NCBI GenBank assembly: GCA_035624455.1
Contig: DASPRM010000099.1
Location: forward strand, 1-50,279
Length of the DNA stretch: 50,279 bases
Direction of reading: 5' to 3'
Source: Terriglobales bacterium
GTDB lineage: Bacteria > Acidobacteriota > Terriglobia > Terriglobales > Acidobacteriaceae
Shown: in pieces, positions 1 to 50,279 of the stretch
Layout: each line of letters opens with the position of its first letter
How positions within the stretch are numbered: position 1 is the first letter of the stretch
Translations under genes and position numbers: made by a program
Notes under the pieces: generated by a model
The model's database searches: none
Seen by the model: only the letters and a program-made list of their open reading frames with translations
Told to the model about the DNA's origin: nothing

Positions 1-1
1 G

Positions 2-685
2 CGGCAGGAGCGCCTGGAAAAAGATCTGAAGAAGATGCGAAATCCCGAGCTCGAAAAAGAACACGAGCTGCTCAAGCACGCCCAGGCCTGGCTGGAAAAA
101 GAAAAGCCGCTGCGCCAGATGGAGATGACCCCCGAGGACAAAAAGCGCATCCGCGGCTTCATGTTCCTGAGCGAGAAGCCCATCCTTTATGTATTGAACA
201 TCTCCGAAAGCGAGAACCTGGGCGAGGACCTGGAAAAAGCCGTCGCAAAATTCGCGATCGCCGAGCTGGCCGCGCATCCCAACACCGGCGCGACCGCGGT
301 CTGCGGCAAGGTGGAAGCCGAGCTGGCCGAGATGTCCGACGAGGACGCCGCCGATTTTCTCGCCAGCTACAAATTAAAGGAGAGCGGGCTGGTGCGCCTG
401 ATCCGCAAGACCTACGAGCTGCTGGGGCTGATCTCGTTCCTTACCGTGGGCGAGGACGAATGCCGCGCCTGGACCGTCCCTCGCGGCACGCGCGCCGTGG
501 AGGCGGCGGGCGCGATTCATTCCGATCTCGAGAAGCACTTTATTCGCGCCGAAACGATTCACTGGGATCAGCTTCTCGAAGCCGGATCGGAAGCCAACGC
601 CCGCGCCAAAGGCACCCTGCGCCTGGAGGGCAAAGACTACATCGTGAAAGACGGCGATGTGCTGCACATTCGGCACAGCGGGTGA
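2..685 (+). CDS. ychF: Ribosome-binding ATPase YchF, C-terminal part (5' truncated by window edge)
   Basis: The reading frame is open from the first bases of the window, so the start and the G domain lie outside it. The visible 227 residues match the end of the Obg-family ATPase YchF/OLA1: a charged helical coiled-coil stretch (about the first 45 residues), the segment LSEKPILYVLN, and a C-terminal TGS-like domain containing SFLTVGEDECRAWTV, GAIHSDLEKHFIRAE and a terminal KDYIVKDGDVLHIRHSG. YchF binds ribosomes and hydrolyses ATP, and is linked to translation and stress responses. A hairpin of the GAGGGTGCCCC repeat family follows about 100 bp downstream and could terminate the gene. Confidence 0.93.
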   Translation, partial: RQERLEKDLKKMRNPELEKEHELLKHAQAWLEKEKPLRQMEMTPEDKKRIRGFMFLSEKPILYVLNISESENLGEDLEKAVAKFAIAELAAHPNTGATAVCGKVEAELAEMSDEDAADFLASYKLKESGLVRLIRKTYELLGLISFLTVGEDECRAWTVPRGTRAVEAAGAIHSDLEKHFIRAETIHWDQLLEAGSEANARAKGTLRLEGKDYIVKDGDVLHIRHSG

Positions 686-689
686 AGAG

Positions 690-927
690 AGCCACGGGTT
701 CCACGGATTTTCACGGATTAGGAATCAGAGAGTTCTATTCAGTTCCGATCTTCGTCCCCAATCTACGCTGTCCGTTGTCAAGAAACTGCTGAGGGTGCCC
801 CGTTCAAGCGCAGCTTGGCCGAGGTTTTTTGTCCGGGATTCCACTCTGATTCAATCTCCACAAGTTCCCTGATCCCGCTCAGGGGTCTCATGATTCTAAT
901 CCGTGAAAATCCGTGTAATCCGCGGCT
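690..927. repeat. CCACGGATT-type inverted-repeat element, copy 1
   Basis: Two arms of about 41 bp (690-730 and 887-927) are near-perfect inverted repeats containing CACGGATTTTCACGGATTAG. They enclose about 155 bp with no gene. A second partial unit of the same motif follows to about 945. The element starts 5 bp after the ychF stop codon. Related elements occur at 19957-20136 and 26660-26833. It resembles a MITE-like or REP-like dispersed element; no target duplication was seen. Confidence 0.7.
789..830 (+). terminator. Terminator-like hairpin of the GAGGGTGCCCC repeat family
   Basis: GCCCCGTTCAAGC and a partly complementary GCTTGGCCGAGG flank a 3-nt loop, followed by a run of six T. It lies downstream of ychF on the same strand. 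The same motif recurs at 6041, 12704, 22981, 24461 and 26071. Confidence 0.55.
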
Positions 928-944
928 TCCGTGTAATCCGTGGC

Positions 945-1595
945 TTACTGCGGCTGCCGCGTTCCCATCGCCCCCATATCGAACTTCCTATACCCGGCCG
1001 GCACCTGGAACAGCGATGCATCCTGCGATCCTTCCTGGATGTTGGCTAGGTTCCATTCCACTCCGTTGCTGGTCTCGCTGCGCACGGGAAAATGCAGCTT
1101 CTGGTCGATCCAGGCGGTGGTGGTCTTGCTGGGCTCTGTCTTGGATGTGAACAGCCACTTGTCGCAGCTGCGACCATTCACGCTCTCGCTGCCTACCTTC
1201 TTGCAGGTGTAATCCTCAGAGGTGGCGCAGGGATTGTTGGGGTCAAAGTGCTTCATCTGCGACCAGTCAATGGCTCCCTGCCGCTGCGCGTCCCTCATGT
1301 TGTATTCGATGTACATCTTTTGTTGCGGCATGATCATGTACGCGGTTTTGGCGGCGGCATCGGTAATCATCTCGCCCTGATGTCCCTGCGTGTTCATGTC
1401 CCAGCGAATTTTCTGGTCCCCGACATAGATCTTGCCGGTCTGGACACCGTGAGGAGTCTTCATGCTCATGTCGGCGGAAAACTGCTTCGAAAACAGTTGT
1501 GCCTGTGTGGCCGTCGGCATTAGCGCCGCTGTGATGACCATGACGCCGAAGACGGCAATCAGAACTCGCGCCTTGCCCTTGGATGTAAGATTCAC
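945..1595 (-). CDS. Secreted DUF4412/LolA-like protein of unknown function
   Basis: This is a 216-residue exported protein. The start is taken as GTG at 1595 because AGAGGAGAAG lies just upstream; an in-frame ATG farther upstream adds a non-coding-looking extension. Residues 1-31 form a signal peptide ending TATQAQ. The mature part is beta-rich, with segments such as KIYVGDQKIRWDMN, TAYMIMPQQKMYIEY and SVNGRSCDKWLFTS, and a predicted hydrophobic-ligand-binding beta-sheet like LolA/DUF4412 proteins. Three or four cysteines could form disulfides in the periplasm. No catalytic motif is visible. The family link is by pattern only and the function is unknown. Confidence 0.8.
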   Translation of the reverse strand: MNLTSKGKARVLIAVFGVMVITAALMPTATQAQLFSKQFSADMSMKTPHGVQTGKIYVGDQKIRWDMNTQGHQGEMITDAAAKTAYMIMPQQKMYIEYNMRDAQRQGAIDWSQMKHFDPNNPCATSEDYTCKKVGSESVNGRSCDKWLFTSKTEPSKTTTAWIDQKLHFPVRSETSNGVEWNLANIQEGSQDASLFQVPAGYRKFDMGAMGTRQPQ

Positions 1596-1916
1596 GACTT
1601 CTCCTCTATGCCCCAAATAGAGCGGGAAATTGGGTGGGTGCCCCATCCTCGCCGTCTTTTGGCTAGGGTGGGAAGGTCGAGGCGCAGCCTCGACAGCTTT
1701 TTGTGTGCCCCACAGCCTAGCACAGGACTGAACCCCTTACGCAGGACGAATCCCATGAAATGTCACCCTGAGCGACGCCCCCGTGTAGGTTTCCGACCCG
1801 CGTTCTGCGCGGGTCGCGGCGCGCAGTCGAAGGATCTCGCGTTTTTCTTAGCTTTGCACCGCACCGGCAAGCACTTGGAAACTCCCTCCCCCGGCTGATA
1901 CCCTGCTCCCCGCCAC
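1596..1916. other. Intergenic region with two dispersed repeats
   Basis: No gene is seen. Positions 1638-1673 hold a hairpin-like repeat (CCCATCCT...AGGGTGGG) whose first 22 bases recur inverted at 2700-2737. Positions 1761-1843 hold a TGTCACCCTGAGCGACGC...AAGGATCTCGCG palindromic repeat with a GACCCGCG/CGCGGGTC core. The 945 gene and the 1917 gene are divergent, so both promoters should lie here. Confidence 0.6.
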
Positions 1917-2648
1917 ATGAGTCCCATTGCGATCAGCTTTCTCCTCGGCCTTACCGCCGCCGCGGCCAATATCTTCGGTGGCGGCGTGATCGTGCGCAAG
2001 AGTTGGGAGCGCCACTATCTGAAATACTTTGTGGCTCTGGGATCGGGCTTCATGCTGGCCACCGCGCTGGCAGAGATGTTTCCCGAGAGCGTCCGCCTGC
2101 GCGGCGACAGTGCGGCACTTCTGATCCTGCTGGGCTATCTGATCGTGCACTTCTTCGAGCACACGGTCACTCCGCACTTTCATTTCGGCGAGGAGACGCA
2201 CCGCGAAGCATTTGTGCACTCCCATAAGACCTATTCCGTGGTCGGCGGCCTCGCCATCCACACCTTCTTCGACGGCATCGCGATCGCCTCCGGGTTCCTG
2301 GTTGCCAGTTGGCTGGGTTGGATCATCTTCTTTGCGGTATTCCTGCACAAAATTCCCGAGGGCTTCACCATCGCTTCCGTGATGCTGGCTGCGGGACGCA
2401 GCCGCCGCGTCGCCTGGGGATCAGCCGCGTTGCTGGGATTGGCCACTATGCTCGGCGTGACCACCATGGCCTTCACGCGCGGCGCAGTCTCAGTGGGTCT
2501 GCCAATTTCAGCGGGAGTTACGCTCTATGTCGCCGCCTCCGACCTCATCCCCGAAGTCAATCGCGAACCTGGAATCAAGACGGCGCTGGTGGTCTTCGTG
2601 GGAGTAGCCTGCCCCTTCCTGCTGGACCTGATATTCCACATGCACTGA
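1917..2648 (+). CDS. ZIP family divalent metal transporter
   Basis: This 243-residue inner-membrane protein has about seven to eight hydrophobic helices. The ZIP-family metal site is visible: HTFFDG (residues 115-120) in the fourth helix and HKIPEG (144-149) in the fifth. The cytoplasmic loop between helices three and four is histidine-rich (residues about 82-103 contain six His), as is usual for ZIP proteins. It should move Zn2+, Fe2+ or Mn2+ into the cytoplasm; the ion cannot be read from the sequence. The gene appears monocistronic, convergent with the VWFA gene at 2783 and separated from it by a hairpin. Confidence 0.9.
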   Translation: MSPIAISFLLGLTAAAANIFGGGVIVRKSWERHYLKYFVALGSGFMLATALAEMFPESVRLRGDSAALLILLGYLIVHFFEHTVTPHFHFGEETHREAFVHSHKTYSVVGGLAIHTFFDGIAIASGFLVASWLGWIIFFAVFLHKIPEGFTIASVMLAAGRSRRVAWGSAALLGLATMLGVTTMAFTRGAVSVGLPISAGVTLYVAASDLIPEVNREPGIKTALVVFVGVACPFLLDLIFHMH

Positions 2649-2699
2649 TGGGTAACGCTCTCGTCCCGAAAAATCCTGAGACCCAGTTCAAACAAAACA

Positions 2700-2737
2700 C
2701 CCCACCCTGGCAAAAAGACGGCGAGGATGGGGCACGC
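2700..2737 (-). terminator. Hairpin between convergent genes, likely terminator for the 2783 gene
   Basis: On the minus strand CCCCATCCT and AGGGTGGGG pair with one mismatch around a 15-nt loop and are followed by TGTTTTGTTT. The same sequence occurs in the other orientation at 1638-1673, so this is a repeat family that also looks like a terminator. Confidence 0.4.
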
Positions 2738-2782
2738 TCAAGATCTTACTGATTGCTGACCGCTGATTGCTGAGTGCTTCCT

Positions 2783-3982
2783 TTATTCCACCTGGTGCTT
2801 CGCCGTATAGCCTTCACGCGCAATCACCATGAATTTCAGGTCGTGGCCCTTCTGATCTCGCACTTTCAGGGGCCCGCCATCAGGCGCTGTCAGCTCCACC
2901 TTCAGTTTGCGATAGGTGCCGTCGAGCTTGGCGTTCGTGGGGTGATAAGCGATCGTGTATTCGTTGCGGATATTGGACGCGATATCGCGAAAGATCTCCG
3001 GCAGCTCGCCCTCAAACCGCGGCTTGTACCACCGGCCTCCGGTGAGCTTGGCGTAAGCATTCATCTCGTTATCTGCCTGCATCAGATCCAGCAGATACTG
3101 CTGCACGCCGAAGTAGCTTCCGCCCACCGAGTCCAGCCACATGCGGAAAGCTTCGCCGGTGCTGATGGTGTAGATCTGCACGTTGGGGGTCTCGCGCACC
3201 TTCTTCAGCATCTTGTCGAAGGTGAGCTTGCTGAAGGTGTCGCGCCCGCTGGCAATCAGGATGACATACTTCCGGCCCTCGATCCGGTCCAGCCGGTCCA
3301 GCGTGTCATAGAGCGCGTCAAAGAGGTTGGTTTCGCTGAACCCCGGAATCCGCAACTGCCCCAGCGCGGCATAGACCTCGCGTTTGTCCTGGGTGAAGTC
3401 GGTGATGATGTGCGACCTCATGTCATACGACACCACCGCAATCCAGTCCTGGGGCTTCAGCGTACTGGCAAATGTGTAGGAGGCGTTCAGCGCGTCATAC
3501 ATGAAACGGTACGCGGTCGAAGCGAACTCCACCAGCAGCACCGCCGTAATCGGCGCTTCCGAGACCCCAAAATTGCTGATCTGCTGCGGCTGACCGTCCT
3601 CAAAAATCTTGAAGTTCTCCTTCTTCAGCCCGGGAATGAATTGGCCGTCCTTCGTAACTACGGTAACCGGCACATTGACCACAGGTACATCCACCCGGAT
3701 CGAGAAGTCGGGCATGCCCTCCGGTTGCTTGGGAGTGGTGCGAGCGGGTGGGGGTGGTGGCGCATCGTCCTCTTTCTTCTTGGGAAGGATGATGGGGCCC
3801 ACGTCTCCCTCGGGACCGCCAGCTTCCGCCGGCGCCTGCGCCTGGGGCTTGGGCGTACTGCTCGGCGCTGAACCCTGACTCTGAGCGGCCGAAGGCAGCG
3901 CCAACAGGCCCCCTAGGACCAGCAACACGAAGCTATTCAAAAGACTCCTGCCTGCCATGGGAATAATTTTCATCGACCACAT
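2783..3982 (-). CDS. Secreted VWFA-related domain protein
   Basis: A 399-residue exported protein. Residues 1-35 form a signal peptide ending ALPSAAQS, followed by a proline/glutamine-rich linker to about 95. Then comes the N-terminal strand block typical of acidobacterial VWFA-related proteins (VPVTVVTKDGQFIPGLKKE, NFKIFEDGQPQQI) and a von Willebrand A fold: ITAVLLVEFAST, DWIAVVSYD, TNLFDALYDTLDRL, RKYVILIASGRDT. The MIDAS motif is degenerate: the usual DxSxS position reads EFAST, so metal binding is uncertain. The start is the first ATG, preceded by a weak GGAT site; ATG codons at residues 4 and 9 are alternatives. Function in the envelope is unknown. Confidence 0.85.
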   Translation of the reverse strand: MWSMKIIPMAGRSLLNSFVLLVLGGLLALPSAAQSQGSAPSSTPKPQAQAPAEAGGPEGDVGPIILPKKKEDDAPPPPPARTTPKQPEGMPDFSIRVDVPVVNVPVTVVTKDGQFIPGLKKENFKIFEDGQPQQISNFGVSEAPITAVLLVEFASTAYRFMYDALNASYTFASTLKPQDWIAVVSYDMRSHIITDFTQDKREVYAALGQLRIPGFSETNLFDALYDTLDRLDRIEGRKYVILIASGRDTFSKLTFDKMLKKVRETPNVQIYTISTGEAFRMWLDSVGGSYFGVQQYLLDLMQADNEMNAYAKLTGGRWYKPRFEGELPEIFRDIASNIRNEYTIAYHPTNAKLDGTYRKLKVELTAPDGGPLKVRDQKGHDLKFMVIAREGYTAKHQVE

Positions 3983-4197
3983 TTTTTTATCCGTTGTATT
4001 CGTTAAGTGACGCTACGCGGTATTTTTCTGTGTTAGTATAGCTGCTCAAATCTGCTTTTTCATTTGGGTGTACTCCCCCTCACCGGGCGCGAAAGAGCAG
4101 CTCCCTGAGCAGTTCTTTCCGTCAAGCGTACGTCCTTTTGTGTTTGTTATGGTGTTTGCAAGTACGCTCCGAACCTTCGAGGTCACATACCAGCGGT

Positions 4198-5988
4198 ATG
4201 AGAAAAACTCAGCCACTCTTCGTCTTCGCTCTCGTCGGGTATCTGCTAACTTTGATGCCGGCGTTAGCACAGGGGAAACCTGCAGTCGCCACTATGCCGG
4301 TTTCCGAAATCCATCCGGGTATGAAGGGCTATGCCCTCACGGTCTTTCAGGGTGCCAACCCGGAACCCATGGATATCGAAGTCCTGGGCGTTCTCAACAA
4401 CGCCATCGGGCCCAAGCAGGACATGATCCTGATTCGGCTCAAGGGTTCCAAGCCTGAATACACCGGCGTTGTCGCCGGGATGAGCGGTAGCCCGGTGTAC
4501 ATCGACGGCAAGCTGGTCGGGGCGCTCGCCTATCGCATCGGCGAATTTTCCAAAGAGCCCATTGCCGGAGTGACCCCAATCGCCCAGATGATGGAGATTG
4601 ACGAACTGGATCGCTCCGCGCCGCCCGCCGATGCCAGCAATACCCCTCCTGCCGCGCAGGTATTGGAAAAGACCTCCGGACCGGGTCTCCCGTCAACCTC
4701 GCTGGCCAACCTCGCCAGCATGATGACCCCCATCGACACTCCGCTGGTCTTCAATGGCTTCTCGGAAGATGCAGTTCGCCGTTTTCAGAGTCAGTTTGCG
4801 TCGGCTGGAATTGTTCCAGTGATGGGCATTGGTTCGGCCAGCCATCAGCCGCAGCCTGAGCCCCTAGAGCCCGGCTCCGCGGTCAGTGCGGTCTTGGTCG
4901 AGGGCGACCTCAATATTGCGGCCACCTGCACTGTCACCTATGTCGATGCCGACCACCTGCTGGCCTGCGGCCATCCGCTGTTGAAGTTCGGCCAGGTCGA
5001 TATCCCGATGACCAAGGCCAACGTGGTGGCGACACTACCCTCGCCGCTCAACGCCTTCAAGATCATCAACACCACCGAGCAGGTTGGTTCTTTCGTTCAG
5101 GATCGCAGCTCCGGCATACTCGGCCGCTTCAGCAAGGAGCCGGATATGATCCCGGTGACCTTGACCGTCCACGGCATTTCCAAGCCCCGCAATTTCCATT
5201 ATTCGGTGCTGAACAACGCGCGCCTCACTCCGGTTGCGGTGATGGCTACCGCCTACAGCGTCCTGCAGGGGCTGAATGAGTACGGCGAGGATGTTACCTA
5301 CCGCTTCCAGGGACGAATCGACGTAAACGGCTACCCCGAAGTCAAGATGCAGGACATGTTCTCGCCCACCGATAGCGGCACGCCCACTGCCGCCAGCGTT
5401 GCCCTTTCTCTCGGCGAGCGTTTCGGGCGCATCTACGACAATCCCTACGCCAAGCCCGACATCAAGAGCGTTCAACTCGATCTCGACCTGGTGCCCGAGC
5501 GCCGCTGGGCACGCCTGGAGGGCGCCCGCACTGACGTCACCGAAGCCCGTCCCGGCGATGACATCGTGGTCGAAGCCGCTCTGCGGCCCTATCGCGGCGA
5601 GCGTATCGTGCGCAAGATTCCCGTCCGCATTCCCACCTCGGCTCCCAAGGGCACGCTGCGCATCCTGGTGAGCGATGGCGACACCATCGACCGCATGCGT
5701 CGCATGGCGCCCACCTCGCGCCGCCTCGACCTGGCTTCCACCATCTCCATGCTTAACAACGAACGCTCCAACTACAAGCTCTATGTCTCGCTTTTGGAGG
5801 CCAATCCCGAAGCCATGGTGGAAGACAAGATCATGCCCAGCGTCCCGCTGTCGATCATGAACGTGATGGACGGCATGCGCGGCACGCAGGACATGGTAGT
5901 CCTGGGAGAGTCCGCGGTGAACGAGGCATCGACGCCCCTGGACTTTGTGGTTTCTGGCGCGCAGATCATTACCGTGAATGTGCGCTAG
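4198..5988 (+). CDS. Exported SpoIVB peptidase S55 domain protein
   Basis: A 596-residue protein with a signal peptide (residues 1-25, ending PALAQG). Residues about 35-130 resemble the S55 serine peptidase domain of the sporulation protease SpoIVB: HPGMKGYALTVFQG, DIEVLGVLNN, then GMSGSPVYIDGKLVGALAY with the candidate nucleophile Ser in GMSGSP. A later ACGHPLLKFG segment offers a conserved His. The remaining 350 residues are beta-rich and unassigned. No sporulation genes are seen nearby, so a role in envelope proteolysis or signalling is inferred. ATG 4198 is chosen because the signal peptide starts there; upstream in-frame codons give no secretion signal. The ribosome site is weak (GAGG about 14 bp upstream). 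Confidence 0.87.
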   Translation: MRKTQPLFVFALVGYLLTLMPALAQGKPAVATMPVSEIHPGMKGYALTVFQGANPEPMDIEVLGVLNNAIGPKQDMILIRLKGSKPEYTGVVAGMSGSPVYIDGKLVGALAYRIGEFSKEPIAGVTPIAQMMEIDELDRSAPPADASNTPPAAQVLEKTSGPGLPSTSLANLASMMTPIDTPLVFNGFSEDAVRRFQSQFASAGIVPVMGIGSASHQPQPEPLEPGSAVSAVLVEGDLNIAATCTVTYVDADHLLACGHPLLKFGQVDIPMTKANVVATLPSPLNAFKIINTTEQVGSFVQDRSSGILGRFSKEPDMIPVTLTVHGISKPRNFHYSVLNNARLTPVAVMATAYSVLQGLNEYGEDVTYRFQGRIDVNGYPEVKMQDMFSPTDSGTPTAASVALSLGERFGRIYDNPYAKPDIKSVQLDLDLVPERRWARLEGARTDVTEARPGDDIVVEAALRPYRGERIVRKIPVRIPTSAPKGTLRILVSDGDTIDRMRRMAPTSRRLDLASTISMLNNERSNYKLYVSLLEANPEAMVEDKIMPSVPLSIMNVMDGMRGTQDMVVLGESAVNEASTPLDFVVSGAQIITVNVR

Positions 5989-6291
5989 GGTCCGGGTCTT
6001 CAGATCTCGCGATCGCCGATCACACGACCACCCGATATCCCTGAGGGTGCCCCGTTCAAGCAAAGCTTGGCGGGGTAGTTTGTTCGCTAACCAAACCCAG
6101 TTCGCTAACCAAGCCCAGCTTCATGACCTCCAACTGTCATCCTGAGCGACGCGCCCGCCTTGGCTTTCCGACCCGCGCTTTTCGCGGGTCGCGGGCGCGG
6201 AGGCGAAGGATCTTGCGTTTCATCCCATCACGAATACGGGTCTGCGGTTCTGAAATTACCCGATTACAACTTTCCCGATTGCCCCGTGTCC
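5989..6291. repeat. Intergenic region with terminator repeat and GTCATCCTGAGCGACGC repeat
   Basis: Positions 6041-6081 carry the GAGGGTGCCCC terminator-like hairpin in the sense of the upstream gene. Positions 6135-6220 carry the TGTCATCCTGAGCGACGC repeat with a GACCCGCG/CGCGGGTC palindromic core, ending AAGGATCTTGCG. About 6250-6290 is a CCCGATT-rich run. No gene is seen. Confidence 0.65.
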
Positions 6292-6783
6292 CTAATTGTC
6301 CACGATGATCGTTGGATCACTGTTCGTTCCCTGAGTGCCCTTGATCGAATAAGTGCACTCCACGTGTTTGATCTCTGGATCCCTCGCTTGCTGTATCACG
6401 GCATCGCTTAGTTCGCACTTGTCGTCATGCCCAGGTTGGGGATGTGGCTTGTGGTTATCCTTACAGGGAGAGGCGGTTCTAAAGAGAACCCAAGCTTCAC
6501 TCGTTCCTGCATCTACACTCCAGACAATCTCTTTTTCTCCATTGCCGACGTGAACGATTACGCACTTGTGCTTTGGATTCTTCAAACCTCCTTGGTTACC
6601 GCTGATGACGATCTTCGCGCCTTGAAGGTCTTGGCAGTTGGTGGTGTCTACGGCCAGAACCGGTCCGGCGATAATAGCCGGGACCGCTCGGGGAGCCCAG
6701 TCGACGGACACTGCGAGACACAGCACACCTGCGGTAAGGAACACCAATCGACAGGTTCGTGAGAACCCACACTTCTTCTTCAT
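6292..6783 (-). CDS. Small secreted protein, extracytoplasmic paralogue of the 6865 gene product
   Basis: A 163-residue protein starting at ATG 6783, chosen because AGGAGGAACGAGT precedes it. A signal peptide or N-terminal membrane helix covers about residues 8-45. The mature part has NGEKEIVWSV, SEAWVLFRTASPC and a C-terminal YSIKGTQGTNSDPTIIVDN. The last eight residues, DPTIIVDN, are identical to those of the neighbouring 108-residue protein, and the internal NG-x-x-I-x-W and W-V/I-x-F pattern also matches. This suggests one beta-sandwich (possibly cupredoxin-like) domain in cytoplasmic and exported versions. It is third in a minus-strand unit behind a Ser/Thr kinase. Five cysteines and a His/Pro-rich loop are extra. 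The function is not recognised. Confidence 0.75.
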   Translation of the reverse strand: MKKKCGFSRTCRLVFLTAGVLCLAVSVDWAPRAVPAIIAGPVLAVDTTNCQDLQGAKIVISGNQGGLKNPKHKCVIVHVGNGEKEIVWSVDAGTSEAWVLFRTASPCKDNHKPHPQPGHDDKCELSDAVIQQARDPEIKHVECTYSIKGTQGTNSDPTIIVDN

Positions 6784-6864
6784 ACTCGTTCCTCCTCTTT
6801 CTTCATCGTTAGGACCGAGTATCATCCCACCCAATTTGGAAATGGCCTGAGAGACCCGAACGGC

Positions 6865-7191
6865 TTAGTTGTCCACGATGATCGTGGGGTCATTCGAGTC
6901 TTCGAGCCCGATGACCGAGTACTTATAGCCTGTTCTCTTTTTGCCCTTAATCGGAAATGGACCTATCGTCCCTCCGTCCCGCAATAGCTGGACAGCAGCC
7001 TGCCCGCCTAACGGACTCTTTTTCACAGATGGGAAGACAATCCAGCAATCTCCAATGCCACGGGTCGAAGTCCAGTAAATCTGATCTCCATTGTTGAGGG
7101 TTACAGCGTCCTGATTCACGTTGCCGGAGGCATCGAGGACCGTGACTACGGCTTCCTGAATTTTCGCAAATGGAGTCGGTTCTGCCGCCAT
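6865..7191 (-). CDS. Small cytoplasmic beta-sandwich-like protein, paralogue of the 6292 gene product
   Basis: 108 residues with no signal peptide, preceded by an excellent AAGGAGGGGAAAT ribosome site. Segments VTLNNGDQIYWTS, DCWIVFPS and GPFPIKGKKRTGYKYSV precede the terminal NDPTIIVDN. The spacing of beta strands and the closing DP-x-I-I-V-D-N recall small cupredoxin-like domains, but the copper-ligand set (His, Cys, Met) is not evident. It lies 57 bp downstream of the kinase stop codon and 81 bp upstream of its secreted paralogue, so co-transcription is likely. A role as a kinase substrate or partner is only a guess from context. Confidence 0.75.
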   Translation of the reverse strand: MAAEPTPFAKIQEAVVTVLDASGNVNQDAVTLNNGDQIYWTSTRGIGDCWIVFPSVKKSPLGGQAAVQLLRDGGTIGPFPIKGKKRTGYKYSVIGLEDSNDPTIIVDN

Positions 7192-7248
7192 ATTTCCCCT
7201 CCTTTACTTTGTTATTGGCTGGTTCCTGGGTTTGGACAATCACTGACG

Positions 7249-9870
7249 CTACTGGCCCACAACTGCTTTAAACTGCGAATTCGACTGCAAACGGTCAAAG
7301 CTGGGATTTTCCCTGACGCTGCGCGGATGCAATCCTCTCTCAAGCGCACGCCTCAAATACTCGATGCAAAGTGTATCTTGCCTCAAAAAGGCTGCCGCCT
7401 GCGCAATTTTCAGCAATACTTCCGGATCGCTGGCTCCCACCGCTAGCGCCTGCCTGGAATAGGCCTGCGAGCCATTAGCATCCCCCAGGGCGGCAGAATA
7501 GAACGCCAACTCGCTCAGTGTCATGCCATCCCGCGGATTGACCTTCAAGTCCTCCCGCGTCTGTTCCAGTGCTTTACGGAATATGGCCAGGGATTCTTGC
7601 CGCTTTCCCGGAACCCAATAGTAGGCTTCCGCCAAATTCCCTTGCAGAGAGGATCTGCGCGGATCGAGCGTTACCGCATTCTCATAATTGCTGGCCGCTT
7701 CTCCAAACTGTCGCAAATAAAAATGAGCCGCACCCAGGTTGCTGTACGCTCGCGCCGTCGGCCGAATGGCCACGGATCGGTCCAGGTTCTGGACTGCCTC
7801 ATTGTAGCTGCCCGATACCAGATAAGCGGCACCCAGGTTGCTGTAGCCGAGGAAGCTATCCGGCGCCAGCGCGATCACTTGTTTGAACATGTCCACCGCT
7901 TCCGCATACCGGCCGTGGCGATACAGGAAGCTCCCCAGCCAGTTGTACCCCGCCCAGTAATTGCGCCGCATGGCGATGGCGCGTTTGTACGTGTCTTCCG
8001 CATCGCCCGGACGATTCAGGTGCTCATAAGCGTAGGCTAATCCGCGATAGGCGTCATCGCTCGTCCCGTCCAGCTCCAGAGCGCGCTGGAACTGCTTGGC
8101 GCCATTTTCATATTGCCCGGTCTCGTTATAGACCATCCCCAGGCAGGTATAGCCATTCGCCAGAGTCGGACCCAGCTTCACCGCCTGCTGGCAAGCGTTC
8201 GTAGCTTTGGCGATCCAATCCGTCTGGTGGGTGTGCTGATACTGCTGCCAGTAGCTCTCACCCAGTCCCGCATAAGCCAGCGCATAATTGGGATCACTGT
8301 CGAGGGCGTGCCGGAACTCCGTAATCGCATTGTCGATGTTTTCCGGCCTCTCGTATTCCTGCAGGTATCCTCGTCCGCGCACATAAAAATCGTGAGCGGC
8401 AGGCGAGGTTTCATGTCCCGCCAGCGTGCGGCGTTCTTCGGCTCCCAGTTCAACCTCGAGCTTATTGAGAACGCTCTCCACCACTTGATCTTCCAACGCG
8501 AACGAGTCGGCAGCCAGCTCGGTCAGGGTATCGCCTCCAAGTTGCTTGTGCGAGTGGACGTCGACCAGGCTGTAGTTGACCCGCATCTTGTCGCCCGCTT
8601 GCTGCAGACTTCCTTCCAGCACAAGGTTCGCCCCCAGGATGGCCTGCGCCTTTTCCGCCGAAGTGATCTGCTGCCCCCGTATTTCGCTCGCCGGGGCGAC
8701 CTGCAGAGCATGCTTCTGCGTTAGCTGCGACAGTTTGTTGGTCAGCGTTTCCGTAAGCCCGTAGCAAAAGGCGCGAGTCTTATCGTCCCCATTAATTGCT
8801 TGGAAGGGGAGAACGGCCAGGTAACGGCCTGCCGGAGCGAGCGCTGCCCGCTCCCCGCCCGGCGGCCTCTGCCGCTTCATTTTTTCCACCAGCGTGAATG
8901 CCAGCACAAGCACCAGTAATGCCACGACAGCCAGCAGTCCCCAGAACCGCAGACGCTCTGTCCTGGTTCTGAACGCAGGCCCGGCCGCGCCCTCCCGCAC
9001 CTGCCGCAAATCTGTCAGCACGTCCGTCGCGCTCGCATACCGCTGCCCGGGCGGCTTGGCCAACATCTTGAAGATCACCCGCTCCAGGCCGCGCGGCACA
9101 GCAGGATTGAAGCGGCGGATTGCCGGCGGATCTTCGCGCAGGATGCGGTCGGTGGTGCCCACGAAACTGTCGGCGCGGAATGGACTCTCCCTCGTCAGCA
9201 CCTCATAGAACACGACCCCCATTGAAAAAATATCTGCCCGCTGGTCGGGCGGTTGCTCCAGCAGAATTTCCGGCGCCATGTAGGCAGGCGTTCCAGTAAG
9301 CGCACGGGCTTCGCTGGTTGTAGGATTCTCGCCCGGCGCAGAGCCGGCACGCGGAATTTGCCTGGCCAAGCCGAAATCCAGAATCTTCACCACCTTCGAT
9401 TGGGTGAGCATGATGTTTTCCGGCTTGATATCCCCGTGAAGAATGCCCCTCTCATGGGCCACCACGAGCGCCTGCAATGACTGCTCTGCGATGTCGAAGA
9501 ACTCCGCGATACTCAGCGGCTCCGCGGCTCGTTGCCGCAGGGTGCGACCCTCCACGTACTCCATGACCAGGAAGACTTCTCCGCGCTCCTGGAGCACGTC
9601 GTAGACAGCAGCGATGTGCTGGTCGGAGACTTTGGAAGCGCGTTCGGCTTCCTTAAGGAAGCGCTCGTGGTACTCAAGGTCGCCAGAGAAAGCCGGCGTG
9701 ACGCGCTTCAGAGCAACCGTCCGCTTCAGGACTGAGTCATCCGCACAATAGACTTCGCCCATCCCGCCCGAACCCACACGGGCGCGAATCAGGTAACGCC
9801 CCACCTTCAAGCCGACGAGGCTATCCCCAGGCTGCAAGTCCACTCGCTGGCGTGCACTGGACTCCGGCAT
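7249..9870 (-). CDS. Transmembrane serine/threonine protein kinase with TPR repeats
   Basis: 873 residues. The N-terminal PknB-type kinase domain (about 25-290) shows a glycine loop GSGGMGEV (33-40), the VALK lysine (55), catalytic loop HGDIKPEN (145-152), DFG (165-167) and MAPE (198-201). The catalytic loop has HGD instead of HRD, so it is a non-RD kinase; the catalytic Asp and Asn are present, so activity is plausible. A single membrane helix follows (about 309-329). Then comes a TolB/FlgO-like region (349-470, beginning YLAVLPFQAI) and about nine TPR units to the end, for protein binding on the outer side of the membrane. The two small DPTIIVDN proteins are encoded directly downstream. Confidence 0.93.
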   Translation of the reverse strand: MPESSARQRVDLQPGDSLVGLKVGRYLIRARVGSGGMGEVYCADDSVLKRTVALKRVTPAFSGDLEYHERFLKEAERASKVSDQHIAAVYDVLQERGEVFLVMEYVEGRTLRQRAAEPLSIAEFFDIAEQSLQALVVAHERGILHGDIKPENIMLTQSKVVKILDFGLARQIPRAGSAPGENPTTSEARALTGTPAYMAPEILLEQPPDQRADIFSMGVVFYEVLTRESPFRADSFVGTTDRILREDPPAIRRFNPAVPRGLERVIFKMLAKPPGQRYASATDVLTDLRQVREGAAGPAFRTRTERLRFWGLLAVVALLVLVLAFTLVEKMKRQRPPGGERAALAPAGRYLAVLPFQAINGDDKTRAFCYGLTETLTNKLSQLTQKHALQVAPASEIRGQQITSAEKAQAILGANLVLEGSLQQAGDKMRVNYSLVDVHSHKQLGGDTLTELAADSFALEDQVVESVLNKLEVELGAEERRTLAGHETSPAAHDFYVRGRGYLQEYERPENIDNAITEFRHALDSDPNYALAYAGLGESYWQQYQHTHQTDWIAKATNACQQAVKLGPTLANGYTCLGMVYNETGQYENGAKQFQRALELDGTSDDAYRGLAYAYEHLNRPGDAEDTYKRAIAMRRNYWAGYNWLGSFLYRHGRYAEAVDMFKQVIALAPDSFLGYSNLGAAYLVSGSYNEAVQNLDRSVAIRPTARAYSNLGAAHFYLRQFGEAASNYENAVTLDPRRSSLQGNLAEAYYWVPGKRQESLAIFRKALEQTREDLKVNPRDGMTLSELAFYSAALGDANGSQAYSRQALAVGASDPEVLLKIAQAAAFLRQDTLCIEYLRRALERGLHPRSVRENPSFDRLQSNSQFKAVVGQ

Positions 9871-10311
9871 AACCCACCAAAGCGCTTTAAAGAAGGAATC
9901 GCGTGGCCAGACCCGGAACTGTCCGGGCCCCCTGGAACCACAGGGACGCAGCTAATGTTACTCCCTGCATGGGCCTGCGGCGATTTCTTTCGCTTCTTAA
10001 ACGCATCAAAAAATAATTGGTGACGAATCGGGAATGGTGAGTCTCACCCAACGAATTCCGCCATCTTTTGTCGGGGGGTAGGAAGCACGTGGGAACGGAC
10101 GTCCCGTCCGTTCAGGTCGAGGCGCAGCCTCGACGCCTCACACGCTTCGTTCAGCACCCTCTCGTGGTACGTTGAGCTGTTTTGCAGGCGTGAGCCTGGC
10201 GGGAGCCTGCAGGCGAAATCCCGAGCGAAGCGAGGGACCTGCTTTCGCCCATCAGCCCCTTCGTTCACGACCGCCGTCTCGTGGTACGCTAGATTTCTGC
10301 ACAGGATTCCA
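9871..10311. other. Intergenic region with hairpin repeats and a flanking direct repeat
   Basis: No gene is supported. Positions about 10088-10133 contain GGACGTCCCGTCC and TCGAGGCGCAGCCTCGA hairpins, a family also seen near 13391 and 1675. The pair CTTCGTTCA...CTCGTGGTACG occurs twice as a direct repeat (10145-10171 and 10259-10288) around a palindromic insert about 85 bp long. The region is the divergent promoter space of the kinase gene and the beta-propeller gene. Confidence 0.55.
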
Positions 10312-12678
10312 ATGTCAAAATTTGTTGTCGCTCTTCTGCTGTTCTTTCTCATCCCTGTTGATTTGGCTCATGCTGACGGTACACGCACGTGGTTTCAATC
10401 GCGTTACGACGAGTTCGAAAAAGGCACTGCCAAGGGCGTCGCCATCCGCAGCGATGGCATTCTTGAGCTGGCTCCCGCCGTCAATCCGTTGACCACCACT
10501 CCTTCCACCTATATATGGGCGGTGGCAAGTGACAACCAGGGAAACGTCTTCGCCGCCGCGGGTGCACCGGCGCGGATTTACCGCGTTACTCCCAAGGGAG
10601 AGACAACCATCATCTTTGAACCGCGTGAGTTGGAAGTTCAGGCCTTAACCATCGCCAACGATGGCACCATCTATGCCGCTACGTCTCCCGACGGGAAGGT
10701 TTATAAGATCGTCCGCACTGCAGCCTCGCCAGCTCCGCAGAATCCGCAAACACCAGCAGAGAAATCAGAAGGGCGCACTAGTAACGATAAGCCGGCCTCC
10801 TTGTCCACGGACGCTTCTTACAGCGCTAGCGTTTGGTTTGACCCCAAGACGAAGTACATATGGTCACTCGCACTGGATAATCAGGACCGCCTCTATGTTG
10901 CTACCGGAGATCGGGGAGAAGTCTTCCGCATCGAGAAAGACGGCAACGCTGTGCTCTTCTTCAAGAGCGACGAAGCGCACATTCGCGTGCTGGCGATAGA
11001 CAAACAAGGCAACGTAATCGCCGGCTCCGATGGCAGCGGGCTTATCTACCGCATCTCGCCGACCGGAGAGGCTTTTGTTCTCTACAGCGCGCCTAAGAAA
11101 GAGATCACTGCCCTGGCGATCGATCCCGCCGGCAACGTCTTTGCTGCGGGTGTAGGCGAGAAGCGTCCCCAGGGACTGACATTTCCCAGCATTCCTCCGG
11201 CAATCCCCACCGGACCACCGGTCTCCAGCGCTGGAAGCGCCTCGGTTTTGGGCGTGGGTGGTCCGACCGGGCCGGTCCTTGGATCCACTCCCGGCCTGTC
11301 ACCCTTCTCCACCAGCGGCGGCGCCGAGATTTACCGCATTGCTCCGGACGGCTCGCCCAAGCGCATATGGAGTTCGCACGACGACCTCGTCTATTCGCTG
11401 GGCTTCGATCGCAACGGACGCCTGTTGGCCGGAACTGGAAACCGTGGGCGCATTTTCGAGGTCGAGTCCGAAGACCGCTTCACCGACATGGGCAAGGCCA
11501 GTGCCAGCCAGGTCACCGGTATCTGCCCCGCTCCGAATGGCGGTCTCTATCTGGCTACCAGTAATCTGGGGAAAATCTTTTTGCTGAGTGGAAGAGCTGA
11601 CGCCGACGGCAGCTTTGAAAGCGATGTCCTCGACGCCAAGATTTTCTCGCGCTGGGGACGCGCGCAGGTGCGCGCCACCGGAAATTACGAACTCTTCGCC
11701 CGCAGCGGCAACGTCGATAATCCTGACCGTAACTGGAGTCCGTGGAAAAAAGTTGATCTGCCGAACGAAGCCCCACTCACGACTCCCCCTGCACGCTTTC
11801 TGCAATGGAAAGCGGTTTTGCATCCCGCCAGTCCGCCCACCACGCTCGACAGCGTGTTGATCAATTACCTCCCCAAGAATGTCGCTCCCGAAGTGGATGA
11901 CGTCTACGTTCAGACAGGAGCGCGCTTTCAATCCGCCAGCAAGCCCTTGGCGGTACAGGAATCGGTGAGCGTGGGTCCAGGACCCTCTTCGCCGGCTGCA
12001 GCGCACTTCGACGCCACTCCCACTGCGGTTCGCGATCCGCACTCGATTGCCGTGCGCTGGACTGCCCACGACGATAACGATGATGACCTGGTCTATTCCC
12101 TCTACTATCGGGGAGACGGCGAGACCCGCTGGAAGCTGCTGAAGGATGAGCTTACCGACAAGTACTACTCCTTCGATGCCGCCCTTCTGCCCGATGGCGG
12201 CTACACCATTCTGGTCGTCGCCTCCGATGCCCCCTCGCATTCCGAAGGCGCCCTCACCGACGTCAAGGAGAGCTCTCGCTTCGAGGTCGATACCACGCCT
12301 CCCCAAATTCAAAGGCTCACGGGACAACTGAACGGCAACTCGGTTCATGTTGTGTTCCGCGCCGAAGACACTTTCTCTCCTATTCAACGCGCCGAATATT
12401 CCGTTGATGCCGGCGACTGGCAGCTTATCGAGCCCGTGGGCCAAATTTCCGATTACCGTATCGAGAACTACGACTTCAACGTGCCGCTCTCTGAAGGTGG
12501 AAGTGCGCTGGCGGACGATCCTCCCACTGGGGCAGTTACCACTCCGCATTCCGCGGGGCCGGTGCGAAATGTGAAGAACGCAGAAGCTGCCGCTCCGATC
12601 GAGCACGTGATCGTGGTGCGCGTGTACGACCGCTTCGATAATCAAGCCTCAGCCAAAACCGTGATCCGGGGAAAGTAG
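10312..12678 (+). CDS. Large secreted beta-propeller protein
   Basis: 788 residues with a signal peptide (1-21, ending DLAHAD). Residues about 60-430 carry repeated propeller-like blades of the form W/L-A-x-D-x-x-G-N-V-x-A-A-x-G, for example IWAVASDNQGNVFAAAGAPA, ALTIANDGTIYAATSPDG, LAIDKQGNVIAGSDGSGLI and LGFDRNGRLLAGTGNRG. This resembles NHL/SMP-30 or two-component-sensor propellers. A Gly/Pro-rich insert is at about 285-330. The C-terminal 350 residues look like immunoglobulin or fibronectin-type strands (AVRWTAHDDNDDDLVYSLYY, VDTTPPQIQ). No enzyme motif is visible. It is probably a periplasmic or surface protein of unknown role. Confidence 0.85.
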   Translation: MSKFVVALLLFFLIPVDLAHADGTRTWFQSRYDEFEKGTAKGVAIRSDGILELAPAVNPLTTTPSTYIWAVASDNQGNVFAAAGAPARIYRVTPKGETTIIFEPRELEVQALTIANDGTIYAATSPDGKVYKIVRTAASPAPQNPQTPAEKSEGRTSNDKPASLSTDASYSASVWFDPKTKYIWSLALDNQDRLYVATGDRGEVFRIEKDGNAVLFFKSDEAHIRVLAIDKQGNVIAGSDGSGLIYRISPTGEAFVLYSAPKKEITALAIDPAGNVFAAGVGEKRPQGLTFPSIPPAIPTGPPVSSAGSASVLGVGGPTGPVLGSTPGLSPFSTSGGAEIYRIAPDGSPKRIWSSHDDLVYSLGFDRNGRLLAGTGNRGRIFEVESEDRFTDMGKASASQVTGICPAPNGGLYLATSNLGKIFLLSGRADADGSFESDVLDAKIFSRWGRAQVRATGNYELFARSGNVDNPDRNWSPWKKVDLPNEAPLTTPPARFLQWKAVLHPASPPTTLDSVLINYLPKNVAPEVDDVYVQTGARFQSASKPLAVQESVSVGPGPSSPAAAHFDATPTAVRDPHSIAVRWTAHDDNDDDLVYSLYYRGDGETRWKLLKDELTDKYYSFDAALLPDGGYTILVVASDAPSHSEGALTDVKESSRFEVDTTPPQIQRLTGQLNGNSVHVVFRAEDTFSPIQRAEYSVDAGDWQLIEPVGQISDYRIENYDFNVPLSEGGSALADDPPTGAVTTPHSAGPVRNVKNAEAAAPIEHVIVVRVYDRFDNQASAKTVIRGK

Positions 12679-12703
12679 AGGGATCGCAGCACACCTACGA
12701 ACC

Positions 12704-12744
12704 CTGAGGGTGCCCCACTCAAGCCGAGCTTGGGTGGGGTTTTT
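12704..12744 (+). terminator. Rho-independent terminator of the GAGGGTGCCCC family
   Basis: CCCCACTCAAGC and GCTTGGGTGGGG pair around a 3-nt loop and are followed by TTTTT, 37 bp after the beta-propeller gene. Compared with the copy at 22990, the fifth base pair changes from G-C to A-T on both arms, which supports an RNA hairpin. Confidence 0.75.
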
Positions 12745-12792
12745 ACTTCACCCGATCACCCTTCACCCGATCCACTTCGCTACAATCCCTCC

Positions 12793-13374
12793 ATGCTCTT
12801 GCGCACCCTCGGCTGGGTGGCTTGCGTCATTTACGCGACCGTGCCTTCTTTCTGGCTACTCATCCATCCCCGCGCCGACTCCTGGCGCGAGCGGCTCCGC
12901 GCAGGACGCCCCGTCTATCAATTCCTGCTGCCACTCTGGATGGCAATGTGGGTCGTCCTCGGCGCCATCACTTGGCCGTTTCGAAAAATTGCTCTCTACA
13001 ATTCGCATCTTGCCTGGATCCCAGGAGGGCTGTTGATCGCTCTAGGAATCTATCTTTATGCGCGCGGCCGCCGCGGCTTCTCCCCACTGCAACTCTCCGG
13101 ACATGCGGAACTCGCTCCCGATCGCCACTCGCAACATCTGGTCGTGACGGGCATACGCCGCCGTCTGCGCCATCCGATTTACCTCGGCCACGTCTGCGAA
13201 ATGCTCGGCTGGAGCATCGGAACCGGGCTGGCCGTTCTCTTCGGACTGACGGGCTTTGCCCTCATCACCGGCGCATTTATGGTTCGGCGCGAAGATGCGG
13301 AGCTCGAGCAGCGCTTCGGCGACGAATACCGCCAGTATCAGAAGGACGTGCCAACGTTCTTGCCAAGGCTGTAG
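12793..13374 (+). CDS. Isoprenylcysteine carboxyl methyltransferase-like membrane protein
   Basis: 193 residues with about five membrane helices. The start is ATG 12793; the in-frame codon 63 bp upstream lies within the terminator hairpin region. The C-terminal half has the ICMT/phospholipid-methyltransferase signature: RRRLRHPIYLGHVCEMLGW with RHPIY at about 136-140, and a closing RREDAELEQRFGDEYRQY, where Glu and Arg contact S-adenosylmethionine in the family. It probably methylates a lipid or small membrane substrate, which cannot be named. The gene stands alone between repeat-rich spacers. Confidence 0.82.
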   Translation: MLLRTLGWVACVIYATVPSFWLLIHPRADSWRERLRAGRPVYQFLLPLWMAMWVVLGAITWPFRKIALYNSHLAWIPGGLLIALGIYLYARGRRGFSPLQLSGHAELAPDRHSQHLVVTGIRRRLRHPIYLGHVCEMLGWSIGTGLAVLFGLTGFALITGAFMVRREDAELEQRFGDEYRQYQKDVPTFLPRL

Positions 13375-13809
13375 TTCAGCGCACCAAGTACGTGGGGACG
13401 GACGCTCCGTCCGTCCAGGTCGAGCGAAGCTCGACTCGTCCTCTGGACGAAACTTCGCGCGGGTTCGGGTGGCCCACTCAAGCCCTCCGCTGGCTTGAGT
13501 GGGATACGTGGTTGGCTCTGCTTTGAAAGGCGCGACTCCTCAGGAACTCTCGAGTGTCATTCTGAGCGACGCGCCCGTCTTGCTTTTTCCGACCCGCGTT
13601 TTCTGCGGGTCGCGGGCGCGGAGTCGAAGGATCTTGCGTTTTCGCCCGGCGACTGCTGGCCAGCTCCCAAAAGCAAGGTTTCCTCCACGCGCGATTGGAT
13701 TGCGAGCAATCCAATCGCGCGGTCGACATGACGGTGGCTGAGTGCTCGCCTGACTGCTGACTGCTGAGCGCCAAACCCAATAACTGTATACTCGACTCGC
13801 TAGCAATTT
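13375..13809. repeat. Repeat-rich spacer upstream of the LolC/E gene
   Basis: Positions 13391-13440 hold a GGACGGACGCTCCGTCCGTCC hairpin (in two arms) followed by TCGAGCGAAGCTCGA. Positions 13470-13505 hold CCACTCAAGCC...GGCTTGAGTGGG. Positions 13555-13642 hold the TGTCATTCTGAGCGACGC repeat with its GACCCGCG core, ending AAGGATCTTGCG. A GATTGG...CCAATC hairpin is at about 13690-13716 and a CTGACTGCTGACTGCTGAG run at 13752-13770. No gene is seen. Confidence 0.6.
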
Positions 13810-15132
13810 ATGCGCTTTGAACTTTTCGTGGCGGCGCGCTATTTACGCGCGAAACGGCGTCAGGCGGTGATCGGCGTGATCACTGCCATCTCCATCGCTG
13901 GCGTCGCGGCGGGAGTCGCTTCCCTGGTCATCGCCCTGGCCATCAACAATGGCTTCCGCCAGGACCTGCAGGATCGCCTGCTCGGTTCCTCTTCTCATAT
14001 CAACCTGCTGCGCATCGAAAACGACGGCATCCGCAACTGGCAGGAGCTGCTCACTCGCCTGGTCAAAACGCCACACGTGGTCGCCGGCGCACCCGCCATC
14101 TACGATCAGGTGCTTATCTCCCGCGGATCACGCGCTCGCGGCGCTGTGCTTAAAGGAGTGATCCCTAATTACGAGCGGCAAGTCAGCGATCTTCTGCAAA
14201 GTGTCAAGATTGGCTCCAGCGAGCCGCTTAATCAGACCAGCACTCCGATGCCGGCAGCACCCGAATCTCGCGCCACAACATCGCCATCGAATTCTTCTCA
14301 ACCTGACGATCTGTCCGCCGTGCAGGCGCGCGTCGCGGCGATGCCCCCAATCATTCTCGGCAAAGACATGGCAGATGATCTGGGCGCGACCGTGGGCTCA
14401 GTAGTCTTAGTCACTAGTCCGCAGGGTGAGCTCACGCCTTTCGGCCTGACGCCCAAGTACGTTCGCTTCAAAGTTGTCGGTATCTTCAACTCCGGTTTCT
14501 ACGACTACGATGCCAGTTGGGGGTTTACTCGCCTCTCCGAGGCGCAGAAACTGGAAGGCCTGGGCGATGTGGTCTCAGTGCTGGAATTCAAGGTGGATGA
14601 CATCTACAAAGCCGGAGAAATCGCACGCGAACTTGAACACGCCGCAGGCAAAGGCTTTCAGTCTACAAACTGGATGGAACAGAACCGTTCCCTGTTCCGC
14701 GCCTTGCGCCTGGAGCGGGTGGTTACCTTCATCACTATCGGTCTGATCGTGTTCGTGGCGGCGCTTAACATCCTCATCTCGCTCATCATGATGGTTATGG
14801 AGAAGACCCGCGACATCGCCGTACTCCGCTCGATGGGAACTCGCAGGGCACAAATCCGCAATATTTTTGTCTTTCAGGGACTCTTGATTGGGATCGTCGG
14901 CACCGCCATCGGACTCATCATCGGCTTTGCCGCGTCCTGGGCCAGTGGCCACTATCACTTCATTTCGCTTTCGCCGGAGGTGTATTCCATCGACTATGTG
15001 CCCTTTGCACCCCGCCTCAGCGACGGCCTGATCGTGGCTGCGGTATCCCTGGCTATCTCCCTTGTGGCCACCATCTATCCCTCCATATCAGCGGCACGCA
15101 TTTATCCTGCCGAAGCGCTGCGCTACGAGTAA
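13810..15132 (+). CDS. LolC/LolE-type ABC transporter permease (FtsX-like)
   Basis: 440 residues with the MacB/FtsX topology: one N-terminal membrane helix (about 20-48) in the LolC/E start motif FELFVAARYLRAKRRQ, a large periplasmic domain (50-305), then three helices (about 310-335, 355-385, 400-425). The cytoplasmic coupling segment MEKTRDIAVLRSMGTRRAQIRNIF is typical. LolCDE extracts lipoproteins from the inner membrane for delivery to the outer membrane. Only one permease is present, so a homodimer or a partner elsewhere is implied. A LolD-like ATPase follows on the same strand after a 278-bp gap. Confidence 0.88.
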   Translation: MRFELFVAARYLRAKRRQAVIGVITAISIAGVAAGVASLVIALAINNGFRQDLQDRLLGSSSHINLLRIENDGIRNWQELLTRLVKTPHVVAGAPAIYDQVLISRGSRARGAVLKGVIPNYERQVSDLLQSVKIGSSEPLNQTSTPMPAAPESRATTSPSNSSQPDDLSAVQARVAAMPPIILGKDMADDLGATVGSVVLVTSPQGELTPFGLTPKYVRFKVVGIFNSGFYDYDASWGFTRLSEAQKLEGLGDVVSVLEFKVDDIYKAGEIARELEHAAGKGFQSTNWMEQNRSLFRALRLERVVTFITIGLIVFVAALNILISLIMMVMEKTRDIAVLRSMGTRRAQIRNIFVFQGLLIGIVGTAIGLIIGFAASWASGHYHFISLSPEVYSIDYVPFAPRLSDGLIVAAVSLAISLVATIYPSISAARIYPAEALRYE

Positions 15133-15250
15133 TGGGATTGCTGTATTCCCGGGCTGTCGAGCGTGTATCGCAAGGCGAGAGATTCTCTAACCTGCCGGTT
15201 GCAATTCGGTGGCAAACACTTGCGGTGGCTGTTAGCGGGCCCGCGAAATT

Positions 15251-15266
15251 TGGCACGTCAGGTGCT
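15251..15266 (+). promoter_or_regulatory. Sigma-54-like promoter (-24/-12)
   Basis: TGGCACG-N4-GTGCT with GG and GC exactly 12 bp apart matches the sigma-54 consensus TGGCACR-N4-TTGCW at all but one position. It lies 145 bp upstream of the LolD-like gene. A second site with the same form occurs upstream of clpC. Confidence 0.45.
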
Positions 15267-15410
15267 CGCTACTCCTGCAGTTACTTCTACCGGAACTTTC
15301 GACAATTTTTGACAAAGAAAAAGTCTTGTAATCAGGTATTAAAGAAGTGAGAATCGAGCAGATTTGATGCGGCTCTGCAAGGTGTAGCCGCGGGGGCTAA
15401 TTCGTAACCA

Positions 15411-16136
15411 TTGGAGTCCGATCTGCATCTATATCTACAACACGAAGTGTTGCACGGAGAAAAACTCAAGAAGGTTTTTCGTTCCGGCAGTTCGGATCTG
15501 GTGGTCTTTGAAAACTTATCGCTGGGAGTCAAGCATGGCGAGATGGTCGCTATCGTAGGCCAGTCGGGCGCGGGCAAGAGTACCCTGTTGCACATCCTGG
15601 GCGCGCTTGATAGGGCTTCGGAAGGTGACGTATACTGCGCCAAAGAAGACTTGCGATCGCTCTCCGAAGAAGCGGCAGCGGATTTTCGCAACCGCGAGAT
15701 TGGGTTCGTCTGGCAGTTTCATTATCTGCTGCCGGAATTCACCGCGGTTGAGAATGTGGCCATGCCCCTGCTGGTACGGGGACGTCATCGGCGCGAAGCC
15801 GAATCCGAAGCCCTGCAGTGGTTGCGCGAGGTGGGTTTACAGAACCGGGCGTATCATCGATCTGGCGAGCTTTCCGGTGGCGAGCAACAGCGAGTTGCGA
15901 TCGCCAGGGCATTGGTTACTCGTCCGCAGCTGCTGCTGGCGGACGAACCTACCGGCGATTTGGATAACCAGACCGCCGAGGCGGTGTTTGCATTGATCGC
16001 TCGGCTTCATCGCGACTACGGTTTGACCTCCCTTATAGCCACCCATAACCTTGCGTTTGCGCGACGTTGTGATCGCGTTCTTCGGCTGGAGCGAGGGCGG
16101 CTGGAGGAGGTCTCGCCGGAGGTGCTGACGGCCTGA
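15411..16136 (+). CDS. LolD-type ABC transporter ATP-binding protein
   Basis: 241 residues. Walker [10 protein letters not shown], a Q-loop in [12 protein letters not shown], signature LSGGEQQR, Walker [10 protein letters not shown] with DLD, and the switch His in ATHNL are all present. It belongs to the lipoprotein-releasing / MacB ATPase group and would energise the LolC/E-like permease encoded just upstream. A TTG at 15411 is taken as the start; a GTG at 15447 is a reasonable alternative and would remove 12 poorly conserved residues. The 278-bp gap from the permease gene and a sigma-54-like site suggest it can be expressed separately. Confidence 0.88.
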
Positions 16137-16191
16137 TTTGGGACTTCGGTTTTGACGGTAAATATTCCGCAGGAGGTTGGGCATCTGAGTT

Positions 16192-16207
16192 TGGCACATT
16201 GCGTGCT
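16192..16207 (+). promoter_or_regulatory. Sigma-54-like promoter (-24/-12) upstream of clpC
   Basis: TGGCACA-N4-GTGCT has GG and GC 12 bp apart, preceded by TT as at 15251. It lies 143 bp upstream of the clpC start. The two sites share TTTGGCAC and GTGCTC. Confidence 0.42.
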
Positions 16208-16349
16208 CCTAGCTGAGGGTTACAGGTTCCCGCCAGCGTAGTGGGGACAGCAACGGGAGAATAGGTCGGGTTGGGCACAGACCTGGCTCCACATCGGTGG
16301 TAAGGTGATGCGGTGCTGATTTGCGTTCCCCGGGCCTGGGAGAGGGAAA

Positions 16350-18797
<2,448 letters not shown>

Positions 18798-18820
18798 ACT
18801 GGTTTTCACTGATCTTAAAA

Positions 18821-18848
18821 AAGGCCGCCAATTCTGGCGGCCTTTCTT
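18821..18848 (+). terminator. Rho-independent terminator of clpC
   Basis: A perfect 10-bp stem, AAGGCCGCCA and TGGCGGCCTT, with loop ATTC, preceded by an A run and followed by TCTT. It starts 23 bp after the clpC stop codon. Confidence 0.88.
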
Positions 18849-18908
18849 ACACCCGATTGTGCGCACAAATTGCGAGTACCGAAAGGGGCCTCTTGACCCA
18901 GCAGGCTG

Positions 18909-19808
18909 CTACTGCTTTTTCTCTTCCTTTACGGTTGCTTCCTTGAACTTCGACTTTGTCTTGCCAGTGGTCTTGGCGGATGCTGCCTGCATGTCATCTG
19001 CCTTCACCGTCCAGAAATCCGGATTGGCTGCCAGGTAAGTTTTCGGCGGCCGGCTCATGTTCGGGTTAACGGAAATGATGTTGCTTTCCGAGGACTCCAG
19101 GCATTCGGCCACCATCGCCCCTAGGTTGTGCCTGACTGCCGGCGTGTACACCGCATCGATGGCTGCTTTGCGGTCTACATCCATATCCGCCAGCGACTTC
19201 ATCGGCACCACTGATACGAATGTATTGTTGGGCGCGCCCGCAACTGCCTGGTACTCAATCCAGTTGTCATCGATGTTCCCGCTCTTACGCAGTGACAAGA
19301 CCTCCTTCACCAGGTCCTCATATTTCATGGTCATTCCCGGTTTGACGTGATAAACCGTTACTCGCCAATACGTGGTCTGCGGGCCGTTAACCTTCGTCGG
19401 ATTCCAGGAGAGGTCGTCGCGGTACTTGTACATCTCGGCATGCGCCATCCGCTCCGACTCGGCCGCCTGGCTCAGCATTGACACATTCTTGACCATGGCC
19501 GCCTTCATCACCTTGCCGAATGCCTGGTCGAAGTTGCTAATGTCCTGAAACGAATTGTGGAAACTGACAAACGTGTAGTCCGACATGTTGCCGGTCATCG
19601 CAGTTCCGGCAATCCAATTCAGCTCCGCATTGTTCGAGTCAACCGCTTCCTTGATTTGGCTGACATACTTCGTAAAAGTAGGCCCTTTGCCCGAGTTGAC
19701 TTGTATGTGTTCCACCCAGACGTATTTTGAGATGCTTGCGTTGTCTTGCGCCCACCCTGCAAGGACCCAAAGTCCCAGCAGCAGTAAGAGGAACATCAGC
19801 TTTTTCAT
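18909..19808 (-). CDS. Secreted protein of unknown function
   Basis: 299 residues starting at ATG 19808, chosen for the AAGGAGTCAGCG ribosome site and because the signal peptide (1-20, KKLMFLLLLLGLWVLAGWAQ) starts there. The mature protein appears to contain two related alpha/beta halves (YVWVEHIQVNSGKGPTF near 30 and YWRVTVYHVKPGMTMKYE near 150), each followed by a similar helical segment and an FVSF or FVSV strand. This looks like a duplicated dimeric alpha-beta barrel fold. The C-terminus is Lys/Thr-rich and low complexity. No active-site motif is recognised. Confidence 0.78.
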   Translation of the reverse strand: MKKLMFLLLLLGLWVLAGWAQDNASISKYVWVEHIQVNSGKGPTFTKYVSQIKEAVDSNNAELNWIAGTAMTGNMSDYTFVSFHNSFQDISNFDQAFGKVMKAAMVKNVSMLSQAAESERMAHAEMYKYRDDLSWNPTKVNGPQTTYWRVTVYHVKPGMTMKYEDLVKEVLSLRKSGNIDDNWIEYQAVAGAPNNTFVSVVPMKSLADMDVDRKAAIDAVYTPAVRHNLGAMVAECLESSESNIISVNPNMSRPPKTYLAANPDFWTVKADDMQAASAKTTGKTKSKFKEATVKEEKKQ

Positions 19809-19956
19809 CGCTGACTCCTTTCTGAATTTAGATTTCTTCCGAGGGAATAAAACTAGGCCGCAACAGGACGAACTTGTAACGCGTGGCACTCTGCGATGCC
19901 GGACTCTATACCCCGCTCGCGCCCCCGTCAATTGCCCAAAAATGCAGCAGAAGCGC

Positions 19957-20136
19957 TGGACACGGATTGCCACGGATTCTCTTTTGACTTTTGTTTGGAC
20001 AATCAGCAATCAGCTAAACGGGAGGCTAGTCGAACTGCAGATGGGGAGTGCTAATGCTCAGGTAAGACCCAGACTTTTTGGGCTTTGGGGTTTAAATTTA
20101 ATTCCGATCCGTGTTAATCCTTGTGATCCGTGGCTG
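19957..20136. repeat. CCACGGATT-type inverted-repeat element, copy 2
   Basis: The left arm (ACACGGATTGCCACGGATT) and right arm (GATCCGTGTTAATCC...GATCCGTGGC) are inverted relative to each other and enclose about 120 bp without a gene. It sits between the promoter region of the 18909 gene and the end of the ClC gene. Its arms are more divergent than those of copy 1. Confidence 0.5.
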
Positions 20137-20139
20137 AGC

Positions 20140-21969
20140 TCACGCTCGCCGCACAAACCTCGCGATCCAGCCTTCCTCGCGCACGCCCTCTTCCTGGATA
20201 CGCCGCAGGCGCGCCGCCATGATCCCTTGCCGCCCCAGGTATCCCACCAGCTTCTTGGGATTTTCCCGGCTCACCACCGGCAACCGGCCTATGTTGTGCC
20301 GCAGCATTTTTTCCGCGGCTTCCGCTAGCACCTCATCGGGAAAGGTAATCACCGGCTCGCGATTCCCTGCTTCCAGGACCGTCATGCGTCCACCAGGATC
20401 CTGCTCCAAGGCCCGCAAAATGTCTCCCCGCGTCAGCATTCCCACCAGTTCGTCCTGACCGTTCACGATAGCCAGCCCCTGATGCTGAATCACCGTGGTA
20501 TCACGCGCCGCAATCCGCGCCGCCAATTCCCCGACCGAAACCTGATCCGAAATTTTTGGCACATTCGTGTCCATGGTCTCCGCCACCGGCACGATCTGCA
20601 GATCATCCGGCTCGTACTCCGCATGGATACGGAGTCCCCGCCGCACCAGCTTCTCGGTCATGATTGATGTCGGCAGGAAGAACATAGTGATACCGTCGGC
20701 AATCACGCTCACCAGCATCAGCGGAAGCACCGAGTTGTAATCGCGCGTCAGTTCGAAAGCGAAGATGATGAAGGCAAACGTCGCCCGCGAGGCCGCTCCA
20801 AACACCGCTCCCATGGCAACCAGGGCGAATGCTCCCGGAGCGATATGCGCACCTGGACTGATGCGGTTGATCATCATGCCTGTCGCCGAGCCCATGGCGG
20901 CGCTGGCCATGAACATGGGCGCGAGCAACCCTCCCGATGTCCCCGATCCCAGCGAGACCACCAGCGCCAGCGACTTGAAAATCATGACCACCAGCAACAG
21001 CTCCAGCGTCAATTTGCTCGTCAGGATGTCCGAGATCGTGTCGTATCCCACGCCCAGCACCCGCGGCACGAAGTAGCCGATCACTCCAAGCCCGACCGCT
21101 CCGATCGCCAGCCACCACATCGGATCGAGTGGTAGCCGCTCGAATCCGTCTTCCACCGCGTACAGCGCCTTGGTAAATCCCACTGCCGCCAATCCGCACA
21201 GCACTCCGAGAAGCAGATACCAGGGAAGCGCGTTGGGAACGCCGAAGTCCACCGCTCCCACCACGAACATCGGCCCCCGGCCCATGAGCACCAGGTGCAT
21301 GCTGGTGGCGATGGTGCTTGCAATCACCAGTGGAATAAACGATCGCGCCTTGAATTCGAACAGCAGAAGCTCGATGGCCAGAATGACCGCCGCAATCGGA
21401 GTGCTGAACGTCGCTGCCATGCCCGCTGCCGCTCCGCATGCCAGCAGCACCTTGCGCTCGGACGCAGTCGTGTGAAACAACTGGCCGAGCAGCGAGCCCA
21501 CTGCGCCGCCGGTCTGAATGATCGGGCCCTCCGCGCCAAACGGTCCGCCGGTGCCGATCGCGATCGCCGCCGACAGCGGTTTCAGCAGCGCAACCTTTGG
21601 CTCAATGCGGCTGCGGCTGACCAGCACCGCCTCCATGGCCTCGGGAATTCCATGTCCGCGAATTTTCGACGTGCCATACTTCGCCATCACGCCAACGATC
21701 AGACCGCCTATCACCGGGACCACGATGACCCACGGCCCCAGCGTGTTCAGCCGTGCGCTGGTGAATTGAAAGGAAACGCGATGAAAGAAGGCGAGGTTGG
21801 TGAAGAAGCCAATCAGGTTGTAGAGCAGGTAAGCAATTATTCCTGCGCCTGCGCCAATTACCGCCGCCAAAAGCGAAACCCAAACCATCCGGAACTTGGC
21901 TTGCGGCGAAACGCTTTCGATGGCCACGCCGGAGATAGACAGCCGCTGTTCGCGTTCATTCCCGCCCAC
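20140..21969 (-). CDS. ClC-family chloride channel/transporter with C-terminal CBS domains
   Basis: About 609 residues. The ClC core (about 30-440, some ten or more membrane helices) has the three selectivity motifs: GHGIPEAME, GPFGAEGPIIQ with the gating Glu, and GTSGGLLAPMF. Two CBS domains follow (about 460-590, TLDTNV-type start through GRLPVVSRENPKKLVGYLGR), likely sensing nucleotides. GTG 21969 is preferred because GGAGG lies 8 bp upstream; ATG 21975 is only 2 bp from the same site but remains possible. The gene follows the MarR gene by about 85 bp on the same strand, so chloride or proton exchange is probably under that regulator. Confidence 0.9.
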   Translation of the reverse strand: MGGNEREQRLSISGVAIESVSPQAKFRMVWVSLLAAVIGAGAGIIAYLLYNLIGFFTNLAFFHRVSFQFTSARLNTLGPWVIVVPVIGGLIVGVMAKYGTSKIRGHGIPEAMEAVLVSRSRIEPKVALLKPLSAAIAIGTGGPFGAEGPIIQTGGAVGSLLGQLFHTTASERKVLLACGAAAGMAATFSTPIAAVILAIELLLFEFKARSFIPLVIASTIATSMHLVLMGRGPMFVVGAVDFGVPNALPWYLLLGVLCGLAAVGFTKALYAVEDGFERLPLDPMWWLAIGAVGLGVIGYFVPRVLGVGYDTISDILTSKLTLELLLVVMIFKSLALVVSLGSGTSGGLLAPMFMASAAMGSATGMMINRISPGAHIAPGAFALVAMGAVFGAASRATFAFIIFAFELTRDYNSVLPLMLVSVIADGITMFFLPTSIMTEKLVRRGLRIHAEYEPDDLQIVPVAETMDTNVPKISDQVSVGELAARIAARDTTVIQHQGLAIVNGQDELVGMLTRGDILRALEQDPGGRMTVLEAGNREPVITFPDEVLAEAAEKMLRHNIGRLPVVSRENPKKLVGYLGRQGIMAARLRRIQEEGVREEGWIARFVRRA

Positions 21970-22054
21970 GTGCATCTCCTCCAGTTGACCGCGGCTTCCC
22001 CGGAATGGAAACGCCTGCTGTGACCTCGAGCAGGCGTAAGGGAGTTGTCGCAGG

Positions 22055-22510
22055 TCAGGACTTGGATCGGTGGCGGCCTTCGGCGCGCGAACTGGTTGAC
22101 AGCACCTGGCGCAGCGAACTGACCAGGGTTGGCCCCAGCGTCCGCAATTCGTCCCGATGATGGATCGCAAGGTCGCGCAGCACCTTCTCTCCCTTGGGAG
22201 TCAGGTCCAGCAGCACCTGCCGCCGGTCAGCCCCCGCGCGGCGGCGTCGGATCAGCCCCTGCGCCGCCAGGCGGTCGACTAACTCGACCGTGCTGTGATG
22301 CTGGATCTGCAGCCGTTCGGCCAACTCCCCAATGCTGCCTTGCGTTCCCTGCGGCAGGCCCTTCAGCGCCAGCATCAGTTGGTACTGCTGCGGCTTCAAC
22401 CCGGCCGAGCGCGCTACCTGTTCGCTGAAGCGAAGAAAGCGGCGAATCTGGTAACGGAACTGCGCCATGGCCTGGTAATCGGGCTGGGAGACGTCGCGTC
22501 TGGATGCCAT
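22055..22510 (-). CDS. MarR-family transcriptional regulator
   Basis: 151 residues with the winged-helix MarR fold: a helix RRFLRFSEQVAR, the recognition region GELAERLQIQHHSTVELVDRLAAQG (residues about 62-86) and the basic wing RRRRAGADRRQVLLDLTPKG. MarR dimers bind palindromes and usually repress themselves and a neighbour. A perfect 8-bp inverted repeat lies 14 bp upstream of the start codon, and the ClC channel gene follows in the same direction. The gene therefore probably autoregulates the marR-clc unit. The inducing ligand is unknown. Confidence 0.9.
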   Translation of the reverse strand: MASRRDVSQPDYQAMAQFRYQIRRFLRFSEQVARSAGLKPQQYQLMLALKGLPQGTQGSIGELAERLQIQHHSTVELVDRLAAQGLIRRRRAGADRRQVLLDLTPKGEKVLRDLAIHHRDELRTLGPTLVSSLRQVLSTSSRAEGRHRSKS

Positions 22511-22523
22511 CGATCCACTCTCA

Positions 22524-22544
22524 TTGTATCGTCTGGCGATACAA
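22524..22544 (-). promoter_or_regulatory. Putative MarR operator (TTGTATCG-N5-CGATACAA)
   Basis: Two perfect 8-bp arms separated by 5 bp, centred about 24 bp upstream of the MarR start codon. Length and symmetry suit a MarR dimer. Confidence 0.72.
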
Positions 22545-22980
22545 AACTGAAATTGGCTTACTTGGCGCGGGAAATCGCGGAAGACCCTGGGTGCTGGTCG
22601 TGAAAAACTCCGGGGCTGCCCCTCCTCCCGCCCGGCATTTCCCGTCCAGCCTGCTAGGCAGCGTACCTGCGCGGCCCCCTGAAGTCAATGCAATCAGTCG
22701 TATTGCGACACAGAGCGTATCTGTTTCGCGAGCAGTCCCCTCGGTGGCCCACTCTTCCGCGCTCTTTTGGCGGAGGGTGGGAATCACAAGCTCGACCCTC
22801 CCCTCGAACGTCATCCGAGCGACGCGCCCGGCTTGCTTTTTCGACCCGCGCTTTCTGCGGGTCGCGAGCGCAAAGTCGAAGGATCTTGCGCTTTTCATCC
22901 AGCGAACCTCGCCCCTTCAACTTCGAACTTCGCCCGATTTCAGATCACACGATTACCCTTTACCCGATGCCCCGATCCTC
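22545..22980. repeat. Repeat-containing spacer upstream of purB
   Basis: Positions 22744-22790 contain a CCCACTCTTCCGC...GCGGAGGGTGGG-type hairpin, related to one at 24572-24612. Positions 22809-22895 contain the GTCATCCGAGCGACGC repeat with its GACCCGCG core. Positions 22928-22980 are a run of CCCGATT-like units. No gene is seen. Confidence 0.55.
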
Positions 22981-23021
22981 CTGAGGGTGCCCCGTTCAAG
23001 CCCAGCTTGGGCGGGGTTTTT
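22981..23021 (+). terminator. Terminator-like hairpin of the GAGGGTGCCCC family
   Basis: CCCCGTTCAAGC (22990-23001) and GCTTGGGCGGGG (23005-23016) form a 12-bp stem with two G-U pairs, then TTTTT. It lies upstream of purB, with no plus-strand gene directly before it. Confidence 0.6.
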
Positions 23022-23092
23022 CCATGCATTTACAATACCTTGTTGCGCACTGGGCGGCTGCTCCGGCTCCGCATTCCCTGGAGGAATACTAC

Positions 23093-24445
23093 TTGATCCC
23101 TCGCTATACCCGTCCCGAGATGGGGCGCATCTGGAGCGACAAACACAAATTCCGCAAGTGGCTGGAAGTCGAGCTCGCCGCCACGGAAACCTTGGCCGAG
23201 GCTGGTCTGGTTCCCAACGCTGCCGCCAAAGCAATCCGCCAGCACGCCGGCTTCGACCTGGAGCGCATCGACGCCCTCGAAGCAGAGGTGAAGCACGACG
23301 TCATCGCCTTCACCACAGCTGTCGCTGAGAAGATCGGTCCCGAAGCCCGCTGGCTGCACTTCGGCCTGACGTCGAATGATGTCGTCGACACCGCCCAGGC
23401 TCTCCAGATCCGCGAAGCTTCGGCCATCCTCAGCCGCGACCTCGTGCGCTTGCACGAGGTCCTCCGCCAGCGCGCGCTGGAATTTCGCCACACACCAATG
23501 ATCGGACGCACCCACGGGGTGCACGCCGAGCCCATCACTTTCGGCCTCAAACTGGCAAATTTCTATGACGAAGTCTCGCGCGACATCGAGCGTTTCGATC
23601 GTGCCGCTGAAGAAATGCGTGTTGGTAAGTTTTCTGGAGCAGTTGGCAACGGCGCTCATCTCGATCCCGAACTCGAGGAGAAGATCTGCCACCGGCTTGG
23701 CTTAAAGCCGGCTCCGATAACCTCCCAGGTGATCGCCCGCGATCGGCACGCCAACTATCTGGCGACCCTCGCGGTAATCGCCTGCACCCTGGATCGCATG
23801 GCCACGGAAATCCGCCACCTGCAGCGAACGGAAGTGCGCGAAGCCGAAGAATATTTCAGCGAAAAACAAAAAGGCTCGTCGGCGATGCCGCACAAGCGCA
23901 ATCCTGTCACCGCCGAGCAGATCAGCGGCCTGTCGCGGGTGGTGCGCGGCAACGCCCAGGCGGCTTTCGAAAATGTCGCCTTGTGGCACGAGCGCGACAT
24001 TTCGCACTCTTCAGTGGAACGCATCATTCTTCCCGATTCCACCATCCTGCTGGACTACCTGCTCGCAAAAAGCAGCAACCTGATCGAGACGCTGATCGTC
24101 TATCCCGAGCGCATGCTGGCCAACCTGAACAGCACCGGCGGTCTGGTCTTCAGCGGACAATTGCTGCTCGATCTGGTGGAGCAGGGAGTAAGCCGGGAAG
24201 ATGCCTATCGCATCGTGCAAGGCCACGCCATGCGAGCCTGGAATGACGGCGGCAATTTTCGCGAGATGATCCTGGCTGACCCGGAAATCACTTCTCGCAT
24301 TCCCCGCCGGGAACTCGAGCGCGCCTTCGACCTCGACCGCCAGTTGCGCAACGTGGACAAGATTTTCGATCGCGTATTGGGCGCCAGCTCTGCAGCAAGG
24401 AGCGTCAGCCTCAAAGCCGGAAAGACCGAAAAGGTCGGCCGCTGA
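23093..24445 (+). CDS. purB: Adenylosuccinate lyase
   Basis: 450 residues. It cleaves SAICAR to AICAR and adenylosuccinate to AMP, two fumarate-releasing steps of purine synthesis in the cytoplasm. The fumarase/aspartase superfamily signature GSSAMPHKRNP contains the catalytic Ser loop. TSNDVVDTA and the GRTHGVHAEP histidine region are also intact. The start is TTG 23093, placed by the strong GGAGG site 8 bp upstream and by the standard IPRYTRPEMGRIWSD beginning; an in-frame ATG at 23024 overlaps the preceding hairpin and adds unconserved residues. A terminator repeat follows 16 bp after the stop codon. Confidence 0.95.
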   Translation: MIPRYTRPEMGRIWSDKHKFRKWLEVELAATETLAEAGLVPNAAAKAIRQHAGFDLERIDALEAEVKHDVIAFTTAVAEKIGPEARWLHFGLTSNDVVDTAQALQIREASAILSRDLVRLHEVLRQRALEFRHTPMIGRTHGVHAEPITFGLKLANFYDEVSRDIERFDRAAEEMRVGKFSGAVGNGAHLDPELEEKICHRLGLKPAPITSQVIARDRHANYLATLAVIACTLDRMATEIRHLQRTEVREAEEYFSEKQKGSSAMPHKRNPVTAEQISGLSRVVRGNAQAAFENVALWHERDISHSSVERIILPDSTILLDYLLAKSSNLIETLIVYPERMLANLNSTGGLVFSGQLLLDLVEQGVSREDAYRIVQGHAMRAWNDGGNFREMILADPEITSRIPRRELERAFDLDRQLRNVDKIFDRVLGASSAARSVSLKAGKTEKVGR

Positions 24446-24460
24446 TTCCTCCCTATAATC

Positions 24461-24503
24461 CTGAGGGTGCCCCGTTCAAGCGCAGCTTGGGCGGGGTGGT
24501 TTG
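24461..24503 (+). terminator. Terminator-like hairpin after purB
   Basis: CCCCGTTCAAGC and GCTTGGGCGGGG with a 3-nt loop, followed by TGGTTT, a weak T tract. The rest of the gap to 24775 holds a CCCACCCCTCCAC...GCGGAGGGTGGG hairpin (24572-24612), a CCGCTGACGGCTGATT run (about 24661-24676) and no gene. Confidence 0.6.
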
Positions 24504-24775
24504 CTCACAGAGAGTCGGCTTCCCCAATCAAAGTTCTCCGTTGTCACGACGCTCCTGAGGTTTTTCATTCGGGTGGGCCCACCCCTCCACACTCCTTTGC
24601 GGAGGGTGGGATCTTGCGTTTCCAGCCACTTGCGTACTCAGGCCCTATTGCCAGCTGCCAACCGCTGACGGCTGATTCCTGATCACATCCCTCTGTGACA
24701 GCCGACCGCGACGAGCGTTTTTTTCCGCCCTATGATTTTCCTAGAGATCGAGGCTTACTCTCAGAGGAGGGTGCC

Positions 24776-25447
24776 GTGTTTGAAGCAGAAGTCGAACTTG
24801 AAAAAAAGTCTTCCTCCATTGGACCGCTGCTCCTGGTTCTCGCGCTGCTGTTCGTGATCGTCGGTAGCATCGGCTACTTCTTCTATCAGAGCCGGATCGG
24901 CTTGTCTTCCCAGGAAGCCACCGCTGTGGTCAACGAATACCTGGACTCCAAGGGTCCGGCCATCGTGCATTTTCATGCCGGCAACGTCATGCCCAGCGTG
25001 GACGAGAAGCCGCGTGATCCGCATTACAAGCTGCTGGAAAAAGCCGGCATCGTCACGCTGAAACCGACTGTCGGCGGCGGCACCTATGTGGTGGTCACCC
25101 CGGCTGGCCAGAGGGAGTTCTCGGAGCTACCCGGCTTCAAAAAGTTCAAGAACACCGATGGCACCGAGACGTATGTGGCCCCGCTGGCTCAGCGCAAGCT
25201 GGTCTCGCTGTCCAAGGTAACTATGGTCAGCCCCAGCATCGCCAAGGTGGAATTTTCCTGGAAGTGGGAGCCCACGCGTCTGGGTGAGGTCTTCGATCTC
25301 AATAGCACGGCCATCAAGACCTTCAACACCTGGGACCGCGGCACTCTTATTCAAAAATATGGCGCCGACTACTACCACGCCACACCTACCCAGGAAGCCC
25401 TGAACCTGGTGAAGACCGACAAGGGTTGGAAGATCTCGACTGAGTAA
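24776..25447 (+). CDS. Single-pass membrane protein of unknown function
   Basis: 223 residues starting at GTG 24776, chosen for the AGAGGAGGGTGCC site; a GTG 81 bp upstream lacks one. A short acidic N-terminus precedes one membrane helix (about 15-38, LLLVLALLFVIVGSIGYFF). The remaining 180 residues would be periplasmic, with EATAVVNEYLDSKGPAIVHF, GGGTYVVVTPAGQREF, KVEFSWKWEPTRLGEVFDL and a terminal DKGWKISTE. The mixed helix/strand pattern and closing tryptophan segment resemble small NTF2-like or DUF4878-type periplasmic domains, but no family is assigned with confidence. A terminator follows. Confidence 0.75.
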   Translation: MFEAEVELEKKSSSIGPLLLVLALLFVIVGSIGYFFYQSRIGLSSQEATAVVNEYLDSKGPAIVHFHAGNVMPSVDEKPRDPHYKLLEKAGIVTLKPTVGGGTYVVVTPAGQREFSELPGFKKFKNTDGTETYVAPLAQRKLVSLSKVTMVSPSIAKVEFSWKWEPTRLGEVFDLNSTAIKTFNTWDRGTLIQKYGADYYHATPTQEALNLVKTDKGWKISTE

Positions 25448-25470
25448 TTGGTTGAAATCCTATCCCTCGG

Positions 25471-25502
25471 AACCCGTTCAGCTCAGGCTGGGCGGGTTTC
25501 TT
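25471..25502 (+). terminator. Rho-independent terminator-like hairpin
   Basis: AACCCGTTCAGC and GCTGGGCGGGTT pair around loop TCAG, then TCTT. It lies 23 bp after the 24776 gene and before the convergent DoxX gene. Confidence 0.65.
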
Positions 25503-25532
25503 CACTTAGTTTTCCGTTTACAATTTTCCTGA

Positions 25533-25940
25533 CTACAGTTTCTTCAGCTTCCAGATCGCTGCATCCACCGAGAGCGCTCCCGCGCCTGCAATCAACAAGC
25601 AAAGATTCGCCGCCAGCAAGGTCAACGGGTATTCGAACCCGAGCGGATTGAAAAAGCCATTCTTCAGGTGCACGGTGAATATCGCGCCCAGCATATCGAT
25701 CACCAGCAACGCCGCTCCCACGCGCGTCAGCACTCCCAGCAACAGCGAGGCTCCGCCCAGGAACTCCGCGAAAGCCGCAAAATACGCCGCAAAGGCCGGC
25801 AAACCCAGCTTGCCGAAGAACGCCACCGTCCCACCCAGCCCGAACACGAACAGCTTCTGCCCCCCATGGATCAGAGCCACAATTCCCACCACCACCCGCA
25901 GCACCAGTAGCCCCCAATCCTGCGCCCGCCAGTTCGTCAT
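25533..25940 (-). CDS. DoxX-family membrane protein
   Basis: 135 residues with four membrane helices. The DoxX pattern is clear: LLVLRVVVGIVALIHGGQKLFVFG at the start, GLPAFAAYFAAFAEFLGG, GAALLVIDMLGAIFTVH and PLTLLAANLCLLIAG. DoxX-like proteins are linked to redox, thiol or quinone-related stress in membranes, but their biochemical activity is poorly defined. An AGGAGG site lies 8 bp upstream of the ATG. A MarR gene lies about 210 bp upstream on the same strand, and an operator-like sequence precedes doxX, so repression by that regulator is likely. Confidence 0.88.
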   Translation of the reverse strand: MTNWRAQDWGLLVLRVVVGIVALIHGGQKLFVFGLGGTVAFFGKLGLPAFAAYFAAFAEFLGGASLLLGVLTRVGAALLVIDMLGAIFTVHLKNGFFNPLGFEYPLTLLAANLCLLIAGAGALSVDAAIWKLKKL

Positions 25941-25971
25941 AAGCTGCCTCCTGTCGCTAATAAATGTCGTG

Positions 25972-25988
25972 ACAACAACTATCGTCGC
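25972..25988 (-). promoter_or_regulatory. Possible MarR operator upstream of the DoxX gene
   Basis: ACAACAACTATCGTCGC matches 12 of 17 positions of the perfect palindrome upstream of the MarR gene (26619-26635), including the shared core ACTATCGT. It is centred 40 bp upstream of the DoxX start. Confidence 0.42.
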
Positions 25989-26070
25989 AAAAAATTATGA
26001 CCGGGGCCCGCCCCACCCCGCTCCAACTGTGGCCCACCTGATTCGCAATTTCCCCGATCACACCAGGCCC

Positions 26071-26114
26071 TTGAGGGTGCCCCCCCTTCAAGCGCGGCAT
26101 AGGCGGGGTTTTCC
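26071..26114 (+). repeat. Degenerate GAGGGTGCCCC hairpin repeat
   Basis: CCCCCCTTCAAGCGCGGCAT...GGCGGGGTTTT retains the family outline, but the loop side of the stem no longer pairs well. It lies between two minus-strand genes and so cannot terminate a plus-strand gene nearby. Confidence 0.45.
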
Positions 26115-26149
26115 GCAGATCGAGTTGCTCTTGGCCGACGTTTCCATCT

Positions 26150-26614
26150 TCACGCTCCTCGCGCCCGCTCCAGCAGCTCCGACAATGTCCGCAGCTCCTC
26201 CGCCTTGAGTCCCTTTAGCAATGTCTTCTGCAGACCCACCAGGGGAGCGTCCAATTCGTCCAGCAAGTCCAGTCCCCGGCGCAGGATGCGGGCTATCACC
26301 ACGCGCCGGTCTTTGCTGTCACGCGCCCGCTGCAGCAGGCCACGCTTCTCCATTCGGTCGAGCAAGCGCGTGATATCAGGATCGCGCGTTATCATGCGCT
26401 CGCCAATCTCCCCGCAAGGAAGCCCCGCCTTGCCCGCGCCCCGCAAGATGCGCAGCACGTTGTACTGCGTCGCCGACAAGCCGAAGGGTTTCAGTACGGC
26501 TGCCTCCTTGCGCGCCAGTGCGTCGGCCGTGCGCTGCAGGTTCAGATAGACCTCCGCTTCCAGGCTGACGAACGGTTTGCGCTGCTTGATCTCGCCCTGT
26601 AAGTGGGGAGTCAC
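26150..26614 (-). CDS. MarR-family transcriptional regulator
   Basis: 154 residues. The winged helix is clear: LSATQYNVLRILRGAG, then GEIGERM, recognition helix RDPDITRLLDRMEKRGL (about 78-94), and wing RARDSKDRRVVIARIL. The DPDITRLLDR helix with a DSKDRR wing is typical of regulators that control DoxX/YdaS-type or redox-linked genes, and a DoxX gene follows on the same strand. A perfect palindrome ends 5 bp before the start codon and should be its own operator. Confidence 0.9.
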   Translation of the reverse strand: MTPHLQGEIKQRKPFVSLEAEVYLNLQRTADALARKEAAVLKPFGLSATQYNVLRILRGAGKAGLPCGEIGERMITRDPDITRLLDRMEKRGLLQRARDSKDRRVVIARILRRGLDLLDELDAPLVGLQKTLLKGLKAEELRTLSELLERARGA

Positions 26615-26618
26615 AGGA

Positions 26619-26635
26619 ATAACGATAGTCGTTAT
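26619..26635 (-). promoter_or_regulatory. Putative MarR operator (ATAACGA-N3-TCGTTAT)
   Basis: Perfect 7-bp arms separated by 3 bp, located 5-21 bp upstream of the MarR start codon. A related site precedes the DoxX gene at 25972. Confidence 0.72.
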
Positions 26636-26659
26636 AACAGCGATATGTCAAACTGGAAT

Positions 26660-26833
26660 AGCCCACGGATTACGCGGATTCACATAGACACAGAAGACAA
26701 AAATCGAAGGATCTCATTTTTGGTTGCAGGGCTGCACCTTGGGGCGGCCTGAGAGCCTGACAAAGCGGCTAATTCGCGTACAGATCCTGAATTTGACAAA
26801 ACTGATCCGTGCAAATCCCTGCAATCCGTGGCT
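26660..26833. repeat. CCACGGATT-type inverted-repeat element, copy 3
   Basis: The left arm GCCCACGGATTACGCGGATT (26661-26680) and a right arm ending GCAATCCGTGGC are inverted. The 120-bp interior has no gene. It lies between the MarR promoter and the larB stop codon. Confidence 0.5.
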
Positions 26834-26847
26834 GCAGTTTCCTGCCT

Positions 26848-27594
26848 TCACCCGCGGTTGATCACCGAGGCCACGTAGCCCGCCCCAAAGCCGTTGTCGA
26901 TATTCACCACGCTCACGTTCGAAGCGCACGAGTTCAGCATTCCCAGCAGCGCTGCCAGACCCTGGAACGATGCTCCGTAACCCACGCTGGTCGGCACGGC
27001 GATTACCGGCACGCCCACCAGGCCTCCGACCACGCTGGGCAACGCGCCCTCCATCCCCGCGACTACGATCACCACGCGCGAGGCTGCCAGCACCTTGCGG
27101 CTCGCGAGCAACCGGTGGATGCCCGCCACGCCCACGTCATAGACGTGTTCCACGTCGTTGCCCATCACGTCAGCCGTCAGCACCGCTTCTTCCGCCACCG
27201 GAATGTCACTGGTCCCTGCGGAGATCACCGCGATTTTGCCCTTGCCGTATTTTTTCCGGTCCTGGCGCAGCACAATTCCCCGCGCCAGCGGGTGATATTC
27301 CGCCTTGGCCGACACCGCTTTTACGGCTTCGTATTGCTGTTCTGTCGCCCGCGTGGCCAGCACATTGGTGCGGCGCTCGGCCAGGCGATGGAAAATCCCG
27401 GCAACCTGCTGCGGCGTTTTGCCCTGCCCGAACACCACCTCCGGCATGCCGGCCCGCAGCACGCGGTGGTGGTCCACCTTGGCGAAACCCAGGTCCTCGA
27501 AAGGCATGTGCCGCATTCTCTGCACAGCTTCATCCGGCGACACCGCTCCCCGTCGAACCTGTTGCAGCAATCGCTTGAGCTCTTCTGGCTTCAT
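26848..27594 (-). CDS. larB: Nickel pincer cofactor biosynthesis protein LarB (NaAD carboxylase/hydrolase)
   Basis: 248 residues. LarB carboxylates the pyridinium ring of nicotinic acid adenine dinucleotide and releases AMP, the first step to the nickel-pincer nucleotide used by lactate racemase and relatives. The N-terminal half starts [18 protein letters not shown] and has the [19 protein letters not shown] block. The C-terminal PurE-like half contains [33 protein letters not shown] and [10 protein letters not shown], as in known LarB proteins. LarC and LarE are not in this window. The gene is divergent from ubiX. Confidence 0.93.
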
Positions 27595-27864
27595 GATGCT
27601 TAGGTATGTTTCTGAATGTCATCCGAGCAAGGGCCGAGTATACCGACGAGGCCCGAGTCGAAAGACCTTGCGGTTCCTGCCCGCTCATGTCTCACACCAC
27701 GAGAACGAACACCACCCGCCTTGCACTCAGATCGTCGATCTTACACCGCAGATCGCAATTCACACTTCACCCGATCACTCTTCACCCGATCGCAGATCGC
27801 ACTTCTCACACGCGCTGCTTGACTCCTCCCCTACTCCTCCCTATTCTCGACCCGCTTAATTCTC

Positions 27865-28476
27865 ATGACCTCCGACGCCCGCAATCTTACCGTGGCCACC
27901 ACCGGCGCCAGTGGCGCCATTTTCCTGAAGCAGCTGTTGATCGCACTCGAGCAGGACGCCCGCATTGGCCACGTCAACTTTGTCGCCTCTGACAGCGCCC
28001 TGCGCGTTATGGCCGAAGAGCTCCGGATCAGCGGCCGCAGCAATCTGATCAAGCAGTTACTCGGCAAAGCCAGCTCCAAAATTGAACTGCAAAATAACGA
28101 CGACATCGGCGCCAACGTTGCCAGCGGCTCCTACCCCACGGATGCGATGATCATACTTCCCTGCTCCGTGGGCACGCTGGCGCGAATCGCCAACGGTATC
28201 GCCGCGCATCTCATCGAGCGCGCCGCCGACGTCTGCCTGAAGGAAGCACGGCCGGTGCTCCTCTGTGTTCGCGAGACGCCGCTCAACAAGATTCACATCC
28301 GCAACATGTATCGCGCTGCCGACGCAGGCGCGACCATCTTTCCCCTGATCCCCGCCCTTTACAATCGCCCCGATTCAGTCGAGGAAATCGCGCGCCAGTT
28401 CGCCTTCCGTGTTCTGCAGCACATCGGGCTCCCTCAGCGGGGGGCATTCCAGTGGAAAGGTCCCGACGAAGTGTGA
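27865..28476 (+). CDS. ubiX: Flavin prenyltransferase UbiX
   Basis: 203 residues. UbiX joins dimethylallyl phosphate to FMN to make prenylated FMN, the cofactor of UbiD decarboxylases. The FMN-binding start LTVATTGASGAIFLKQLL, the SYPTDAMIILPCSVGTLARIANGIA segment (quoted in two overlapping parts in the family) and RPVLLCVRETPLNKIHIRNM are all present, as are the two conserved Arg of the phosphate site. No ubiD gene is nearby, and the pathway served (quinone synthesis or aromatic decarboxylation) cannot be told. The ribosome site is weak. Confidence 0.93.
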   Translation: MTSDARNLTVATTGASGAIFLKQLLIALEQDARIGHVNFVASDSALRVMAEELRISGRSNLIKQLLGKASSKIELQNNDDIGANVASGSYPTDAMIILPCSVGTLARIANGIAAHLIERAADVCLKEARPVLLCVRETPLNKIHIRNMYRAADAGATIFPLIPALYNRPDSVEEIARQFAFRVLQHIGLPQRGAFQWKGPDEV

Positions 28477-28481
28477 AGTGC

Positions 28482-28624
28482 GATCGGGTAAAGGCAGAAG
28501 TAGGAAGTCAGAAGTAAGAAGTAAGATCGGATGATCTGCAAAGTTTGAAGTATAGGCAAGGCTCTTGACTGGGGTTTTACTTCAGACTTCACCCGATCTT
28601 CTTGCTTCTGCCTTCGCCCGATCC
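28482..28624. repeat. GATCGGG-GGCAGAAG inverted-repeat element
   Basis: The left arm (from 28482: GATCGGGTAAAGGCAGAAG) and right arm (to 28624, inverse of GATCGGGCGAAGGCAGAAG) are inverted repeats with short internal repeats of AAGTCAGAAGT and ACTTCAGACTTC. It lies directly after ubiX. Related motifs appear near 40385-40435 and as CACCCGATC runs at 12758 and 27768. Confidence 0.55.
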
Positions 28625-28672
28625 GGTCCTCGCCTGCATCTCTACGGTAACTTCTCTAAGGTGAAAATCCCA

Positions 28673-28700
28673 TTGACAGCCGCCAGTGATGCGGTAAATT
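28673..28700 (+). promoter_or_regulatory. Sigma-70-type promoter of the 28.7-kb RNA
   Basis: Perfect -35 TTGACA (28673-28678), a 16-bp spacer and -10 TAAATT (28695-28700). The predicted start is near 28707. Confidence 0.6.
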
Positions 28701-28736
28701 GTGCCTACACTGAGAAAGGAGGTGATCCAGAATCCA

Positions 28737-28787
28737 ATGAGTTCTGATTGTCATAGATATAGCCACAGTGAGGTGCTTGAGGCTTAG
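28737..28787 (+). CDS. 16-residue peptide ORF within the candidate RNA
   Basis: ATG 28737 to TAG 28785 encodes MSSDCHRYSHSEVLEA. The start lies 6 nt after the end of the 18-nt 16S-complementary block, but 14 nt after the AGGAGG core, longer than ideal. The peptide is His/Ser-rich with no membrane segment. It may be a leader peptide or may not be translated. Confidence 0.3.
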   Translation: MSSDCHRYSHSEVLEA

Positions 28788-28923
28788 AGCCGGTCGCTCT
28801 AACCCTTTTGCCACACCTTCGGATCAGTCAGTGGTTGCGGCTGGACAGGCGCCGCTAACCGAAGGCCGTGGGACTGGTCACAGCCAGAGTGACCGCCTCA
28901 GGCCAATTTCCACAAGCTACCGG

Positions 28924-28966
28924 CGACCCGCAGTTCCTGCTCCGAGCTGCGGGTCGTGCCCTTTTT
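28924..28966 (+). terminator. Rho-independent terminator of the 28.7-kb RNA
   Basis: A perfect 10-bp stem, CGACCCGCAG and CTGCGGGTCG, around a 13-nt loop, followed by TGCCCTTTTT. The right arm and T tract recur with one mismatch over 27 nt at 29689-29715, after the next gene. Confidence 0.82.
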
Positions 28967-29019
28967 GGCCTATTTGCGGGTCCCCGAACTGAGATCGTTA
29001 GAATCGTAACCAGAGACGC

Positions 29020-29658
29020 TTGAAGATTGATACGTCCTCTCCAATTTGCCCTTGTACTTTTCCTGGTTCTTCCTCGTTGTGCTACAGGCCAGACACACTA
29101 ACGCTGAAGTTAACTAGAGAAGACTTGACCGTTTTGGGTGTAACGATTGGCTTAACCTCTAAGGCTGAAGTGGAAGCAAGACTTGGTAAGGCATCAATTT
29201 CTGAAGTCGGCCACGGCGACGAGGCGGAGGACGTGGCCTGCTATCGCTCCCAATCCAAACATGACGATACCATCATTGCTTTCTATTTTGGCGCTTTAGG
29301 TGGCTGGGTTGATGTGACCCGAATTTCAGTCTCCAACGCGCGAGCCTATCCTTTAGATGTCGAGAACTGTGAATCGAATAGGCAGGTTTCACGGAATGTA
29401 GAATTCCTGAGGAAGCTCAGACTCGGGTCGACCGTCGCAGAAGTAATTCGCGCTCTGGGCGCCCCATCCCACTCGAGCGCGAAGAGACTGTCTTACTACA
29501 CCTCTCACAAATGCGGATCCAGGTTGCCAGAATCAAGAAAGTCAGAGGCGAAATCCACCGCCAATTCCCCATGTGAGCTGGTGGATTCGGTTGATGCCAG
29601 GTTTACTTCGGATGGCAAACTTGAGTACGTGAGTTTCTATCATTTTGTTGAGAAATAA
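29020..29658 (+). CDS. Secreted protein of unknown function, frameshift between signal peptide and mature part
   Basis: The long frame is open from TTG 29020 and codes for about 185 credible residues from LTLKLTREDLTVLGVTIGLT onward. It contains two related segments, LGVTIGLTSKAEVEARLGKA and RKLRLGSTVAEVIRALGAPS, like a duplicated SmpA/OmlA-type or MlaD-linker motif. Its first 25 residues look non-coding. In the +1 frame, TTG 29027 begins a clean signal peptide (IRPLQFALVLFLVLPRC then ATGQTH) that stops at TAA 29099. A single-base indel near 29085-29100 would join the two. This is therefore a frameshifted gene, a sequencing error, or a case of recoding. Function is unknown. Confidence 0.6.
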   Translation: MKIDTSSPICPCTFPGSSSLCYRPDTLTLKLTREDLTVLGVTIGLTSKAEVEARLGKASISEVGHGDEAEDVACYRSQSKHDDTIIAFYFGALGGWVDVTRISVSNARAYPLDVENCESNRQVSRNVEFLRKLRLGSTVAEVIRALGAPSHSSAKRLSYYTSHKCGSRLPESRKSEAKSTANSPCELVDSVDARFTSDGKLEYVSFYHFVEK

Positions 29659-29891
29659 ATGCCCACCGGACAAAACAGGGCCGAGCGCTCCGAGCGGCGG
29701 GTCGTGCCCTTTTTGACCCGCGAAGACCTTTGTCATTTGAGTGCAGGCCGGGCAGAAGGAAGAAGGCGGGAGTCGAAGGGATCTCAACTTCGAGAGAAAC
29801 GCGAGGTCCTTCGATTCGGACGCGGGTCGCTGTACCGCGTCCTCGCTCAGGATGACAAGACGAACTTTGCCGGGGGAAAGGAGCGGAGCGC
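29659..29891. repeat. Repeat-derived spacer
   Basis: Positions 29689-29715 duplicate the terminator right arm of the 28.7-kb RNA and can form a GCGGGTC/GACCCGC hairpin. Positions 29731-29790 and 29810-29865 hold degraded TGTCATTTGAG...AAGGGATCTC and inverse CTCAGGATGACA units of the common GTCATCCTGAG repeat. No gene is seen. Confidence 0.5.
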
Positions 29892-30806
29892 TCAGTCGCT
29901 TCTGCCACGCAGCGCCTTCACATATTCAAACAGCGGCATGCCGTGGTAATCGCCGACCTTCCCCGAAGGACGGTAGCCATTTCTCTCGTAGAAGCGCATC
30001 GCTCGCTTGAGCGGCGCGGTCGTGTCCAGGGTCAGGCGCTGGCAGCCGCGAGCCCGCAACTCCGACTCTGCCACGCGCAACAGCTGCTCTGCCACACCTC
30101 GCCCTTGCCAGCCAGAGCGCACCGCCATCCCGCGCAAATGGCCTTCTTCGCAATCGACCATTTTGCACCCGATGGTGCCGATCACTTCGCCGCTTGCATC
30201 CTGCGCCACGAAGACCGACATATCGGAAAGCCGCGAATAAACCGTCTCGCGCGTGAGCGTCGTGTCCTCGAACGCCTCGCGGCTGTAGAACTCGCGATAG
30301 GGCTCGAACGCCGCTCCCAGACACGCCAGAATTTCATCGGCATCGCGCTCTCTGGCTCTGCGGACCACGAATCCCGACGGGCTGCTGCGCGCGAATCCCT
30401 TCGCGATCACCTGCTCGGTCTTGCCGATCAGCGGCATGGTTCCCAGTTCCTCCGGCCGGATCCAGCGCACCCGGCTCACGTCGCTTCGCGCTTCGGCCTC
30501 CCCGGAAATCACCCGGCAGAGAAAATCAATCAGCACGTAGTGATACTCGGTGCCGCCCCGGGAGTCGGGATAGATACTGTCCACCACTTCCAGCACCTCT
30601 CCCGCCTCGACCACCAGCCCGGTTTCTTCCAGCACTTCGCGTTCGGCGCCCTGGCGCAGCGTCTCACCCAATTCCAGCACTCCGCCCGGAACTGTCCATT
30701 CGCCTTTGCGAGGTGGGGCTGCGCGCTCCACGATCAGCGCCCGGCCATCGTGAATCATCACCGCCCCCACTGCCACTACGGGCCTGTCGGGATACTCACG
30801 TTTCAT
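29892..30806 (-). CDS. Nudix hydrolase fused to GNAT acetyltransferase
   Basis: 304 residues with two domains. Residues 1-140 are a Nudix domain: VVAVGAVMIHDGRALIVERA, then a complete Nudix box at 41-64 (GGVLELGE followed by REVLEETGL). It most resembles ADP-ribose or NDP-sugar pyrophosphohydrolases. Residues about 146-296 are a GNAT N-acetyltransferase with the acetyl-CoA loop GMAVRSGWQGRGVAEQLL and a late MRFYERNGYRPSG strand. Both active sites look intact, so this is a bifunctional protein. The start ATG lies 3 bp after the upstream stop codon at 30810, so translation is probably coupled to the secreted-protein gene. Substrates are unknown. Confidence 0.9.
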   Translation of the reverse strand: MKREYPDRPVVAVGAVMIHDGRALIVERAAPPRKGEWTVPGGVLELGETLRQGAEREVLEETGLVVEAGEVLEVVDSIYPDSRGGTEYHYVLIDFLCRVISGEAEARSDVSRVRWIRPEELGTMPLIGKTEQVIAKGFARSSPSGFVVRRARERDADEILACLGAAFEPYREFYSREAFEDTTLTRETVYSRLSDMSVFVAQDASGEVIGTIGCKMVDCEEGHLRGMAVRSGWQGRGVAEQLLRVAESELRARGCQRLTLDTTAPLKRAMRFYERNGYRPSGKVGDYHGMPLFEYVKALRGRSD

Positions 30807-30809
30807 CGC

Positions 30810-31328
30810 TTATGAAAGAAATTCTCTGGGCTGGAAGCGGACGATGCGCCACCCCTGTCGGCCATATTCCAACTCGAAGCGTACCTGCGCGCTCTTGCGC
30901 ACTACCGGGCCGCCGCCCACCGGCGTTTTTTCCAGGTCAAAATTCAGCAAGACCGCGCCGCGCGGTCCCTGTCCTGAACTCTGCAGGACCTTGAAATGCA
31001 CGCGGAATGCTTCGTAAGTATCGAAAAAGGCCTGCATGTCGCGGGTGAACTTAGGATAGTTGTCCATCTTGTCGCCGTCGAAGGCCTGGAGAGTTATTTT
31101 CAGACTGTGACCCTCAAGTCCGTTGCGCAGATCGTCCAGCGGCACGCGGACAACCTGTTCCGAAAACTCCTGCGCCTGCTGGTCTTGCGCTCGGTTTTGA
31201 TTTGTATCGTTTTGATTTGTATCGTGATCCGATCCAGAAACGTTTCCGGAGCCCGGCTGGGCAGAGGCCAGCGCAGTCAACAGCAGGAAACTCAACGCGA
31301 GAACGCGGCAGCAGTCTGATTGCATCAC
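30810..31328 (-). CDS. Secreted protein of unknown function
   Basis: 172 residues. The signal peptide covers about 1-23 (LALSFLLLTALASAQ), followed by an Asn/Asp/Gln-rich linker with a tandem repeat (SDHDTNQNDTNQNRAQDQ). The globular part (about 60-172) starts with VPLDDLRNGLEGHSLKITL and ends VRFELEYGRQGWRIVRFQPRE. That suggests an NTF2-like or DUF4440-type alpha/beta cone, but no family is assigned with confidence. It is the second gene of a three-gene minus-strand unit after the CDF-like gene and before the Nudix-GNAT gene. Confidence 0.75.
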   Translation of the reverse strand: MMQSDCCRVLALSFLLLTALASAQPGSGNVSGSDHDTNQNDTNQNRAQDQQAQEFSEQVVRVPLDDLRNGLEGHSLKITLQAFDGDKMDNYPKFTRDMQAFFDTYEAFRVHFKVLQSSGQGPRGAVLLNFDLEKTPVGGGPVVRKSAQVRFELEYGRQGWRIVRFQPREFLS

Positions 31329-31379
31329 TAACCTGCTAATAGAAGTCGTAGCGGCACTTTCGTGAAGGCCAATCCGTTC

Positions 31380-31994
31380 TCAGCAGCTGCATGGTTGGCC
31401 TCGCAGCGCCTGACGCGCTTCCCACACGATGAGCGGAACGATCGCCAACGCAGCCACCGGATCCGCCCAGCGCACCTGCCAGATGGCATTGACCGTCAAT
31501 CCGATCAGGGCAATCACGGCAAGATAGGCGCACACGCCTGACTGCGCCGCATCCGCCCTCAGCGCCGCGCTTCCCGTGGCCGCGGACAGGCGGCGCTTCT
31601 CGCGCGCGAGCCACGGCATCATCATCGCCGCCACCGTCACAATTGCGATCCCCAGCAGGCTCGGCTTAGGTTCACCGTACCCCAGCAGTGTCGCGAGCGC
31701 CGCCGCGACGACATAGACCGCAAGCGCCAATAACAAGCCTCCGGCAATCCGCGCTGCACGCCTTTCCGCGTGCTCATGTATGGTTCCGGCGCGAAATCTC
31801 CACAGCACAACCATCGCGGAGAGCAATTCGATAGCGCTGTCTCCCCCGAAGGCCAGCAGTGCCGGGCTGTGCGCCCGCCAGGAGGCAAACAGCGACACCG
31901 CAGCCTCAACCAGCATCCACGCGATGGTGATGGTCTGAATTTTCCGGATGCGGCGCAGGTGCTCTTGCGCGGTTATCTGCGCAATCGATGTCAC
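31380..31994 (-). CDS. Short CDF-like cation efflux membrane protein
   Basis: 204 residues starting at GTG 31994; the longer in-frame extension overlaps the divergent LacI gene and looks non-coding. Six hydrophobic helices carry the CDF pattern: AFGGDSAIELLSAMVV in helix two and RADAAQSGVCAYLAVIALIG in helix five, both with the metal-coordinating Asp. Helix six is WADPVAALAIVPLIVWEA. The usual cytoplasmic C-terminal domain of CDF transporters is absent, and the His partners of the HxxxD motifs are not conserved, so metal export is uncertain. A His-containing cytoplasmic loop is IHEHAERRA. It ends with a QPCSC tail. Confidence 0.78.
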   Translation of the reverse strand: MTSIAQITAQEHLRRIRKIQTITIAWMLVEAAVSLFASWRAHSPALLAFGGDSAIELLSAMVVLWRFRAGTIHEHAERRAARIAGGLLLALAVYVVAAALATLLGYGEPKPSLLGIAIVTVAAMMMPWLAREKRRLSAATGSAALRADAAQSGVCAYLAVIALIGLTVNAIWQVRWADPVAALAIVPLIVWEARQALRGQPCSC

Positions 31995-32034
31995 CAGAAC
32001 ATTATGCCATCGTGGACGGTGCGGCCTCCTCCGC

Positions 32035-32046
32035 TTGCGAGCGCAA
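32035..32046. promoter_or_regulatory. Possible LacI-family operator half-palindrome
   Basis: TTGCG-AG-CGCAA lies 25 bp upstream of the LacI start and in the 76-bp divergent promoter. The centre is AG rather than the CG usual for this family, so the call is weak. Confidence 0.28.
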
Positions 32047-32070
32047 ATTGATTGTGCGAAACTCCCCCGC

Positions 32071-33189
32071 GTGCCTCGCCAAATCAGGAAGAAACGGGCG
32101 GCGCTGACGCCGCGGGCGCGCTCTTCCCAGCAGCCGGTCAGCTTGAAGGAGCTTGCGCGCAAACTCAATCTTTCGCCCACGACTCTCTCCCTGGTGCTGA
32201 ACAACTCCGCCGGCGCGGGATCGATTCCGCAGGAGACCAAGGAGCGAATTTTTGCTGCGGCCCGCGGATGGAACTATCGTCCTAACTTTGTCGCCCGATC
32301 TCTGCGTTCGCAGCGCACATTCTCTGTCGGCGTGCTGGTTCCGGAGCTAAGCGATGGCTACGCTGCCCTCGTCCTCGGGGGAATCGAAGATTATCTTCTG
32401 CAAGCCGGATACATTTATCTCGTCACCAGCCATCGCCACCGGCAGAAACTCATCGACGAACATCCACGGTTGCTCTATGAGCGCTGCGTTGAGGGCTTGA
32501 TTGCGGTGGACACGCCTTACGCGCAGAAGCTGCCGATACCGGTGATCTCGGTTTCCGGACACAAGAAAGTTCCCGGTGTCACCAACATTATTCTTAATCA
32601 CGATCTGGCGGCGGAACTGGCGCTCTGTCACTTGCTGAAGCTCGGACACAAGTCGATCGCGTTTCTCAAAGGCCAGGTGTTCAGCTCCGATACTAAGGTC
32701 CGCTGGGATGCGATTCGCAAAAGCGCGAGCAAGCTGGGCGTGACTATCTCGCCGGCTCTGGTCTCGCAGATGGAAGGCGACTCTCCTTCGCCGGAAGTTG
32801 GCTACGTCGCGGCTCGGAGACTTCTTCAGTCCGGACTTCCCTTTACTGCGCTTTTTTCCTTCAACGATATTTCCGCGATCGGCGCGATACGCGCGTTTCG
32901 GGAAACCGGCATGCAGGTTCCCCAGGACATTTCCGTCGTCGGCTTCGACGATATTTACCAGGCGGCTTACCACATCCCTGCCTTGACCACCATTCGCCAG
33001 CCGCTGGTGCGCATGGGCATGCTGGCCGCGGAAACCCTGGTGCGGCGCATTCACGATGGCTCCGCCACCGCAGCTCCGGCCTGTCTGAAGCTCGATCCTG
33101 AATTGATAGTGCGAGAATCCACGGCTTCTGCACAGCCGCTCCCGCACGCCAAACCTCCCAACACCTCTGCCGCAGGGAAATTGGTTTGA
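32071..33189 (+). CDS. LacI-family transcriptional regulator
   Basis: 372 residues from GTG 32071; the open frame farther upstream is Cys/Arg-rich and overlaps the CDF gene start. After a basic N-terminal arm, the LacI helix-turn-helix is at about 23-68 (VSLKELARKLNLSPTTLSLV, then PNFVARSLRSQRT as hinge). A periplasmic-binding-protein-like sensor domain follows, with typical VGVLVPELSDGY, VIGLI-like and DISVVGFDDIYQA segments. It probably represses or activates the MFS gene, which overlaps it by 4 bp, in response to a sugar or related ligand. Confidence 0.92.
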   Translation: MPRQIRKKRAALTPRARSSQQPVSLKELARKLNLSPTTLSLVLNNSAGAGSIPQETKERIFAAARGWNYRPNFVARSLRSQRTFSVGVLVPELSDGYAALVLGGIEDYLLQAGYIYLVTSHRHRQKLIDEHPRLLYERCVEGLIAVDTPYAQKLPIPVISVSGHKKVPGVTNIILNHDLAAELALCHLLKLGHKSIAFLKGQVFSSDTKVRWDAIRKSASKLGVTISPALVSQMEGDSPSPEVGYVAARRLLQSGLPFTALFSFNDISAIGAIRAFRETGMQVPQDISVVGFDDIYQAAYHIPALTTIRQPLVRMGMLAAETLVRRIHDGSATAAPACLKLDPELIVRESTASAQPLPHAKPPNTSAAGKLV

Positions 33190-34352
33190 AGCTGCGTCTC
33201 CTGGCAGTCCACTTTGCTTTCGCACTCACCGGTGTCGTAACCACGATGCTGGGGCCGATCCTGCCGCTGCTTTCCGCACGTTGGTCGTTGAGTGACCGCC
33301 AAGCTGGGCACCTGTTCACCGCGCAATTTTTATCTTCGGCATCCAGCTCGGTAGTGGGCAGCAAGTTGATCTCGCTGATTGGTCCGGGCTGGACGATGAT
33401 CATCGGGATGTTCGTCATGGCCGCGGGCGTGGCCTTGTTGAGCAGTTCCCAATGGATCGTGGGCGTCGGGGCAGTTTGCTGCTATGGCGTGGGACTGGGA
33501 TTTGCCTTGCCCTCCACCAATCTTTTTGTCGCCCAACTCATTCCCGAGGGCCGGGCCGCGGCGCTCAATCTGCTGAATTTTTTCTGGGGGGTTGGCGCCG
33601 TATCCGCACCGCTGATGATTGGACTTCTGCTGAAGCCGATCGGGCTCACAGGCCTGCTCTTGCTCTTGGCATTCGCATCCGCTGCCGCCGGGATCGCTTC
33701 GGCTCTGACTGCCCATCCTTCGGCGACGCCGCGGAGCAAAATCCTGACCACTTCTCACACCGGCGAAACAACCTTTTTGTTGTTCCTTACGACCTTGCTT
33801 CTCTTTATTTATGTCGGTATTGAAACTGCGCTCTCGGGTTGGATCCCCACATTCTCCCTGCGCACCCACCACACCTCAGATTCCCAAACGGCGATTTTGC
33901 AAGCCAGCTTCTGGAGCGCAATTCTCGCCGGGCGCTTGACCGCTCCATTGATCCTGCGCCGGATTACGGGCGGCCGGCTGATCGATTATGGGATAACGAC
34001 GATGCTGGTTGGCATCGCAGTGTTCATGCTGCCAGGCCCCGCGGCGAGCCTGTTTCTGGGCGTGGTTGTCGCAGGACTCGGACTATCAGCGCTGTTTCCG
34101 ACGGCAGTTGCCATTTTCACCGAATGGTACGGCACCGGGGGCGCCGGAAGCATTGTTTTGGGCGTCGCCGGACTGGGGGGAGCGGCTCTTCCGTGGCTGG
34201 TTGGCTACCTTTCCGACAAGTTTCACAGTCTTCGCGTTGGTTTTCTCAGTACCATGTTTGCCTGTGTGGCGATGATTGTCGTGCACAAGATGAGTGGCAT
34301 GAGAATCTCGCACATGCGCTCATCGACAAACCGGATTTTGTCTTCCCATTAG
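33186..34352 (+). CDS. Major facilitator superfamily transporter
   Basis: 388 residues with 11-12 membrane helices. The start is TTG, overlapping the LacI stop codon (TTGA), which indicates translational coupling. Helices show the FucP/sugar-porter flavour of MFS: LTGVVTTMLGPILPLLSARW, GVGLGFALPSTNLFVAQLIP, ALNLLNFFWGVGAVSAPLMI and GLGLSALFPTAVAIFTEWYG. Because it is tied to a LacI regulator, a sugar or sugar-derived substrate is inferred, but it is not specified by the sequence. No catabolic enzyme is in the unit. Confidence 0.9.
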   Translation: MKLRLLAVHFAFALTGVVTTMLGPILPLLSARWSLSDRQAGHLFTAQFLSSASSSVVGSKLISLIGPGWTMIIGMFVMAAGVALLSSSQWIVGVGAVCCYGVGLGFALPSTNLFVAQLIPEGRAAALNLLNFFWGVGAVSAPLMIGLLLKPIGLTGLLLLLAFASAAAGIASALTAHPSATPRSKILTTSHTGETTFLLFLTTLLLFIYVGIETALSGWIPTFSLRTHHTSDSQTAILQASFWSAILAGRLTAPLILRRITGGRLIDYGITTMLVGIAVFMLPGPAASLFLGVVVAGLGLSALFPTAVAIFTEWYGTGGAGSIVLGVAGLGGAALPWLVGYLSDKFHSLRVGFLSTMFACVAMIVVHKMSGMRISHMRSSTNRILSSH

Positions 34353-34395
34353 GAAATCGCAGAGGCTAACGACGCTGGCTGACAACCTGAAATTC

Positions 34396-34704
34396 TTATC
34401 TTCCGAAACGCAACAATAAGGTGAAGGCGGCAATCGCAGCCAGGCCGACCGTCACCAACTGCACGAACTTGAACTCTACGCGCACGTTACTGCGGATCGC
34501 AGTCGTGCCGCCGACGAGGGCTGCTACTGCGACCAGTGGCCCGCCGAAAAGCACCCCTAGTGCCACCAGCGCCGATGAGGTCTGCTCCCACTGCTCAATA
34601 TTTCCGTACTGCCACTGGTTAAAGAGAAGAGCACTTCCACCAACGAGGCTCGGTAGGCACAGCAAGACGGTTACAGCGAGGCTTATCAGGCCCTTGGCAT
34701 GCAT
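34396..34704 (-). CDS. Small membrane protein of unknown function
   Basis: 102 residues with three predicted membrane helices (about 5-25 LISLAVTVLLCLPSLVGGSAL, listed in part; 44-66 ALVALGVLFGGPLVAVAALV; 79-98 LVTVGLAAIAAFTLLLRF). A short charged stretch TAIRSNVRVEFKF lies between the second and third. No family is recognised. It is convergent with the MFS gene. An overlapping upstream frame (GTG 34858 to 34619, 79 codons) also looks partly coding and might be an upstream gene or an older, longer form. Confidence 0.6.
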   Translation of the reverse strand: MHAKGLISLAVTVLLCLPSLVGGSALLFNQWQYGNIEQWEQTSSALVALGVLFGGPLVAVAALVGGTTAIRSNVRVEFKFVQLVTVGLAAIAAFTLLLRFGR

Positions 34705-35582
34705 CGACGACCAGCTCTTCTCTGCCCTGGGAGGTTCGCAGCTTGCAGTCGCGGTTTCCCGCCGTGGCCGGCCAGGGGCAGCGCACTACCAGGAATCGAT
34801 CACAACCATCTGGAAAATCGTCGACCCGAATCGTCCCCGCTTCAGTGACCTGTAGCACATCCTGGAGTGAACCACGGCAGCTTGAGGAACTGCAGATCCC
34901 TCGCGGGCTCAGGTCGGGTGAATCTCTAAATGCTGGCAGAACGGATTCGATGGGGCGCAGAGAGAGCGGGGACAGAAGGTCGATGTCCTAAGCGGAAGAT
35001 CAGTTCAGCAAAGTAATGCTAACCTGACGTCCGTCGAGGTATACGTTTCCGTCAGTTCCGCGCTGAAACTCCAATGTTGCCGGAGCCTCTGTTTCTGGAA
35101 GTTCGCAAACATCCAGGCCAAGACTGCCAGTATCACAACCAGCTTCATTGACATCCTTCAAGGCAACAGTCTAGATGAGCAGTAGGGCCATTCCCAGATA
35201 GCCACATGATTCAGAAAACTCGTCAAGGGCCGGAGCGCCCCGCTAATTGTTGAGTACCGTAAAGACTGTATTTACCAGTGCGGCATTCAGGGCTTAGGCT
35301 GGTTTACTTTTGAAAGCGCGCTGTGCGAAAAGGCACGCTCGCGCCAGCAGGGGTTTATCGACTTAAGGGAAATGCACGTTGAACTTTGCCCCCAATTCGT
35401 AAATTGAGCAACCTGTGGACCCGCTGTGCGGGAAGTTCCATTCCACATGAGGGAAACATCTCGCACCATTGAGCCTGTTCACGGCCAATGCAAGGTAAAG
35501 CGGCCATTCGCAAACCTACCGTGGACAAAATTTCACGCCACTGTAACTTTCACGTCTTTTAATGGTCCGAAGGAGAGAACAT
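34705..35582. other. Gene-poor region with weak small reading frames
   Basis: No full gene is seen. A minus-strand frame at 34619-34858 overlaps the previous gene and is weak. Positions about 35000-35190 on the minus strand contain a signal-peptide-like ORF and a second protein-like frame, described separately. Positions 35200-35582 are the upstream region of the PEP-CTERM gene, with a CAATT-N4-AATTG inverted repeat near 35392 and no recognised riboswitch. Confidence 0.5.
35005..35148 (-). CDS. Possible small exported peptide or remnant
   Basis: ATG 35148 has a GAAGGA site upstream and encodes 47 residues beginning MKLVVILAVLAWMFANFQ, a plausible signal peptide. The rest of this frame is unremarkable. 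A different minus-strand frame ending at 35000 reads APATLEFQRGTDGNVYLDG and then RQVSITLLN, which looks more like a mature protein. Either a frameshift has separated the two or one of them is chance. Third-position GC favours the first frame. Confidence 0.3.
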   Translation of the reverse strand: MKLVVILAVLAWMFANFQKQRLRQHWSFSAELTETYTSTDVRLALLC

Positions 35583-36293
35583 ATGAAGTTGAAATTAATG
35601 AAACGTTTGCTTCTCGCATCCACGGTTCTTGGTCTGGTCGGGACGATATGCACGGCGAAGGCTGACGTGATAACCTCTGCTACCGTAACGATCTGGAATG
35701 CCGCGACGCCCGGCGCGACTTCCTCTTCGATCAGCCAGCAGGGGTTGCCAACGGCAGTAGGATTATTCGGAGGCCCGCTTCCACTGGTTGCGGGCAGCAC
35801 CCCGTTCGTGTTTCCGATCAACTACAATGACACGGCCCTCAATACGATCCCAGGCTTCTTTGCCTCTGATTCACCCGCAGCGCCAACTCCGGCGACTTGT
35901 ACTTCGGCTGCGTGCCTGACTAATCCCCTGAGCTTGGGAGGTTTCGCGCAGGCGACAGTTTTTCGGTTCACTTTTACGGAAACTACAGCAGAAACCTTCT
36001 CGGCCATCCACGATGATGGCATCAGCCTGTTCCTCGCGGGAACCGAAACGAGCACCTGCACCATCGCCAGCTGTCCCGGCGATCTGCTGCCCACGTCGGC
36101 GGCGCAGCCCACCACCGCCGAGACCTCTTCAGTCACCATTGGGCCGGGTACCTATGATCTGTGGTATGCAGAGGTCAACGGCCTCCCCGGCGTCTTGCAG
36201 GCCACCTCAACTGTGCCAGAACCAGCATCGATGGTGCTGCTCGGCACTGGACTGGCCGGATTGGCTGGCATGATCCGTCGCCGGATGAAGTAA
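35583..36293 (+). CDS. PEP-CTERM sorting-domain protein
   Basis: 236 residues starting at ATG 35583, preceded by AAGGAGAGAACAT. The signal peptide is residues 1-27 (LLLASTVLGLVGTICTAKA). The mature part is Ala/Thr/Ser-rich with strands such as ATVFRFTFTETTAETFSAI and HDDGISLFLAG, resembling a PA14/GLEYA-like carbohydrate-binding beta sandwich. The C-terminus has the full PEP-CTERM signal: VPEPAS, a hydrophobic helix (MVLLGTGLAGLAGMI) and basic tail RRRMK. Such proteins are processed by exosortase and often belong to extracellular polysaccharide. No exosortase gene is in the window. A strong terminator follows. Confidence 0.9.
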   Translation: MKLKLMKRLLLASTVLGLVGTICTAKADVITSATVTIWNAATPGATSSSISQQGLPTAVGLFGGPLPLVAGSTPFVFPINYNDTALNTIPGFFASDSPAAPTPATCTSAACLTNPLSLGGFAQATVFRFTFTETTAETFSAIHDDGISLFLAGTETSTCTIASCPGDLLPTSAAQPTTAETSSVTIGPGTYDLWYAEVNGLPGVLQATSTVPEPASMVLLGTGLAGLAGMIRRRMK

Positions 36294-36340
36294 GCGTCCG
36301 CGATTTGCTGCCCAAAAGTGCGAGATAATAACGAAAAAGT

Positions 36341-36370
36341 CTGCCGAGCGAGTGCTCGGCAGTTTTTTTT
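36341..36370 (+). terminator. Rho-independent terminator of the PEP-CTERM gene
   Basis: A perfect 9-bp stem, CTGCCGAGC and GCTCGGCAG, loop GAGT, followed by eight T. It starts 48 bp after the stop codon. Confidence 0.92.
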
Positions 36371-36434
36371 GTGGTGCTAGTCCGCCACGCAGATAAACTC
36401 GCCTGACCAGCCCATTGCTTGTCGTTAACAGGCG

Positions 36435-36580
36435 TGGCTGTTGAAAAACTCTTTTCCGCCCCGGTCACCAAAAATCACATCGCGTCAGGATGCCTTATAA
36501 ACGATTTTCTCCGATTGTGGATACATTTCCGGTCATCTAGTTTGACGCGAATTAGGGTCCAAGGGACTTTTTCAACAGCC
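36435..36580. mobile_element. MITE with GGCTGTTGAAAAA terminal inverted repeats and target duplication
   Basis: Terminal inverted repeats GGCTGTTGAAAAA (36436-36448) and TTTTTCAACAGCC (36568-36580) flank about 120 bp with no ORF. ACAGGCG occurs directly on both sides (36428-36434 and 36581-36587), fitting a 6-7-bp target-site duplication. The ends resemble those of DDE insertion sequences, which would have to act in trans. Confidence 0.75.
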
Positions 36581-36583
36581 ACA

Positions 36584-36604
36584 GGCGTTATCACTCATTG
36601 ACCC
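36584..36604 (+). repeat. 21-bp accessory repeat, copy A
   Basis: GGCGTTA-N4-TCATTGACCC. It matches copy C at 38317-38337 at 19 of 21 positions. The MITE inserted at its left edge. Copy B at 37275 is inverted and carries extra bases. Confidence 0.6.
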
Positions 36605-36695
36605 GGAAAGAAGGCAATTAGAAATATCAACAGTCATGGGTGTGGTCTGGTGAGAGCGGTTGGGACATCAGACTGGCTTCTTGCCTACAGGGAAA

Positions 36696-36723
36696 GGGCC
36701 CCGGAGCGCGTTCTCCAGGGCCC
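36696..36723 (-). terminator. Terminator of the ABM-like gene
   Basis: On the minus strand GGGCCCTGGAG and CTCCGGGGCCC form an 11-bp stem (one wobble) around AACGCG, followed by TTTCCC. It lies 26 bp past the stop codon of the 36750 gene. Confidence 0.8.
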
Positions 36724-36749
36724 GGAAGTCTTCTTGATTTCAGCCTAGT

Positions 36750-37076
36750 TCAGGCGGCGATCGTTTCTACAAAATGCTCGCAGAGTTTCGTCTCCAGGTG
36801 ATAGGGCCTCACGTTGATTGCAGTCGCCAGATGCGGCTTCAGCATCTCGTGAATCTTCGGAAATTGCTCTCTCTCATAGCGCTCGGCATCAGCCTTGTCC
36901 ATCCACAGACTGACGTGGAGTACCTTCTCGTCTCTCAGTTTCTCTGGGAAGAAGGGCAGAACCTCCAGGAAGCCGGGTTGCTTCCGCAGGATCGGCAGGA
37001 TCTCATCCTTCATCAGTTTCACGAAGTCTTCCTTCTTCTCCGGCTTGATTTCAAAATTCAGTACACGGGCAAACAT
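36750..37076 (-). CDS. Antibiotic-biosynthesis-monooxygenase-like (ABM fold) protein
   Basis: 108 residues, an alpha-beta dimeric-barrel size. The ABM pattern is visible: FARVLNFEIKPEKKEDFVKL, EILPILRKQPGFLEVLPF and VLHVSLWMDKADAERYEREQF, ending in a helix and strand (NVRPYHLETK). Such proteins are cofactor-free monooxygenases, haem-degrading enzymes or quinone-handling proteins, but many have unknown roles. AGGAG lies 9 bp upstream of the ATG. The gene is bracketed by inverted copies of an accessory repeat (36584 and 37275) and has its own terminator. Confidence 0.82.
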   Translation of the reverse strand: MFARVLNFEIKPEKKEDFVKLMKDEILPILRKQPGFLEVLPFFPEKLRDEKVLHVSLWMDKADAERYEREQFPKIHEMLKPHLATAINVRPYHLETKLCEHFVETIAA

Positions 37077-37494
37077 ATTACTTCGCTCCTGTCTTGAAAT
37101 AGAAGGGCCGAGGCGAGAACCCTACGGCGGGAGCGCTCCGCGCAACCCGCGCGGGGCAAACGTCAAAAGAAAACATACGCCGTTCTCGATGAATGTCAGT
37201 GACTCCGGTCGCCGAAACATGTGAGATCGGTGCCGAAAAGGGAACAACGCAAACCAGACGTTTACACCAATTAAGGGTCAATGAGCGTAATCGTGATGTT
37301 ACGCCAGTTGAGTGTACCCGCTGTAGAGCGACTGGCGTTTGTTGACGCTTTCGCTCCCTCCAGCAATTGGAACCACTCTCCTCCGATCTTCCACGAAAAA
37401 TCTCAAGCGGTGGCCTTTTATACCCGCCGTGTCACGAGTGTTAGAGATTTTCGACAACTCTCACCGATACGAGCCGGGGCTTCATAACCCTTGG
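37077..37494. other. Spacer between the two accessory genes
   Basis: No gene is seen. Repeat copy B lies at 37275-37305. Positions 37094-37160 are GC-rich with a CCCGCGCGGG palindrome. Positions 37325-37480 have no recognised features. Confidence 0.45.
37275..37305 (-). repeat. Accessory repeat, copy B (inverted, longer)
   Basis: On the minus strand it reads GGCGT...TCAC...TCATTGACCC, like copies A and C but with about 10 extra bases. The interior GCGTAA-N8-TTACGC is itself an inverted repeat. Confidence 0.45.
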
Positions 37495-38037
37495 TCAGGT
37501 AGCATCCCGGTGCTGTGCTGCGGCATGGATGAGCTCGTTCATTGGCTGGGTAGAGTTCAACAGTTGCGCCGCGATTTCGCCGCCGCGAACCGGAAGCGTT
37601 CGGTCAAGAAGGCCGATCTGGACAAGAACTGAAGCTTGATCCCAGTACAGGTGCTCGTGCGAGATTTTGTCGCCTTCGAACTGTATGATAGCCACCACCG
37701 GGACCTCCACTTTTTTTCCAGTCGGCGGGATGCCAGGCAGAATCCAGTCTAAGCGGATCGAATGAGTGAAGCGCACAATGAGCTCGTCAACAACCCGACC
37801 CTGGCCGATAGTCCGTGAGACAGGAACGATTTCCGTGTCCGATGGTATTTGTGACACGAAATGGTTCGCGTAGAAGTCTCGCACTTCGTTTTTCCCTCTG
37901 CCGCCGATCATCAGCGGAATCTCGTTGACGTATGCTTGCGCCGTCATTGTAGCGACTGCCTGATCCGCGTTATGAGCCGCGAACTCCGCACCTACGTGCT
38001 GATCCCAAACTTTCGACAGTGTTTCTTCGGTTTGCAT
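37495..38037 (-). CDS. SnoaL-like / NTF2-family protein
   Basis: 180 residues. The NTF2-fold pattern of the SnoaL polyketide-cyclase group is clear: VWDQHVGAEFAAHNADQAVA, NEIPLMIGGRGKNEVRDFY, IVRFTHSIRLDWILPGIPPT, and VPVVAIIQFEGDKISHEHLYW with the His/Tyr/Trp region used by SnoaL-like enzymes and carrier proteins. The natural substrate is unknown. AAGGAG lies 8 bp upstream of a second GGAG directly before the ATG. Together with the ABM-like gene it forms a pair of small enzyme-fold genes in an otherwise empty, repeat-marked region. Confidence 0.85.
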   Translation of the reverse strand: MQTEETLSKVWDQHVGAEFAAHNADQAVATMTAQAYVNEIPLMIGGRGKNEVRDFYANHFVSQIPSDTEIVPVSRTIGQGRVVDELIVRFTHSIRLDWILPGIPPTGKKVEVPVVAIIQFEGDKISHEHLYWDQASVLVQIGLLDRTLPVRGGEIAAQLLNSTQPMNELIHAAAQHRDAT

Positions 38038-38612
38038 CTCCTTGACTCCTTTGAAGGTGAATGCCCTTCCGCCACTATAGTTTATGAGACAGGTTCTACC
38101 TTCTTCCGCGCGTAGGCCGAAATACTGACAACCGCTTGGTCATTGTTCAATCCGGGAAATGCCGTATTCAGAAAACAGGAAACTGTGCCACTTGGAATGA
38201 GGTAGAAAACGCTCAGTCTCCAATCTCGGAAATCGCCACCAGATGTTCCTGACTCCTTATGTTCTTCGCTGAGGAGCCGAACCGGAGGTTAATCCTTCCA
38301 TTAGTTGGCGAAACCAGGCGTTAGCATTCATTGACCCAACAGGCGTGCCCAGCTCAGGTGGTTGCTGGGAAGCCCGCGCGTCTCGCTCAGGATTACACCC
38401 TGGATCCGGCAATCCTCGCAGGTTCTAACGACCTTTTTTGCGAATGAGATGCCTTATTTCCCTGCCCAACCTCGCCCTGCTCGCAATCCCATCTTTGAAC
38501 CCGATCCCTCCGAACCGTCCGAAGCAAATAATCCCCTCGGAATGTCGCCTTCGTTTGGGCATATAATGAGCCCACCAATCGACCGCGAATCGGCACCTCG
38601 AGGGAGGGTCCT
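38038..38612. other. Gene-free region upstream of the M48 gene
   Basis: No credible gene is seen on either strand. Repeat copy C lies at 38317-38337, followed by CAACAGGCGTG, which also occurs in part next to copy A. Promoters for the divergent SnoaL-like gene and the M48 gene should lie here. Confidence 0.5.
38317..38337 (+). repeat. 21-bp accessory repeat, copy C
   Basis: GGCGTTA-N4-TCATTGACCC, with 2 mismatches to copy A; the identity extends two bases further left (CA). Confidence 0.6.
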
Positions 38613-39680
<1,068 letters not shown>

Positions 39681-39729
39681 TCCGAATCTTAAGAGTGCCC
39701 CACTCTAGCCCGCTCTTTGGGGGTGGCCG

Positions 39730-39766
39730 ACTCAAGCCCTCTTTTGGCTTGAGTGGGGCTTTTTCC
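39730..39766 (+). terminator. Terminator after the M48 gene
   Basis: A perfect 9-bp stem, ACTCAAGCC and GGCTTGAGT, with a 7-nt loop, followed by GGGGCTTTTT. It belongs to the same repeat family as the GAGGGTGCCCC hairpins. Confidence 0.8.
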
Positions 39767-40445
39767 AGCGCGACAGGATCTTAAGGTATTTTCTGCTTGG
39801 CCGTTTTCCGGCCGCCAACCCCGCCGCGGCTGCCCCACGTTCCAGGACTTGCGCCCCCCAGATCGGCCTCTCAATTTCTTGTCAAGCCCTTCCTAAGCCC
39901 AATTTCTCTCGTATCCTTCTGAGTCGCAGCACGATACAAAATCCGCCTCCATGTCCCAATTGCCCTTCCCAATTCGCTACACTGAAAATAGGGAGTGGAG
40001 AATCGAAATTGCATCTGGGAACGGACATCTCGTCCATTCAAGCGGGGCTCCGCGGCGCGACTATCCGGCCAGTGTTGGTAGGCGCCTTTTTTTTATTGTC
40101 ATCACGAGCGAGCGCCGCGAGCGAGGGATCTGCAGTTCGGCCTCTCTCTGAATCTCAAATCTCTCAACAATTTGAGACCTATCTCTCCCTCGCCCAATAT
40201 TTTGCGCGGAAATTCTCTGTAAGCAACTGAAAACACTGCCTCGATTTCACCCAGGGTACGAAAGGTTTGATTGCGTGAAGAACTGCCGACCGGGCTGGCG
40301 CCCGCTCGAGATGGCAAGGCGGAAGGATTTGCGCTAACAGCCGCTGGGTGGAACTCGAACATTTTCGGTTCGAAGTTCGAACTTCTAACTTCCCAACCTC
40401 TGACTTCTGACTTCTGACTTCTTACTTCTAGCCTTCTAACCTGCC
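39767..40445. other. Gene-free repeat-bearing region
   Basis: No credible gene is seen; short open frames on both strands lack coding pattern. Positions 40018-40062 hold a degraded GGAACGGACATCTCGTCC repeat, 40097-40133 a degraded GTCATCACGAGCGAGCGCC...GAGGGATCT repeat, and 40370-40435 a run of TTCGAAGTTCGAA and CTTCTGACTTCTGACTTCT units. It is the gap between two convergent genes. Confidence 0.5.
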
Positions 40446-41114
40446 CTACCGCGCTTCGGTGGCGTTGGTGCTGGCACCGGCAGAGCTGGCGGCAGCGGCC
40501 TCGGCCAGGATGCGGTGATGGATGGTGAACAGCGCCAGTTCCAGGCGATCGGAGACGCCGATCTTGTCGTACACGTTGCGCAGGTAGTTCTTGATGACCT
40601 GCTCGGTGGTCCCCAGCTCGGTGGCGATCTCCTTATTCTTATAGCCCTGAACGATCAGGGCCACGATGCGCAGTTCCTTGTGAGTGAGGCGATCGACGAC
40701 GCGTGCGCCCACCATGTCGTTCTCGCTGACCTCGGCGGGGACGGTGTTGTCCTGCACCCAGTTGGTGCCGCGTGCCACGGCGCGCACACACTGCAGCAGC
40801 GAAGGTCCGGTAACGTTGCGATAGACCACGCCATGCGCACCGGCGCTGAGATATTGCGAAGGATTTTCACCCGCCTCGCCGACGATGACCAGGCGGCCCT
40901 TGGCGCGCGCAGTGGCGGCCGCCAGTTCGTGCAGATCGGCATAGAAGCTTGAGGAACAAACCACCACGTTAGGACGAAAGCGCTCCAGCGCCATCATCAT
41001 CTGCTCGGGTTGCTGCACCTGCGCCACGATGCGCATCTCGTCTTCCACCGCGAGCACTTTGGCGATTCCCGCGCGAAATACAGGTTGTTTATCGGCAACT
41101 ACCAGTTTCAACAT
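40446..41114 (-). CDS. LuxR/NarL-type response regulator with degenerate receiver
   Basis: 222 residues. The N-terminal receiver-like domain (1-120) begins LKLVVADKQPVFRAGIAKVL. The phosphoacceptor Asp position reads Ser (VVVCSSSF, residue 54), the conserved Lys reads Arg (VYRN, residue 99), and the Ser/Thr switch position reads Gly. The receiver is therefore unlikely to be phosphorylated normally. The C-terminal LuxR helix-turn-helix (about 143-205) is intact: LTHKELRIVALIVQGYKNKE, IATELGTTEQVIKNYLRNVY, DKIGVSDRLELALF. The tail is Ala/Ser-rich. It lies 12 bp after a PilZ gene, so it may answer to cyclic-di-GMP or protein contact instead of a histidine kinase. Confidence 0.9.
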   Translation of the reverse strand: MLKLVVADKQPVFRAGIAKVLAVEDEMRIVAQVQQPEQMMMALERFRPNVVVCSSSFYADLHELAAATARAKGRLVIVGEAGENPSQYLSAGAHGVVYRNVTGPSLLQCVRAVARGTNWVQDNTVPAEVSENDMVGARVVDRLTHKELRIVALIVQGYKNKEIATELGTTEQVIKNYLRNVYDKIGVSDRLELALFTIHHRILAEAAAASSAGASTNATEAR

Positions 41115-41126
41115 GTCAGTCAGAAC

Positions 41127-41441
41127 CTATGTCCGGACAAACTCATATCCATCGATTACGCAGGCCACTCCGGTCTGGCCGCCGTGTTCGTCGCGCTCGG
41201 TGCGCACGACCGTGCCGCGGCATTGGATCTTCACATCCGATGGGCCGCCGGTGGCCTCCGCGGGCAGGGTGATCTCGAAATTCACCTTGCTGCCGACTTC
41301 GAATTTGGCGTCGGCGTGCAGGTACACCCCGCCGACACTTAAATTATCGGTAGTTCCTTCCAGCTTCTGAATCGAATCGGCAGGATTGATGGAAACCGGC
41401 AGCTTCAAATCGAACCGCTTCCCAGTTCGTGAGTCGGGCAC
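41127..41441 (-). CDS. PilZ domain protein
   Basis: 104 residues starting at GTG 41441, just after GGAAGGAGG. The open frame runs farther upstream to 41636 but reads as Pro/Ser/Tyr-rich non-coding sequence. The PilZ signature is present: an RxxxR-like GKRFDLKLPVSI preceded by Arg, and DNLSVGGVYLHAD matching D/NxSxxG. A single free-standing PilZ domain normally binds cyclic-di-GMP and acts on a partner protein. The response regulator at 40446 follows 12 bp later, probably in the same transcript, and is a candidate partner. Confidence 0.85.
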   Translation of the reverse strand: MPDSRTGKRFDLKLPVSINPADSIQKLEGTTDNLSVGGVYLHADAKFEVGSKVNFEITLPAEATGGPSDVKIQCRGTVVRTERDEHGGQTGVACVIDGYEFVRT

Positions 41442-41694
41442 AAACCTCCTTCCGGACTGATTCGGAGTGGTATAGGGGGGAGCGATTTTATTCAACCTTC
41501 CGAGGGTTATATCACGGAAGCGGCGATAAGCATAGTCCGGAGAATAGGATGGAGGCTCACTTTTTGTAAACCGGGAAGGGGGAGGGGGGATTGTGCCAAA
41601 AGCAGGCTTATTGGGGACCCCCGCTCGTGATGACAAGAATGAAGGAATGGTTACGGCGCGGCCTGGGAAGCCGCGCCCCTTCGAAGCTACTCCG

Positions 41695-42465
41695 CTACTT
41701 TGCGGTGAATCCTATCCCGCGCTTTTTGGTGCCGCGTTCGTCGGCGTAGACCTGGCCGTCGCGGATATGAATGACGCGGTGCGCGTACTCGGCGATGTCG
41801 TGCTCGTGGGTGACCAGCACGATGGTGTTGCCCTCGGAGTGCAGCCGATCGAATAGCGCCATGATCTCGGTGCCGGTCTGCGAGTCGAGGTTGCCGGTGG
41901 GCTCGTCGGCAAGGATGATGGAAGGATTGTTGACCAAAGCGCGCGCAATCGCTACGCGCTGGCGCTGTCCGCCGGAGAGCTCGTTGGGCTTGTGATTCAT
42001 GCGGGTTTCCATACCCACGGCTTTCAAAGAATCCTTGGCTTTTTCGAGGCGCCGCTCGGCGGGAATACCCGCATAGATCAGCGGCAGCTCGACGTTGTGC
42101 AGAGCGGTGGCGCGAGGCAGCAGATTGAACGTCTGGAAAACGAAACCGATTTCTTTATTGCGGATGCGGGCCAGCTCATCGTCGTCGAGTTCGCTGACCA
42201 GCTGGTTGTTCAGCCAGTATTTGCCGTCGCTGGGAGAGTCGAGGCAGCCGATCAGGTTCATCAGAGTGGATTTGCCCGAGCCAGAGGGACCCATGATGGC
42301 CACGTATTCGTTGCGCTCGATGCGAAGATTGACTCCGCGCAGCGCCTGCACCTGCTGCTCTGAACCCATGTCATAGGTCTTCCACAGATTCTCGGTGCAG
42401 ATCATGCACCCGTCTGGAGGAGCGGTGATCTCGATTTCGTTCAAGCTCGCCACCTCGGTCGCCAT
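41695..42465 (-). CDS. MacB-type ABC transporter ATP-binding protein
   Basis: 256 residues. Walker [10 protein letters not shown], a Q-loop in [12 protein letters not shown], signature LSGGQRQR, Walker [10 protein letters not shown] with NLD and switch His in THEHD are intact. It belongs to the MacB/LolD ATPase group. ATG 42465 has GGGAG 8 bp upstream; ATG 42480 is an alternative start. It lies 113 bp after the adaptor gene on the same strand. A permease would be expected next, but the downstream genes encode PilZ and a response regulator, so the transporter is incomplete here. Confidence 0.92.
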
Positions 42466-42578
42466 GCTCTTTTCTCCCATTCTCTCGATCCCACCCTGTC
42501 GCTGCGCGACAAGAGTGGCCACCCACTTCCCACTTCCAATATCCCGCCAAACGTATGGACGCTCGAGCCGCCAGAATG

Positions 42579-43976
42579 TTACGACTTCTCTTCCGTTTCT
42601 TTCTTGGGGGCGGAATTGTCCACCTTCACCGAAGCGCCATTGCGCAGGGTGCGGAGGACCTTGTAACTGCCGGTGACGATCTCGTCGCCTTCTGCCAGGC
42701 CGCTGAGTACCTCAATGTCGGTGACTCCGCTGATGCCGGTGTTAACAGGCACAAATTGCGCCTTCTTGTTGCGCACCACAAAAATTCCCTGCAGCTCTTC
42801 CTTGGCCTTTGCAGGATCCAATGAAGCAGGCGATGCCGCCTGCACCGACTTGTCGGACTTCTTGTCTTTGTCTTTGTCCTGCAGGTCGGCTCGCTGGCGG
42901 ACGGTCAGGGCCTGAATCGGAACCGTCAGGATCGCCTTCTTGGTCGAGGTCGTAATTTTCGCGGTGGTGGAAAGACCGGGGCGCAAATTCTCCGGCGGGT
43001 CCGACACGGTTACGACCACCTTGAAGTCCTTCGCCTCCTGGCTGGCGGCGGTGGACTGCGAGGTGGAGACGCCGGTGGAGCGCACCATGGCGTTATTGCC
43101 GATCTCGGTCACCACGCCATGGAAAACCTGCTTGGGCATGGCGTCGATGGTGACTTCGGCAGCCTGTCCGTTGCGTACATTCACAATGTCGGTCTCATCC
43201 ACGCGGACCTCAGCGGTGATCACCGACATGTCCGCCAGAGTCATGAGCGTGCTGCCGGGCGCGTTCTGGATACCGATCACCACCGTCTCGCCCTCGCGCA
43301 CCGGCAGATTGGTAACGATGCCGTCGAAGGGCGCGACGTATTCTGTTTTGTCCAGAACATCACGCGCGCGCACCAGGTTGGCGCTGGCCTGAGCGATGCG
43401 GCGGTCGGCGGATTGTTTCTGCGCGCGACTTTGCACGATGCGGGCGCTGGCTTGCGCCACCCCAGCGACCGCGCTGTCATAGGCCGCTTTCTTCGCGTCG
43501 TACTCCTGCTTCGCGATCAGCGCCTGGGTATAGAGTCCCTGCGCCCGTTGGTAGTCGAGCTTGGCGCGTTCCAGGTCCGCGTTGGCTCGTTCGAGATCGG
43601 CCTGCGCGGTGTGCAGCGCGGCCTCCTGGGCGGCGGAATCGGTTTGAGCTGCTTCAAGATTGGCGCGATTGGCTTCCACGTCCGCGCCCGGCTGGACGTT
43701 CTCGATCTGCGCCAGCATCTGCCCTTTCTTGACCCGATCACCCTCGTGAACGTAGAGCTTCACGATCTTGCCGAAGGCATTGGCGCCGATGTTGACGTAA
43801 GTCTTGGGCTTGATCTCGCCCGAAGCACTCACCGTAGCCGAGAGATCCTGGCGAAGAACCTTGCCGGTCTGTACGGCTATGAGATTCTTACTGCTCTCAT
43901 GGACGGTGAAGCCGACCACTGCGCACACCACCAGCACAATGCCGATGATGATTGCGATTTTCTTCCACTTCTTCAC
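42579..43976 (-). CDS. MacA/HlyD-type periplasmic adaptor (membrane fusion protein)
   Basis: 465 residues starting at GTG 43976, with GAGG 5 bp upstream. An N-terminal membrane anchor (about 7-25, [19 protein letters not shown]) is followed by a split lipoyl/biotinyl domain ([20 protein letters not shown] and [18 protein letters not shown]), a long alpha-helical hairpin (about 95-215, rich in Ala/Gln/Arg), a beta-barrel domain and a membrane-proximal domain. A Lys/Asp-rich insert ([10 protein letters not shown]) sits before the end. It would join an inner-membrane ABC pump to an outer-membrane channel. It is paired with the MacB-type ATPase gene. Confidence 0.92.
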
Positions 43977-44434
43977 TCTTGCCTCATCGCGGAGCGGTCC
44001 CAGTTGAAAACGGGTATCGCCGGCTGATCATCAAGCCCGGTCGTGTCGCCCCGAGCCAAGAAGGCAGTCTCTAAGTAAATACGCGGCTTGCGGAGCAAAA
44101 GTTCGCCGCGAATTGGCCTTCCGGAGCTTCAACCAGTTGCTTGGCGGCTCGATTCAGGCAGGTGTCAGATACCTGATCGTTGTGGGATTACCGTTGAAAT
44201 TATACCCGACAGTTCCGCAAGCCGTCCCTTCAGGAAGACGAGTTGTAACGTCTGATAATTACAGATTCCCGGTGCGGAACCCGGATGGGATGAACTGCGG
44301 ATTAACGAAAACGGTTGGCATCCGGCTACTTAGAGGCATGCATCCTACATTTTCAGCATTGGGCGGCTTGATTGACGTACAGTAAATACATACAATCTAC
44401 AAATCTAGTAGTGTCTCCAAGGAGCTTATCCCCG
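43977..44434. other. Divergent promoter region of the adaptor and GWxTD genes
   Basis: No gene is seen. The AT-rich end (44375-44410) probably holds the promoter of the GWxTD gene, but no clear -35/-10 pair could be fixed. A plus-strand frame at 44113-44385 lacks coding pattern. Confidence 0.45.
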
Positions 44435-46174
44435 ATGTCGGATGGATTTGTTAGACGCCTCTTCTTAATTGGTCTGGCCGGCACTCTTCTTGGAACCAAC
44501 GCACTGGGACAATCAAGTTCAGACAAGGGCTCGGCAGCACCGCCCGCGGCCCAAAGCCAGTCCAGCACCCAGGCACAACCTGCAAGCCAGGAACAAGATC
44601 CGCTGAAGCGACCACTGAGCGAAAAAGAGAAAAAGGAACATGCGAAGGCTCTCAAGCAAGAGCTCAGCCGGACTTATAAGAAATGGCTCGACGAGGATGT
44701 GCGCTGGATCATCACGGACGAAGAGAAGGATGCGTTTAAGAAACTCTCCAACGACGAGGAGCGGGACCAGTTCATCGAGCAATTCTGGCTACGCCGCGAT
44801 CCCACTCCCGACACGGTAGAGAACGAATATAAAGAAGAGCACTACCGGCGCATTGCCTACGCCAATGAGCATTTTGCCTCGGGGATCCCGGGATGGCGGA
44901 CGGATCGCGGCCGCTTGTACATCCAGTATGGGCCGCCCGACGAGATTGATGCCCATCCCTCGGGTGGTCAGTACGAGCGTCCGATTGAAGAAGGAGGCGG
45001 TTCGACCTCCACCTATCCCTTTGAAACCTGGCGCTGGCGCTACCTGGAGGGTGTGGGGCAGGAGATCGAGGTTGAGTTCGTAGACCAGTGCATGTGCGGC
45101 GAGTATCGCCTGTCGATGGACCGCTCGGAGAAGGACGCGCTGCTGCACGTGCCTGGGGCCGGCGAAACCCTGTATGAGCAGATGGGCATGGCGAGCAAGA
45201 CGCAGCGCTTTACGAATCCTGAGAACCTGGGCCCAGGACCGATGGATTCGCAGCTGCAATCGAAGGAATTTGACCGACTGGAGATGTTCGCTAAGTTGAA
45301 CAGGGCTCCGGCGATCAAATTCAAGGATCTCGAAGAAGTAGTCACCACCAAGATCCATTACAACCTGATGCCCTTCGAAGTGCGGGCCGACTTTATTAAA
45401 GTCACTTCGGACACCGTGCTGGTTCCCATCACCATTGAAATGAAGAATAAGGACATCACCTTCCAGACGAAGGATGGTGTCTCGCGAGGGGTGGTCAACA
45501 TTTACGGCCGGGTAACGACGCTCACCGGAAAGATCGCTCAGACCTTTGAGGACACGGTGGAGCGATCGGAACCGTCGGAATTGCTGCCCAAGGTTCTGGA
45601 AACATCCTCGTTGTATTGGAAGGCCCTGCCGCTCAAGCCTGGGCGTTATCGCGTTGACCTTGTTCTCAAGGATGTGAATGGGGACCGCAAGGGTTCCTGG
45701 AGCAAGGGGATCATCGTTCCCGAGTATGGGGATGAGAAGCTCACGGCATCGACGCTGATCCTGGCCGATCAGATGGAGAAGGTGCCGGCCAAGAGCGTGG
45801 GCGCGGGCAGCTTCGTGATTGGCACGACTAAGGTGCGCCCGCGACTGGACAGCGCCGACGGCAAGCCGGCCACCTTCAAGCGCGACCAGCGAATCAACTT
45901 CTGGATGCAGGTCTACAATCTGGGCATCGACCAGCAAACCAAAAAACCTTCCGCCACCATCGAGTACGACGTGGTAAATACGGCGACCAATAAAGAGGTG
46001 GTGCACGCGGTGGAATCGACAAAAGATCTGGGGAATGTGGGAGAACAGGTCACGCTGGAGAAGTCGCTGGCTCTGAGCCGGATGGAACCGGGGATCTACA
46101 GGGTAACCATTAAGATCAACGACAGCATCTCGAAACAGGAGATTTCGCCGTCGGCGCGGTTTGCAGTTGAGTAA
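44435..46174 (+). CDS. GWxTD domain-containing exported protein
   Basis: 579 residues from ATG 44435, chosen because the signal peptide (about 1-26, RRLFLIGLAGTLLGTNALGQ) starts there. A Ser/Gln/Ala-rich linker precedes a helical region (KKWLDEDVRWIITDEEKDAF, then EERDQFIEQFWLRRDPTPDT). The defining motif GWRTDRGRLYIQYGPPDEID follows at about 160-180. The C-terminal 300 residues are beta-rich and resemble stacked Ig-like domains. GWxTD proteins are common in Acidobacteriota and relatives and have no known function. A carboxypeptidase-regulatory/barrel protein is encoded 105 bp downstream. Confidence 0.9.
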   Translation: MSDGFVRRLFLIGLAGTLLGTNALGQSSSDKGSAAPPAAQSQSSTQAQPASQEQDPLKRPLSEKEKKEHAKALKQELSRTYKKWLDEDVRWIITDEEKDAFKKLSNDEERDQFIEQFWLRRDPTPDTVENEYKEEHYRRIAYANEHFASGIPGWRTDRGRLYIQYGPPDEIDAHPSGGQYERPIEEGGGSTSTYPFETWRWRYLEGVGQEIEVEFVDQCMCGEYRLSMDRSEKDALLHVPGAGETLYEQMGMASKTQRFTNPENLGPGPMDSQLQSKEFDRLEMFAKLNRAPAIKFKDLEEVVTTKIHYNLMPFEVRADFIKVTSDTVLVPITIEMKNKDITFQTKDGVSRGVVNIYGRVTTLTGKIAQTFEDTVERSEPSELLPKVLETSSLYWKALPLKPGRYRVDLVLKDVNGDRKGSWSKGIIVPEYGDEKLTASTLILADQMEKVPAKSVGAGSFVIGTTKVRPRLDSADGKPATFKRDQRINFWMQVYNLGIDQQTKKPSATIEYDVVNTATNKEVVHAVESTKDLGNVGEQVTLEKSLALSRMEPGIYRVTIKINDSISKQEISPSARFAVE

Positions 46175-46279
46175 GAATTGGCGGGACATGGCCCCAACCG
46201 GGGTTGGTTTTGGGACCACGGGCAAGCAGATCGAAAGCGTTGGTTTGAAAACGCATGATGTCCTGTGGGGGTTAGTGGA

Positions 46280-47965
46280 ATGATAAGAAGGGTCGGACTG
46301 GCAGTACTGCTGATGAGTCTCGCGGTTTCGGCCCACGCCGGCAAGCTGGGCACGATTTCCGGACATGTGAAGAATGCCTCGGGCGTGCCGCAAATGGGCG
46401 CGATGGTGGAGATCATCTCTGCCGGCAAAGTGCTACCCGAGGCTACCGTGTTCACCGATGTGCGCGGCTTCTATGCGGTGATGGACTTGCTGCCCGGCAA
46501 GTATGAGGTCAAGGCCAGTGCGCCCATGTTTCTCCCCAGCCTGCGAGAGAACATTCCCGTTCACGGCGGCGCCGGCATGGTCGTGAACATGACCCTGAAT
46601 ACGCTGGCCGACGCCATCAAGCTGTTGCCGGCTCGACGGTCCGGCGAGGACGATGACGACTGGAAGTGGACCCTGCGGTCGATGGCGAACCGTCCTGTGC
46701 TGCGGGTGCAGAATGGCGGTCCGGTGGTGGTTTCAAACCAGGCTGGTCAGAGTGAGAGCCTGAAGGCCAGTCTTGGGTTCATGGCAGGATCGCAAGCGGA
46801 AAGCTTCGGCGGTCCCAGTGAAATGAGCACAGATTTTTCCCTGGAGCATTCGCTTTTCGGCTCCGGCCGCCTGGCCTTCCAGGGTGATGTTGGTTACGGA
46901 CCCGGCGCAGGAGCGACGATCCTGCATGCGGCTTACGATCACGCCTTGGCGGATGGCTCCAGGCCGCAGTTGGCGCTGACCATGCGCCGCTTCGCCAGCT
47001 CGCCTTTGACCGTCGCCCGCGATGGAGCGCTGGAAGCCTTAAATGCATCTTTCGCGGACACGACCACGCTCTTGGAGGTGCTGGATCTTCACGCCGGAAT
47101 GGAGTTCCAGACGGTGCAATACATGGGACGGGTGAACGCATACCGTCCTTTCGGCTCCGTGGATCTCCATCTCTCGCCGCATACCGTGGTGGAATATCAG
47201 TACGCCACGGCGGAGCCCAATTCCCGGCGCAGCAAAGGCTATGACAGCGCACCCGCCGATCTCACCGAAGGCGGACTGCGCATGTCGATGGTGGACTTTA
47301 ATCCGGTTCTGGAGAAGGCGCGCCACCAGGAAATTTCGGTATCGCACAAGCTGGACAAGACCTCGCTGCAGCTGGCGGCATTTTCCGACAGCATCCGCAA
47401 TGCCGCACTGATGGGCGTGGGGGATGTAGATCCCAATTCACCCAATCTGCTGCCGGATATTTATTCAGGCACTTTCACCTACAACGGCGGGGATCTGAAT
47501 ACCAACGGCATCCGTCTGGTACTGCAGCGAAAGCTGAACAAGGATTTGACCGCGACGGTGAACTACTCCTACGGCGGCGTCCTCACGATGCTGCCAACCG
47601 ACAGCGGCGGCTCGATTCAGAACCTGCATACGGTGCGCCGTCATGGGGTCGCGGCCAAGCTTTCCGGAGATGCTCCCTTTGCCAAGACTCACTGGATCGC
47701 TTCCTACAAGTGGACCAGTGGGGGAGCGCTTACGCCGGTCGATCTGTTCAATGTCTCGGCAGGACAAGCCGATCCTTACTTGAACCTGTTCCTGCGTCAA
47801 CCGCTGCCGGCGGGTGGTTTCATGCCGTTCAAGATGGAGGTCCTGGTGGACATCAGGAACTTGCTGGCGCAAGGCTACATGCCAGTGGCGGCTTCTGATG
47901 GCCGCACCGTGTACCTGGTGCAGTCCCCTCGCGCCGTTCGCGGCGGGCTGGCCTTTGTGTTCTAG
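46280..47965 (+). CDS. Carboxypeptidase-regulatory-like domain / outer-membrane barrel protein
   Basis: 561 residues from ATG 46280. The signal peptide is 1-20 (RRVGLAVLLMSLAVSAHAG). A CarboxypepD_reg-like domain (about 25-105) has ISGHVKNASGVPQMGAMVEI, GFYAVMDLLPGKYEVKAS and VNMTLNTLAD. The remaining 430 residues are alternating beta strands and end in Phe (GGLAFVF), as outer-membrane beta-barrels do. No TonB box or plug is obvious, and it is shorter than TonB receptors. It follows the GWxTD gene on the same strand, so the two are probably co-expressed envelope components. Confidence 0.82.
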   Translation: MIRRVGLAVLLMSLAVSAHAGKLGTISGHVKNASGVPQMGAMVEIISAGKVLPEATVFTDVRGFYAVMDLLPGKYEVKASAPMFLPSLRENIPVHGGAGMVVNMTLNTLADAIKLLPARRSGEDDDDWKWTLRSMANRPVLRVQNGGPVVVSNQAGQSESLKASLGFMAGSQAESFGGPSEMSTDFSLEHSLFGSGRLAFQGDVGYGPGAGATILHAAYDHALADGSRPQLALTMRRFASSPLTVARDGALEALNASFADTTTLLEVLDLHAGMEFQTVQYMGRVNAYRPFGSVDLHLSPHTVVEYQYATAEPNSRRSKGYDSAPADLTEGGLRMSMVDFNPVLEKARHQEISVSHKLDKTSLQLAAFSDSIRNAALMGVGDVDPNSPNLLPDIYSGTFTYNGGDLNTNGIRLVLQRKLNKDLTATVNYSYGGVLTMLPTDSGGSIQNLHTVRRHGVAAKLSGDAPFAKTHWIASYKWTSGGALTPVDLFNVSAGQADPYLNLFLRQPLPAGGFMPFKMEVLVDIRNLLAQGYMPVAASDGRTVYLVQSPRAVRGGLAFVF

Positions 47966-48247
47966 TTCGTGCAGTTGTCTCGTGAAGCGACCCTCGCTTC
48001 TTTTAGGTTCCCGAATTTTTGCCGGGGCTTTTCTACTCGAATTGTCAGCCAAGAACAGCTTTGAAGCTTTTGACCCAGGCTTTTTCTCCAGAGCATGCCG
48101 TGGTTCTTACCTCACCTGGAGTGTGTCGAACTCCCGTTCTCTCATCGGGATTTTTGATAACAAACTGCGGATAGCGGTGGACTGGGATATTTCAGACCAG
48201 GATGCGTTGCTGATGTGCGCAGGCGCACCGGGAAGGAGCCATTGGCA

Positions 48248-49804
48248 ATGGCAAAGTACGTTGCAGCAATCGATCAAGGCACAACCAGCACCCGCTTCCT
48301 GATATTCGACCGCGCCGGACGGGCAATCAGCGTTGCTCAGAAAGAACACGAACAGATTTATCCCAAGCCGGGGTGGGTGGAACATAACCCGCAGGAAATC
48401 CTCTCGCGGACTAACGAAGTGATCACGGAAGCTATGGCAGCCAAAAACCTGAAGCCAGAAGATCTGGCTGCCGTCGGCATCACCAACCAGCGTGAAACCA
48501 TCGTCGTTTGGAATAAAAAGACCAGCAAGCCGGTCTACAACGCCATTGTATGGCAGGACACGCGCACGGCAGACTACGTTGCGGAGTTCTCCGATCAAGG
48601 CGGGCAGGATCGGTTGCGCGGCAAATGTGGTCTGCCCCTGGCCACGTACTTCAGCGGCCTGAAGCTTCGCTGGCTTCTTGACAATGTCGCCGGCGCCCGC
48701 GCATCGGCGGAAGCTGGAGACCTCCTGTTCGGCAATATTGATACCTACCTCATTTGGAATCTGACCGGCGGCGCCGATGGTGGTATTCACGTCACCGATG
48801 TCAGCAATGCCAGCCGCACACAACTGATGAACCTGCAGACCCTGGATTGGGATCCGGAGATCCTTGCGCTGTTCAATATTCCGAGCAGCGTGCTGCCGCG
48901 CATCTGCTCAAGCTCGGAGGTGTATGGCAAAGCGATCGTGAAGAGCATTCAGGGGGTGCCAATCGCCGGAGACCTGGGAGACCAGCAGGCGGCGCTGGTT
49001 GGCCAGACCTGCTTCAAGCCGGGCGAAGCCAAGAACACGTACGGGACTGGCTGCTTCCTGCTGCTGAACACAGGAACGCGTCCGGTGCAGTCGCACTGCG
49101 GGCTGCTCACTACGCTGGCATACAAGTTCGGCAAGGAGCCTGCGTGCTATGCGCTCGAAGGCAGCATCGCGATCACCGGCGCGTTGGTGCAATGGATCCG
49201 CGACAATATAGGCGCCATCAAGAAGAGCTCCGAGATTGAAGCCCTGGCCAAGACGGTGGAGGACAACGGCGGTGTGTATTTTGTGCCGGCCTTTTCCGGG
49301 TTGTTTGCGCCCTACTGGAAGACTACAGCTCGGGGCGTAATCGCGGGCCTGACCGGCTACGTGAATAAGGGCCACATCGCAAGGGCGGTGCTCGAAGCTA
49401 CTGCGTTCCAGACTCGTGAGGTCGTGGACGCAATGAAAAATGATTCGGGTATCGACCTGGATGTTCTCCGCACCGACGGCGGCATGGTGGAAAACGATCT
49501 GCTGATGCAGTTCCAGTCGGACATCCTTAACAAACCCGTGGTACGGCCTGTGATGAAGGAGACGACTGCGCTGGGAGCGGCCTACGCTGCCGGCCTCGCC
49601 GTCGGGTACTACGAGAACCTCAAGGACCTGTGCGCAAATTGGGCAGTGGACAAAACGTGGAAACCCGCCATGGATGAAGTCAAACGCGAATCGATGTACA
49701 GGCTGTGGAAGAAAGCAGTGGCACGTACTTTCGACTGGGAGGAGCAACCTGCGCACGGAATTGAAGAAGGCTTGTGCCGCGACAGGGTTGGGCAAACGTG
49801 TTAA
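48248..49804 (+). CDS. glpK: Glycerol kinase
   Basis: 518 residues. It phosphorylates glycerol to sn-glycerol-3-phosphate with ATP in the cytoplasm. The FGGY-family start [19 protein letters not shown], the glycerol-binding [10 protein letters not shown] and WQDTRT segments, [34 protein letters not shown] and [19 protein letters not shown] are all intact. ATG 48248 matches the family start; AAGGAG lies 11 bp upstream. No glpF or glpD gene is adjacent. The spacer before it (47966-48247) holds no recognised gene. Confidence 0.95.
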
Positions 49805-49934
49805 GGTAGAAGCGCAGGTTCACACGTGGCAGCGACCTGCACGCTGCGATGCGCAGCCTAGAATTGCCATGTTAAGTACAGGCGCCGGTTCGCCGGGGCC
49901 TTCAAAGCGCTGAAACCTGCATGAATACTGACGT

Positions 49935-50010
<76 letters not shown>

Positions 50011-50023
50011 TCTAACCTATTCA

Positions 50024-50279
50024 TTAAGCACCAGCTTCCGTCTGTGCTTCGTTGCGGTCTGCAAGTTGCCGATTTTCGCGGTGACCACCATCGGTGACCA
50101 CTTCTGAGCGATTGCCGAATCTCGTGAATGCGGCTTCCACGGCATCGGCTTGGGGATGGCAGTACCGCTGTGTGATCGTGATTGAGCTATGCCCCGCAAT
50201 CCGCGCCAGCGTGAAAGTGTCACAGAATGGAGCCATGCGGGTCAGAGCCGTGTGGCGCATCACGTAAGGCTCAAACGGC
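50024..50279 (-). CDS. Tyrosine recombinase/integrase, C-terminal part (cut by window edge)
   Basis: The frame is open to the right edge, so only the last 84 residues are seen. PFEPYVMRHTALTRMA contains the conserved His/Arg-His-Thr box (RHT), LARIAGHSSITITQRY holds the second catalytic His (GHSS) and the nucleophilic Tyr (RY), and about 45 further residues follow. Such enzymes insert phages or genomic islands, often at tRNA 3' ends. The stop codon lies 13 bp from tRNA-Lys, and the gene points toward the tRNA. This is the usual geometry for an element integrated at that tRNA and extending beyond the window. Confidence 0.88.
   Translation of the reverse strand, partial: PFEPYVMRHTALTRMAPFCDTFTLARIAGHSSITITQRYCHPQADAVEAAFTRFGNRSEVVTDGGHRENRQLADRNEAQTEAGA

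Follow-up and report, generated by a model that had tools for sequence, protein, structure and literature searches.

Why should a short, free-standing transcription unit open with a perfect complement of the 3' tail of 16S rRNA and follow it with a reading frame of only 16 codons? The question is raised by a locus near the middle of a 50,279-nt stretch of DNA from a Terriglobales bacterium of the family Acidobacteriaceae (contig DASPRM010000099.1), which in its entirety is referred to as the window. A sequence-only reading of this stretch had proposed that the locus is a self-contained RNA gene, and that its product might encode a leader peptide, control a secreted-protein gene downstream or bind ribosomes directly.

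The locus reads as an RNA gene that spans positions 28673-28966 and comprises a promoter, a transcript of ~260 nt and a terminator (these and all coordinates below lie on the plus strand). The sigma-70-like promoter (28673-28700) is formed by a -35 element TTGACA (28673-28678), a 16-nt spacer and a -10 element TAAATT (28695-28700), and the intrinsic terminator (28924-28966) by a perfect 10-bp stem (28924-28933 with 28947-28956) and a TTTTT tract (28962-28966). All of these elements were read directly from the DNA, and they bear out the proposal of a self-contained unit. The transcript probably begins at TACAC (28706-28710), 6-7 nt past the -10 element, in which ACAC is conserved. When homologues were inspected by eye, without scoring, a TTG(A/C)-type -35 and a TA..T -10 element were found upstream of most copies inspected, and G+C hairpins occupied the place of the terminator in all 13 that were viewed for this feature. 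The predicted fold of the window RNA is more stable than those of 200 of 200 shuffled sequences (z -3.22). Just past the likely start lies an 18-nt block, AGAAAGGAGGTGATCCAG (28713-28730), that perfectly complements the 3' end of 16S rRNA and has a conserved core, GGAGGUGRUCC, at 28718-28728. It is followed by a mini-ORF running from ATG to TAG (28737-28787) that would specify the 16-residue peptide MSSDCHRYSHSEVLEA.

Homologues of the unit are numerous. A DNA search returned matches in 14 of 61 genomes, including the window's own, and a covariance model built from 14 sequences, the window among them (R1), located the RNA in 51 of 297 genomes of the phylum; this first model is the narrower of two. 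The second model (R2), built from 68 sequences and containing a single helix (P1, described below), found the RNA in 104 of the 120 genomes of the family, which cover 57 of 62 genera, and gave no match in the other 16. The family genomes effectively hold one copy each: G017 has a second match that is a 26-nt fragment, and that of G021 is an overlapping one. R2, which had one Zixibacteria row in its training set, also detected the RNA in 39 of 98 genomes of the phylum to which the Zixibacteria genome belongs, 36 of them at E below 1e-10. Additional copies came from a scan of named genomes for the 5' end, in which 80 of 120 stretches were listed; the search pattern contained GGAGGTGGTCC, so the block is selected for in this set. 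The listed loci are mainly actinobacterial (Mycobacterium, Micromonospora, Nocardioides, Cellulomonas and others), and they also include two from Zixibacteria, three from alphaproteobacteria and one from Acidobacteria (L153, which looks to be on the same contig as L064). A 68-sequence set (A4) was assembled from 31 acidobacterial sequences (the window, 16 of a set of 48 homologues and 14 of a further set of 20), one Zixibacteria sequence and 36 scan loci that are actinobacterial or unplaced, with L063 omitted. To judge from these matches, the RNA is common to at least three phyla: Acidobacteriota, Actinobacteria and Zixibacteria. Exact matching of one pattern against viral contigs, as a search for phage carriage, gave no matches. 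Findings that would have undone the sequence-only reading at the level of sequence, such as homologues devoid of conserved structure or peptide or a match to a known repeat, did not appear: the homologues keep both the helices and the ORF, and no known repeat was matched.

The mini-ORF is real with regard to its frame and the position of its stop codon, both of which are kept across phyla. Near its 3' end lies a nearly invariant GAGGTG (28770-28775), which forms the codons for Glu-Val and is a second, 6-nt complement of the anti-Shine-Dalgarno sequence; it begins 15 nt before the stop codon (TAG, 28785-28787) and ends 6 nt before the last sense codon. The frame of GAGGTG is open from a start codon no more than 16 nt away from GGAGG in 48 of 48 and 20 of 20 acidobacterial homologues and in 71 of 74 listed scan loci, while the other two frames are open in 2 and 0 of the 48, 0 and 1 of the 20, and 16 and 1 of the 74; the counts are unweighted for relatedness and omit six of the 80 scan loci, three alphaproteobacterial (L081, L115 and L129) and three incomplete (L128, L135 and L148). 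All 139 open ORFs, and 139 of 142 sequences overall, have their stop codon exactly 15 nt from the start of GAGGTG (GAG GTG NNN NNN NNN stop). Two of the three misses (L096 and L133) arose because the script picked a second motif, and in both the ORF is open on reading; L123 is a true exception. Among 20 copies from the family that lie outside both models, 18 conform by script. In one of the remaining two (L267) the ORF is in frame and the stop codon comes one codon later; the other (L254), which the script pattern missed, has GAGGTA with the stop at +15, and its A would pair with the U of UACC in helix P1. All 14 Zixibacteria copies have the stop at +15, 12 by script and two (L223 and L229) that were passed over by a position filter and then located. 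ORF length varies from 11 to 22 codons among the acidobacterial copies, with the frame kept, and is 12 codons in nearly all actinobacterial ones. The conserved reading frame that marks a translated (dual-function) small RNA is present in this unit.

One account of a conserved ORF is that the RNA is a plain mRNA for a micropeptide of 11-22 residues, in which the helices stabilize the message or tune its translation. Conservation of the ORF and its frame fits this account, as does the recurrence of N-termini rich in Ser, Asp and Cys among acidobacteria (MTSSDCS.., MKNSDGS..). The fraction of N-terminal changes that are synonymous, calculated from non-independent pairs, is 0.34 in close acidobacterial pairs as compared to 0.17 expected, and the peptide is therefore not wholly free; in the other two sets it is 0.12 against 0.19 expected (divergent pairs) and 0.28 against 0.21 (listed scan set). 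Against a plain message, N-termini vary between clades and phyla, and the most constant part of the frame behaves as RNA. The GAG and GTG codons have no synonymous variants in any of the 139 ORFs, the GTA of L254 being the one case among later copies, and the codon that precedes them is CGT, TGT, AGT or GGT in 136 of 139, so that the amino acid changes among four residues yet the GU is retained in a single RNA string, GUGAGGUG. The true exception, L123 (an uncultured actinobacterium MAG; 5971-6092, minus strand), points the same way, as it retains the block and has GAGGTG in another frame, and the stop codon of its unrelated 10-codon ORF is displaced by one base from the usual place (stop offset 14). 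The expectation that the 16 codons would change only synonymously, which the sequence-only reading had offered as a check, does not hold for the N-terminal half; the frame, the stop position and GAGGUG are conserved instead. Constraint on the ORF thus looks to act at the level of RNA rather than peptide, with mild amino acid selection at most on the N-terminal half, and the pattern suggests that evolution preserves the act of being translated more than the peptide that is made. We consider a plain micropeptide message unlikely, though it is the most serious of the alternatives.

The block that precedes the ORF was compared with 16S rRNA directly. AGAAAGGAGGTGATCCAG exactly complements CTGGATCACCTCCTTTCT, the end of the 16S DNA in two genomes of the same family (G012 and G019), which confirms the proposed 18-nt perfect complementarity; the window's own assembly was searched for a 16S gene with such a 3' end and none was found, so its tail is deduced from these relatives. 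The match is not due to chance: it is the single match to the block in the window even when three mismatches are allowed, none occurred in 100 shuffled sequences, and AAAGGAGGTGATCC occurs once in the 4.39-Mb assembly. With the tail taken from relatives, the duplex has a calculated energy of -34.1 kcal/mol. By comparison, for 26 frames in the window that stay open over 300 codons or more, and that are not necessarily all genes, the best Shine-Dalgarno sequences give a median of -12.2 and a best value of -17.8 kcal/mol. The full 18-nt complement was nevertheless rejected as a conserved unit. Among 148 sequences (the 48 and 20 acidobacterial homologues and the 80 listed of 120 stretches from the 5'-end scan), the window alone forms all 18 Watson-Crick pairs, the runner-up forms 15, and 141 form 9-12. 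When G-U pairs are admitted, 15-18 pairs form in 17 of the 48, 17 of the 20 and all 80 listed scan loci, whose search pattern contained the block; a frequent A-to-G change (GGUGAUCC to GGUGGUCC) preserves a G-U pair. In the other 31 of the 48, admitting G-U still leaves the run at 10-11 contiguous pairs, in many cases owing to one extra base (GGAGGAUGAUCC). The duplexes of the three sets have median energies of -29.6, -32.5 and -30.1 kcal/mol, respectively, and for these values, as for the pair counts, a single 16S tail, that of the window's family, was applied to every lineage. What is widespread among the homologues is the core GGAGGUGRUCC.

These numbers make direct ribosome binding through extended pairing plausible, and the extension past GGAGG need not serve 16S rRNA in every lineage. 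In actinobacteria, a nearly invariant GGAC in the vicinity of the start codon is a possible pairing partner for GUCC of the block, which offers an alternative reason for its conservation in a region where variation is too low for covariation to be informative. The window's ATG (28737) lies 14 nt after GGAGG, a distance that the sequence-only reading had judged non-ideal for initiation. This judgement is softened by the spacing of 6-15 nt in the 48 acidobacterial homologues, and by extended Shine-Dalgarno helices with longer spacing that are described in Staphylococcus aureus in a report that also names protein bS21 as a hindrance in Escherichia coli (PMC13009471). bS21 was matched in 39 of 40 genomes of the window's family; its presence may hinder an extended helix and counts against fully extended pairing, and the idea that extended pairing is tied to a lack of bS21 is unsupported within the family. 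As a separate observation, the sole genome of the 40 without a bS21 match (G012, genus g13) also lacks the RNA, a single coincidence, and the RNA is absent from a second genome of that genus (G383) as well.

Strong pairing with the 16S tail could also mean that the RNA works like SprF1, with its complement serving to titrate or inhibit 30S subunits, and that its ORF is incidental. The duplex energies given above and the purine-rich 5' end agree with such a role, for which SprF1 provides a precedent as a ribosome-binding small RNA (PMC8938821). A sponge would need neither a reading frame nor a fixed stop codon, yet both are kept; a strong Shine-Dalgarno sequence followed by a start codon is expected to initiate rather than block translation; and a single gene copy per genome counts against titration. 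To judge from these sequence features, titration of 30S subunits is rather improbable, somewhat more so than a micropeptide message.

The fold of the RNA ties the end of the ORF to the end of the transcript. RNAalifold was applied separately to an actinobacterial alignment made from sequence only (A5; 42 of 69 references with a clean 3' anchor, one further reference having been re-anchored) and to an acidobacterial alignment (A6; 28 of 68 sequences), and in both it returned the same long-range helix directly before the terminator, P1 (GGUGnCUG:CAGn(n)ACC). In the window, the 5' strand of P1 (GGUGCUUG, 28772-28779) starts within GAGGTG, and its 3' strand (CAAG-c-UACC, 28913-28921) contains a single bulged base; both strands are supported by RNAalifold and by pair counts. 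In acidobacteria a second helix, P2, is enclosed by P1 and, according to the acidobacterial alignment, pairs GGCU (28781-28784) with GGCC (28901-28904) and, in its inner part, GAG (28787-28789) with CUC (28897-28899). The stretch between P2 and P1 (28905-28912), an AAUCCC stretch in acidobacteria, is predicted to be unpaired; it reads AAUUUCCA in the window and AAUCCCAA in many acidobacterial copies. A local hairpin around the stop codon, P3 (UUAGAGC:GCUCUAA, 28784-28802), overlaps P2 and would form an alternative fold.

Pair counts, which cover A5 and A6, favor the long-range helices. In A6, 92.3% of the cells of P1 and P2 are paired, compared with a mean of 89.0% in shuffled alignments, and double changes occur at 8 of 18 pairs in 26 cells, values reached in 0 of 500 shuffles. 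In A5, P1 together with a 4-bp hairpin at the start codon is 97.6% paired as compared to 94.0% when shuffled, with double changes at 5 of 14 pairs in 20 cells (values reached in 1 and 0 of 500 shuffles). These excesses are to be read with the structures having been derived from the same alignments and with relatedness left in the shuffles, and a measure of further pair types exhibits no excess (73 and 183 of 500). Sliding the partner strand by 1-3 columns lowers the pairing to 22.8-50.5% and 29.1-48.0%. The GGU:ACC part of P1 is invariant in both alignments and hence uninformative. P3 is 86.8% paired versus 85.4% (29 of 500 shuffles), with a covariation score reached in 4 of 500, and we rejected it as the main helix on account of its weak covariation. 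This qualifies the local hairpins of the sequence-only reading, as the well-supported helix is the long-range P1. The first structure used in R1 (CUGAGGC:GCCUCAG with P3) was replaced once the actinobacterial sequences revealed P1, although R1 still found homologues. By the evidence of these alignments, the last codons of the ORF lie in a predicted long-range helix that covaries separately in two phyla. As for overall size, the modelled acidobacterial core measures between 159 nt (L021) and 306 nt (L054); by eye in A6, most of this variation falls between P3 and P2, as if at a tolerated insertion site.

Taken together, we favor with moderate confidence a stand-alone, structured and translated regulatory small RNA, in which an extended Shine-Dalgarno sequence recruits the ribosome and translation opens the fold. 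The extended sequence at the 5' end of the RNA (GGAGGUGRUCC, up to 18 nt in the window) would pair with the 16S tail and load a ribosome, which would then translate 11-22 codons of largely free sequence and arrive at a stop codon in a fixed place. Without a ribosome, the last five codons and the stop codon would be folded in P1 and P2 with the segment ahead of the terminator. A ribosome positioned at the stop codon would cover the 5' strands of both helices, and its anti-Shine-Dalgarno sequence could pair again, this time with GAGGUG, which lies 6 nt before the P-site codon, a normal Shine-Dalgarno distance; calculated duplex energies for this second site are -10.2 to -12.9 kcal/mol in four sequences. 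Loading and termination would in this way determine whether the RNA is closed or open, the open fold having a free 3' segment (AAUCCC...CAGnnACC), and the RNA would report on, or hold, translating ribosomes and act in trans.

The RNA of the window's clade has a flavoprotein gene (PF02441), presumably ubiX, before it and a convergent NUDIX gene (PF00293 in the window) on its other side; the shared NUDIX ORF faces the RNA from the opposite strand in nine related loci, and in L029 the order and orientation of these neighbors are swapped. A second clade has the RNA upstream of thiG and ruvC (PF05690 and PF02075, scanned in L031), with thiG in the same direction; the thiG ORF is common to 22 loci and the ruvC ORF to 15. 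The ORF downstream of the RNA in the window (29020-29658) was grouped with no ORF of the related loci. Since the neighbors differ between clades, the RNA appears to move as a unit and not as the leader of one gene. Two further observations concern the surroundings. Between the flavoprotein gene and the RNA promoter (28481-28625) there are imperfect inverted repeats (GAAGTAGGAAGTCAGAAGTAAGAAG... / ...CTTCAGACTTCACCCGATCTTCTTGCTTCTGCC) that by eye are REP-like. In addition, a 32-nt stretch of the terminator (28939-28970) recurs ~750 bp downstream at 29687-29718 with 94% identity; the two copies bracket the 212-aa ORF at 29020-29658, which has sub-threshold similarity to DUF3192/BamE, and the bracketed segment between the RNA and the NUDIX gene looks like an insertion or duplication.

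The short ORF, alternative helices and terminator of this unit resemble those of a leader or attenuator acting on the next gene, a role that the sequence-only reading had suggested with regard to the secreted-protein gene, and in the second clade thiG would be a same-direction target. Attenuators and leader RNAs are marked by a conserved downstream gene in the same direction, and here the neighbors vary by clade: the NUDIX ORF of the window's clade is convergent with the RNA, the neighbors of L029 are swapped, the window's downstream ORF did not group with ORFs of relatives, and no antiterminator is evident. Downstream control of this kind was rejected on the grounds of synteny, and we regard it as very improbable. 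That the block is stray antisense sequence from the 16S end or a 16S-derived repeat has a negligible likelihood and is refuted by the comparative data. The block does equal the reverse complement of the 16S 3' end, but the match stops at 18 nt; acidobacteria and actinobacteria keep the ORF, helices and surroundings, and Zixibacteria keep the ORF too; and at E<=0.001 the genome yields a single further match, the 32-nt terminator copy.

The structured, translated small RNA that we favor has a relative among annotated families. At the Rfam gathering score the window yields one tRNA and nothing in the region of the RNA, and at E<=10 positions 28600-29020 match only RF02471, RF01867, CC1840 and queA. 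The acidobacterial families Acido-1 and Acido-Lenti-1, to which the sequence-only reading had pointed, are not among the matches in this interval at that threshold, their presence by name in the library being unconfirmed. RF02471 (Ms_IGR-5), described in Rfam as an actinobacterial small RNA, matches the window with 22.3 bits (E 0.0027), below its curated cut-off of 45 bits, but over its full length (model positions 1-184 on 28707-28962) and with its parts in order. Same-family copies L006/L019 (49.5 bits), same-phylum L064 (47.3) and L215 from Zixibacteria (55.9) exceed the cut-off; L216 (42.8) is below it, and L065 and L010 are not listed at E<=0.001. When 60 genomes of the family were searched with the RF02471 model, 9 gave a match at E<=0.01, one of them above the cut-off. 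Ms_IGR-5 and the window RNA share the order ACAC, GGAAGGAGGUGGUCC, helix partner ahead of the terminator, and terminator, and the actinobacterial loci, when re-read, carry the same mini-ORF. The window also has P1, a helix defined here and not in Rfam, as GGUGCUUG:CAAGcUACC, with U-A where most copies carry C-G. They differ in that the ORF has 12 codons in nearly all actinobacterial loci as compared to 11-22 in acidobacterial ones, and in that the window RNA contains a bulged base in P1, has a different loop region and scores under the cut-off. On sequence grounds the window RNA is a divergent homologue of Ms_IGR-5 that itself falls below the Rfam threshold.

Ms_IGR-5 is a small RNA of mycobacteria and streptomycetes for which the available parts of the literature state no function. 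Its expression is supported by RNA-seq in Streptomyces lividans (PMC8079986), by a matching transcription unit in S. avermitilis (PMC8780764) and by a small RNA, annotated earlier, that overlaps it in M. smegmatis RNA-seq data (PMC10454040). Ribosome footprints on MS_IGR-5 are reported in M. abscessus and M. smegmatis, together with the authors' own warning that classical noncoding RNAs also yield footprints through co-sedimenting RNPs (PMC4974804). By analogy, these footprints support translation of the mini-ORF, and transcription and translation would be expected in the window's organism as well. Footprints aside, the passages of this literature available to us contain no coding or 16S-pairing role for Ms_IGR-5 and describe no ORF. 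As far as these literature searches show, the occurrence in Acidobacteriota and Zixibacteria, the mini-ORF with its fixed stop, the covarying helix around the stop codon and the link to the 16S tail are new, and they would give an RNA that was annotated but lacked an explanation the form of a testable device. If translation itself is the signal, bacteria would possess a conserved RNA that reads out ribosome availability, and some Rfam families classed as noncoding may likewise be translated.

Three other systems resemble the RNA in part. Trans-acting leader-peptide RNAs of the peTrpL type derive from attenuators ahead of an operon. The window RNA is unlike them in that no common operon lies downstream; peTrpL itself is reported as a short translated leader of Sinorhizobium that acts in trans (PMC7298713). 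SprF1 of S. aureus is also small and purine-rich at its 5' end, and it is reported to bind ribosomes, with an effect on initiation (PMC8938821); it is an antitoxin antisense RNA, whereas the window RNA has a conserved reading frame, and the likeness is confined to how the two may work. RF01867 (CC2171) matches the window with 19.6 bits against a cut-off of 75, chiefly through the 5' block, which places the window RNA outside that family; the model matched 15 of 57 genomes, one above the cut-off, and R2 gave weak matches in the three alphaproteobacterial genomes of the 5'-end scan (E 1.6e-7 to 2.2e-5). CC2171 loci nonetheless open with the same layout, a 16S-tail complement and then a mini-ORF. 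With GGAGGTG[AG] required by the script, the GGAGGUGR block and an NTG start codon 7 nt past GGAGG occur in 18 of 20 loci scanned (L217-L219 and L235-L250 among them), which represent 17 distinct places, as L243 is the place of L217; L248 and L251 lack the block in the stretch scanned. The ORFs of 18-35 codons are dissimilar in sequence, 17 of the 18 starting with Met-Ser, and the remainder of the RNA and the stop position differ from those of the window RNA. We therefore treat CC2171 as a parallel. A broader and more tentative proposal, possible but less likely to hold than the reading of the window RNA itself, is that Ms_IGR-5 and its acidobacterial and Zixibacteria relatives, with CC2171 in parallel, constitute an unrecognized class of ribosome-engaging RNAs. 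In such a class an almost full complement of the 16S tail would place a ribosome on a mini-ORF, and the peptide would hardly matter: termination at a stop codon within a conserved helix and re-pairing of GAGGUG with the anti-Shine-Dalgarno sequence would park the ribosome and flip the fold, and the RNA would sense free or intact 30S subunits and signal in trans.
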